NCBI GenBank assembly: GCA_013697915.1
Contig: JACCVY010000124.1
Coordinates: 1-45,837, forward strand
Origin: Blastocatellia bacterium
GTDB lineage: Bacteria; Acidobacteriota; Blastocatellia; Pyrinomonadales; Pyrinomonadaceae
DNA length: 45,837 nt
Reading direction: 5' to 3'
In this document: positions 1-45,837 of the stretch, piece by piece
Layout: each line of letters opens with the position of its first letter
Numbering within the stretch: the stretch's first letter is position 1
Translations under genes and position numbers: made by a program
The notes under the pieces: model-generated
Told to the model about the DNA's origin: nothing
Database searches by the model: none
Seen by the model: only the letters and a program-made list of their open reading frames with translations

Positions 1-644
1 GAACAGTTAAGAGAGAGCAAGATCCCGAAGCACAGATGGCCATCGTATCGGAATCGCCAAACCGCGTGTCCGCCATATTTGTTTTCAGCAAATACGATTG
101 GCAACTGACCTATGATGGCGCCAAGTCATTCATGCGACCGCTGATGCCGCGCGAGTTTTCTCCAATACAGGACAAATACCAGGAAATGCTCGCGTCCGGT
201 CTAATGTTTAATAGCATTTCCCTATACAACACCCTTCTTGATGGCGAAGCCCCGGGAACAAAATTTGAGTCGAAGGGAATGAAAAAGATTAAGGATCGTA
301 CAGCTTATATAGTTGATATCAAGCAGCCCAAGGGAGCATCCGCACGGTTGTATTTTGATGCTGAAACGTTTATGTGGGTGCGCACAGAATACGGGGCGGC
401 GCACGTTTCAAAACCAATGGGACAATTTACTAATGAGGTGGTTCCCCACGGCGAAGATGAGCTAATTGTGAACTTCTACTTTGAAACTTCAGACTTCCGA
501 GATGTTGACGGAGTGAAGCTGCCCTTCAAGTTTGAGCAGAGCGTGACTTATCCAATAATCAAGCAGAAGAAGAACGGCACGATTCTGGGAACCATTACCG
601 AATACCGGCATAATGTCGCGATTGATCCTAAAATGTTCCAATAG
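1..644 (+). CDS. LolA-like (outer-membrane lipoprotein-sorting type) protein, 5' end outside window
   Basis: The frame is open from the window edge (first full codon at base 3), so the ATG at 36 is probably internal and this is the C-terminal ~214 residues of a longer protein. The visible part is rich in alternating beta-strand patterns (a YIVDIKQPKG strand, then LYFDAETFMWVR, then DFRDVDGVKLPFKF), as in the LolA/LolB-like domain of secreted proteins often annotated outer membrane lipoprotein-sorting protein. The phrases 'LYFDAET', 'VDGVKLPF' and 'ITEYRHNVAIDPKMF' are typical of the C-terminal half of such domains. A second protein of this style is encoded at 24340-25161. It converges on the TPR gene with a 36-base spacer and no clear terminator. 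The substrate is unknown. Confidence 0.6.
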   Translation, partial: TVKREQDPEAQMAIVSESPNRVSAIFVFSKYDWQLTYDGAKSFMRPLMPREFSPIQDKYQEMLASGLMFNSISLYNTLLDGEAPGTKFESKGMKKIKDRTAYIVDIKQPKGASARLYFDAETFMWVRTEYGAAHVSKPMGQFTNEVVPHGEDELIVNFYFETSDFRDVDGVKLPFKFEQSVTYPIIKQKKNGTILGTITEYRHNVAIDPKMFQ

Positions 645-680
645 CCAGCCGTCGGTTTAGTTCTGCTGTTAGTGTTTGGC

Positions 681-1739
681 TTACTCAGGCACTTGGGAAC
701 GTAGTTGTTTGATGATGTTCCGAACGCTGTCAGCGTCCTTGGCGGTGGGTGCCAGGCTCAAATATTTTTCTAGAGCGTCAATAGCCAATTTGTTTTCATC
801 GCGCTCATTATATAGTGCTCCCAGAAATCTGTAAGCTAACGCCACGTCTTCTCCGCCCAGCTTTATCACTTGCTGGAGTTCGTTCTCAGCTTCGCTATAT
901 TTGCTTAAATGAATTAGCGCTTTGCCACGGAACAGATGGGCGGTCGCCGATCCATCCTTTATTTCCGTTGCTCGATGCAATTGCGTTTCAGCATCTGCAT
1001 AATGCTTGTTCTTTAGTTGCACGATGCCGTAGTTAAGCCTTAACTCGAAAATCTCTGGTGCAACTTTTACGGCTGAGCCAAAGACCTTTTCCGCTTGCTC
1101 AAACTTGCCAATCCGTTCATAGATGACTCCCATTTCATTCAGGGCCAGGGAGAATCGCGGATACAGCGCGATGGCCTGCTGTAATTGTGCGATCGCTTTC
1201 TCGTGGTCGCCGTCGCGTTCCGACTGCAAGGCTTTCTGGTAAAGTTCGGCGGCAGGTTTTGGCGCTGCCATCAAGGCTGCATTAATAACCCCTGCTTTTT
1301 CACTTGAGGGTTTATACCGCAGCCGGATTTGCACGCTGTAGCTGCGGCCAAACGGAGTCCCACGGCTGCTCGACGTATCAATCACATCAACTTGTTCGTT
1401 GACTGGTTCGTACTCCTTTTCGCCTTCGATCGTGACTGTGTAAGTACCACCGCCCACTCTGCGAAATGCAAATGCGCCAGTGTCGTCAGTCATAGTGAAG
1501 AAGTCGCCGCCCCTAATTCCGCTAAGCCTTACCTTCAGGCGCCTGTCAACATTCTGCCCCGAAGGATAATAAACCCGCCCGTCTATTGTGTTGCGGCCTC
1601 CAGTGCCCGGCGAGCCCGGATCGGGATCAATACCCCCCATCTGAGCTCGGGAAGAAACGGGAAGTAACAGAGTTACAATTGTCACGCAGAGAAAACAAAA
1701 GGTGTGTCGTGCCGCTGTGGGTAGACATTGGCTGAGCAT
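681..1739 (-). CDS. Secreted TPR protein with carboxypeptidase-regulatory-like domain
   Basis: The protein has 352 residues. Residues 1-32 form a signal peptide (hydrophobic FCFLCVTIVTLLLPVSS, then SRAQ). Residues ~50-120 look like a carboxypeptidase regulatory-like beta-sandwich (DGRVYYPSGQNV, TDDTGAFAFRRV, GTYTVTIEG). Residues ~160-345 are about five TPR units (for example AELYQKALQSERDGDHEKAIAQL and ALNEMGVIYERIGKFEQAEKVF). It is presumably periplasmic or surface scaffolding; no enzymatic motif is visible. The start is supported by a good AGGAG about 8 bases upstream of the ATG. Proteins joining this beta-sandwich to TPRs are common in Acidobacteria. The partner is unknown. Confidence 0.75.
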   Translation of the reverse strand: MLSQCLPTAARHTFCFLCVTIVTLLLPVSSRAQMGGIDPDPGSPGTGGRNTIDGRVYYPSGQNVDRRLKVRLSGIRGGDFFTMTDDTGAFAFRRVGGGTYTVTIEGEKEYEPVNEQVDVIDTSSSRGTPFGRSYSVQIRLRYKPSSEKAGVINAALMAAPKPAAELYQKALQSERDGDHEKAIAQLQQAIALYPRFSLALNEMGVIYERIGKFEQAEKVFGSAVKVAPEIFELRLNYGIVQLKNKHYADAETQLHRATEIKDGSATAHLFRGKALIHLSKYSEAENELQQVIKLGGEDVALAYRFLGALYNERDENKLAIDALEKYLSLAPTAKDADSVRNIIKQLRSQVPE

Positions 1740-1853
1740 TTCTAAACTCCTAATTTAAGATCCTGCAAACCACGATCATAAAGACGGCGGTTAACTGGAA
1801 TTTAGTTCAACAACTCGGCGCGGGGGTAACATGGCTGACCAAAGAGCCGGAAA

Positions 1854-3350
1854 CTAATCGGGCAAACGCTGGTACCAAACAATGTGATCGCCGTCGTCAG
1901 GACGATCGGAATAAACTACCGTCAGATAATCAACCGACCGCACTCGGGAAAAGGGAAGCTCTAGGAGCGCGTTATTTGACAGCATAATTCCACCTGGTCT
2001 GAGCATGTGCTCTACGTTCGCGAGGGCCAGACTCTGCTCAAACGTGTCGTAGTATATGAATATGTTAGTCGCAATTATCAGATCGAAACGCTCCGCCGTT
2101 GGAAGGTCCATATGTTGCAAGACAATATTCAAATCCACGGGCGTAATCCGCGTGGCGATACTAGGACGAATGCTCACCGCACGAATTTTTAGATCCCCCG
2201 CGTTGGCTGGAAGGTTGACGGGCGACACAGCGGTCCCAATCTGATCTCCGAACTGCTTCCAGTAACCTATGGCCTCCGGCTTCCATTGAGCTTGCAGATC
2301 GCGCGGCAGTTGAACTACATAACGCTGACCGTGTCGTGCGCGTTGCTGGGCAAGCGCAAGATGGTGATTTACCCGTGGGCTCAAGTCGAAGGTCGTCACC
2401 TGTAGAACATCGGGACTGGCCAGACCAAGCCGTAATAAAGTATCGACAATTGCGAATGGCTGAATGGTCTGTTGCGGGTAGAAATCGTAACCCTCTTGCT
2501 TGTCTGTAAAGTCGAGCCCGGGCCCCACTATGGCCACGCGCCGCACGCTAATGGCGGTTAACAGTCCGCGCGTGCGTATCGCTTTCAGAGATTCCTCTAA
2601 AGCAAGGTTAGGCAGTAGTGAAGTGTCAGATGAAAGTCCACGGGTGCGAAAAACTCTCGAGCGTTCGGCAAACTCTTCGGTTGGATCTCCGAGAAGTCGT
2701 GCAGACTCGACGGCTTTTACATAACTCGCCTGTTCCCTCAAGTTGCGAACAACACTAGTTAGCAGGTAATTCTTCAACCGCGCCCGGTCCTGGGTGGTAG
2801 TAAGCGTATGGCCCTTTTGTGTCAGGAGCACGTTGCGGGCGAAGAGCAATCGTTCGTTCTTGCCGGCTGCGCCCAGGTCTCGAATTAAATCGTCCACCCG
2901 CCCTTGAATGACAGGAACCACCCTGGCGCCTGAAGTTAGTGCGCCGTCCCCCCTTATCTCCGCTATCTCCTTGATCGTAACGCGCGGACGTTGTGTATAA
3001 GAGGTGCCAAACAATAAGAAATTGACCAGCGAATCTTCGTCCCCTTGGGCAAGCCGCGCACGAATCTCACTATCGCGACCTCTGATCCAGTTGGGCCACG
3101 CCTTTGCCAATTCATCAGGATTCAGCCTTTTTAGATCGGCGGGCAAGGCTTCCACCAGAGCCTCTAAAATCGGTTGGGCCTCCGTGTAGCGAAGATATTC
3201 AGCACGAGACTGAGAAGTTTGACCGAAAAGCGAGATGGGCAGACTCAGTGCCAACCAGCATCCAGCCACGATACTAATGCGGGAGCTAACCTTATACGTA
3301 TTCCGCTTAATACTAAAAACTGAATCGAATAGCTCTGAGTTTTTTAACAT
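1854..3350 (-). CDS. Methyltransferase-like protein with N-terminal signal peptide or anchor
   Basis: The protein has 498 residues from the ATG at 3350. The open frame extends to 3458, but those codons run through the intrinsic terminator of the upstream gene, so the internal ATG is preferred. It begins MLKNSELFDSV and then has a hydrophobic stretch (ISIVAGCWLALSLPISLFGQ) that looks like a signal peptide or membrane anchor. The middle is mostly helical and unrecognised. The C-terminal third resembles a class I SAM-dependent methyltransferase: VRRVAIVGPGLDF (motif I-like, with unusual spacing), DVLQVTTFDLS (acidic strand-2 end), and FDLIIATNIFIYYDTFEQ followed by MLRPGGIMLSNN (CheR-like motifs IV/V). 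An exported SAM methyltransferase would be odd because SAM is cytosolic; an N-in membrane anchor is the simplest alternative. Substrate unknown. Confidence 0.6.
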   Translation of the reverse strand: MLKNSELFDSVFSIKRNTYKVSSRISIVAGCWLALSLPISLFGQTSQSRAEYLRYTEAQPILEALVEALPADLKRLNPDELAKAWPNWIRGRDSEIRARLAQGDEDSLVNFLLFGTSYTQRPRVTIKEIAEIRGDGALTSGARVVPVIQGRVDDLIRDLGAAGKNERLLFARNVLLTQKGHTLTTTQDRARLKNYLLTSVVRNLREQASYVKAVESARLLGDPTEEFAERSRVFRTRGLSSDTSLLPNLALEESLKAIRTRGLLTAISVRRVAIVGPGLDFTDKQEGYDFYPQQTIQPFAIVDTLLRLGLASPDVLQVTTFDLSPRVNHHLALAQQRARHGQRYVVQLPRDLQAQWKPEAIGYWKQFGDQIGTAVSPVNLPANAGDLKIRAVSIRPSIATRITPVDLNIVLQHMDLPTAERFDLIIATNIFIYYDTFEQSLALANVEHMLRPGGIMLSNNALLELPFSRVRSVDYLTVVYSDRPDDGDHIVWYQRLPD

Positions 3351-3423
3351 AAAGATGAGATGCCGGACCCTCTCATGCGGCAGCCAATAGGTACGCGGTG
3401 CCACGAAGAGCGAAGAAAGATTC

Positions 3424-3453
3424 AAAAAAAACGGGGAGCCCGAAGGCTCCCCC
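3424..3453 (-). terminator. Intrinsic terminator of the TonB-dependent receptor gene
   Basis: On the minus strand an 8-bp GC stem, GGGGAGCC / GGCTCCCC, closes on a four-base loop (TTCG as read on that strand) and is followed by eight T residues. It starts about 27 bases after the receptor stop codon. It also lies upstream of the methyltransferase-like gene, which separates the two transcripts. Confidence 0.9.
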
Positions 3454-3479
3454 AACAAAGGCTGACTAAGAGTTGAGCC

Positions 3480-6400
3480 TTAGAAAATGATCTTAGCGGC
3501 AAGTTGCACGTTGCGACGCCCGTCGCGGTAAGCAAAGACCGGATCGCTGCCGGGCGTGAAGTAATTGCTGCCATAGTCAGTAAACAGGTTCGCGTGGTTA
3601 AAGACATTAAAGACTTCCCCACGAAGCTGAAGACTCACCCTCTCACTGAAGTGGATCCTCTTGTAGAGTCCAGCCGTCACATTCCAGAAACCCGGCCCCG
3701 TGAAAGCATTACGTTTGCTCATATTCGACGGGAAAGGTCCGAAGTTGTAGTTTCCCGTGGGACCAGGAGGCGTTGCAGTGGTCTGAGTAGTCGTATCGAC
3801 CAGTACGAACTGATTAGGCTGTCCAGTGGTCGGTGGGTTGCTGCTGTTTACGACGACCGGACCTGATGGCGTCAGGCGTGCATAGTTCGTGGTTGCGAAC
3901 GAGTAATCATAGATCGTGAACGGATATCCCGATCGCAAATTAACCAGGCCGTTGACGCTCCAGCCACCGAGCAAGTGTTTGGCAGCAGGGCTATCACCCT
4001 TGAATGGAACTTCGTAGGTTAAGCTGCTGGAAACCCGGTGCCGCACGTCGAAGTCTGAAAAACCGTAATCAAGGTTTGGATTGAACGTATCAAGAAAGCC
4101 CAGGTTGTTGGAGCCGGCATGGTCGGAGAAGGTCGAGCTCAGATTATCTTTGGCCTTGGAATAAGTGTACCTGGCGGTAAACGACGCTCCGCTGTTACGG
4201 AAATTGTTGCTCTCGAGCGAAGCAGTCACGCCGTAGTAATTGGAGTACCCCAGATTGCCGCGGGTATTGATACTCGTGGCCACCCCATTGCAGCGACTGG
4301 TTACGCCTGAGGCGGTGAGAGTGGCAGCGGGAGTGCTGCCACCGAGGAATACCGTTCCACAGCCTAAGCGATTGATGTCACCTATGGAATAAAGCTTTCT
4401 CCCTGCTGAGGCTGAATACTCCAGCGATGCAACCGTGTTGGTACCAAGCTGGTGTTCAAAGCTCGCACTCCAGAAGTGGGCATAAGCGTTGACGATATTC
4501 TGATCAATGTGACGCGCAGAAACGGCGGACAATGTTCTTGCCGGCCCAGTTCCCGCAAACGGTCCGAGGTTAGATGCGTAGAGGGGAAGTGTTGCCACAT
4601 CTCCCAAAGTCACTCGGCCGGAACTGTTCACAGAGTCGGCCGCAAGAGCGACGACAGCATAGTTCGGCGGATTGAACAGCGCATTAAAGGTGACGTTCCC
4701 GAAGTTCCGTTCGTAGGCCATACCATAGCCGCCACGGAGACTGGTCTTGCCATCACCAAATACGTCCCAGGCTATGCCGAGGCGAGGGGCGAAGTTATTT
4801 TTGTCCTTCCCCCATAGTGCGCCAATCGGGCTGTCAGGGACGCTAAAGAACCTGCCGTTACGAGTTCGCTCCTGAATAGTTGCGCCTGCGCCGTAATAGA
4901 AGTTCGCGTCCAGTTTGGGGTCTTGAGCATTATGCTGTACGCCGTAATACTCATAGCGCATACCCAGGTTCAAGGTAACGCGCGGTCTAATACGCCACGA
5001 ATCATTACCGTAAACCGCCCACTCGTTATACCGGTTGCTGCGAGAAAACGATGGCGGACCTGCGGGAAGCGTAACTTTTGTCAGTCCCGGCGCCACTGTA
5101 GGATATCTGCCGCCTGGATCAATTGCCACCTGAAAACTGACAAGATTACCGCTTACCAGGTTGCTGAGCCCTTCTGCGCTATTAGTACCCAGGGTCTCTA
5201 CCGCATTCAGGTAGGCGCCGAAAGTTTTGTTGTCGCGGATATTTATAAACTGCCCACCAAATTTCAAGTTGTGCGCACCCGTCGAGTAGTTCATGTCCTG
5301 GTTAAATTGATAGACGTTCTGGGCGCCGGCGAAAGGAATGGCGCTGCCAGGGCTGAAAGGCAAATAACCCGGGAAGCCAATCGAGACGCTGGAGAGTTGC
5401 GTGCCACCCAAGTAAAGTGATGGTCCGGGAGGTTGATCGCCCAGCGGTTGTCCACCGTTCAAGCGATTAAAGCCGACCTTGCTGTTTGACACAAACTTTG
5501 ATGAGAACGAGTGCGTCAAATTGAGTAGGAAGTTCTGATTGTAATTGAAAGAGCCGGTGTTGAACCCCGCGTATGGGCTGGAAGCATTCGTACCCTTTGC
5601 ATTCACTTGATCCTGCAGCGCATAGCGACCATAAAGCTGTGTTTTGTGGCTTAGATTAGCGTCAATGCGGATCACCGTCTGCCTATCGTTCTGGGGTGTG
5701 CCGCCGCCGACGTCCTGCGGTGTAGAGTAAGTTATTTCTTCAAAAGCCGGCAGGCTGCCAGGAAGCGCCGAGAAGGCGTTGCCGCCGGGGCTGTTGGGGG
5801 TGGGCCTGAAAGTGCTCGCGCCATAAGCCGCGACCACTTGACTGACGGTAAATGTTCTGCCCGAGGGGGGCGCTACCGTTGAATAGCGGCTAAAAAAATT
5901 ACGCGTTGTCGCAGAAGTGGCAGCAATCAGTTGCGGCGTAGGCACGAAAGCCTTCGACGCACCGCCGCTACGCACTCTGATCCATTCCGTGTTGTTAAAG
6001 AAGAAGACTTTGTTCTTCATATTGATGGTAGACCGGCCGCCTTCGCCAAAGCGTGGCAAAATAACTGGGCCGCCAATCGAGTAGCCAAACTGGTTGCGCG
6101 TAAATACCTGTCTCGGAATGCCGCGCGCGTTGTTGTCAAAACCGTTCGAAGCAAGGCGCGAGATGCGGTTGAATTCATAAAGGGTTCCGTGAAACTCATT
6201 GCTGCCCGCGATGGTTGCGACGTTGACGATACCGCCCGAGGCACGGCCGTATTCGGCCGAAAAGTTACCGCTGATAACGCGGAACTCCTGCACGGAATCG
6301 AGTGGAACAAGTTGCCCTACGGTCGCAGTGAAATTATCAGTGTTTTCACCGCCGTCCAGCAAAATGCTGGTGCTGGCGGAACGCTGGCCATTAATCGCAT

Positions 6401-6953
6401 AGCCCGTGCCGCGCCCACCTCCAGCTCCCTCGGGCGTGACGTTGCCCGCAATGCCAACGAGGTCATAAGGATTACGAGTCAGCGTCGGCAGTTCGCGGAT
6501 CTGCTTGTTGGTGATGACACTGGATTGCTGCTGGTCAGTCGTGTTGATCTCCATCCCAGCCCCTGCAACAACGTCAACGCTAGCAGCGACTGACTCAGTC
6601 GAGAGTTTCGTTTCGAGGGAAAGGTTCGAACCGACAGTGACTCTCACTCGCTGTGTGTTTTCAGCAAATGATCCGGACTTTACTGTAACGTCATAAAGCC
6701 CAGGCTGTAAGGACACGACAGTGTAAGTTCCCTGGTCGTCTGACGTAGTCGTGCGCTCTGCGCCGGTGCCGACAGACTTAACCGTGATACTCGCGCCCGG
6801 GACTACCCGATCCTGCGGATCGGTAACTTTGCCCGTGATTTGGCCGGCATCGGTCTGCGCCAGGACTCCGCCTGCGACCATGACCAGCACAACCAAAGCC
6901 GCGAGCGCCGTTGAGAGACCTTTCACGACCTTGCTTTTCAAAACTTTTTCCAT
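3480..6953 (-). CDS. TonB-dependent receptor, Oar-like, with carboxypeptidase-regulatory-like N-terminus
   Basis: The protein has 1157 residues. A signal peptide covers residues 1-32 (GLSTALAALVVLVMVAGGVLAQ). Residues ~35-120 are a carboxypeptidase-regulatory-like domain (GQITGKVTDPQDRVVPGA, GTYTVVSLQPGLYDVTV). A plug domain follows at ~130-250 (ITNKQIRELPTLTRNPYDLV, SVQEFRVISGNFSAEYGRAS), then a long C-terminal beta-barrel ending in ...AAKIIF, a terminal aromatic as expected for an outer-membrane protein. It is the Oar-type receptor that is multiplied in Acidobacteria, probably importing oligosaccharides or peptides; the substrate cannot be read from sequence. GGAAGGG upstream of the ATG is a good ribosome-binding site, and a strong terminator follows the stop. 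No TonB/ExbB genes are adjacent. Confidence 0.9.
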   Translation of the reverse strand: MEKVLKSKVVKGLSTALAALVVLVMVAGGVLAQTDAGQITGKVTDPQDRVVPGASITVKSVGTGAERTTTSDDQGTYTVVSLQPGLYDVTVKSGSFAENTQRVRVTVGSNLSLETKLSTESVAASVDVVAGAGMEINTTDQQQSSVITNKQIRELPTLTRNPYDLVGIAGNVTPEGAGGGRGTGYAINGQRSASTSILLDGGENTDNFTATVGQLVPLDSVQEFRVISGNFSAEYGRASGGIVNVATIAGSNEFHGTLYEFNRISRLASNGFDNNARGIPRQVFTRNQFGYSIGGPVILPRFGEGGRSTINMKNKVFFFNNTEWIRVRSGGASKAFVPTPQLIAATSATTRNFFSRYSTVAPPSGRTFTVSQVVAAYGASTFRPTPNSPGGNAFSALPGSLPAFEEITYSTPQDVGGGTPQNDRQTVIRIDANLSHKTQLYGRYALQDQVNAKGTNASSPYAGFNTGSFNYNQNFLLNLTHSFSSKFVSNSKVGFNRLNGGQPLGDQPPGPSLYLGGTQLSSVSIGFPGYLPFSPGSAIPFAGAQNVYQFNQDMNYSTGAHNLKFGGQFINIRDNKTFGAYLNAVETLGTNSAEGLSNLVSGNLVSFQVAIDPGGRYPTVAPGLTKVTLPAGPPSFSRSNRYNEWAVYGNDSWRIRPRVTLNLGMRYEYYGVQHNAQDPKLDANFYYGAGATIQERTRNGRFFSVPDSPIGALWGKDKNNFAPRLGIAWDVFGDGKTSLRGGYGMAYERNFGNVTFNALFNPPNYAVVALAADSVNSSGRVTLGDVATLPLYASNLGPFAGTGPARTLSAVSARHIDQNIVNAYAHFWSASFEHQLGTNTVASLEYSASAGRKLYSIGDINRLGCGTVFLGGSTPAATLTASGVTSRCNGVATSINTRGNLGYSNYYGVTASLESNNFRNSGASFTARYTYSKAKDNLSSTFSDHAGSNNLGFLDTFNPNLDYGFSDFDVRHRVSSSLTYEVPFKGDSPAAKHLLGGWSVNGLVNLRSGYPFTIYDYSFATTNYARLTPSGPVVVNSSNPPTTGQPNQFVLVDTTTQTTATPPGPTGNYNFGPFPSNMSKRNAFTGPGFWNVTAGLYKRIHFSERVSLQLRGEVFNVFNHANLFTDYGSNYFTPGSDPVFAYRDGRRNVQLAAKIIF

Positions 6954-7421
6954 TTTTAGCCCTTCCTTTCGAGAATAAATAATTCCTTTTGGCTGCCGAT
7001 TGCTTTCGCCTTAGCCTTGCATAAACCCTTTGGAGTCGAGCGTCTTCAGAGCACGAATTCCCGCGCAAAATTCCATTAAAGAGCAATCGAGCATCCCTGC
7101 GTTTGCAAGTTGTGTGCCCATTAACCTCAAACAAGACAAACGGATAGAAACAGTGACTTAAGCGCTACCTGAATCACCAGACCGCCCCCACAGATCCAAA
7201 AAATTGGGAACTATCCATAAATCGGAAGCGCGTTCGTATGTCATGAAGTTCAGAAATGTGGTGGCGTCGTAGTCCTGATTGTTAGGGTTCAGGGAGGACT
7301 TAGAGGCGGGACTGCGTTAGTCATGGAGTGTGAATAAGGTTGTTCCTCGAAGTTGTCGGTTAAAGTCCGGGAACCCTCCCATGTTGCCTTCCTGCGTATT
7401 TGCCGTTATTAAAATTACACC
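6954..7421. other. Divergent intergenic region (468 bp), no gene seen
   Basis: This lies between the divergent starts of the receptor gene (minus) and the HD phosphohydrolase gene (plus), so it must hold both promoters. An AT-rich -10-like TTAAAAT lies about 10 bases before the HD start codon, but I could not pair it with a convincing -35. Short frames here have no recognisable protein content. No tRNA, repeat or strong hairpin was seen. Confidence 0.5.
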
Positions 7422-8756
7422 ATGTCAGAACGAATCTATCGCGATCCGGTTCACAACATCATTAGGCTTCGCACCGACAACGACGAAGGCGCACTGATCA
7501 TGCATTTGATCGACACGCCTGAGTTCCAACGACTGCGACGTATCAAGCAACTGGGCCTTGGCTTGTACACCTATCAGGGCGCCGAACATTCGCGCTTTAC
7601 CCATTCGCTTGGCGCGTTTCACTTGATGAGCCGCGTGCTGGACCGCCTCGGCGAAATGCACCGCATAGACAAACAGGATCGCGCGGCGGCTCGCGCCGCG
7701 GCGTTGCTTCATGACGTGGGCCATGGATCGTTTTCGCACGTGATGGAAAAAGTGCTCGGCTTTCATCACGAGAAATGGACCGTGGAAGTGTTGCTCAGTG
7801 AGGAAACTGAGGTTGGCCAGCGCCTGCGCGCACATTCAGCTGACTTGCCGGCCAAGGTTGCAGCAATCATCGAGGGCAAGTTCCAGCCGGCCGCGCTGGC
7901 TCAACTGGTTTCCTCGCAGCTCGACGTCGATCGCATGGACTACCTCTTGCGCGATTCGTTAATGACCGGAGCAAAGTACGGCATTTATGATCTGGAATGG
8001 ATCATCAACGCGTTGGCGATCGATGAAGAACATGATCGCATTTACGTGGCGGCGCGTGGTCTATATGCCGTTGAGGAGTATTTGCAAGCGCGCTATTACA
8101 TGTTCCGGCAGGTCTACTTTCATCGCGCATTGCGCTCCGCTGAAGCCGTGCTTCGTTCCATTTTGCGGCGCGCGCTTGCGCTGCTGGAAAACAACAAGCC
8201 TGTTTGGCATGCGTCTGGCACTGCTTTTGAAAAAGTGCTGCGCAGGAAATCGCTGACAATCACGGAGCATCTCGAGGTTGACGATTCGGACGTTATGTTT
8301 CACGTAAAGCAGTGGCAACGCTCTGATGACGCCGTTCTTGCCGATCTCAGTCGTCGCTTCGTCACGCGACGTCTTTTCAAAGCCATTGATCTGGATATGC
8401 CAGTTGACGAACGTCCCGATTTCCTGGCTGCGGCGCGCGCGTGCGTTGCGAAAGCGGGTTACGATCCTGAGTATTACTTCATCGAAGATCGGGCCAGCGA
8501 TGTCCCTTACTACAATTACTACACGCCGAAGGATGCAGAACCGAAGAGCCGTATTTACGTCGAAGACGGATACGCGCGGCCGCGCATACGCGAGATCAGT
8601 GAAGTAAGCGACGTCGTGCGTGGACTGCAGCGCGGCTATGAGTTGCATCGCGTGTGTTTCCCGGCCGAAGTTAAAGACGAAGTCTACCGGCTTTATCACG
8701 ATGCGACGCCCAGGGATCGCTCAGCTGTTGGCCACGCAAACGCAAACGGAGGTTAA
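7422..8756 (+). CDS. HD-superfamily phosphohydrolase (SAMHD1/dGTPase-like)
   Basis: The protein has 444 residues. It opens with the family signature [10 protein letters not shown] and [12 protein letters not shown], then [15 protein letters not shown] (first metal His), [12 protein letters not shown] (the HD pair, ~residues 97-98) and [14 protein letters not shown] (distal Asp). All four metal ligands H...HD...D are therefore present, so it should be active. Related proteins hydrolyse dNTPs to nucleoside plus triphosphate, but many in this subgroup have no tested substrate. GGAGG at its extreme 3' end serves the next gene, which begins six bases after this stop, so the two probably form an operon. 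Confidence 0.85.
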
Positions 8757-8762
8757 TCCGCA

Positions 8763-9305
8763 ATGGCTAGAATCGCGGATGCTGATGTCGAGCAGGCGGA
8801 TCGTTGTGTGAAAGACGTGCTCGACGCGCAGCGGAAAACGTGGGGCGCACCACTGCTCAATCACCTCCTGTACGCCAGGCGTCTTTCAATTTTCCGCGGC
8901 GCTCGCGCAATGTGGACGGGCATTGAAAGCTCCGGATTAATTGACGCGGGCTTGCGCGGGCTGATCAATCGCCGCGTGGCCGCGCTGAACGGGTGCGAGT
9001 TTTGACAGGATATAAATGCTGCCGTGAGCAGCCGGCTGGGTGTTTCTATTGAAAAGATTGAAGCGCTGGAAAGCTACGCAACCAGCGGTCTGTACAATGC
9101 AGTCGAGCGCGCTGCCCTCGAGTATGCCGACAGCATTACGATAACTGGCCGCGACGTCAGTGATGATCTTTTTGCGCGACTTCGCTGTTACTACAGCGAC
9201 GACGAGATAGTGGAATTGACGGCAACGATTGCCTGGGAAAATTCTTCGAGCAAATTCAATCGTGCCTTGCGCGTGCCGTCGCAGCGTCTGTGGAAGATGG
9301 ATTGA
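8763..9305 (+). CDS. AhpD/carboxymuconolactone-decarboxylase-family protein with in-frame TGA at the CxxC motif (candidate selenoprotein)
   Basis: Read through the TGA at 9003-9005 this is a 180-residue protein of normal family length. Residues 1-80 end in RRVAALNGCEF and the frame resumes QDINAAVSSRLGVS, so the TGA replaces the second residue of the CxxC redox motif (usual form: NGCxFCxDIN). The rest matches the family C-terminal half well (RAALEYADSITIT, LFARLRCYYSDDEIVELTATIAWEN). Family members are thiol peroxidase/reductase-like proteins; the second Cys is the reactive one in mycobacterial AhpD. CxxU forms of AhpD-like proteins are known from environmental surveys. A hairpin meeting bacterial SECIS spacing follows. 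The alternative is a TGC/TGT to TGA nonsense mutation or sequence error, giving an 80-residue fragment. GGAGG 10 bases upstream supports the ATG. No sel genes are in the window. Confidence 0.7.
9003..9036 (+). promoter_or_regulatory. UGA codon plus candidate bacterial SECIS hairpin
   Basis: After the UGA come 12 bases, then a perfect 5-bp stem GCTGC (9018-9022) / GCAGC (9028-9032) with loop CGTGA. The loop starts 17 bases after the UGA and has G at its second position. As I know it, bacterial SECIS elements have an apical loop ~16-37 bases after UGA with a G in the first two loop positions. An alternative stem GCCG/CGGC (9021-9024 with 9033-9036) also places G second in the loop. The stem is short, so this alone is weak proof. 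Confidence 0.45.
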
Positions 9306-9330
9306 CCAAACTTAAGTTTGAAGTCTTTCT

Positions 9331-9420
9331 CCCTCTCCCTTTGGGTGAGGGTTGGGGAGAGGGCTTGTGCGCTTCAAGCTTCGCACCCTCCCCTAACCCC
9401 TCCCAAAGAGAGGGGAAGAA
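9331..9420. repeat. Long imperfect intergenic palindrome (CT/GA-rich)
   Basis: A left arm of CCCTCTCCCTTTGGGTGAGG type followed by GGGGAGAGGG is mirrored by a right arm reading CCCTCCCCTAACCCC...GAGAGGGG, around a ~20-base centre. It looks like the dispersed intergenic palindromes seen in many bacteria. It sits after the AhpD-like gene and could end or stabilise its mRNA, although no T-run follows. Confidence 0.7.
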
Positions 9421-9499
9421 ACCACACACTTTTCAATAACTTGTTCTGACGTTAATTAAGTTTGTCGAACTCTTACTATTCTCTCCCCGCTTCAACTGA

Positions 9500-10435
9500 A
9501 TGCCTTTCATCCAAAACGATCGTTCACATTCGTTGCTCGGCAGTTTTGCACTGGTTGTAATTATTGTCGCGCTGTTTTTTTCAGCGAATGTTTCAAGGCT
9601 TCAGGCGCAAACATCGGCGCGACCCTCTCGGATAGCGCTGCTCGACTTTGGGGAAACGGCATTCGCCCGAGAAGCGGTCGAAAAGTTTTCAACTAGTCTA
9701 AGACAGGACAACACTATTGAGGTTCTTGATCGCGATCAGGTCCGCGCCGCCGCTCGCGGTGCGGGCTACGCCGGCTCATTGAACCTGTCGCTCGTTGACG
9801 CGCGCAATCTTGGCACTGTGCTTGGCTGTGACTTTTTTGTCCTGGGCGACGCGCAAACGCTGCGTCGTTCGCCTTCTGCTGGGCCATTTTACTTTGAATC
9901 CTATGCCTCGATTTTTTTGGTTAGCGCGCGCACTGGCCGGCTCATAAGCTGGGAACGCCCTAACTTTCGCGCCGCGGCTGCCGCGGTCGCTGAACACTCG
10001 TTGCTGAACGAGTTAGCCGGAGGAGCGCTCCGGCATCGCATTCTTGTTTCAATACATCGAGCCGCGGTGGGTGAACGTGCTGAGCGCGCAATCATAATTG
10101 ACGGAGAGATACCGATCATTGAAGAGGCGCCTGATGATGACAAGGTGGCCGAAGCCGCAGGGCTGAGATTGCCGAAACCGTATCGCCGCTTTCTGCCTGC
10201 CTATCCGGAAACTGCGGCCGCCGCCGAAGCTGAAGCCGTTGTCGACGTGCTCGTCGATCTGGATAGTAGTGGCGAAGTTCAGCGCGCCGAAGTGGTCCGC
10301 TGGGCCGGCTTTGGGTTGGACCTGGCAACACTCGAGACTATTCACAAGCTGCACTTTTTCCCAGCAATGCGCGAAGAGGTTGCAGTTCCGATTCGTATTC
10401 TGTTGCGCTACAACTTTCGCAAGCCGCCGCCGTAG
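9500..10435 (+). CDS. CsgG/FlgO-like periplasmic protein with C-terminal TonB_C domain
   Basis: The protein has 311 residues. It starts with a signal peptide or anchor (LLGSFALVVIIVALFFSANV, cleavage likely near QAQ). Residues ~40-150 have the CsgG/FlgO-like pattern RIALLDFG...F...L...EVLDRDQVRAA...ARNLGTVLGCDFFVLGDA. Residues ~235-311 look like a TonB C-terminal domain (VVDVLVDLDSSGEVQRAEVV, then FGLDLATLETIHKLHFFPA and VPIRILLRYNF). The protein is thus likely envelope-located and may contact an outer-membrane receptor. No ExbBD genes are near. Start ATG without a clear ribosome-binding site. Confidence 0.65.
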   Translation: MPFIQNDRSHSLLGSFALVVIIVALFFSANVSRLQAQTSARPSRIALLDFGETAFAREAVEKFSTSLRQDNTIEVLDRDQVRAAARGAGYAGSLNLSLVDARNLGTVLGCDFFVLGDAQTLRRSPSAGPFYFESYASIFLVSARTGRLISWERPNFRAAAAAVAEHSLLNELAGGALRHRILVSIHRAAVGERAERAIIIDGEIPIIEEAPDDDKVAEAAGLRLPKPYRRFLPAYPETAAAAEAEAVVDVLVDLDSSGEVQRAEVVRWAGFGLDLATLETIHKLHFFPAMREEVAVPIRILLRYNFRKPPP

Positions 10436-10442
10436 TACGTGT

Positions 10443-10465
10443 GACAGACATCCTTATCTGTCTTT
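10443..10465 (+). terminator. Weak hairpin followed by TTT after the TonB_C gene
   Basis: GACAGA (10443-10448) pairs with TCTGTC (10457-10462) across an 8-base loop and is followed by TTT. It is too weak and its T-run too short to be a confident terminator; it may be a small intergenic palindrome. It marks the boundary before the truncated protease frame. Confidence 0.4.
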
Positions 10466-10483
10466 CAGTTCAGTCCGTAATTC

Positions 10484-10888
10484 GTGAAGAATTCCGGTTT
10501 CAATACAATTCGACAACCGCGCGTCGCGCGCGCGGAACCCGCGGCGATAGATGTACCGGTTATCGTCTTAACCGGCGAGCGCACCGCTAGCGCTGCCGAG
10601 ATTTTCGTTGCCGCTCTGGCAAAGGCTAAATGCGCAAGAATCATCGGCACACAAACGTGCGGCTGCGTGCTGGCAATTCGCGCGCGCCACAATTTGCCGG
10701 ATGGTGGAGTGTTGGATGTTAGCGAGTTGGATTACAAAACGCCGGCGGGCGAACGTCTCGAAGGACATGGTATCCAACCCGAACAGATGGTGGTGGCCCA
10801 CCGCGAAGATCTATATGGGAACCGCGATGCAGCGTTGGCTGACGCGCTTAGTCAGTTGACGTTGCTTCAAAGCCAACCTCATAGATAA
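10484..10888 (+). pseudogene. C-terminal fragment of an S41 (CtpA/Tsp-type) protease
   Basis: 134 residues from a GTG; a TAA lies just two codons upstream. It matches only the end of the S41 catalytic domain: VPVIVLTGERTASAAEIFVA carries the nucleophilic Ser context (SASAAEI-type), followed by ARIIGTQTCGC where active members read GTxTFGKG, so the general-base Lys position appears to be Cys. DGGVLDVSELDYKTPAGE and GIQPE match the usual tail. The PDZ domain and the front of the protease core are absent upstream in any frame. It is best read as a remnant; a small free-standing non-catalytic domain is less likely. Confidence 0.6.
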
Positions 10889-10994
10889 CTTCGATGGGTT
10901 ATCTCGCTGCAAATCCCATCTGAAACCCTTCCGCCCGTTGCAATCGCTCATGCTATGATGCCCGCGCGCCGCGGCATCCGCGGGTAAATCATCC

Positions 10995-12236
10995 ATGCTT
11001 TATTTATCTCAAGTGTTGGGTCGCCCCGTACGCGATCTGGAAGGCGAACGTGTCGCGACGATTAAGGATGTAATTGTGCGTCTTGGCGAAGAAGATCATC
11101 CGCCAATGCTCGGGCTGGTTGCGCGCTATCGCCGGCGCGATTTTTTTGTCTCACGCTGGCGCATTACAAACTTTGACGAGCATGGCGTCGGTTTGAATTC
11201 AGACATTCTTGATCTGCGTCCCTTCGTCCGCCGCGATAATGAAGTTTTGCTGGCGCGTGATGTGCTCGATAAGCAGTTGATCGACGTGGACGGCAAACGC
11301 GTCGTTCGCGTTAACGACGTGCAGATTATCGCAGCGGCCGGAGACTGGAGAGTGACGGGCGCTGACGTGAGCTTGCAAGGACTGTGGCGGCGGCTGGCGC
11401 CCGCAAGTTTTTTGGGAACAAGAAAACCAGTTGAGGTTATCGACTGGTCCGATGTCGGCTATCTCGCCACCGATGCGGCGACCGTCCAGTTAAAGTCGGC
11501 GAGCGGAAAACTTGCACGCCTGCACCCGGTCGAAATCGCGCGTCTCGCGGAAGCGCTTTCTTATCACCACGGTTCCGAAGTAGTCGAATCTTTGGACGAT
11601 GAAACAGCGGCGGAGACTTTGGAAGAGATGCCGTCGGAACGGCAAGCACGCATCCTCGGCGACATGGACGAAGAACGCGCTGCCGACATTCTTGAGTGGA
11701 TGTCGCCTGACGAAGCCGCTGACGTGCTTGGCGATCTGCCTGAAGAGAAGGCAGAAGAGTTACTGGGCTTGATGGAAAGTGAGGAGCAAGCGGAAGTCGC
11801 TGAGCTATTGCCTTATGCCGACGACACGGCGGGCGGCTTGATGACCACGGAATTCGTAACGCTGCCGCGGGAGTTGACGGTCGGTGAAGCGCTGGCGCGT
11901 TTGCGAGAGATGGCGGAAACGCCAAACATGATCTATTACCTTTATGTGGTCGCGTCAGAAGGGTCCTGGCAACTCGAGGGTGTGATTGCCTTGCGCAGTT
12001 TGATTCTTGCCGATCCTTCGGTACCGCTGGCCAACGTGATGCGCACGGAATTTCAAAAAGCGGATGCGGACGAATCTGCTGAAGACGTGGCGCACCGAAT
12101 TGCCGAGTATAATTTGCTGGCGCTCCCGGTCGTCGATGAAGCGGGTGAGATCCTCGGAATCATAACCGTGGATGACGCGATGGAAATTCTTTTGCCGAAA
12201 GACTGGCGACAGCGTTTGCCGAGACTGCTGGGATAA
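10995..12236 (+). CDS. PRC-barrel/MgtE-N/CBS sensor-like protein
   Basis: The protein has 413 residues and no membrane segment. Residues ~1-80 and ~88-165 look like two PRC-barrel domains (LSQVLGRPVRDLEGERVATI; DVLDKQLIDVDGKRVVRVND). Residues ~190-290 are the MgtE intracellular N domain, a superhelix of acidic repeats (EMPSERQARILGDMDEERAA, MSPDEAADVLGDLPEEKAEE). Residues ~295-413 are a CBS pair ending in IITVDDAMEILL. In MgtE these N and CBS domains sense cytosolic Mg2+ and lock the pore; here the pore domain is missing. The next gene is an Nramp-type transporter, so this may be its sensor subunit. That role is inferred from adjacency and domains only. Confidence 0.85.
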   Translation: MLYLSQVLGRPVRDLEGERVATIKDVIVRLGEEDHPPMLGLVARYRRRDFFVSRWRITNFDEHGVGLNSDILDLRPFVRRDNEVLLARDVLDKQLIDVDGKRVVRVNDVQIIAAAGDWRVTGADVSLQGLWRRLAPASFLGTRKPVEVIDWSDVGYLATDAATVQLKSASGKLARLHPVEIARLAEALSYHHGSEVVESLDDETAAETLEEMPSERQARILGDMDEERAADILEWMSPDEAADVLGDLPEEKAEELLGLMESEEQAEVAELLPYADDTAGGLMTTEFVTLPRELTVGEALARLREMAETPNMIYYLYVVASEGSWQLEGVIALRSLILADPSVPLANVMRTEFQKADADESAEDVAHRIAEYNLLALPVVDEAGEILGIITVDDAMEILLPKDWRQRLPRLLG

Positions 12237-12240
12237 AATT

Positions 12241-12348
12241 TGGCCGCGGATTAAGGCGGATTACGCGAATCTGAAGAGTTCTTCCCGAGCTTGAACTAAT
12301 TGTTTCTTGATCTGATCCGCGTTTATCCGCGCAAATCTGCGGCTAAGA
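12241..12348. repeat. Intergenic palindrome between the sensor and Nramp genes
   Basis: A left arm CCGCGGATTAAGGCGGATTA and a right arm GTTTATCCGCGCAAATCTGC are imperfect inverted copies around a ~50-base centre. The CGCGGATTA words resemble a widespread intergenic palindrome class. It fills most of the 138-base gap. Confidence 0.6.
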
Positions 12349-12374
12349 ACGTATGACTGACGGAGAACCTCCAA

Positions 12375-13694
12375 GTGGCAGAATCACGAGCAGCGGTCAG
12401 GGCCGCAGGACGACGTTTATTGCGTCGTGGCGCTCGTGGTGTGAGCCATACCGTCGCCCGCCGCAGTCGAATCCTTGCGTTCCTGGCCTTGCTTGGACCA
12501 GGCATGATTGCTGCCAGCGCGGGTAATGACGCCGGCGGCATCGCAACCTTCGCTTCCGTCGGAGCCGAGCACGGCTACCAACTTCTCTGGATCCTCATTC
12601 CCATAACAATCAGTCTGGGCATTGTTCAGGAAATGTGCGCGCGCATGGGTGCGGTTACCGGCAAAGGACTTGCCGACCTCGTGCGCGAAAGGTTCGGTGT
12701 GCGCTGGACTGCGTTCATCATGCTGGCTCTGCTGATTGCTAATGGCGGCGTGACTGTTTCGGAGTTCGTTGGTATCGCAGCCGCGACCGAACTGTTCGGC
12801 GTGCCGCGCTTCATCTCCGTTCCTTTGTCCGCGTTCAGCATTTGGTGGCTGGTTGTGAAAGGTTCCTATCAACGAGTGGAGCGCGCGTTTCTTTTAATGT
12901 CACTGGTTTTCCTCGGCTACATCGTTTCTGCATTTATGGCCCATCCTGATTGGAGCGCGGTCGCAGTTGGTCTAGTGAGACCTACTCCCAGTTTGGGTGC
13001 GGCATATCTGTTCACGTGTGTTGCCGTGATCGGAACAACGATCTCGCCGTACATGCAGGTCTACGTGCAATCGTCGGTGGTTGAAAAGGGTGTGACTCTT
13101 GAAGAGTACCGGAAAACAAAAGCCGATGTCTGGGTCGGAACAATTTTCGCGATGCTGGTTGTTTTCTTTATCGTGGTGTCGACGGGAGCGACGCTTCACA
13201 AGTTTGGCATTCGCATAGAAACCGCCGCCGATGCTGCGCGAGCATTGAAACCGCTGGCCGGACCCTATGCAGAAAAACTATTCGCCGTTGGTTTGTTTGG
13301 AGCTTCGATGCTGGCCGCAGGTGTGCTGCCGCTCGCCACTGCCTACTCGATCAGCGAAGCTCTGGGTTTCGAGAAAGGCGTGTCGCGTAGTTTTCGCGAA
13401 GCGCCAATCTTCATTGGGGTTTTCACTTTTCTGGTAGCGGTCGGCGCCGCCATCGCAGTCATTCCGAACCTGCCGTTGATTCGCGTGTTACTCGTTACCC
13501 AGGTTATCAACGGACTGCTCTTGCCAATCATTCTTTTCGCGGTTATGCGTCTGGTTAACGATCGTGAAATCATGGGCGCCTATGTCAACGGGCGGCTTTA
13601 CAACCTCCTCGCCTGGTTGACAGTAATCATCGTCACTGCCCTCTCGCTTTTGTTAATTCTGGCAACGGTCTTTCCTCGCCTTTTCGCAGTTTGA
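12375..13694 (+). CDS. Nramp (SLC11)-family divalent-metal transporter, atypical metal site
   Basis: The protein has 439 residues with about 11 hydrophobic helices. The start is GTG at 12375, with GGAG nine bases upstream. The family opening LLGPGMIAASAGNDAGGIAT aligns with GPG...DPGNxAT: Asp52 is kept but the Asn ligand is Gly55 and Pro is Ala. In helix 6, TTISPYMQVYVQSS aligns with TxMPHNxxLHS: the Met ligand is Ser224 and the His is Tyr226. Mn/Fe-type Nramp proteins use the Asn and Met; replacement points to a divergent branch, possibly one carrying Mg2+ or another hard ion (inference). It is preceded by an MgtE-type sensor gene and overlaps the next gene by four bases. Confidence 0.85.
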   Translation: MAESRAAVRAAGRRLLRRGARGVSHTVARRSRILAFLALLGPGMIAASAGNDAGGIATFASVGAEHGYQLLWILIPITISLGIVQEMCARMGAVTGKGLADLVRERFGVRWTAFIMLALLIANGGVTVSEFVGIAAATELFGVPRFISVPLSAFSIWWLVVKGSYQRVERAFLLMSLVFLGYIVSAFMAHPDWSAVAVGLVRPTPSLGAAYLFTCVAVIGTTISPYMQVYVQSSVVEKGVTLEEYRKTKADVWVGTIFAMLVVFFIVVSTGATLHKFGIRIETAADAARALKPLAGPYAEKLFAVGLFGASMLAAGVLPLATAYSISEALGFEKGVSRSFREAPIFIGVFTFLVAVGAAIAVIPNLPLIRVLLVTQVINGLLLPIILFAVMRLVNDREIMGAYVNGRLYNLLAWLTVIIVTALSLLLILATVFPRLFAV

Positions 13695-15250
13695 CGAGCG
13701 AGCTCCTGTCCCTGCTGCGGCGCAAATCTCTCTCGCCAAGCAACGCAATCAGTGATAAAAGAATAGGACACAAAACCCTGTTGCACTTGCCGGAACCGTC
13801 AGCAAAAAACGTGAAGCGTCCCCAAGCCAAAAACAAAGCTGTTCTGTTCCTGGTGGCGACCGCCGTCGTCGTCCTGGCGATCTATCTCGTCTTCAAGTTC
13901 GATGACCAGCTGCAGGTTCTGCTGAGTTCTCGGATGGCGGGGCGGTCTTTTAACCCCAGTACGATTATCGGAGTTCTGCAACTGGTTTTGTTTGCGACGC
14001 TCGTCTACCTCGTCGTTCGCGCGCTCAACGTCGCGATCTTTGGATTGGTTCGTTTGCGTCGCGGTTTCGACGCACCGACGCTTGTTCGGAACATGTTTTC
14101 GATCATCGCGTTTACCGCGTTGTTCTTCGTGATCTTCACTCAGATTTTTCCTGGCGTTAACCTCGGCGCACTTTTCACTACTTCAGCCATCTTCGGCGTA
14201 ATTCTCGGCCTTGCCTTGCAGGACACGCTCGGGAATTTCTTTGCCGGCATTTCCCTGCAAGCAGATCGGCCGTTCCAGGTTGGCGACGTGATCACCGTTG
14301 GCTCCCACCAACATACCGGAGTGGTCGAGGAGATCACCTGGCGGGCTGTCAAAATCAGAACCTTCCAGAATCATGTCGTGCTCATAAGCAACAGCACAGC
14401 AGCGAAAGAGCCGATTGAAGTGGGCCCCCGCAACAACTTGAATGCGCGCCTGGTTTTCTTTAATACCCTTTTCTCGGATTCCCCGGCGAAGACGATCCAT
14501 GTTGTCCGAGAAGCGGTGCGCGAAGCTGACAACGTCTCCCAGAAAATCACGCCCATCGTGCGCATCCGCAACCTTGGTGAGAGCGCGGTAGAGTACGAAG
14601 TCAAGTACTGGCTCGAGGACTATGCCAAGTACAACGACACTGACGCTCTGGTGCGGCAACGGATCTGGTATGCCTTCCGTCGCAACGATCTGAGCTTTGC
14701 GTACCCAACCCGCACGCTGCTGGTTGAAAGAAAACCAAAGACGTCAGGCGGCGACGCCGCGCCCATCGTCGAGCGGCTGGCGGCCGTTGATATCTTTGCT
14801 CCGCTATCGACTGAGGAAACGACAATGCTGGCACAGGCCGCGAGTAGTCATGTGTTCGCGCCCGGCGAAACCGTCATTCGCGCCGGCGATCCTGGTTCGT
14901 CAATGTTCGTGGTCCATAACGGCCGGGTGGCCGTTCAGTTGAGTGAAAACGGCAGGCCGCGAACTGTTGCCACGCTGAGTGAAGGCGCTTTCTTCGGCGA
15001 GATGGCGTTGTTTACCGGCGAACCACGAACGGCAAATATCGTCGCCCTCGAAGAAACTGAGGTTTTGGAGATCGGTCATCAGGCGATGAAACTGGTTTTC
15101 GACGCCAACCCCGATCTTGTGGAGTCGTTGAGCCATATCATCACGGAACGCCGTCAGGCCCTGGCCGCCAGTGAGGATCAGGGAGCCGCCGACATCGACG
15201 AATCCGCCGGTCTTCTGTCCGCCATTAAGCGTTTCTTCGGTCTCTCTTAA
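13691..15250 (+). CDS. MscS-family channel with C-terminal cyclic-nucleotide-binding domain
   Basis: The protein has 519 residues from a TTG overlapping the Nramp stop; the start is uncertain, as no ATG is available near the first helix. Hydrophobic segments lie at ~50-68, 95-117 and 135-155. The MscS pore and beta domain follows (LGALFTTSAIFGVILGLALQ, NFFAGISLQADRPFQVGDVI). Residues ~360-490 are a CNB domain with the phosphate-binding cassette FFGEMALFTGEPRTANIVAL, including the Arg that contacts cyclic-nucleotide phosphate. This is the bCNG architecture, in which ligand rather than tension mostly gates. The overlap implies co-translation with the Nramp gene. Confidence 0.85.
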   Translation: MTSELLSLLRRKSLSPSNAISDKRIGHKTLLHLPEPSAKNVKRPQAKNKAVLFLVATAVVVLAIYLVFKFDDQLQVLLSSRMAGRSFNPSTIIGVLQLVLFATLVYLVVRALNVAIFGLVRLRRGFDAPTLVRNMFSIIAFTALFFVIFTQIFPGVNLGALFTTSAIFGVILGLALQDTLGNFFAGISLQADRPFQVGDVITVGSHQHTGVVEEITWRAVKIRTFQNHVVLISNSTAAKEPIEVGPRNNLNARLVFFNTLFSDSPAKTIHVVREAVREADNVSQKITPIVRIRNLGESAVEYEVKYWLEDYAKYNDTDALVRQRIWYAFRRNDLSFAYPTRTLLVERKPKTSGGDAAPIVERLAAVDIFAPLSTEETTMLAQAASSHVFAPGETVIRAGDPGSSMFVVHNGRVAVQLSENGRPRTVATLSEGAFFGEMALFTGEPRTANIVALEETEVLEIGHQAMKLVFDANPDLVESLSHIITERRQALAASEDQGAADIDESAGLLSAIKRFFGLS

Positions 15251-15290
15251 CATCACTCAGTCAAACGTAACTAGATTCAAGCCAGCCACT

Positions 15291-15374
15291 CTCATGGTTG
15301 GGAAGGGTGGTTTACCCCCGCTAAGATTGAGAGGCATTCGACGGCCGGGGCAAGCCACCCTTCCCGACCTCGAG
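15291..15374. repeat. GGGAAGG/CCCCCGC palindromic element, copy 1
   Basis: Within the 332-base spacer 15251-15582. A left arm CTCATGGTTGGGAAGGGTGG followed by CCCCCGC is answered by GGCCGGGGCAAGCCACCC and TTCCCGACC. Similar elements lie at 30347-30479 and 42624-42759, which makes this a dispersed family. The rest of the spacer holds the hsp20 promoter and leader; no gene is seen. Confidence 0.7.
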
Positions 15375-15478
15375 CTGATCCAGCTTGACCTAATCTAGCC
15401 CAATTTTCCCTCTTCCGACGCATTGGCTACGTTCATTTTCTCCCCGTTTTGTTGGCTATTTCATCCCTTTTGGGCAAC

Positions 15479-15507
15479 TTGACAGAATCAGACTCAATCT
15501 TTATTAT
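15479..15507 (+). promoter_or_regulatory. Near-consensus sigma70-type promoter for the chaperone island
   Basis: TTGACA (15479-15484), a 17-base spacer, then TATTAT (15502-15507). Transcription would start near 15514, giving a ~70-base leader before hsp20. No CIRCE operator (TTAGCACTC-N9-GAGTGCTAA) and no clear heat-shock-sigma promoter was found, so induction may act on the leader. Confidence 0.7.
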
Positions 15508-15525
15508 TGCCTTGCGCTCACCGGG

Positions 15526-15573
15526 CTCACCCAAAAATATCAGCCCGCGAGCGTGAAGTGAAAATTGGGAGGA
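15526..15573 (+). promoter_or_regulatory. Possible Shine-Dalgarno-masking hairpin in the hsp20 leader
   Basis: CTCACCCAA (15526-15534) can pair with TTGGGAGG (15565-15572), which contains the ribosome-binding site: five pairs CCCAA/TTGGG, an A-A mismatch, then C-G and U-G. Small heat-shock genes often carry thermometers of this sort. It is a hand-drawn fold, not a computed one. Confidence 0.35.
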
Positions 15574-15582
15574 CATTTTGCA

Positions 15583-16116
15583 ATGACCATAGTTCGGTAT
15601 GACCCATTTCGTGATCTTCGCACCCTGCAGGAAGAAGTGAATCGATTGTTTTCTACGAACCTGACTCGAGGCTTCGGCGAAGAGGGCATCGGACGCGGGG
15701 CCTGGAATCCCAGCGTCGACATTTATGAGAACAAGGACCACATCGTTCTCGAAGCCGAACTGCCCGGAATGAAGCGGGAGGACTTTGAGTTGTCGGTTGA
15801 AAACAATGTGATTACTCTGCGCGGTGAGCGACAGTTCGAAAAGAAAGAAGATTCGGACAATTATCACCGCGTCGAACGATCTTATGGTTCGTTCACGCGT
15901 TCCTTCACTCTACCGCAAACGGTTTCGGCTGAAGGAGCAACTGCTGAATACAAAAACGGCGTGTTGCGCGTGACGTTGCCCAAGCGCGAAGAAACAAAGG
16001 CGCGTCGCATTGAAGTTAGCGGCGAAGGTGCAGGCACTTCCGCGAAGACGATCGAAGCAAAAGCGGAGAACGTGAATAATGCGACGAAATCGAGCCAGGC
16101 CGCCGGCGCTCGCTAA
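15583..16116 (+). CDS. Small heat-shock protein Hsp20 (first copy)
   Basis: 177 residues from the ATG at 15583, which has GGGAGGA nine bases upstream; a TTG at 15565 in the same frame would overlap that ribosome-binding site and is rejected. The alpha-crystallin domain spans ~40-140: WNPSVDIYENKDHIVLEAEL, then PGMKREDFELSVENNVITLR and the closing YKNGVLRVTLPKRE. The N-terminus (RYDPFRDLRTLQEEVNRLF) is usual for bacterial class A Hsp20. The ~35-residue Ala/Glu-rich tail after the domain lacks a clean IxI and is probably disordered. It holds unfolding proteins for ClpB; clpB follows 87 bases downstream. Confidence 0.93.
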   Translation: MTIVRYDPFRDLRTLQEEVNRLFSTNLTRGFGEEGIGRGAWNPSVDIYENKDHIVLEAELPGMKREDFELSVENNVITLRGERQFEKKEDSDNYHRVERSYGSFTRSFTLPQTVSAEGATAEYKNGVLRVTLPKREETKARRIEVSGEGAGTSAKTIEAKAENVNNATKSSQAAGAR

Positions 16117-16142
16117 AATATTCAGGCGGTGACAAACACAGG

Positions 16143-16181
16143 GCGGGGTCATTGGGTGAGCAAATCGTCTGATGTCCCCGC
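16143..16181 (+). other. Hairpin between hsp20 and clpB
   Basis: GCGGGG (16143-16148) pairs with CCCCGC (16176-16181), extended inward by three more pairs after a U-U mismatch. No T-run follows, so it is not an intrinsic terminator; it could be a processing or mRNA-stability element that lets hsp20 be expressed above clpB. Confidence 0.45.
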
Positions 16182-16203
16182 TTAAAGATAAGAACTAACA
16201 GAC

Positions 16204-18798
16204 ATGCGATTAGATAAATTTACGCTGCGAGCGCAGGAAGCCATTCAGGCGGCGATTGAACTCGCGGAACGAAACCAGCATCAGCAGGTTGAACCGGAAC
16301 ACTTGCTCGCCGCCATGCTCGAGCAGCCGGAAGGAATTGTGCGTCCGGTTCTGGGCAAACTCGCAGTCAACGTGCCCGTAGTGCTCAATGATGTACAGGC
16401 CGCAATCGGTCGCTTTCCACGAGTTGAAGGCGGACAGCAGTATTTCAGTTCGCGTCTCAGCCAGATTTTTACGGCCACTCAAAAGCTAGCCGACAAGATG
16501 GGCGACGAGTTTAACTCGACCGAGCATCTGCTGCTGGCGATCGCGGATGAAAAGGATGGCGAAGCAGGAAAGATTCTGCGCCAGCATGGCGTAAAGCGCG
16601 ACGATCTGTTGAAAGTGATCGAGCAGATGCGCGGCGGCTCGAAGATTACAGACCCGAACGCGGAACAGAATTATCAAGCGCTTTCTAAATATGCGCGCGA
16701 CCTAACGGAACTGGCCCGCAAGAACAAACTCGATCCCGTGATCGGTCGTGATGACGAGATACGAAGAACTATCCAGGTGCTGTCGCGGCGCACAAAGAAT
16801 AATCCGGTTTTGATTGGCGAACCGGGCGTAGGCAAGACCGCCATCGTCGAGGGACTGGCACAACGGATCGTTTCGGGCGACGTGCCGGAAACGCTGCGTA
16901 ACAAGCGACTCGTCGGACTTGATTTGGGTTCGATGCTGGCAGGCGCAAAGTATCGCGGCGAGTTTGAAGATCGCTTGAAGGCGGTTCTAAAAGAGATCGA
17001 GAACGCCCAGGGGCAAATCATTCTTTTCATTGACGAGCTCCATACTTTGGTTGGAGCGGGCGCCGCGGAAGGCGCGATCGACGCGTCGAACATGTTAAAG
17101 CCGGCACTGGCGCGCGGCGAGTTGCGCTGCGTCGGCGCTACCACGCTCAACGAATACAAGAAATATATTGAAAAAGATGCCGCACTCGAACGCCGCTTCC
17201 AACAGATCTACGTAGGTGAGCCGAGCGTCGAAGACACGATCGCCATCCTGCGCGGCTTGAAAGAGCGCTACGAAGTGCATCATGGCGTGCGCATCAAGGA
17301 TTCGGCTATCGTTGCTGCTGCCACACTTTCTAATCGTTACATCACTGATCGGTTCCTTCCGGACAAGGCCATCGACCTAATCGATGAAGCAGCTTCGCGT
17401 CTCAGAATCGAAATTGATTCGCTGCCGCAGGAGATCGATGAACTCGAGCGCGAAATTCTGCAACTGGAAATTGAGCGCCAGGCTTTGCAGCGCGAGGAAG
17501 ATGAAAAGTCGAGAGCGCGGCTGAAGGAGATCGAACAGCGTATTGCGGATTTGCGCGAAAACTCGTCGGGCATGAAAGCCAAATGGCAGTCGGAAAAAGA
17601 AGCCATCGAGCGCATGCGTACCGCTAAAGCTGAACTCGAGCAACTGAAGATGCAACTCGAACAGGCGCGAAACGCCGGCGACCTGGCGCGGGCCTCCGAG
17701 CTGCAATACGGCCAGATTCCGGAGCTTGAACGTAAGTTTGCGGCCGAGCAGGAAAAGCTTGCAGCTTTTCAAAAAGACGGCGTCATGCTCAAGGAAGAAG
17801 TTGATGAAGAAGACGTCGCACAGGTCGTTGCGAAGTGGACCGGCATTCCAGTTTCTAAGATGCTGGAAGGGGAGACGCACAAGCTGCTGACGATGGAAGA
17901 AGGTCTCGGCAAGCGCGTGATCGGCCAGGAAGAAGCATTGGCTGCGGTTGCTGATGCAGTCAGACGCGCGCGCGCTGGTTTGCAGGATCCGAATCGGCCC
18001 ATTGGCTCATTCATATTTCTTGGCCCAACCGGCGTGGGTAAAACTGAAACAGCACGGGCGCTGGCTGAATTCCTTTTCGATGACGAGCGGGCGATGATTC
18101 GTCTCGACATGTCTGAGTACATGGAGAAGCACGCAGTGGCACGTATGATTGGCGCGCCGCCGGGTTATGTTGGTTACGAGGAAGGTGGGCAGCTAACTGA
18201 AGCGGTGCGCCGCCGGCCGTACGCAGTGATTCTTTTTGATGAGATCGAGAAAGCGCATCAGGATGTTTTCAATGTGCTGCTGCAGATTCTGGACGACGGC
18301 CGGTTAACCGATTCGAAGGGTCGCACTGTTGATTTCAAAAACACTGTGCTGATTATGACTTCAAACCTCGGCTCGCGCGAGATTCAGGCCGCCGAAGGCG
18401 ATGAGGCGCAGGTGCGCGAGGCGGTGTTGCAGGAACTGCGCGACCACTTTAAGCCGGAATTTCTTAATCGCATCGACGACATAGTGATCTTTCATCAGCT
18501 TTCGCGCGAGCAGATCGTGAAGATTATCGACGTGCAGCTTGAACGACTGCGAAAGATGCTCGGCGAACGGGGCGTTCAACTCGTTTTGGATGATTCGGCG
18601 CGACAGCTTCTGGCTCGTGAAGGCTACGATCCGACGTACGGCGCGCGTCCTCTGAAGCGAGCCATTCAGACGCTGATACAAAACCCGCTGGCGGTGAAGC
18701 TCCTGAACGGAGAAGTTCTGCCAGGGCAAATTGTCAGAGTGTCGGCTGAAGTCGATAAGATGGTTTTTAAGAACGAGGTCGCGGCGGCAGTTGCTTAA
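16204..18798 (+). CDS. clpB: ClpB protein disaggregase
   Basis: The protein has 864 residues, the usual ClpB length. The N domain is at ~1-150 ([20 protein letters not shown]). AAA-1 has Walker A GEPGVGKT (~205-212) and Walker [11 protein letters not shown]. The coiled-coil M domain is at ~405-530 (long Glu/Arg/Gln heptads), diagnostic for ClpB. AAA-2 has Walker A GPTGVGKT (~606-613) and the MSEYMEKH and [13 protein letters not shown] pore-loop region. No IGF/LGF ClpP-binding tripeptide occurs before PEFLNRIDD, as expected for a disaggregase. It works with the DnaK system and Hsp20; grpE lies nearby but dnaK and dnaJ are not in the window. Confidence 0.97.
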
Positions 18799-18820
18799 TA
18801 GTTTCGAGGGGTAGAACACG

Positions 18821-19264
18821 ATGTCTCAGTGGAATCCATTACACGACCTGGTGACTTTGCAGGATCGGATGAACCGTTTGTTTGAAGACGCAACGCAACG
18901 GCGCGCCAGCGAAGCCGACCAAAAAGATGAATTGGAACGTGCGGATTGGTATCCGGCGGCGGACGTTTATGAAAACGAGGGCGCGTTTATGCTGGCAGTC
19001 GATCTTCCCGGCATTGATCGCGCGAAACTGGATATCAGCATTGAGGGCGATAACCGGCTGACGATTAAGGGCGAGCGCACGGCGCGTGATTCAACACAGC
19101 ATCGCGGCGAGTGTCCGAGCGGCAAGTTTTTGCGGACCTTCAGCGTGCCCGCCTCCGTCGATCAAAAGGACATCAGGGCAAACTACAAGGACGGCGTGCT
19201 CGAAGTTCAGCTGCCAAAGCAGCCCGAGCGCAAACCGCAGCGCGTGGAAATCAAAGTTTCTTAG
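18821..19264 (+). CDS. Small heat-shock protein Hsp20 (second copy)
   Basis: 147 residues, starting 22 bases after clpB. The N-terminus WNPLHDLVTLQDRMNRLFED and the alpha-crystallin domain (WYPAADVYENEGAFMLAVDL, PGIDRAKLDISIEGDNRLTI, closing YKDGVLEVQLPK) are clear. It lacks the long acidic tail of the first copy and ends shortly after the domain (RVEIKVS). The pair may form hetero-oligomers. The ribosome-binding site GAGGGG is about 10 bases before the ATG. Tandem Hsp20 genes around clpB suggest a single stress operon. Confidence 0.93.
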   Translation: MSQWNPLHDLVTLQDRMNRLFEDATQRRASEADQKDELERADWYPAADVYENEGAFMLAVDLPGIDRAKLDISIEGDNRLTIKGERTARDSTQHRGECPSGKFLRTFSVPASVDQKDIRANYKDGVLEVQLPKQPERKPQRVEIKVS

Positions 19265-19280
19265 CTAGGGAAGTGGTAGA

Positions 19281-19298
19281 GCAAACTGTTAGTTTTGC
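19281..19298. repeat. Solitary copy of the GCAAACTGTTAGTTTGC palindrome
   Basis: GCAAACTGTTAGTTTTGC, a self-complementary word with one extra T, lies between hsp20 and grpE. Two perfect inverted copies lie at 25166-25259. Confidence 0.6.
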
Positions 19299-19345
19299 AG
19301 TGCCTCGTTACCGCTGTTGTGCGGACAAATGGGTGTAACAAGAGT

Positions 19346-19996
19346 ATGAGCAGATTTGGCAGGGATCGCAGGGGCGCATGGGATGAGGACGAACCGCGTG
19401 ACATCAGAGTAACTGATCGCCGCCGCATTCATTTGGATGATGAAGGCGAGAGCGCCACACCGGCTGCTGACGTTCCTAATCTTAAACCAAGCTACGTCGA
19501 GGAACTGGAAGCGCGCACCCGTGCCGCGGAACAAAAAGTCCAGGAAGTGCAGGCGCGTTTTGAACAACTGCGCCAGCAACTCCAAAATGAGACTGACGAG
19601 ACGCGCCGGCGTTTGAACAAAGCCGCCGACGAGCGCGCGCACCGCGAGAAAGCAAATTTCATTACCGCGCTCTTGCCTGTGCTGGACAATCTGCAACGCG
19701 CCACTGAGGCTACTGAATCAGGTGCGTCTGCCGAGGACGTTGCCGAAGGCGTGCGTCGTACGGCGACCAGTTTCGAAAATGCGCTTGCCGCAGCCGGTGT
19801 CGAGCCGATTGAATCCGTCGGTCAACAGTTCAATCCTGAATTGCATGATGCGGTGGAAACCGCTGAAGTGGAACCGGGAGACGAAGGCAAAGTTATCGAC
19901 GAGTATGCGCGTGGTTACAAAATCGGCGAGCGGTTGTTACGTCCCGCGCGGGTGAAGGTTGGGCGTTCGACCAACAAAGCTAAGGCTGTGGAGTGA
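19346..19996 (+). CDS. grpE: GrpE nucleotide-exchange factor
   Basis: 216 residues from the ATG at 19346; the frame extends upstream to 19295, but those codons run through the spacer and carry no GrpE character. After a charged leader, residues ~55-110 form a long coiled coil (VEELEARTRAAEQKVQEVQA), followed by the GrpE core NFITALLPVLDNLQRATEAT and the C-terminal beta domain (FNPELHDAVETAEVEPGDEG; YARGYKIGERLLRPARVKVG). It exchanges ADP on DnaK; dnaK is not in this window, so the partner must be encoded elsewhere. It is probably co-transcribed with hsp20-clpB-hsp20 and groEL. Confidence 0.95.
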   Translation: MSRFGRDRRGAWDEDEPRDIRVTDRRRIHLDDEGESATPAADVPNLKPSYVEELEARTRAAEQKVQEVQARFEQLRQQLQNETDETRRRLNKAADERAHREKANFITALLPVLDNLQRATEATESGASAEDVAEGVRRTATSFENALAAAGVEPIESVGQQFNPELHDAVETAEVEPGDEGKVIDEYARGYKIGERLLRPARVKVGRSTNKAKAVE

Positions 19997-20038
19997 TTGC
20001 GAACTTAAACGGAAACCTATTGAAGATTTAGGATTTCA

Positions 20039-20065
20039 GATCTCATAAGAAAATGAGATGAGATC
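20039..20065 (+). promoter_or_regulatory. Alternative hairpins just upstream of the groEL ribosome-binding site
   Basis: ATCTCAT (20040-20046) can pair with ATGAGAT at 20053-20059 (7 bp, 6-base loop), or the 8-base GATCTCAT (20039-20046) can pair with ATGAGATC at 20058-20065 (11-base loop). The two folds exclude one another, and the AAGGAG (20069-20074) begins four bases later. It may tune groEL translation. It does not match CIRCE. Confidence 0.45.
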
Positions 20066-20070
20066 CATAA

Positions 20071-21714
<1,644 letters not shown>

Positions 21715-21854
21715 AGGCAGCGGCTGGGGAATATTGACGCAGTGTGTTGAGGGTTCCTGTAAAAGCCTTCCAGTTGGCCGCATATTTGCTTGAAGTGGCA
21801 TGGCGAGAAATCTTATTGCATTGAAACGCAACGGCGAATATGCTCGAAACATCT

Positions 21855-21878
21855 AACCGCCGGAGTTGGGCGGTTTTT
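21855..21878 (+). terminator. Intrinsic terminator after groEL
   Basis: AACCGCC (21855-21861) pairs with GGCGGTT (21869-21875) around loop GGAGTTG and leads into a TTTTT run (21874-21878). It lies 141 bases after groEL and 85 bases before the Clp ATPase gene, so that gene probably has its own promoter. Confidence 0.85.
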
Positions 21879-21962
21879 GCAGTTCCCGTTTTGAAAAGAA
21901 GAAGACCTGCCGTCACGAAATAGTGCACGATGGTTTTCTTTTAGGAAGTACAGGTTAAGAAA

Positions 21963-24248
21963 ATGGTTGATCTAGGTTCGTATAAAGACAAATTTGGGGA
22001 CAGTGGCCAGCGCGTGTTGGAGTATGCGCTGAACGAGTCGCGACAGCGTGACCAGAATTTCGTCGCGGTCGAGCACATTCTCGAGGCGTTGATGCATGAA
22101 GAGCCTGACATGTTTAATTCCACGATGCGCGAGCTGTCGTTGGATCCGGTGAGTGTGAAGATCGCCATCGACCAGCGCCTCGATACCAGCCGGCAACAGC
22201 ATGTGGGTAAAGGCTTCCGAATTTCTCCTGACACAACCGATCTTTTCAAGCGGGCGATGGAACGCGCGCGCGCCCAGGGTCGCAAGACGATCGAAGCGAC
22301 AGACATTTTTTCCGCGCTTTCAAATCAGGAAAGCCTCTTCCTTGACGTGTTGCGAACGATGGGCGCCAATCCGGACGCGATAGCGGAAAATGTTCAGGCG
22401 CAGGTGCAAAAGCGTGAACGGGAAGAAGAACAGTATCGCAAGAAATTCGATCTCCCGCCTTACCTAAAACATTTTGGCGTTTCCCTTAACCGGCTGGCGC
22501 GTGCCGACAAGATTGCGCCCACCATTGGCCGCGAAAAAGAAATCCAGCAGATCGTCGAAATTCTGTGTCACCGCGAGCGCGCAAATTCGCCCATGCTTGT
22601 TGGCGAACCCGGCGTCGGCAAGACGGCCGTCGTCGAAGGGCTGGCGCGAATGATTGAGCTGGAACCCGAGAAAGTGCCGGCGCGTTTGCGTGGGAGCCAC
22701 GTGGTCCAATTGCAAATGGGCGGCCTGGTTGCCGGCACGATGCTGCGCGGCATGTTTGAAGAAAGAATCAAAGGCATCATCGACGAAGTTAAAGAAAAGG
22801 ACAATCTGATCCTTTTCATCGACGAAGCCCACACCATTATCGGTGCTGGCTCGGCCCTGGGAACTTCTTCCGATGCAGCCAACATGTTCAAGTCGGCACT
22901 GGCGCGCGGCGACATGCGCATCATCGGTGCCACTACGATTTCTGAATACAAGGAATACATCGGCGAAGATGAAGCGCTGGCGCGGCGTTTCCGGCTGGTG
23001 AAAGTCGTCGAGCCTTCGATTAGTGAGACACGCGAAATTCTTCTCGGGCTGCGGCCGCGGTTGGAGAAAAACTATTCGGTGAAGATTTCCGACGACGCGA
23101 TAAATATCGCGTTGGAGATGGCGCCTAAGTACATACGCAATCTGCACCTGCCGGACAAAGCGATTGGCTGGCTCGATACGGCTGCCGTGAAAGTTGAAAT
23201 TAACGAACCGCAGACGATGGTCGTTAAACCTGAGCATGTGATCGAAGTCATTTCGCAGGAATCGCGTATTCCCCGCGACATGATCTTTCGCGACACCAGC
23301 GAACGTTTTTCAATGACCGAAGCGATGCTCGCGCAACGTGTCATCGGCCAGAAGGCCGCCATTAAAGCAGTGGCGCAGCGCCTGCGTCTTAACAAAGGGC
23401 CGCTGAAAGAGTCGCATTACAAACCCGACGGCGTGTTGTTGTTTCTTGGTCCAACCGGCGTTGGAAAAACTGAATTGGCCAAAGCGGTCGCCGAATTCAT
23501 GTTTGGCGATGAAGAGAAGATGGTGCGCATCGACATGTCGGAATACAGCGAAGGCACCGTCGGCATCGAGAAGCTTATCGGCATGCCACGCGGCATCGTT
23601 GGTTCCGAGCGCGGCGGTATCTTGACTGAACAACTGCGCGAGAATCCCTACACTGTGCTGTTGCTCGATGAAGTAGAAAAAGCTTCGCCGTATTTGATGA
23701 ACCTGTTCCTGCAGGCTTTCGACGAGGGTTGGTTGACGGACGGGCGCGGCAAGAAAGTTTACCTGTCAGACGCGATTGTGATCATGACTTCGAATCTCGG
23801 TTCCGAAAGCTTCAAGAAGTTTGAGAAGCCACTCGGTTTCGGGACGAAGACTGCGGCAGACTTTCGCGTTGTAAAAAACGAAGTGATGAAGGCTGCGGAG
23901 ATGCGCTTCTCGCCGGAGTTTCGCAATCGCATTGACGAGATTATTGTGTTTGCACCGTTGACGATGGACGAGGTGCGGCAGATTGCCGAGCTTTATGTAA
24001 CCCGGCTTCAGCGCCAGATGCAGCGGCAGGGTAAAGAAGTCACAGTTACCGATGAAGCTTTGAACTTTTTGACCGAAAAAGGCTTTAACACCAAGTACGG
24101 CGCGCGCTTTCTGAAACGCCACATCGATGAGAAAGTGAAGCTGCCGCTGACCGCGATGTGGAAGACGGCGACCAATTTCGTGGTCGAGCTGGAAGATGGC
24201 GAGGCAGTGGTAAAGCCGGTCGCGGGCACGAACGCAAGTCTGAACTAA
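21963..24248 (+). CDS. ClpA/ClpC-type AAA+ unfoldase
   Basis: The protein has 761 residues. The N domain covers ~1-150 (double Clp-N type: GQRVLEYALNESRQRDQNFV). AAA-1 has GEPGVGKT (~214-221) and ILFIDEAHTIIG. There is no M-domain coiled coil between the two ATPase modules, unlike ClpB. AAA-2 has GPTGVGKT (~495-502), MSEYSEGTVGIEKLIG and LLLDEVEKA. EKPLGFGTKT (~residues 621-630), just before FSPEFRNRIDEIIVF, holds an LGF tripeptide at the place of the ClpP-docking loop, so it probably feeds ClpP. It is shorter than ClpC and not clearly ClpA, so no symbol is given. It ends with a strong terminator. The role is likely stress proteolysis alongside the ClpB island. Confidence 0.9.
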   Translation: MVDLGSYKDKFGDSGQRVLEYALNESRQRDQNFVAVEHILEALMHEEPDMFNSTMRELSLDPVSVKIAIDQRLDTSRQQHVGKGFRISPDTTDLFKRAMERARAQGRKTIEATDIFSALSNQESLFLDVLRTMGANPDAIAENVQAQVQKREREEEQYRKKFDLPPYLKHFGVSLNRLARADKIAPTIGREKEIQQIVEILCHRERANSPMLVGEPGVGKTAVVEGLARMIELEPEKVPARLRGSHVVQLQMGGLVAGTMLRGMFEERIKGIIDEVKEKDNLILFIDEAHTIIGAGSALGTSSDAANMFKSALARGDMRIIGATTISEYKEYIGEDEALARRFRLVKVVEPSISETREILLGLRPRLEKNYSVKISDDAINIALEMAPKYIRNLHLPDKAIGWLDTAAVKVEINEPQTMVVKPEHVIEVISQESRIPRDMIFRDTSERFSMTEAMLAQRVIGQKAAIKAVAQRLRLNKGPLKESHYKPDGVLLFLGPTGVGKTELAKAVAEFMFGDEEKMVRIDMSEYSEGTVGIEKLIGMPRGIVGSERGGILTEQLRENPYTVLLLDEVEKASPYLMNLFLQAFDEGWLTDGRGKKVYLSDAIVIMTSNLGSESFKKFEKPLGFGTKTAADFRVVKNEVMKAAEMRFSPEFRNRIDEIIVFAPLTMDEVRQIAELYVTRLQRQMQRQGKEVTVTDEALNFLTEKGFNTKYGARFLKRHIDEKVKLPLTAMWKTATNFVVELEDGEAVVKPVAGTNASLN

Positions 24249-24280
24249 TCCTTCGATTTGGTTGTTCGGGAACTAAGCAA

Positions 24281-24312
24281 GGGCTTCAAGGTTATTTATT
24301 GAAGCCCTTTTT
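24281..24312 (+). terminator. Intrinsic terminator after the Clp ATPase gene
   Basis: A perfect 9-bp stem GGGCTTCAA (24281-24289) / TTGAAGCCC (24299-24307) with a 9-base loop, followed by TTTTTC. It closes the chaperone/protease island. Confidence 0.92.
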
Positions 24313-24339
24313 CTTTGAACAAAGTCGTAGATTTAAACG

Positions 24340-25161
24340 ATGATTCACATCTTCCTCCGTCACTGCCGTCTCAGGTTATTTCTTCCAGTCCTACTCTGCG
24401 CGCCATCTTTGATGGCGCAACAGACTGTGCCGCCCAAACCGGCTGCTGACGTAAAGGCGGAAGCCGTTGTCAATCACGCAATTGAAGTGCTTGGCGGCAG
24501 CGGCTATCTCAATGTCACGACGATTGTCAGCCGCGGGTTCTTTACCGCTTTTCAGGCCGGCATATCGCAGCTTCCCGCTCGCTTTGTTGACTACATTGTT
24601 TATCCGGACCATGAGCGTACTGAGTTCACCAGCATGGGCATTCGCGCGATTCAAACCAACGCCGGCGAAACCGGCTGGGTGTTTGACGGAGCCAACAAAA
24701 CTTTGAGCGACATGAAAGCGCCGCAGATCGCCGACTTCAAACACAGCATGCGCACCAGCGTCGAAAATCTTTTGCACGGCTGGTGGAAAAAAGACGGAGC
24801 CACGCTTAGCTACGTCGGCCGTCGCGAAGCAGGCGTAGGGAAACGGAATGAGACGGTGCGGTTAACTTACGCGGACGGTTTTTGGGTTGAGTATGAGTTT
24901 GGCGCGAAAGACTGTTTGCCCGCGAAAGTGATTTACAAACGAATGCGGAAGAAAGCAGACTCGGACGAAACCGAAGACATCAGCGAAGAGGATCGTCTGG
25001 CGAAACCGATTAGGGTACAGGGCATAACCGCGCCGTGGGTCGTTGACCACTACATCAATGGCGTGCAGACCAGCCGTATCAGCTACGAATCAGTTGTTTA
25101 CAATCAGCCACTCCCCGGCTCGCTTTTTGCCAAACCCGCAAACATCAAAGCGCTGAAGTGA
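24340..25161 (+). CDS. Secreted LolA-like/outer-membrane lipoprotein-sorting-type protein
   Basis: 273 residues with a signal peptide (LRLFLPVLLCAPSLMAQQ). The mature part begins with the frequent motif AEAVVNHAIEVLGGSGYLNV (helix after a Pro-rich linker), then antiparallel strands such as DYIVYPDHERTEFTS, TGWVFDGANKTLSDM and YADGFWVEYEF, as in periplasmic LolA-like domains common in Acidobacteria. RVQGITAPWVVDHYINGVQT and the closing LFAKPAN are typical of the family's end. The function is unknown, possibly lipid or lipoprotein handling in the periplasm. A related type is seen at the window start. Confidence 0.65.
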   Translation: MIHIFLRHCRLRLFLPVLLCAPSLMAQQTVPPKPAADVKAEAVVNHAIEVLGGSGYLNVTTIVSRGFFTAFQAGISQLPARFVDYIVYPDHERTEFTSMGIRAIQTNAGETGWVFDGANKTLSDMKAPQIADFKHSMRTSVENLLHGWWKKDGATLSYVGRREAGVGKRNETVRLTYADGFWVEYEFGAKDCLPAKVIYKRMRKKADSDETEDISEEDRLAKPIRVQGITAPWVVDHYINGVQTSRISYESVVYNQPLPGSLFAKPANIKALK

Positions 25162-25165
25162 TCAT

Positions 25166-25259
25166 GTAAAGCAAACTGTTAGTTTGCTTTGGCCGGCGAT
25201 CACTTACCTGGCCATAAAGCGCCAGGCACCAACGACCGCAAACTAACAGTTTGCTTTAC
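25166..25259. repeat. Inverted pair of GCAAACTGTTAGTTTGC palindromes
   Basis: A 22-base unit at 25166-25187 (GTAAA + GCAAACTGTTAGTTTGC) recurs exactly inverted at 25238-25259. Each arm is itself a palindrome, so either two small hairpins or one large cruciform can form. The element fills the gap between the LolA-like gene and the VWA gene; a third copy is at 19281-19298. Confidence 0.85.
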
Positions 25260-25271
25260 GAGTTTTACCCA

Positions 25272-26291
25272 ATGAAATCAACGTTGCTGGTAATCCTGGT
25301 TCTGCTTAACTCGCTCGCGTGCGATGTTTGGGCGCAGGCACGAGTTGATCAGGACGATGACGTCATTCGCGTCGAAACCGACGTCACCAACCTACCGTTC
25401 ACGGCCAACGACAAAAACAATCGCTTCATCACTACGCTCGAACAGTCAGACATTCGCGTGCTCGAAGACGGCCTTCCACAGCAACTCTTTACTTTTCAAC
25501 GTGAAACTGATCGCCCGCTGTCCATTGCTTTTCTGATTGATGTCAGCCAATCCGAAGAGCGCACGCTGCCGGAAGAGAAACGCGCCGCGCGATCCTTTAT
25601 CGAAACGATTATTCAGTCGAAGAAAGATCAGGCGGCGATCATTCCTTTTACCGGCTCGGCATTTCTTGAGCAGGGATTGACGCGCGATGTGTTTGCAATC
25701 TATCGCGCTCTCGAACGGGTTGAAGTTGCGCAGCCTTCGTATTTGGGATCGGGGCGGGCGTTGACCGGAATAACTTCCGGGCCCGGAATGAAGCGTCCGC
25801 CGCAAGAGGGTTCGACCGCGATTTGGGAGGCGATAACGTTGACTGCAAGCGAAGTGCTGGCCAGGAGTCCGGTCCAACGCCGCCGCGCGATCATTCTCCT
25901 GACTGATGGACAAGATACGACCAGCCGGCTGAAGGCGATTGACGCTGTCAATGCCGCTCTCGACGCCGAAACAATTATTTATGCGATTGGTATTGGCGAC
26001 AGCAAGTATGAAGGAGTTGATCGCGATGTGTTGCGCGGCATCGCCGAGCGCACCGGCGGCCGTGCCTTCTTTCCGAAGAAGGACGTTGATTTGAGCTCAG
26101 TATTTAGGGAGATCGAACAGGAGCTGCGCACGCAATACTTGATTGCTTATTCGTCAACGAACAAGAACCGCAACGGCGCCTACCGCCAGATACGAATCGA
26201 AGTTACAAATCCCGCGCTGCAAAAAGAACAACTCAAACTCCGCCACCGCCCCGGCTATTTTGCGAAACCTCTGCAGAACCGGGAGCGGTAG
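25272..26291 (+). CDS. Secreted VWA-domain protein (VWFA-related Acidobacterial type)
   Basis: 339 residues from the ATG at 25272; an in-frame TTG at 25251 lies inside the palindrome and is rejected. The signal peptide is MKSTLLVILVLLNSLACDVW, cleaved near AQ. An N-terminal beta segment (VIRVETDVTNLPFTANDKNN, then DIRVLEDGLPQQLFTFQRET) precedes the VWA domain, whose MIDAS motif is IAFLIDVSQS (DxSxS). IILLTDGQDTTSRLK carries the later MIDAS Asp. The end (TQYLIAYSSTNKNRNGAYRQ, KLRHRPGYFA) matches the VWFA-related domain expanded in Acidobacteria. It is presumably an extracytoplasmic metal-dependent adhesion or assembly protein. Confidence 0.88.
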   Translation: MKSTLLVILVLLNSLACDVWAQARVDQDDDVIRVETDVTNLPFTANDKNNRFITTLEQSDIRVLEDGLPQQLFTFQRETDRPLSIAFLIDVSQSEERTLPEEKRAARSFIETIIQSKKDQAAIIPFTGSAFLEQGLTRDVFAIYRALERVEVAQPSYLGSGRALTGITSGPGMKRPPQEGSTAIWEAITLTASEVLARSPVQRRRAIILLTDGQDTTSRLKAIDAVNAALDAETIIYAIGIGDSKYEGVDRDVLRGIAERTGGRAFFPKKDVDLSSVFREIEQELRTQYLIAYSSTNKNRNGAYRQIRIEVTNPALQKEQLKLRHRPGYFAKPLQNRER

Positions 26292-26333
26292 CGACCGGAT
26301 GCGAGTTGACTTCGTTAGGAGAGTTTGCACCTC

Positions 26334-26360
26334 TTGACACATTCTTTGACAGCTTATAGC
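26334..26360 (+). promoter_or_regulatory. Possible higBA promoter
   Basis: TTGACA (26334-26339) and TATAGC (26355-26360) are 15 bases apart, shorter than ideal. Transcription would begin within a few bases of the GTG start of higB, giving a nearly leaderless mRNA. Confidence 0.4.
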
Positions 26361-26368
26361 GTGAACGA

Positions 26369-26725
26369 GTGATTCGCTCCTTCCGTGGAAAGGAGGCCCA
26401 GGCTTTATTCGAAGGCCAAAGCCCGCGGCGGCTTCAGCAGATCGCCAGAGTTGGGCAGCGAAAGCTCATGCAATTACACGCCGCCCATCGCCTGCGCGAT
26501 CTGACAATTTTTCCAGGGAATCACCTTGAGGCTTTGAAACGGGAGCGGAAGGGCCGGCACAGTATTCGCATCAACGACCAATATCGTATCTGTTTCGTTT
26601 GGCGCGATGGCGACGCGTTTGATGTTGAGATAGTTGATCACCACACTAGGAGTCAGTTATGCCTAAGAAGAACAACAGAATGCCGCCGGTTCACCCCGGA
26701 GAGATTCTCAGAGAAGACCTCATGA
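26369..26725 (+). CDS. higB: HigB-type (RelE-fold) toxin with an extended C-terminus
   Basis: 118 residues from GTG. Residues 1-92 match a full HigB/ParE-like toxin (MIRSFRGKEAQALFEG, RRLQQIARVGQRKLMQLHAA, GRHSIRINDQYRICFVWRDG, FDVEIVDHH). The family normally ends at about that DHH, near residue 92. Here the sequence GATCACCACACTAGG reads past it; removing one AC would give GAT CAC CAC TAG. So a 2-base slip probably added 26 residues, which overlap higA by 67 bases in another frame. Toxins of this type cleave mRNA at ribosomes. Whether the tail harms activity is unknown. Confidence 0.85.
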   Translation: MIRSFRGKEAQALFEGQSPRRLQQIARVGQRKLMQLHAAHRLRDLTIFPGNHLEALKRERKGRHSIRINDQYRICFVWRDGDAFDVEIVDHHTRSQLCLRRTTECRRFTPERFSEKTS

Positions 26726-26967
26726 AGCCTTTGGGCCTTACAATGAATGGCCTGGCGCGCGAATTAAAAATTCCTGTGAACAGGATGAGCGAGATCGTCA
26801 ATGGTCGTCGCGCCCTCAATGCCGATGCCGCGCTTCGCTTGTCGCGCTACTTTGGGAACACCCCTGAGTTCTGGATCAACCTTCAAGCTGCCTACGATCT
26901 CCGCGTCACCATTCATTCCTCAGCCAGTCGTATCGAACGAGAGGTGCGTCCTCGCAAAGCTGCTTGA
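26659..26967 (+). CDS. higA: HigA-type antitoxin (HTH_3/XRE)
   Basis: 102 residues. The opening PPVHPGEILREDLMKPLGLT and MNGLARELKIPVNRMSEIVN form the helix-turn-helix, followed by LRLSRYFGNTPEFWINLQAA, the HigA hallmark. AGGAGT lies eight bases before the ATG, inside the end of higB, so the pair is translationally linked. It binds HigB and represses its own promoter by family knowledge. It converges on the DUF5996-type gene, one base between stops. Confidence 0.92.
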   Translation: MPKKNNRMPPVHPGEILREDLMKPLGLTMNGLARELKIPVNRMSEIVNGRRALNADAALRLSRYFGNTPEFWINLQAAYDLRVTIHSSASRIEREVRPRKAA

Positions 26968-26968
26968 C

Positions 26969-27877
26969 TCAGTGGTTAGCGCGCTCCAGTGCTTCGCGAT
27001 CCCATTTGGCGAGATCGGCGCCGGCTTCGTAAGTGGTCTGGCAGAAATCCATTAATGCTGTTTCAGGCGAGTCTGAATTCCGCACGGCATCATACGGCAG
27101 GAAAAATTCTTTCATCTCTGGACTGTAGAAAGTTTGCGGCGGAAGAATCTTTCCCTGCGCAACGGTATCGGGTAAGCCCGGGGGTTCGGGCGCAGTGTAG
27201 GAATAAAATGCAGCTTCCATATCTTTGTTGCCGGGCCAGAAGCCGTGACTAATAACTTCATGCGAATAAGCCTCGCGCGTGATCACGTCGGCGCCCTCGC
27301 GTGGCGGCGCCGGCCTGCCTGAAAACCTGGTGACAGCTACGTCAAAGCTGCCCCAGAAGAAATGCACCGGGCTGACTTTGCCGATGAAGCGCGCGCGAAA
27401 CTCCTGAAACACGGGATCCATCTTCAACAGCGCGTGCCAAAAACGATTCGCATATTCGGCATCGTAAGAAGCGTGCCTGGTGTCGTCTTCAAAGCGAATC
27501 GGGTCCGGTATCTCGACCGGCATGGTCCAAATCTTTACTTCGATCTTCAACTCGCGCAGCGCCGCCATCACTTCTGCATAGAAATCAGCGACTGATTGCG
27601 GCCGCAAATCAAGCAGCTTCAGAGCTCCGTCGCTGCACTCGATCCAAAGTTTGTGATCGATAAAATCGAAACCCATCTCGAAGTAGCGATCGCCGTAAGG
27701 CATGGCGGTGGTGGTCAGCCCGCGCGCAGAAACATACAGCGGCACGTTCCACCAATGATTCACCAGCGGCGTCTGCTTGAGGCGAATCTTGCCGACCACC
27801 TGCGTCCACATGTGCAGGGTCGCAAGCGTGTCCTGCCATTCGGCGAATTTTAGTTCGGGCCAGGAATCGTTGGACAT
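26969..27877 (-). CDS. DUF5996-type protein
   Basis: 302 residues, soluble, no signal peptide. The sequence is typical of the DUF5996 family as I recall it: WPELKFAEWQDTLATLHMWT at the start, LVNHWWNVPLYVSARGLTTT, GFDFIDHKLWIECSDG, then VSPVHFFWGSFDVAVTRFSG and GFWPGNKDMEAAFYSYTAPE. The biochemical role is not known. It is a single gene between two toxin-antitoxin modules, with no clear partner. Confidence 0.8.
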   Translation of the reverse strand: MSNDSWPELKFAEWQDTLATLHMWTQVVGKIRLKQTPLVNHWWNVPLYVSARGLTTTAMPYGDRYFEMGFDFIDHKLWIECSDGALKLLDLRPQSVADFYAEVMAALRELKIEVKIWTMPVEIPDPIRFEDDTRHASYDAEYANRFWHALLKMDPVFQEFRARFIGKVSPVHFFWGSFDVAVTRFSGRPAPPREGADVITREAYSHEVISHGFWPGNKDMEAAFYSYTAPEPPGLPDTVAQGKILPPQTFYSPEMKEFFLPYDAVRNSDSPETALMDFCQTTYEAGADLAKWDREALERANH

Positions 27878-27929
27878 AATTAAAGTAAACAGCGACAGGG
27901 AACAGCAAACAGTAAAAGACAGCGGTTGC

Positions 27930-28334
27930 TCAAAGCCAGGCGATCTTTATTTCGTCTTCGACCGATTTGAAGTCTCGGTCCCCGGTTACCAATTCCGCAT
28001 TTCTCAATTTTGCCAAACCAGCTGCAAAGGCGTCAGCATAAGCAAGTTTTCTTGATGCTTTGAAAATTGCCGCCTGCCTGACAAGCGCCAGGTCTGTTTC
28101 GATTGGCACAAGTTCTATTGGCATTGCGTGAATCTCGCGGGCATGGTGTTCTGCCAAATCCTGGGATGCGCCTCGCGTAATTGAGTAATAGATTTCACCC
28201 CAATTAATTATTGTCATCAGCAACTTGGTTGAGCCTGTCCCGGCTTTGATTAACAATTTTTCCACCGCCAACGCGGCGGGCTCGTCGTTGAAGAGGGCCA
28301 TTAACGCCCAACTGTCGAGCACCTTGGTGGCCAA
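27930..28334 (-). CDS. vapC: VapC-type PIN-domain toxin
   Basis: 134 residues from TTG, directly after the vapB stop. PIN-domain acidic residues are visible: VLDSWALMALF (first Asp), the Glu of the second helix (AVEKLL), and YADAFAAGLAKL with ELVTGDRDFKSV (third and fourth Asp). PIN toxins are Mg2+-dependent RNases that cut tRNA or rRNA. The preceding AbrB-type antitoxin gene confirms the module. Confidence 0.9.
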   Translation of the reverse strand: MATKVLDSWALMALFNDEPAALAVEKLLIKAGTGSTKLLMTIINWGEIYYSITRGASQDLAEHHAREIHAMPIELVPIETDLALVRQAAIFKASRKLAYADAFAAGLAKLRNAELVTGDRDFKSVEDEIKIAWL

Positions 28335-28336
28335 GT

Positions 28337-28582
28337 CTAGAGCTTCCTCTCTCGTTTGCGCTCACTCAAAAACTCTTTCATTGCGCCGGTGCCTTTTAGC
28401 GAGCCGCGCAACCGGTTGATATGTGAGCGTGTGATTGGCTTTAGGATGAGGTGGTCGGCCTGTCGATAGACAATGGCTTTGGTGCCCTCTTCAATCTCCA
28501 GCTCCTGTCGCAGGCGGCGCGGTATCACAACCTGGCCCTTGGTGCTGAAGTAGACAGTCTCAGTTTTGTCGGTGAGCTTCAT
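28337..28582 (-). CDS. vapB: VapB-type AbrB/SpoVT antitoxin
   Basis: 81 residues from the ATG at 28582; a longer frame from TTG at 28627 would swallow the promoter and is rejected. The swapped-hairpin DNA-binding motif is VYFSTKGQVVIPRRLRQELE followed by EGTKAIVYRQADHLILKP. The C-terminal ~35 residues (LRGSLKGTGAMKEFLSERKR) would wrap VapC. It shares an operon with vapC, spacing two bases. Confidence 0.9.
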   Translation of the reverse strand: MKLTDKTETVYFSTKGQVVIPRRLRQELEIEEGTKAIVYRQADHLILKPITRSHINRLRGSLKGTGAMKEFLSERKRERKL

Positions 28583-28589
28583 GGGTTTA

Positions 28590-28618
28590 TTCTTACTTAG
28601 CAGTACAAAGTAAGTCAA
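28590..28618 (-). promoter_or_regulatory. vapBC promoter
   Basis: On the minus strand TTGACT (28618-28613), a 17-base spacer and TAAGAA (28595-28590). Transcription would start close to the ATG at 28582, so the mRNA is leaderless or nearly so. Such promoters are usually repressed by VapBC itself. Confidence 0.6.
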
Positions 28619-28653
28619 CCCTGACAAGGTAAGCGGTTACGAAGTTCGTAATG

Positions 28654-29068
28654 TTAATACGGACAAGCCGCGCCGAGTCTCGCCCATTCCTGAAAGCGGC
28701 GCGCGAATTCGTCGTGAGGCATATCCACGGGCTTGCGGCCGTCGCCGGGATTCCAACCCCACATGACGAGTTTGTCTGACTCGACCTTAATCTTGCTCCA
28801 GTCAGCCTCGAGTTCTTCGACCAGCAACATGGGGCAGCGAAGTGTAAACGCCCTGGCCCATCTCAGACTTGTTAACAATGATCGTCACTGTGTCGTCCGG
28901 GGCGATTCTTACAAAAGCATTCGGTGCAAATGTTGCGGGCTTTGTTGAGGGCGGGTCGAAAGTGCTGGCATGGGCTGGCTCCGGCAGACACAGACTTATC
29001 AGCAGCCCCCCGCCGGCGGCAGCGCCGACCCTGAAAAAATCTCGTCGTTTCAGGGTGGTTGCGCTCAT
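28654..29068 (-). pseudogene. Isoquinoline 1-oxidoreductase beta-subunit remnant (iorB-like), frameshifted and deletion-fused
   Basis: From the ATG at 29068 (AAGGAG upstream, overlapping the iorA-like stop as ATGA) the frame reads a Tat-type leader (TLKRRDFFRVGAAAGGGLLI) and then the start of the molybdopterin subunit (FVRIAPDDTVTIIVNKSEMG, QGVYTSLP). At a run of four G on the plus strand (28831-28834) one extra base shifts the frame; the next frame continues correctly as MLLVEELEADWSKIKVES. After ~95 residues the match stops, and the tail DKLVMWGWNPGDGRKPVDMP...WARLGAACPY looks like the end of another small protein, one I associate from memory with cytochrome-like subunits of such operons. 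About 650 residues of IorB are missing. Confidence 0.65.
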
Positions 29069-29460
29069 GTCGTGCTCCTTTTGATTTCGGCAGCACGATG
29101 AATGGCGCTTCGGATTCGCGGGTAGGTGCCGCAACGGCAGATGTTGCCGGTCATGGCTTCATCAATGTCGTTGTCAGTGGGCGAAGAATTCTCGGCGAGC
29201 AAAACGGCGGCGCTCATCAGTTGTCCTGATTGGCAATAGCCGCATTGCGGCACATCGATTTCCATCCACGCCTTTTGCAATGGATGACTAAGGTCCGGCG
29301 AGAGGCCTTCGATCGTGGTGATGTCTTTGCCGGTAGCGTCAGACACACGCTTAACGCACGAACGAATTGCTTCGCCATCCAGGTGAACCGTGCAGGCGCC
29401 ACACTGTGCCATGCCGCAGCCGTACTTTGTCCCGGTCAGACCAAGGGTTTCGCGCAACAC
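29065..29460 (-). pseudogene. Isoquinoline 1-oxidoreductase alpha-subunit (iorA-like), N-terminally truncated
   Basis: 131 residues from a TTG. Both [2Fe-2S] clusters are intact: [17 protein letters not shown]...RSC for the plant-type cluster, and QCGYCQSGQ...[13 protein letters not shown] for the second. Family members begin about 25 residues earlier with a beta-grasp segment ending in LLWVLRDTLGL; here only VLRETLGL survives, and the codons before it (FVRQNHRR) do not match. So the ferredoxin fold has lost its first strands and its normal start. It overlaps the iorB-like remnant by four bases. The locus is most likely dead. Confidence 0.7.
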
Positions 29461-29558
29461 CCGGCGGTGGTTTTGCCGTACGAAAGAACGAGCTGCGCCA
29501 CTCGAGAGTCGCAGTCGCCAGGTAAGCGCAGCGTGTTTAGGGAATCAGGTAGCGGGAG

Positions 29559-30317
29559 TTAGATTGCGAGGCCGCCATCAACTTGAATAACCTGGCCGGT
29601 AATATAACGCGCATCGTCAGATAAAATAAAGCAGGCAATGCGTGCTATTTCATCGGCTTCGGCAAAACGGCCGAGGGGGATCTGTTCGATGATCTTCACG
29701 CGATAACTTTCATCCAGCCCGCCAGACATATCGGTCGCGACCATGCCGAGGGCGAGGGCGTTGACTGTAATTTTCCTGCTCGCCACTTCTTTCGCGAGGG
29801 CTTTGGTGAGACCAACCATGCCGGCCTTGGACGCCGAATAGTTTGATTGCCCGGGCATTCCTACTTCACCGCTGATCGATGAGATGTTGAGAATCGAACC
29901 GCCCTGGTCCTGCCGCAGCATTGTTCTGAGTGCAGCCTTGGCAAAATTCCAGGCGCCCTTCAAATTTGTATCCATCACCTCGTCCCAATCTGATTCCTTC
30001 ATGCGCAGAATCAGATTGTCGCGCGTAATGCCGGCGTTGTTCACCAGGAAATCTATGCGACCGAAAGACTCTTTAACTTGTTTCACCATCTCAGCGGCTG
30101 CTTCGGTACTCGCGACGTCGCATTGCGTCGCCAGCGCTCGCACGCCGAGTGCTTCGATTTCTTTACTTAATGATTCGGCAGCTTCGGCACTCTTCGCATA
30201 GTTGAACGCGACGTCAGCACCGCGGCGCGCGAGTTCGAGCGCGATGGCGCGGCCGATGCCGCGCGTGGCGCCGGTGACGATGGCGGCGCGACCGGCGAAT
30301 GGTTTTTGATCAGGCAT
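29559..30317 (-). CDS. fabG: 3-oxoacyl-ACP reductase-type SDR
   Basis: 252 residues. The Rossmann motif is IVTGATRGIGRAIALELARR (TGxxxGIG), followed by DFLVNNAGITRD (NNAG), the catalytic Ser in ILNISSISGEVGMPGQ, and YSASKAG (YxxxK). FILSDDARYITGQVIQVDGG is the usual FabG ending. It reduces 3-oxoacyl-ACP in fatty-acid synthesis if it is the primary FabG; it is not next to other fab genes here, so a paralogue acting on another 3-oxoacyl substrate is possible. No strong ribosome-binding site before the ATG. A large palindrome separates it from galU. Confidence 0.88.
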   Translation of the reverse strand: MPDQKPFAGRAAIVTGATRGIGRAIALELARRGADVAFNYAKSAEAAESLSKEIEALGVRALATQCDVASTEAAAEMVKQVKESFGRIDFLVNNAGITRDNLILRMKESDWDEVMDTNLKGAWNFAKAALRTMLRQDQGGSILNISSISGEVGMPGQSNYSASKAGMVGLTKALAKEVASRKITVNALALGMVATDMSGGLDESYRVKIIEQIPLGRFAEADEIARIACFILSDDARYITGQVIQVDGGLAI

Positions 30318-30346
30318 AAATTTTTGGCGGCAACCCTACAACCTTA

Positions 30347-30479
30347 ATGAGGAATGACTCAAGAATAGGAGTCTCATGGTCGGGAAGGGGGCCTGCCCCC
30401 GCTTATTGAATGTCGCTCAAGATTAGCGGGGGTGTACCCCCTTCCTAACCTTGAGACTCCGATACTTGATCCCTCATTG
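30347..30479. repeat. GGGAAGG/CCCCCGC palindromic element, copy 2 (large)
   Basis: An almost complete ~130-base inverted repeat between fabG and galU. Left arm words AATGAGGAATGACTCAAG, GGAGTCTCATGGTCGGGAAG and CCCCCGCTTA are answered in order by GATTAGCGGGGG, CCCCCTTCCTAACCTTGAGA and ACTTGATCCCTCATT. It shares its core with the elements at 15291-15374 and 42624-42759. Confidence 0.85.
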
Positions 30480-30493
30480 AATCCCTGAGCTTC

Positions 30494-31366
30494 TCAAGTT
30501 AATTTCAACAACCTTAGATACTCTCTAAACTTCGGTGCCAGGTCTTCGTGCTTCAATGCGAACTCTACAGTCGCAATCAGAAAGCCGAGCTTATCACCCG
30601 CATCGTAACGCGTGCCTTCGAAACGCACGGCGTAGAATGGCCGCTTCTTTAGCAGCGATCGCATGGCGTCAGTAATCTGAATTTCACCGATGGCGCCCGG
30701 GGTTGTTTTCACAATCTCGTCAAAGATGTCGGGGGTCAAAATATAGCGGCCGATTATTGCCAGGTCTGAAGGTGCGTCAGCGAATGAAGGCTTCTCAACC
30801 ATGTCCTTGATCTTGTAAACGCCCGCTTCGACTTCATCGCCGTCGATCACTCCGAAACGCGATATCGCTTCGCCTGCAACTTCAAAAACCGCGACAACGG
30901 GAGCGTCATACTTTTCATAAACATCGAGCAACTGCCGCAGCGCGGGCGTTTCGGAATCGATGATGTCGTCGCTGAGCATGACGGCGAATGGCTCGTCGCC
31001 GACCAGGTCGCGCGCCTGCAACACGGCATGGCCCAAACCGAGCGCCTCCTGTTGGCGCACATAACTGACGCGGGCCATCTGGGAAATCGCGCGCATTGCT
31101 TTCAGTTCTTCCTGCTTGCCGCGCTTCTCCAAAAGCCTTTCCAGTTCAAAAGAAACATCGAAGTGATCCTCAATGCTCGCCTTGCCGCGGCCAGTGACGA
31201 TGATGACGGATTCGATTCCGGAGGCAACCGCTTCTTCCACGACATACTGAATGAGAGGCTTGTCGACCAGCGGCAGCATTTCCTTTGGCGATGCTTTTGT
31301 CGCCGGAAGAAAACGCGTGCCGAGACCGGCCGCAGGAAAAACTGCTTTGCGAACTTTTTGCGGCAT
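30494..31366 (-). CDS. galU: UTP-glucose-1-phosphate uridylyltransferase
   Basis: 290 residues from the ATG at 31366, the normal GalU length; the open frame runs upstream to 31495 through palindromic spacer and is rejected. The signature VRKAVFPAAGLGTRFLPATK, ASPKEMLPLVDKPLIQYVVE, LGLGHAVLQARDLVGDEPFA and VMLSDDIID are all present, with GEIQITDAM and RYDAGDKLGFLIATVEFALK at the end. It makes UDP-glucose for exopolysaccharide and glycolipid synthesis. No strong ribosome-binding site. It is transcribed away from serS. Confidence 0.94.
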   Translation of the reverse strand: MPQKVRKAVFPAAGLGTRFLPATKASPKEMLPLVDKPLIQYVVEEAVASGIESVIIVTGRGKASIEDHFDVSFELERLLEKRGKQEELKAMRAISQMARVSYVRQQEALGLGHAVLQARDLVGDEPFAVMLSDDIIDSETPALRQLLDVYEKYDAPVVAVFEVAGEAISRFGVIDGDEVEAGVYKIKDMVEKPSFADAPSDLAIIGRYILTPDIFDEIVKTTPGAIGEIQITDAMRSLLKKRPFYAVRFEGTRYDAGDKLGFLIATVEFALKHEDLAPKFREYLRLLKLT

Positions 31367-31437
31367 CAGTGGAATTTCGAACTCAGGATTGCGAATTCCG
31401 AACCCAGCGTGCTCTCTGTATGCTGGAGGCCGGAAGT

Positions 31438-31505
31438 TAAGAGTACAAGCTTTAGCTTGAGTCTTACCAAACAGCAACCTGAAGGTTGAACTCAAAACTT
31501 CGGGC
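31438..31505. repeat. Short palindromes between galU and serS
   Basis: Two self-complementary words, CAAGCTTTAGCTTG and CAACCTGAAGGTTG, lie ~20 bases apart, each flanked by GAGT or AACTC. They resemble the GCAAACTGTTAGTTTGC family in design (arm, short centre, arm). They fall in the shared upstream region of the divergent genes. Confidence 0.55.
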
Positions 31506-31591
31506 TAGCTGGCCTTTGTGCATGATTTGACAGTACATTCTATTAACCAAAACGGTCGTCTCTCATAACATATTTTGCGGGAATAGAACAA

Positions 31592-32881
31592 ATGCTTGAT
31601 CTCAATTACGTGCGAGAAAATTTGGAGCATGTGCGAAGCGCCCTTGGCAAGCGCGGCGTGGTGCCTGAAAGTCTCGACGACTTTGCAGCGGCCGATGCGC
31701 AACGGCGACGTATCATTTTGGAATCGGACCAGCTTAACGCGGAGCGTAACGCTTCAAGCCGCGAGATTGGCGCGCTGATGAAGGCCGGAAGCTCTGCAGA
31801 AGCCGAAGCACGCCGCAAGCAGGTTGGCGAACTAAAGGATCGAATTGCGGAACTCGATCGCCTGCGCGATGAGGCTGAGACGCGCATGGGCGACCTGTTG
31901 TCCTCTTTGCCAAACATTCCCCACGAAAGCGTGCCGGCCGGCAAAGATGAATCAGATAACGTTGAAGTGCGTCGTTGGGGCACGAAACCGGAGTTTGATT
32001 TCGAACCGAAGGACCACGTGGACCTTGGCACCGCACTCGGCATCCTTGATCTCGATCGTGCGGCGAAGATCGCAGCCTCGCGTTTTGCAATTCTCAATGG
32101 CTCGGGGGCGCGTCTTGAGCGAGCGCTAATCAACTTCATGCTTGACGTGCAAACTCGCGAACATGGTTACGCGGAAACATTGCCGCCATTTATCGTTAAT
32201 GAGAAGTCGCTGTTCGGCACGGCCCAGCTCCCCAAGTTTGCCGAAGATCTTTTCAAGTTGCAGGACGATCGCGAGCTTTATCTCGTGCCGACAGCAGAAG
32301 TGCCGGTAACAAACTATTACCGCGAAGAGATTTTGGACGCGTCGCAGTTGCCGATGCGGTGGGCTGCTTATACGCCATGCTTTCGTTCTGAAGCAGGCAG
32401 CTACGGCAAAGACACTCGCGGCGTTATTCGTCAGCATCAATTCGAAAAAGTTGAACTGGTGAAATACGCCTTGCCAGAGAATTCATATGACGAGCTGGAA
32501 TCACTAACGCGCGATGCGGAAGATATTTTGCAGCGGCTGGGGATTCATTATCGCGTGGTCGCGTTGTCGACTGCCGATCTCGGCTTTGGTTCTGCGAAGA
32601 CCTATGACATCGAGGTGTGGCTGCCTGCGCAAAATACTTTTCGCGAGATTTCTTCCTGCTCAAACTACGAAGCGTTCCAGGCGCGCCGCGCGCAGATTCG
32701 TTTTCGCCGCGCGGGTGGAGCGAAGCCTGAGTTTGTTCACACCTTGAATGGATCGGGTCTGGCGGTGGGCCGCACCTGGATTGCTGTGCTGGAAAACTAT
32801 CAACAGGCGGATGGATCGATTCAAATTCCGGAAGCGCTCAGGCCTTACATGGGCGGCCTCGATAAAATCAGTAGGCAGTAG
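31592..32881 (+). CDS. serS: Seryl-tRNA synthetase
   Basis: 429 residues, usual length. The N-terminal coiled-coil arm that binds tRNA-Ser is at ~1-110 ([20 protein letters not shown]; long Glu/Arg helices). Class II motif 2 is [20 protein letters not shown] followed by [10 protein letters not shown]; motif 3 is [26 protein letters not shown] is the normal end; the last residues S-R-Q and the stop come from a GGCAGTA repeat (CAGTAGGCAGTAGGCAGG) that continues into the spacer. It charges tRNA-Ser and tRNA-Sec, so it would also serve any selenocysteine pathway. Confidence 0.96.
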
Positions 32882-33030
32882 GCAGGACCGCAGCGGCTTC
32901 GCCGCCTTCCGTGGGGAATGCCTATGGCTTTCCGATCAGAATTTTGGTTGTTACTTTTGAGGCCACGCCTCTGACGTTAGGCGTAGCCTTCACGATGAAG
33001 ACGCTGACGGAAAGGCAGAGCCTTTCCGCA
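32868..33030. repeat. Heptamer repeat and hairpin cluster after serS
   Basis: GGCAGTA units overlap the serS stop, then several strong hairpins follow: GCGGC-TTC-GCCGC (32893-32905), GGCCACGCCT...AGGCGTAGCC (about 32961-32988) and GGAAAGG-CAGAG-CCTTTCC (33009-33027). None has a T-run. The 224-base gap between serS and sppA holds nothing that looks coding. Confidence 0.65.
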
Positions 33031-33105
33031 CGGAAAGCGGCCAAGCCGCCGCCAGTTCGCGATTACCCATTCCCAGTTCTCAATTTCCGTTCAGTTGTTC
33101 GCGCC

Positions 33106-34899
33106 TCACTTGATTTCCAGATCAAACGGCATCAGCAGCATTGGATCGCCGCTCTTCGCGTGGTCCATGAGCGCCATGAAGCGCAGCGCGCGGCGCGCGT
33201 CTTCGGGCAGCGCTGCCATCACGGCGCGCTGTTGGGCCGCCTGCGTGCGCGTTTCATCGCCTTCCTCGTTGAAGAGTTGCTGTAACAACGTTCGTGGATA
33301 AGGAAGGATTACCCGATGCACGCCTTTGTCCTTCGGAAGTTTTGCCAACTCTTTTGCAACCTCAACGGCGCGATCTAATCCGCCAAACTCATCGACCAGC
33401 CCGCGATCTTTAGCCTGCGCTCCGGTCCAAACGCGGCCCTGGGCAACCGAATCGACGTACTCCGGTGTCTTGCCGCGACCCTTGGCCACCTTGGGCACAA
33501 AGTCTTCGTAGTAATTTCGTTTGACCAGGTCCTCAAACTTCGCGCGCTCTTCCGGCGTGAACTTTTCCGATTCGCGAAACATCCCCGCCTGCTTGCCGCG
33601 CAACACGTACTCATTGGAAATTCCCAGCCAATCGTAGAACCCTTTTATTACCGGCTTGCCGGCAAACACGCCGATCGAACCGGTGATGGTCGAGGGCTGC
33701 GCGATGATCTTGTTGGCGCCGGCGGCGATGTAATAGCCACCTGAAGCGGCAACGTCGCTCATCGAAATCACGACCGGCTTTTTCGCTTTGGCGGCTTCGA
33801 CTGCATGCCAGATGATATCTGAAGCGAGACCTGAACCACCCGGACTATCAACGCGAATAACGATCGCTTTGATCGATTTGTCGTTGCCCGCATCGTTGAT
33901 AGCTTTGGCCAGGGTGTCTGAGCCGATTGACTGGTCGCCGGTTGGGCCATCATTGGATTTTCCCGAACCAATATCCCCGGTCGCATAAATCACAGCGATC
34001 TTTTCGCCTTTATCGAGGCCCAGAGATTCCGGTTCAACGTCGCTGTAGGCGGAACCCGACACCACCCGAAGTTCGTCAGAATCTTTGTACCCAAGTTTGG
34101 CCTTCAGCTCCTTCTCAATCTCATCGCGATAAGCAACGCCATCGATCAAGCCCAGGTCTTTGGCTTTGGCGGCGCTGTAGGGAGCATCGTCAATCAAAGC
34201 GCGCACGTCGTCAGCAGACTTGTTGCGGGCCTTCGCGATCGTGTCAACGTAACGATTAAAGAGATCGTCCAACAACGAATTAATAAACTCGCGATTGGCA
34301 TCCGACATGTCCTTGCGCGTAAACATCTCGACCGCGGTCTTATATTTTCCCATCTGGACCATGTCGGGATAAATGCCGAGTTTATCCAGCGAGCCGCGGA
34401 AGAACATCACGTTGGCGGCAAAACCGTTGATGAACAATTCGCCTGGAGGTGCGACATAGATTTTGTCGCAGGCAGTGGCGATGTAATACTCCTTGTCAGT
34501 TCCGTATTCGATGTAGGCGTAAACGGGTTTGCCGGACAAGCGAAAGTCGGCAATCGCGTCGCGAATCTCCTCGGCTTTTCCCATGCCGACGTTGGTCATG
34601 TTGATATCGAGCAGGATGACCTTGATGCGGTTGTCGACTTTGGCTTTTTTAAATTGCAGTGTCAGGTGGGAAAGAGATTGATCGGTGCTGCCGAAAAATT
34701 TTCGCAGCGGATCGTCAGGCACGTAGTCCGGCAGCGAGCCGGAGACGCGTAGCGCCAGCACGCTGTTGTTGTCGATCCTGGGTTCGCCCCGCCGGAAAGC
34801 CGAAACCAGCACGGCCAGGCCAATCAGCACAACTAAAAATAGAACAACCACCACACTGGTGATAATTAAAACCGTCTTACGCGTTCGCGACATTGCCAT
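33106..34899 (-). CDS. sppA: Signal peptide peptidase SppA (67K type)
   Basis: 597 residues from the ATG at 34899 (a second ATG two codons on is equally possible); the longer frame to 35070 runs through repeats and is rejected. One N-terminal membrane helix (VLIITSVVVVLFLVVLIGLA). Tandem S49 domains: the first carries the general-base Lys region (IATACDKIYVAPPGELFING, ~residue 146), the second the Ser nucleophile region (MSDVAASGGYYIAAGANKII, ~residue 385). RVWTGAQAKDRGLVDEFGG is the usual C-terminal motif. It cleaves leftover signal peptides in the inner membrane. Confidence 0.92.
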   Translation of the reverse strand: MAMSRTRKTVLIITSVVVVLFLVVLIGLAVLVSAFRRGEPRIDNNSVLALRVSGSLPDYVPDDPLRKFFGSTDQSLSHLTLQFKKAKVDNRIKVILLDINMTNVGMGKAEEIRDAIADFRLSGKPVYAYIEYGTDKEYYIATACDKIYVAPPGELFINGFAANVMFFRGSLDKLGIYPDMVQMGKYKTAVEMFTRKDMSDANREFINSLLDDLFNRYVDTIAKARNKSADDVRALIDDAPYSAAKAKDLGLIDGVAYRDEIEKELKAKLGYKDSDELRVVSGSAYSDVEPESLGLDKGEKIAVIYATGDIGSGKSNDGPTGDQSIGSDTLAKAINDAGNDKSIKAIVIRVDSPGGSGLASDIIWHAVEAAKAKKPVVISMSDVAASGGYYIAAGANKIIAQPSTITGSIGVFAGKPVIKGFYDWLGISNEYVLRGKQAGMFRESEKFTPEERAKFEDLVKRNYYEDFVPKVAKGRGKTPEYVDSVAQGRVWTGAQAKDRGLVDEFGGLDRAVEVAKELAKLPKDKGVHRVILPYPRTLLQQLFNEEGDETRTQAAQQRAVMAALPEDARRALRFMALMDHAKSGDPMLLMPFDLEIK

Positions 34900-34990
34900 A
34901 GAATTGTCTGCCTTAGACTTAAGTAATGGGATGATTCCTAATGCTGTGTGAGTACGTTTGGAGAGGGGAAAAGGTTTAGAAAGGACACGA

Positions 34991-35158
34991 GCAGATGGCA
35001 GTAAAAGGCCAGTCGGCAGAAAACCCAGGAGCAGACGGCAGCAGCAGTCGGCAGGTGAACTCCAGGACACGAATAGCCACCGACTTCCTGCCGTCTGCCT
35101 ACTGCCCCTGCCGACTTCTTAACGGCCGTCTGCCTACTGCTCCTCCTGCCTACTGGCC
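34991..35158. repeat. Degenerate GGCAGWM heptamer arrays between sppA and mnmA
   Basis: Plus-strand units such as GGAGCAGACGGCAGCAGCAG and TCGGCAGG are followed by inverted ones: CTGCCGT CTGCCTA CTGCCCC, then CCGTCTGCCTACTGC and CTGCCTACTGG. Spacing is mostly seven bases. The last unit reaches the mnmA stop codon (CAGTAGGCAG on the minus strand). Confidence 0.75.
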
Positions 35159-36262
35159 TTTCACTATCCAGCCGCCGCCGACAACTTCATCACCGCGGTA
35201 AAACACGGTCGCCTGGCCGGGCGTGATGGCGCGCTGTGGCTCGTCAAAAATGACTTGCACCCGATTGTTCTCGAGCGGAGTGATGCTGGCCGCCGCAGCC
35301 GTGTGACGATAACGCACGCGCACGTCGGCATGGACCGCCTCGCGCGGAGCATCCAACGCCACCCAATTTACACCGGCCGCGGTAAAACTTTTGCCGGCCA
35401 ATTCGTCATCGTTGCCAACGATGACTCGATTCCGGGGCGCATCGATGGAAACAACATACAGCGGCTTGCTGCTCGAGACTCCGATGCCGCGACGCTGGCC
35501 CACGGTGTAACGGTGAATGCCGGCGTGCCGGCCAATCACTTCGCCTTGCGTATCCACGATTTCACCTTCGCCCGGCAAGCGCTCCTCGGCATCTGTGGCC
35601 GCGAGGTAGCGATCGATAAAGCCGGCATAGTTGCCGTCGGGCACAAAACAGATCTCCTGCGATTCCGCTTTTTCCGCCACAGCCATGCTGTGATCGCGCG
35701 CAACTTCGCGTACCTGCGCCTTTGACATCTCTCCCAGGGGAAACATCGCGCGCGAAAGTTGATCCTGAGTCAGCTCCCACAAAAAGTAGGATTGGTCCTT
35801 CTCGAGATTGCGTCCGCGGAAAAGCCGGTAACGATTAGCAGCCTCATCAAACTCAACGCGCGCGTAGTGACCCGTCGCCACCTTGTCGCAGCCCAGACTT
35901 TCCGCCAGACGATCGAGCGAAGCAAACTTAAGCCGACTGTTGCAGGCAACGCATGGAATCGGCGTCTCGCCACTGAGATAGCTCGAGACGAATGGTTGCA
36001 CCACGTCGCGCTCGAAATCTTTCTCGAGGTTCAGCACGTAAAAGGGAAAGCCCAATTCTTCGGCTACTCGACGCGCGTCATAAACGTCGTCGAGTGAACA
36101 ACAACGCGACGGCAGCGGATCGCCGTTCTCGTCTTTGTTGATGCCGCGCCGCTGATCCCAGAGCTGCATCGTAAAGCCGACAAGCTCGTGCCCCTGCTCC
36201 TTTAATATGGCCGCGGCTGCCGAAGAATCCACGCCGCCCGACATCGCTACTGCTATCTTCAT
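35150..36262 (-). CDS. mnmA: tRNA-specific 2-thiouridylase MnmA
   Basis: 370 residues. The PP-loop is [20 protein letters not shown], followed by GFTMQLWDQ. Catalytic Cys pairs: [11 protein letters not shown] (nucleophile) and [16 protein letters not shown] (persulfide acceptor). [16 protein letters not shown] and the C-terminal beta-barrel follow. It thiolates U34 of tRNA-Lys, -Glu and -Gln. The tail KGQ and stop are built from a GGCAGTA repeat. Immediately upstream of the ATG lie four GTTTCAA-type heptamers, with no Shine-Dalgarno. Divergent from the AAA ATPase gene. Confidence 0.95.
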
Positions 36263-36270
36263 CGGGGCTA

Positions 36271-36402
36271 GTTTCAGGTTTCAAGTTCCAAGTTTCAAGT
36301 GGAGCCGAGGCAAAGCTGAGAAAAGCCCTGTTTGCTGGCCTTTCTAGCGAGTGTTAAGATCTCGGCCTACCGACTTGAAACCTGAAACTTGGAACTTGAA
36401 AC
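36271..36402. repeat. Inverted pair of GTTTCAA heptamer arrays
   Basis: Four exact 7-base steps at 36271-36298 (GTTTCAG, GTTTCAA, GTTCCAA, GTTTCAA) are mirrored at 36375-36402 (TTGAAAC, CTGAAAC, TTGGAAC, TTGAAAC). The arms enclose 76 bases and lie 8 and 6 bases from the start codons of the divergent mnmA and AAA ATPase genes, so they occupy both leaders. Confidence 0.9.
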
Positions 36403-36408
36403 TAACGA

Positions 36409-37215
36409 ATGCCCGAACGCGCCATCGAAGAATTCCAAATCACGGAAGAGCCGTATTACCTGCCGGTAAACGGCGAAGTCGATCTGTTTACCGCGGCACA
36501 TACTGCGCGCCTGCCGGTGATACTTAAAGGACCAACCGGCTGCGGCAAGACGCGTTTCGTAGAGCACATGGCCTGGCGGCTCGAGCGCCCGCTGATTACG
36601 GTTGCCTGTCATGAGGACCTGTCGTCGACCGATTTGGTTGGCCGCTTCCTGCTCGAAGGCGAAGAAACGGTTTGGCATGATGGTCCATTGACCTCGGCTG
36701 TACGTAACGGCGCGATCTGTTATCTCGATGAGGTAGTCGAGGCGCGTAAGGACACGGTCGTGATTATCCATCCGTTGACAGACCACCGGCGCCGGCTGCC
36801 GATTGAAAAGCGCGGCACCATACTCGACGCGCCGCCGGATTTCATGCTGGTCGTTTCCTACAACCCTGGTTATCAATCCATTCTTAAAGATCTAAAACAG
36901 TCTACGCGGCAACGTTTCGTGGCAATTGATTTTGATTACCCGCCGCCGGAGTTGGAAACTGAAATCGTGGCGCGCGAAGGTGGAGTTGACGAAGGCACGG
37001 CGCGCGACCTGGTGCTTATTGGCCAGAAAGTGCGCAACCTGCGCGGTCACGGATTGGAAGAAGGTGTCTCGACGCGTTTGCTGATTTACGCCGCGCAACT
37101 AATCACGCTCGGTATCCCGCCGGTCACCGCCGCGAACGTGGCTATGTGCTCACCCATCACCGACGATCGCGAGCTGCAACGCAGCATCCGCGAGATCGTA
37201 ACGACCGTAATTTGA
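36409..37215 (+). CDS. MoxR-class AAA ATPase of the CbbQ/NirQ/NorQ type
   Basis: 268 residues. The CbbQ/NorQ opening [15 protein letters not shown] leads to Walker [21 protein letters not shown], then [20 protein letters not shown] (pre-sensor strand), Walker [16 protein letters not shown], sensor-1 [13 protein letters not shown] and the short CbbQ_C domain ([18 protein letters not shown]). These ATPases act with a large VWA protein to remodel a metalloenzyme such as Rubisco (CbbQO) or NO reductase (NorQD). The VWA partner is encoded at 37735-40812, across a hicAB insertion. Neither Rubisco nor nor genes are here, so the client is unknown. Confidence 0.88.
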
Positions 37216-37230
37216 CGATGGTTCACATGG

Positions 37231-37485
37231 ATGAGCAGGTACGATAAACTTCTCTTTCAGATTCTGCGCGGAACCGCCGACGCAAACGTAGCTTTTGAGG
37301 ATTTGCGAGGACTGCTCATCAAACTCGGCTTCGAAGAACGAATTCGCAGCAGCCATCACATGTTTCGGAAAACAGGAGTACTTGAGAAGATCAATCTCCA
37401 GCGGGAAGGTAACAAGGCTTAAGTCTATCAAGTCAGACAGGTGCGAGTAGTGTTATTGAAGTACAAGCTCGGAGGCGAATTATGA
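37231..37485 (+). pseudogene. hicA: HicA-type toxin gene with premature TAA
   Basis: Translation from the ATG at 37231 gives 63 residues (FEDLRGLLIKLGFEERIRSS, HHMFRK with the catalytic His) and stops at TAA 37420-37422. In the same frame the next 20 codons read [20 protein letters not shown] and end at TGA 37483-37485, overlapping the hicB ATG by four bases. HicA proteins normally end KxYQVRQVR...LLKY, so the TAA stands where a Lys (AAA) is expected; one A-to-T change suffices. The lost C-terminal ~21 residues form the last helix, so the toxin is probably inactive. Confidence 0.8.
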
Positions 37486-37697
37486 CGCACAAATACGAGA
37501 TTATTATTTATTGGAGCAATGAAGATCAGGTTTATGTTGCCGAAGTTCCAGAACTTCCAGGCTGCACAGCTCACGGGGATACTCATGAGTCCGCTCTGGC
37601 AAATGCCAATGAAGCAATTCAATTGTGGATAGACACAGCCAGGGAATACGGTGATCCCGTGCCTGAACCGAAGGGACAGCGCCTCATGCTGGCCTAA
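37482..37697 (+). CDS. hicB: HicB-type antitoxin
   Basis: 71 residues. The RNase-H-like HicB fold is seen in [40 protein letters not shown] and [20 protein letters not shown]. There is no C-terminal DNA-binding domain, which is common in the short HicB group. GGAGG seven bases before the ATG gives a strong start independent of hicA, so antitoxin is still made although hicA is broken. The module sits between two genes that are usually adjacent. Confidence 0.9.
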
Positions 37698-37734
37698 TGC
37701 TATTTCCTACCAAGCGCCTGGGACCCGGCAATCA

Positions 37735-40700
37735 ATGCAGAACGAGAACGACGATCCGAATATTCCTTCCGAACGCCAGTCATTTCTCAAACTAACGACT
37801 GACATTGCAAAGTTGCCGCTGGAACAATCTGCAGCGGCGCTGGAAATCGGAGCCGCGATAGCGGCCATCTCTTTGCGCGCCGGCAGTGAATTTTTGCGCG
37901 AAGTGCCGCAAGCGGCCCGCGTGCTGAATGCGGCGGAACTGCGTGAGTGGGGCGAGCTGGGCCGCCGTCTGGCGATGAGTGATGTCGAGACGGCGATCTC
38001 GTTTTTCACGGCGGGCGTTGCTGATCTTGAAACTCTTGCTCCCGAAACTCGTGCTTCTCTTTTTCAACTCTGTGCGCGGCAACTTGGTCTCTCAACGCCG
38101 ATTGCTGTTGAAACTTTCCGTACCGCACCGGCACTCGCAAACAGCTTTTCCGACGCAAGTCTTTTTACCGTAGTGTTGGAGGTTGCATCCGACATCGCCC
38201 GCCGTTCGGCACGGCACAGTGCAGACTTTCTAAACCAAACACCTGAAGTTGTGAAGCGGCTCGAGGCTTTCGCTGAGCCTGATGTCTTGCAAAGAGCGAT
38301 TGAGATGGCGGCCGGCTTTGCCTCGCGCGCCGGCGGCATCGCGGCCGATGCCTGGGGATCGTTGCCGCAAGCCCTCGAACAATTAAACAAAGATGAAGTT
38401 ACGAGGTTGCTGGATCAGACGATGGTGTTCCTCGAGCGCGGCGGTGGCGCAGCGTTGCAATTGTTGGTGGTCGGCGGCGAAATTCTAAGACTGTTGCCCG
38501 AGGTGTTTGACGAATGGCTGGAATTGCTTGCGGCGGTGGCTCAACACGGCAATGCCAGTCTGGTCGCTTTTGTGCGTAGCAGCCCACGATTCGTTCGCAT
38601 TCTGGTTTCGCACACAGAGCACGAACGCGCGGTTGAGCTGGCGGTGCGCGTGATTCGTGTCACGCGCAGCATCGCCGCAACTGACAGTGAGGCCGCGCTC
38701 GCTGGTTTCCGTTCCAGCGCCGTCGCGTTACGCAACGTGACTATCGAACAGTTTGAAGAGTGGGCAAGGCTCGGTCTGTCTTCGACCAGGAAAGATGCGC
38801 GCGCGCGGCGCAGTTATTTTGCTTTGGAGACGCGAGGCAGTCATGACGCGCTGCGCAGTGGCAATCAGGGACTCGCTTTGGAATCGGTTTCTCACGTTCT
38901 GCGTTTGTATGTTGAGGGGCTCACCGGTAACGAAGTGGAAATCAGCTCGCTCGTGGCTGTGCCGGTGGAAGCGCGCATCGGCGACGGGCGCACGATTCAC
39001 CTGCCGGCGGCGGTTGCGGAATTCGGCGACGATGAACTCGACTTTTGTCTGTACAAAGTGTTGGCCGCGCATGCTGCCGGACAAATTGAGTTTGGAACCT
39101 ATGAGCGGGGGACTAACGAGCTGCGCGCAGCTTATTCGTCGATAAGTGACGCCTATGCTCCCGAGAATGTTAATGGGCGCGATGCTTTTGCGATTGCCGA
39201 CGAGTTAGTGAGTCCAGCGGTAGAGGATGCCGTCGCACAGAACGACAAACTGAAGTTTATCGGACCTGATATCGACTATCGCCGCGTGCTGCAATTATTT
39301 CCTGATAAGCAACTCGCAAGCAGAATATTCGGCACGCTGGAGAACTGCCGCATTGATCGGCGCCTGCGTCTGAAGTATCGCGGCCTGGCGCGCGATCTGG
39401 ATTTGATCCGCGAACATTTACGTCGCGGCCGTCCCTCCGTTACTCAACTGCCGGCGACGCTTCTGCCGTTTGAATTGCTTTTCCAAACCACGCTGCTGGG
39501 TGGCGCTACCGACGATGCGCGGCAGTATTACGGTCAAATCGTTTCCGAACTGGAAACCATAACTGAACATTACTTGTCGTCAAGCGAGTCAACATTAGCC
39601 GACAGCCTGATGGCTACCCTGCGCGTCTATTCGCTGTTCCAATCAGCGACGCCGGCTGATGAGTCAGTTCAGCAGTTGGAAACCCAGGAAGAGTTTTCCG
39701 AAGAGGAGGACGAGCAAGTCGCTACGGAACGTTTCCAGCGAACGCAGTCTCAGCAAAACCCGCAGCGCCGTGATGCGCGTGATTTATTCAATGCCTGGAA
39801 CGATCCGAATAGTGAAGGCGAACCTGACGAGGTGGCCGGCGCAGAAAGCTGGTCTGAAGGAGAGTTTCCGGAACAGGCGATCGAAGAAGGCGAAGTCGCC
39901 TACAACTACGACGAATGGGATCGCGAACTGACAGACCATCGCTTGGGCTGGTGCCGCGTGATTGAAAAGAAGGTGAAGCATGGCGATCGCGAGTTTGTGG
40001 AGCAGACGCGCGAGCGGCATCGTGGCGTAATTTCTTCGATCCGACATCAGTTTCAATTGATGAAGCCGGAAGAACTATTGCGCGTCACAAACGAATTGGA
40101 CGGTGAAGAATTTGATTTGAATGCAGTGATCGACTACGTCATCGATCGCAAAGCGGACGGCCAGCAATCGGAACGGCTTTATACCAAACGTCTGCGAAGA
40201 CAACGCGATGTCGCAGTTTCTTTCCTGCTGGATCAATCGTCGTCAACTGCGCGCACTATTGGGCGACATCCGTTGCAGCCGTACACGCGGCCGGGGCGGC
40301 GCATAATCGAAATTGAGAAAGAGGGCTTGGTGCTGATGAGCGAGGCGCTCGAAGCTGTCGGCGATGCTTATTCAATTAACGGCTTTACCTCCGAAGGACG
40401 TCGCAACGTAAAGTTTTATGTGGTAAAGGATTTTGCGGAAAAGTATTCGGATGAGGTGAAGCAGCGGATTGGCGGCATTAACTTTCAAAACAACACGCGG
40501 CTTGGCGCGGCAATTCGTCACGCGACGGCAAAGCTCGCGAAACAAACCGCGCGCACGAGGCTGTTGATAGTGTTGTCAGACGGGCGGCCTTACGATCACG
40601 ACTACGGCGACGCGCGTTACGCGCGCGAAGACACGCGCGAAGCTTTGCGACAGGCCAAGAACCAGGGCATTACGCCTTTTTGTATTACGATCGATCGCGA

Positions 40701-40812
40701 GTCGGAAGCTGAGCTAAAAGATCTTTACGGCGACATTGGCTACACAATCATTGATGATGTGTTGACGCTGCCGGAACGGATGCCGGGAATTTATCGCCGA
40801 CTGACAACATAA
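37735..40812 (+). CDS. Large CbbO/NorD-type VWA protein
   Basis: 1025 residues from the ATG at 37735 (the open frame begins at 37651, inside hicB, and is rejected). Residues ~1-400 are helical repeats, Ala/Glu-rich and HEAT-like ([40 protein letters not shown]). An acidic linker ([11 protein letters not shown]) lies near 650. The C-terminal VWA domain (~840-1025) has [20 protein letters not shown] (DxSxS) and [17 protein letters not shown], closing with [10 protein letters not shown] as in CbbO, NorD and CobT-like proteins. It should be the substrate-recognising partner of the AAA ATPase at 36409. Its N-terminal half is longer than in CbbO, hinting at a different client. Confidence 0.85.
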
Positions 40813-40814
40813 AA

Positions 40815-40918
40815 CAGGAGCCGACGGCAGGAGCAGACGGCGTTCCTCCTCGTGAACCTGCCTACTGCTGCTGCCGACTGCCGTCTTTCTTTCTACCGCC
40901 GCTGCCGTCTGCCGCCTT
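40815..40918. repeat. GGCAGAC-type heptamer arrays at the hyuB 3' end
   Basis: GACGGCAGGAGCAGACGGC is followed by inverted units CTGCCTA, CTGCCGA, CTGCCGT and CTGCCGTCTGCCGCC. The last units encode the final eight residues and the TAG of hyuB on the minus strand. The same family occurs at 32868 and at 34991-35158. Confidence 0.75.
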
Positions 40919-42563
40919 GACTTTTCCCCCAACCACCGCCGCCGGGTGTTTCAATGCGCACGCGATCGCCGGCTTTCAACTCCCAACTTCCTTTTGATCC
41001 GATCTTGCGCGTTTTGCCGTCGCTTATGATTGCGGCGCTGCCCGGCTTTCCTTCTTCACCGCCATGCAATCCGTAAGGTGCATTCTTTCTTCGGTCAGCA
41101 AGCAGAGACATGTGCGCCGCAGCAAGCGTTTCAATCTCGCGAATCACGCCGTCGCCGCCGTGATGTTTTCCTTTTCCGCCTGACCCTTCACGAATCCTGT
41201 ATTCACGCACGCGCAATGGATATGCGTACTCGAGCGCTTCAGCAGGCGTGTTGAGGCTGTTGGTCATGTGCGTGTGCAACGCGCTTAGGCCGTCGTAATC
41301 CGGCCGAGCGCCCATGCCGCCGGCCACGGTTTCGTAATAGGAAAACTCATTTCCCGAGCGCGGATCGATGCCACCAATCGTCAGATTGTTCATTGTGCCC
41401 TGACTCGCCGCCGGAATCTTGTCAGGCAGCGCCTGGGCCAGGGCTTTGAATAACACATCGACTATGCGCTGCGACGTCTCGACGTTTCCGCCGGCAACTG
41501 AAGCTGGGTGAACGGCGTTGATGACAGTCCCCTCAGGCGCAATCACTTCGATCGGTTGCATCAAACCGGCGCTGGCGGGCACGTCGTCTCCGAGCAGACA
41601 ACGAAAGACGTACGACACCGCAGAGACGGTTATGGCTTCAACTGCGTTGACTGGACCGGTAACCTGCGGCGCGCTGCCGCTGAAATCGACGCGCGCACGC
41701 GAACCAGCAATCGTAATTCTCACTCGAATCGCCACGGCAGTGTCAGACACGCCATCGTCGTCGAGTACGTCAACCGCCTCGTAAACACCATCGGGAACCG
41801 TCGCAATCGCGTGACGCATGAGCCGCGCTGAGTATTCGATCAAATGGTTAGCGTAGTTAGCGGCCTCTCGTTGACCGCGTCGCTCCACGATTTCAAGTAA
41901 ACGTGTCGCGCCGGTTTTCAGCGAACCAATCTGCGCCTGAAAATCGCCGCGACGTTCATCATGACTGCGAACGTTCGCCAGAATCAGACGCATGATGTCT
42001 TCATCAAGCGCGCCATTTTTCACCAGGCGTACCGGCGGAATGCTCAAGCCTTCGCCGTAGATGTCCGTAGCCAGTCCCATCGAGCCGGGCGTGGCGCCGC
42101 CAATGTCCGCGTGATGTGCGCGATTGGCGACGTAGAAGAGCGTCAGTGGTTCGTTGTTCGTGGTTAGTTGCAGTTTCTTCCTATCGCTGCCTTTTTTCTT
42201 CGCACCTGGTTTGCCACTGACCACTGACAACTGACTACTAACCACCGGCATCACCAACGTCACATCCGGCAGGTGCGTGCCGCCGGCAAATGGATCGTTT
42301 AAGGCAATCACATCGCCGGGCCTGAGCTCTATTGCTTTCAATGCGGAAGCCACCGCCATTGGCATTGAACCGAGATGCACGGGCATGTGATCGCCCTGGG
42401 CAATCACTCGGCCGCGCGCGTCGAAAACAGCGCATGAATAATCGCGCCGCTCTTTGATGTTTGGCGAAAAGGCAGTGCGCCGCAGCGCGATGCCCATCTC
42501 TTCAGCTACCGAAGTGTAGAGCGCGTGATAGATTTCCAGCGTTGTCGGATCGAATCGCTTCAT
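40893..42563 (-). CDS. hyuB: Hydantoinase B/oxoprolinase-family subunit with a repeat-derived insertion
   Basis: 556 residues. Family motifs: EEMGIALRRTAFSPNIKERR, DYSCAVFDARGRVIAQGDHM, PVHLGSMP, GGTHLPDVTLVMPV, VANRAHHADIGGATPGSMG and the C-terminal LLADRRKNAPYGLHGGEEGK with GDRVRIETPGGGGWG. It forms the second subunit of an ATP-dependent hydantoinase/5-oxoprolinase/acetone-carboxylase-like complex with HyuA. Between VMPV and LFYVANRAHHAD, where relatives have about five residues, ~33 residues (including SSQLSVVSGKPGAKKKG) are encoded by heptamer repeats. The last eight residues also come from a repeat. Lies 256 bases after hyuA, likely the same operon. Confidence 0.88.
   Translation of the reverse strand: MKRFDPTTLEIYHALYTSVAEEMGIALRRTAFSPNIKERRDYSCAVFDARGRVIAQGDHMPVHLGSMPMAVASALKAIELRPGDVIALNDPFAGGTHLPDVTLVMPVVSSQLSVVSGKPGAKKKGSDRKKLQLTTNNEPLTLFYVANRAHHADIGGATPGSMGLATDIYGEGLSIPPVRLVKNGALDEDIMRLILANVRSHDERRGDFQAQIGSLKTGATRLLEIVERRGQREAANYANHLIEYSARLMRHAIATVPDGVYEAVDVLDDDGVSDTAVAIRVRITIAGSRARVDFSGSAPQVTGPVNAVEAITVSAVSYVFRCLLGDDVPASAGLMQPIEVIAPEGTVINAVHPASVAGGNVETSQRIVDVLFKALAQALPDKIPAASQGTMNNLTIGGIDPRSGNEFSYYETVAGGMGARPDYDGLSALHTHMTNSLNTPAEALEYAYPLRVREYRIREGSGGKGKHHGGDGVIREIETLAAAHMSLLADRRKNAPYGLHGGEEGKPGSAAIISDGKTRKIGSKGSWELKAGDRVRIETPGGGGWGKSQGGRRQRR
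42142..42247. repeat. Heptamer arrays inserted in frame inside hyuB
   Basis: Left: GTGGTTC, GTTGTTC, GTGGTTA, GTTG at 42146-42170. Right: CCACTGA, CCACTGA, CAACTGA, CTACTAA, CCACC at 42214-42246. Both step by seven bases and flank a Lys-rich centre. The frame of hyuB stays open through all of it. Confidence 0.88.
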
Positions 42564-42623
42564 AGTTCTTCTAACCGCGAAGATGGAACACCCAAGAAAA
42601 AGGAAAGCCCAACTGTGTAATGC

Positions 42624-42759
42624 TCAGTTGGGAAGGTGGGCTTCCACCCCAATGGGGCTGCCCCACTGGGGACCCCGGGCTTGCCCCCGCTCTTACTTTT
42701 GTAATCATTCATCAGTTTTTCCTAAAACTACTGCGGGGGCAAGCCCACCTTCCCAACCT
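42624..42759. repeat. GGGAAGG/CCCCCGC palindromic element, copy 3
   Basis: Left arm CAGTTGGGAAGGTGGGCTT and right arm GCGGGGGCAAGCCCACCTTC followed by CCAACCTG frame an inner CTTGCCCCCGC. A second palindrome (CCCCAATGGGG...CCCCACTGGGG) sits inside the left arm, as if one element had inserted in another. It lies between hyuA and hyuB. Confidence 0.85.
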
Positions 42760-42838
42760 GCAAATTCATGTCACTTGAATGATCGAATCATCGTGGCCGT
42801 CAAAGGTGACTTTGCAAATTCATGTCACTTGAATGATC
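42760..42838 (-). repeat. Tandem duplication of the hyuA 3' end
   Basis: A 25-base word (GCAAATTCATGTCACTTGAA and five more bases) occurs exactly at 42760-42784 and 42814-42838, 54 bases apart. On the minus strand the second copy encodes IIQVT-stop of HyuA; 18 codons later, in the same frame, the copy again reads IIQVT-stop, preceded by VTFDGHDDS where HyuA has VIDGYLNL. So the gene end is duplicated, with diverged flank. Confidence 0.85.
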
Positions 42839-44865
42839 AAGTTGAGGTAGCCATCAATCACGGCGCTGGCTCCGGGTGGAATTAGCGTTGTTGCAGAGTA
42901 CTCAGTCACGATGCATGGGCCGCGAAGTTTGGCTGCAGCAGGCAATGATTCTCGATCGTAAACCGCAACGCTAAGTTTTTTGCCAGCGAAATGAGCGCTC
43001 ACATTTTTGCCTGGCTGCACCTGCTGTCTTTTGCGCGTACGCGCGCGCCCCTGTGCCAAGTTCTCAACGATACCGGCCGAACGCAAACGCGCGCTCACCA
43101 CTTCCACGACGTTCGTCTGTTGCGCATAGCCATAGCGTTCGAGGTGCGCGCGATGAAAGTGTGCGGCAATGTTTCCGTTGGTCCGTTTAATCTCCAGGTC
43201 AAACGATTGCCCTTTGTAGCGCAACGCCAGCGAGCGCTCATGCCGCTGCTTTGCCGGCGGAAACCCCTCGCGACGAAGAACGTCAGCGGCGGTTCGTTCC
43301 ATTTCGCGAAAAGCCTTTTGGAGTTTCTTATCGACACCGGTCTCAACGTCGATCATCAGCGTTCGGCTTTGGTTTCTAACTACATCAGCGGCCAGTACGC
43401 CGATGGCGGAAAGCGCGCCCGCCGAGTTTGGCAAAATTACGCGTGGAATTCTCAGCGCTCGCGCGAGTTCAACGGCGTGCAAACCGCCTGCACCGCCAAA
43501 TGGCAGCAAAGCAAAATCGCGCGGGTCGAAACCACGCTCCACCGAAATTCGACGAAGCGCGCGTTCCATGTTTGTATTCGCAACCAACAAAACTCCCTGT
43601 GCGGCTTCAATTACATTGACTGTACGCCGCGCTGCCTTACTCAACTGATCGGCCAGCGCCGCGATGGCCTTGCGGGCGCGCGCTTCATCAAGCACAAACT
43701 CGCCGCCCAATAAACCCGCGCCCCCGAAATGGCTCAGCACAAGATGCGCATCCGTAACTGTCGGCAACAGCGAGCGGCCGTAACATGCCGGGCCGGGATC
43801 CGAGCCCGCTGATTCCGGACCGACGCGCAGCGAGCCGCCTTCATCAACTCGTGCGATTGAGCCACCGCCGGCGCCGACCGTGTGAATGTCCATGAGCGGA
43901 ACAGCAACCGGCAGACCGGCAACCAGGGCTTCGTTAGTCATGCGCACGCCGTCGCGTTCGCACAGCGCAACATCGGTCGAGGTGCCTCCCATGTCAATCG
44001 TAATGATCTTTTCGAAACCGGCGGTGTGCGCCGTGCGCAATGCGCCTACAACTCCACCGGCCGGCCCGGACAAAATTGTGCGCACTGGTTCGGCGGCTGC
44101 GACACTCGCCGAAATGCTGCCCCCAGACGACTGCATAACGCGCAAGCGCGACGTGTTTCTTTCCAGCCGCCGCAAGTAATTTCCCATTAGCGGCTGCAGG
44201 TACGCATTGATTGCTACCGTCGAGGTGCGTTCAAACTCGCGATACTCCGGCAGGATCACGTGCGAAATAGAAACGGGAAGATTGAGAGTTGAAACAGCGC
44301 GTGCGATTTGTTGTTCGTGTTCGGGATGAATGAACGAGAAGAGCAGGCAGATCGCAATTGATTCGATCTTTTGCCTCTTCAACCGTTCGACAAGTTTAGA
44401 AAGTTCCTTATCGTCCAACGGCTCCAGCACGTCGCCATTCGCGCTGATACGTTCGTGCACTCCAAAGCGCAACTCTTCCGGAACCAGCGCCGGCGGTCGC
44501 ACCGCATTCAGGTTGTAGAGTTCCGGCCGCGTTTGCCTGCCGATAGCCAGCACGTCTTCAAAACCCCTGGTGGTAATCAACGCCGTGCGCGCGCCGCGTC
44601 TTTGCAGCAACGCGTTCGTTCCCACTGTCGTTCCATGAACGATCTCAATGAGCTCGAGTGCAATCCCCGTGTTCGCAGCGACTTGTTCGATGCCCTGGCG
44701 AATTGCCAGCGATGGATCGGCAGGCGTAGAGGGAAGCTTGAAAACTTTGAAGTCGCCGCCGACTTCATAGACAAAATCAGTGAAGGTACCTCCGGTATCC
44801 ACGCCCACTCGCACCGCGCGAACACGGTTTGTCGGGCGCAGCTTGCGGCTTGTTTTGGTGACCAT
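42820..44865 (-). CDS. hyuA: Hydantoinase A/oxoprolinase-family subunit
   Basis: 681 residues. ASKHA-type ATP-binding motifs: RVGVDTGGTFTDFVYEVGG at the start, EIVHGTTVGTNALLQRRGA, then RTILSGPAGGVVGALRTAHT, IITIDMGGTSTDVALC (second phosphate motif) and LLPFGGAGGLHAVELARALR. It phosphorylates or activates the substrate amide/ketone for cleavage with HyuB; hydantoins, 5-oxoproline and acetone are known substrates in the superfamily, not distinguishable here. At 681 residues it is a separate HyuA rather than a fused eukaryote-type oxoprolinase. A good minus-strand promoter lies at 44913-44941. Its 3' end is duplicated downstream. Confidence 0.92.
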   Translation of the reverse strand: MVTKTSRKLRPTNRVRAVRVGVDTGGTFTDFVYEVGGDFKVFKLPSTPADPSLAIRQGIEQVAANTGIALELIEIVHGTTVGTNALLQRRGARTALITTRGFEDVLAIGRQTRPELYNLNAVRPPALVPEELRFGVHERISANGDVLEPLDDKELSKLVERLKRQKIESIAICLLFSFIHPEHEQQIARAVSTLNLPVSISHVILPEYREFERTSTVAINAYLQPLMGNYLRRLERNTSRLRVMQSSGGSISASVAAAEPVRTILSGPAGGVVGALRTAHTAGFEKIITIDMGGTSTDVALCERDGVRMTNEALVAGLPVAVPLMDIHTVGAGGGSIARVDEGGSLRVGPESAGSDPGPACYGRSLLPTVTDAHLVLSHFGGAGLLGGEFVLDEARARKAIAALADQLSKAARRTVNVIEAAQGVLLVANTNMERALRRISVERGFDPRDFALLPFGGAGGLHAVELARALRIPRVILPNSAGALSAIGVLAADVVRNQSRTLMIDVETGVDKKLQKAFREMERTAADVLRREGFPPAKQRHERSLALRYKGQSFDLEIKRTNGNIAAHFHRAHLERYGYAQQTNVVEVVSARLRSAGIVENLAQGRARTRKRQQVQPGKNVSAHFAGKKLSVAVYDRESLPAAAKLRGPCIVTEYSATTLIPPGASAVIDGYLNLIIQVT

Positions 44866-44912
44866 CTAAACAAGTAAAGAAAGAACCAGCCTGATCTGTT
44901 TCTGCGCTCGTC

Positions 44913-44941
44913 ACTATAGTCAGAAGTAAAAATGTTGACAA
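44913..44941 (-). promoter_or_regulatory. hyuA promoter
   Basis: On the minus strand TTGTCA (44941-44936), a 17-base spacer and TATAGT (44918-44913). The start site would be near 44906, about 40 bases before the hyuA ATG. Confidence 0.65.
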
Positions 44942-45043
44942 GAACGCTATGGACGCAGAAGGATCGTGCACATGCTTAGGCTGCCACTTGTAGGGATTCT
45001 TCATCAGATAAATGGAATTCTTAATTTTTAAGGAGCGCACCTC

Positions 45044-45679
45044 TTGAGAAAAGCCAGATTACTAATATTGTTAGCACTCTTCCTGACTGCAAGCGTCTTT
45101 TTCGGTCAGCAGAATAATCCAAATTTCCTAACTCGCTCTAAAAAGGACGGGAAGTGGGGATTTCTTAACGGCTCGGGAAGCTTCGTGATTGCGCCGCAAT
45201 TTGATTGGGTTTCTCATTTCTCAGAAGGCTTAGCCGTTGTGATGGTTGGTAAAAAATACGGGTTTATTGATGAGACAGGAGGGTTCGTAATCAAACCACG
45301 GTATACGGAGGTCGGCGATTTCTCAGAAGGTCTAGCTCGCGTGAAGATTGGCGGCGCAACCGTTTATCCTACTGGAACGTCGCTAGTAAAACGCAATGAT
45401 AATAATTGGCAATTCATTGATACGGCAGGCAACACGGTATTCAAAATTAGAGCTGATGAGGTAGGTGATTTCTCGGAAGGCTTGGCATCGGCCAGCATTA
45501 TTAAATCCCGCTCTCTTTACTGCGGCTACCTTGATAAACAAGGACAGTGGGCCATTGCGCCGCAGTTTGGGACATGCAAACCCTTCTCGCATGGGATTGC
45601 AAAGATATTACTAAATGGGGAATGGCGTTTGATCGATAGACAAGGTAAGTTTATTGCAGAAAAACCGCTCTCCCAGTGA
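45044..45679 (+). CDS. Secreted WG-repeat protein
   Basis: 211 residues from TTG with AAGGAG about nine bases upstream. Signal peptide ARLLILLALFLTASVFFGQQ. Four or five WG repeats follow: GKWGFLNGSGSFVIAPQFDW, KKYGFIDETGGFVIKPRYTE, NWQFIDTAGNTVFKIRADEV, YCGYLDKQGQWAIAPQFGT and EWRLIDRQGKFI, each linked by (V)xxFSEGLAxV. These beta repeats usually make surface or periplasmic binding modules; no enzyme part is present. Nothing nearby suggests a partner. Confidence 0.85.
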   Translation: MRKARLLILLALFLTASVFFGQQNNPNFLTRSKKDGKWGFLNGSGSFVIAPQFDWVSHFSEGLAVVMVGKKYGFIDETGGFVIKPRYTEVGDFSEGLARVKIGGATVYPTGTSLVKRNDNNWQFIDTAGNTVFKIRADEVGDFSEGLASASIIKSRSLYCGYLDKQGQWAIAPQFGTCKPFSHGIAKILLNGEWRLIDRQGKFIAEKPLSQ

Positions 45680-45693
45680 ATTCGATTGTCCGC

Positions 45694-45837
45694 TCAAAGC
45701 TTGGCCCAACACCCGCTCTTATTCGAAGCGCGCGCCGCATCGAGCACCAGTTGAATCTTATAACCATCAGCAAACGTCGCAGCGCCTGCCACCTCCGTCG
45801 AACGGTTGCGTAATGCCTCGACAATCTTGCAGGAGAA
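45694..45837 (-). CDS. C-terminal end of a probable Gfo/Idh/MocA-family oxidoreductase (partial)
   Basis: Only 47 codons are in the window, from the edge to the TGA at 45694-45696. The reading ATFADGYKIQLVLDAARASN and KSGCWAKL matches the usual end of NAD(P)-dependent sugar dehydrogenases of the Gfo/Idh/MocA type (ADGYRxQxVLDAxxxSxxxGxWV). The assignment rests on this short motif alone. Confidence 0.55.
   Translation of the reverse strand, partial: FSCKIVEALRNRSTEVAGAATFADGYKIQLVLDAARASNKSGCWAKL

Follow-up and report, generated by a model that had tools for sequence, protein, structure and literature searches.

A gene of the CMD/AhpD fold in a contig of a Blastocatellia bacterium (the window, that is, the whole stretch of 45,837 nucleotides analysed) almost certainly encodes a selenoprotein, the UGA at 9003-9005 being predicted from comparative sequence evidence to specify selenocysteine (Sec). 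The frame at 8763-9305 on the forward strand is open apart from this single internal TGA and the terminal TGA (9303-9305), and its read-through product has 180 residues, contains the motif NGCEFUQDIN and extends for 99 codons past the internal TGA. An earlier sequence-only reading had described a frame open on either side of one TGA, a joined protein of this length and 99 codons after the TGA, all of which were confirmed; its placement of the TGA at the second Cys of a CxxC motif was also borne out by the read-through product and the homologue alignment, the motif being C78-E-F-U81 with the TGA at the second position. In the standard list of open reading frames, the protein is broken at residue 80 and restarted at a GTG (position 9024); because of this split, the active site would vanish from annotation. 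The features of the locus are listed in Table 1.

Table 1. Features of the putative selenoprotein gene and its upstream flank in the window
Feature	Position	Strand	Basis or remark
HD-domain gene upstream, ending 6 bp before the putative selenoprotein gene	7422..8756	+	Context kept only within the genus
Shine-Dalgarno-like GGAGG, 10 nt 5' of the ATG	8748..8752	+	Direct reading of the sequence
Putative CMD/AhpD-fold selenoprotein gene, 180 aa, family NF053654	8763..9305	+	Profile matches, AlphaFold2 model, PDB fold matches
C78 codon (TGC), Cys of CxxU	8994..8996	+	Unvaried in 25/25 aligned proteins
TGA predicted to be read as selenocysteine (U81)	9003..9005	+	TGA in 24/24 aligned genes; TGC in L050
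Predicted bSECIS apical hairpin, arms GCTGC (9018-9022) and GCAGC (9028-9032), loop CGTGA (9023-9027)	9018..9032	+	Covariation, synonymous constraint

The joined protein matches the Pfam CMD domain (PF02627, E 1.2e-9, 38.5 bits against a gathering score of 23). It also matches, from end to end, the NCBIfam model NF053654, 'YciW-related (seleno)protein' (GroundWater_YciW), with an E value of 3e-94 and, when U is scored as C, 313.8 bits (cut-off 310); the genome search, in which TGA counted as a stop, gave 307.7 bits. The window protein thus lies near the cut-off and has the lowest NF053654 score among the members found in the order.

Conservation of the TGA among relatives carries much of the argument. 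Among public records, the closest relative is a metagenome-assembled genome of Pyrinomonadaceae (88% identity), which places the window in Acidobacteriota. Strong homologues were found in 17 of 119 genomes of the order (the window genome included), representing nine genera, and each of these 17 has exactly one internal stop, a TGA, always at the U81 codon. A sample of the phylum (396 genomes) added six more distinct homologues with TGA from six other families. Altogether, 23/23 distinct near relatives, drawn from many genera and several families, keep both the TGA and the coding frame before and after it. An alignment of homologues at this codon, which the sequence-only reading had proposed, therefore shows TGA in the relatives and not TGT or TGC. 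A distant homologue in the phylum sample (L050) has TGC at the U81 codon, which provides the Cys member of a Sec/Cys pair. On these sequence comparisons, Sec appears to be nearly fixed in the subfamily. A copy 72% identical to the window protein, also with the TGA, is present on a contig labelled Rokubacteria (L027, QHSC01000265.1), reflecting either horizontal transfer or a misbinned contig, and a search of plasmids returned nothing but distant relatives (<60% identity).

The part of the gene downstream of the TGA is also under purifying selection. Relative to the nearest relative, in which the codon is also TGA, dN/dS is 0.075 before the TGA and 0.16 after it; the latter value indicates that the post-TGA part is translated and constrained, as it would not be in a pseudogene or behind an ordinary stop. 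A further signature is a 5-bp hairpin (GCTGC-CGTGA-GCAGC) that starts 12 nt past the TGA, inside the coding sequence. Pairing is retained in 24/24 sequences (120/120 pair cells standard, with G-U variants in places), and two compensatory changes (C-G to G-C and G-C to A-U) were observed; L051, the most distant sequence, contributes both. Equally good hairpins arose in only 3 of 500 shuffles, and slid versions of the hairpin fail. Codons +5 to +9, which encode the hairpin, include the three strongest synonymous constraints of the gene (excess synonymous identity of 0.69 at +5, 0.51 at +8 and 0.66 at +9; gene mean 0.07, sd 0.14), and codons +6/+7 switch between GCC GTG and GCG GTC with the GU of the loop preserved. 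The Cys-containing homologue, a single sequence, lacks the hairpin sequence. The apical loop CGTGA, just 3' of the UGA, is small and contains a G, a loop of this type being a hallmark of bacterial SECIS elements (PMC1088965). Taken by itself, the folding energy of the window hairpin does not beat that of shuffled sequences (z-score near 0), so the SECIS claim is based on comparison; judged in this way, the hairpin is a bacterial SECIS element.

The genome (4.5 Mb in 271 contigs, a fragmented assembly with 97.4% completeness and 1.15% contamination) contains the machinery for Sec incorporation. The four genes whose presence the earlier reading had suggested checking were all found: a tRNA-Sec (selC) with anticodon TCA (67.7 bits), SelB (356.8 bits), SelA (541.9 bits) and SelD (347.4 bits), on contigs other than that of the window gene. 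The selD gene (L018, G000:C265:5983-6912, minus strand) has an in-frame TGA within MVSCSGUAAKL, a usual Sec position in SelD, and SelD of this genome is probably itself a selenoprotein. Among the relatives, tRNA-Sec was found in 22 of the 23 searched genomes with a TGA copy, the exception being a genome of 67% completeness. As tRNA-Sec is almost universal in the order (104/119 genomes) and also occurs in the genome that carries the Cys form, this co-occurrence is weak and non-discriminating evidence. Two to four tRNA-Sec matches were seen in several genomes of the order (G093, G100, G106, G037 and G038), pointing to extra copies or mixed bins.

Two further CMD-family genes with an in-frame TGA were detected in the same genome. 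One (L023, G000:C218:2168-2680) has the TGA at NGCEYU, passes the TIGR01926 cut-off with 86.9 bits, has His at U+4 and carries the hairpin CTGCTTC-GGC-GAAGCAG 3' of the TGA; it is likely a second AhpD-like selenoprotein. The other (L024, G000:C260:9337-9648, minus strand), with the TGA at NQCHYU and a hairpin CACGGGGA-GGC-TCTCCGTG 3' of it, passes TIGR01926 with 161 bits and is likely a third.

The downstream neighbour of the window gene contains a TonB_C domain, and the neighbourhood is conserved only within the genus; comparison of gene context across genera gave none that names a substrate. Elsewhere in the window, a Fer2/Fer2_2 small subunit (28802-29460, minus strand) precedes a fragment of a molybdopterin domain that ends after about 110 residues, representing either a remnant or an assembly break, and the next genes downstream of this fragment (27930-28627) resemble, by eye, a toxin-antitoxin pair. 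The S41-family peptidase at 10484-10888 (plus strand) is a fragment that retains just the C-terminal portion of its domain, and two overlapping small genes at 26369-26967 (plus strand) resemble, on inspection by eye, a toxin of the RelE/HigB type and an antitoxin of the HigA type.

The AlphaFold2 model of the window protein (pLDDT 95.7) has an all-helical CMD/AhpD fold. It aligns over 179 residues with 2prr (Z 23.4, rmsd 2.0), 6k40 (Z 23.3, rmsd 2.0) and Bmp8 (6ohi; Z 21.7, rmsd 2.5), and the predicted fold is AhpD-like, with Z of 20-23 against AhpD-related structures. The solved structures nearest by sequence are Atu0492 (2gmy, E 1.3e-22) and Bmp8 (6ohi, E 4.7e-20). C78, F80, C/U81, D83 and N85 do not vary across 25 sequences, and Arg71 is likewise invariant. 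In the proton relay of Mycobacterium tuberculosis AhpD, a Glu lies 12 positions ahead of the first Cys and a His 4 positions past the second. The corresponding Glu site (position 66) is occupied by A/S/G/C, mostly Ala or Ser, and the His site (position 85) by Asn in 25/25 sequences, so that the M. tuberculosis-type pair of relay Glu and His is found neither in the window protein nor in its subfamily (25 sequences). Because these catalytic positions are replaced, any proton relay must differ from that of M. tuberculosis AhpD and a peroxidase function is uncertain; the window protein may work like AhpD, and we make no claim of an M. tuberculosis-type AhpD.

The inference that this is a Sec-encoding gene, made in the sequence-only reading, is supported by the machinery, the conserved TGA in homologues and the SECIS-type hairpin. 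That reading had also regarded a nonsense mutation or a base error as a credible rival, a view overturned by the conserved TGA. Decay into a pseudogene through a nonsense mutation would be in keeping with the fragmented state of other genes in the window (28802-29460 and 10484-10888), but 23 other distinct sequences, spread over many genera, share the TGA, and both the purifying selection after the TGA and the conserved SECIS hairpin argue against decay; with such conservation across genera, this explanation is highly improbable and can be ruled out for practical purposes. A sequencing or assembly error that turned TGC or TGT into TGA is extremely unlikely, because independent genomes share the TGA, several of them being public records under other names (L025-L028), and these independent assemblies eliminate it for practical purposes too. 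What conservation shows most directly is translation past the TGA, which would also fit insertion of a residue other than Sec, either by near-cognate suppression or under a code in which TGA specifies Trp. However, the site corresponds in the alignment to the second CxxC cysteine and has a Cys codon in L050, the SECIS hairpin is conserved, the genome has the full Sec machinery, and the window gene itself terminates in TGA, all of which make readthrough with another residue very improbable.

With selenocysteine as the preferred reading of the UGA, the reaction itself has to be weighed. We infer Sec insertion and redox catalysis from the machinery, the UGA, the hairpin, the selection and the predicted fold. 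SelB with Sec-tRNA-Sec would decode the UGA as selenocysteine, the bSECIS hairpin in the coding sequence would recruit SelB, and the C78/U81 pair would most likely alternate between the selenol/thiol and selenenylsulfide states, reducing peroxide or another oxidised substrate. The selenoprotein might instead be no peroxidase and catalyse another reductive reaction of the CMD fold, for example a dehalogenation like that of the debrominase Bmp8, which is among the nearest solved relatives and lies close to the model in fold; the mostly Ala/Ser and invariant Asn residues at the AhpD relay positions point the same way. Set against this, AhpD-type peroxidase-related structures (2prr and 6k40) are as close or closer, and the genomic context gives no hint of a halogenated substrate, so that we consider such a non-peroxidase role rather unlikely. 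There is a similarly small chance that the whole subfamily consists of acidobacterial CMD-fold enzymes that are nearly obligate in their use of Sec and whose remodelled active site serves a non-AhpD reaction, such as reductive dehalogenation; in that reading, the remodelling would comprise Asn in place of His, mostly Ala or Ser in place of Glu, and the invariant Arg71, Asp83 and Asn85.

The gene is a further, firmly supported example of Sec use among Acidobacteriota and supplies a clean comparative SECIS element with compensatory changes. It does not alter what is understood about the uses of Sec; the remodelled active site, the near-fixed Sec and the two further CMD-family TGA genes of the genome are of some interest.

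Selenoproteins with a CxxU motif, both AhpD-like (COG2128) and CMD-like, were described in a 2005 survey of the Sargasso Sea (PMC1088965), hundreds of them were counted in the GOS data in 2008 (PMC2398784), and both types are listed in reviews (PMC9312934, PMC13188914), which bears out the earlier statement that AhpD-like selenoproteins have been reported from environmental data. Since this class is described and the subfamily has its own '(seleno)protein' model, the kind is already known. There is essentially no difference from NF053654, of which the window gene is a full-length member; the 17 members detected in the order all retain the TGA. Like the AhpD-like selenoproteins of the Sargasso Sea and GOS (COG2128/TIGR01926), the window protein would have Sec at the second CxxC position and a SECIS apical loop containing G; unlike them, it does not reach the TIGR01926 cut-off (31.9 versus 81.8 bits), and it has Asn where both TIGR01926 paralogues of the genome (L023 and L024) have His. 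Atu0492 (2gmy) and Bmp8 (6ohi) share the fold, but their CxxC has Cys and not Sec, and Atu0492 has His where the window protein has Asn85. With the more distant M. tuberculosis AhpD (1knc, 1gu9; Z 11.3, rmsd 2.5, 135 aligned), the window protein has in common the CMD/AhpD fold and the redox CxxC, whereas the second Cys of that enzyme is predicted to be Sec in the window protein and the relay Glu and His are replaced.
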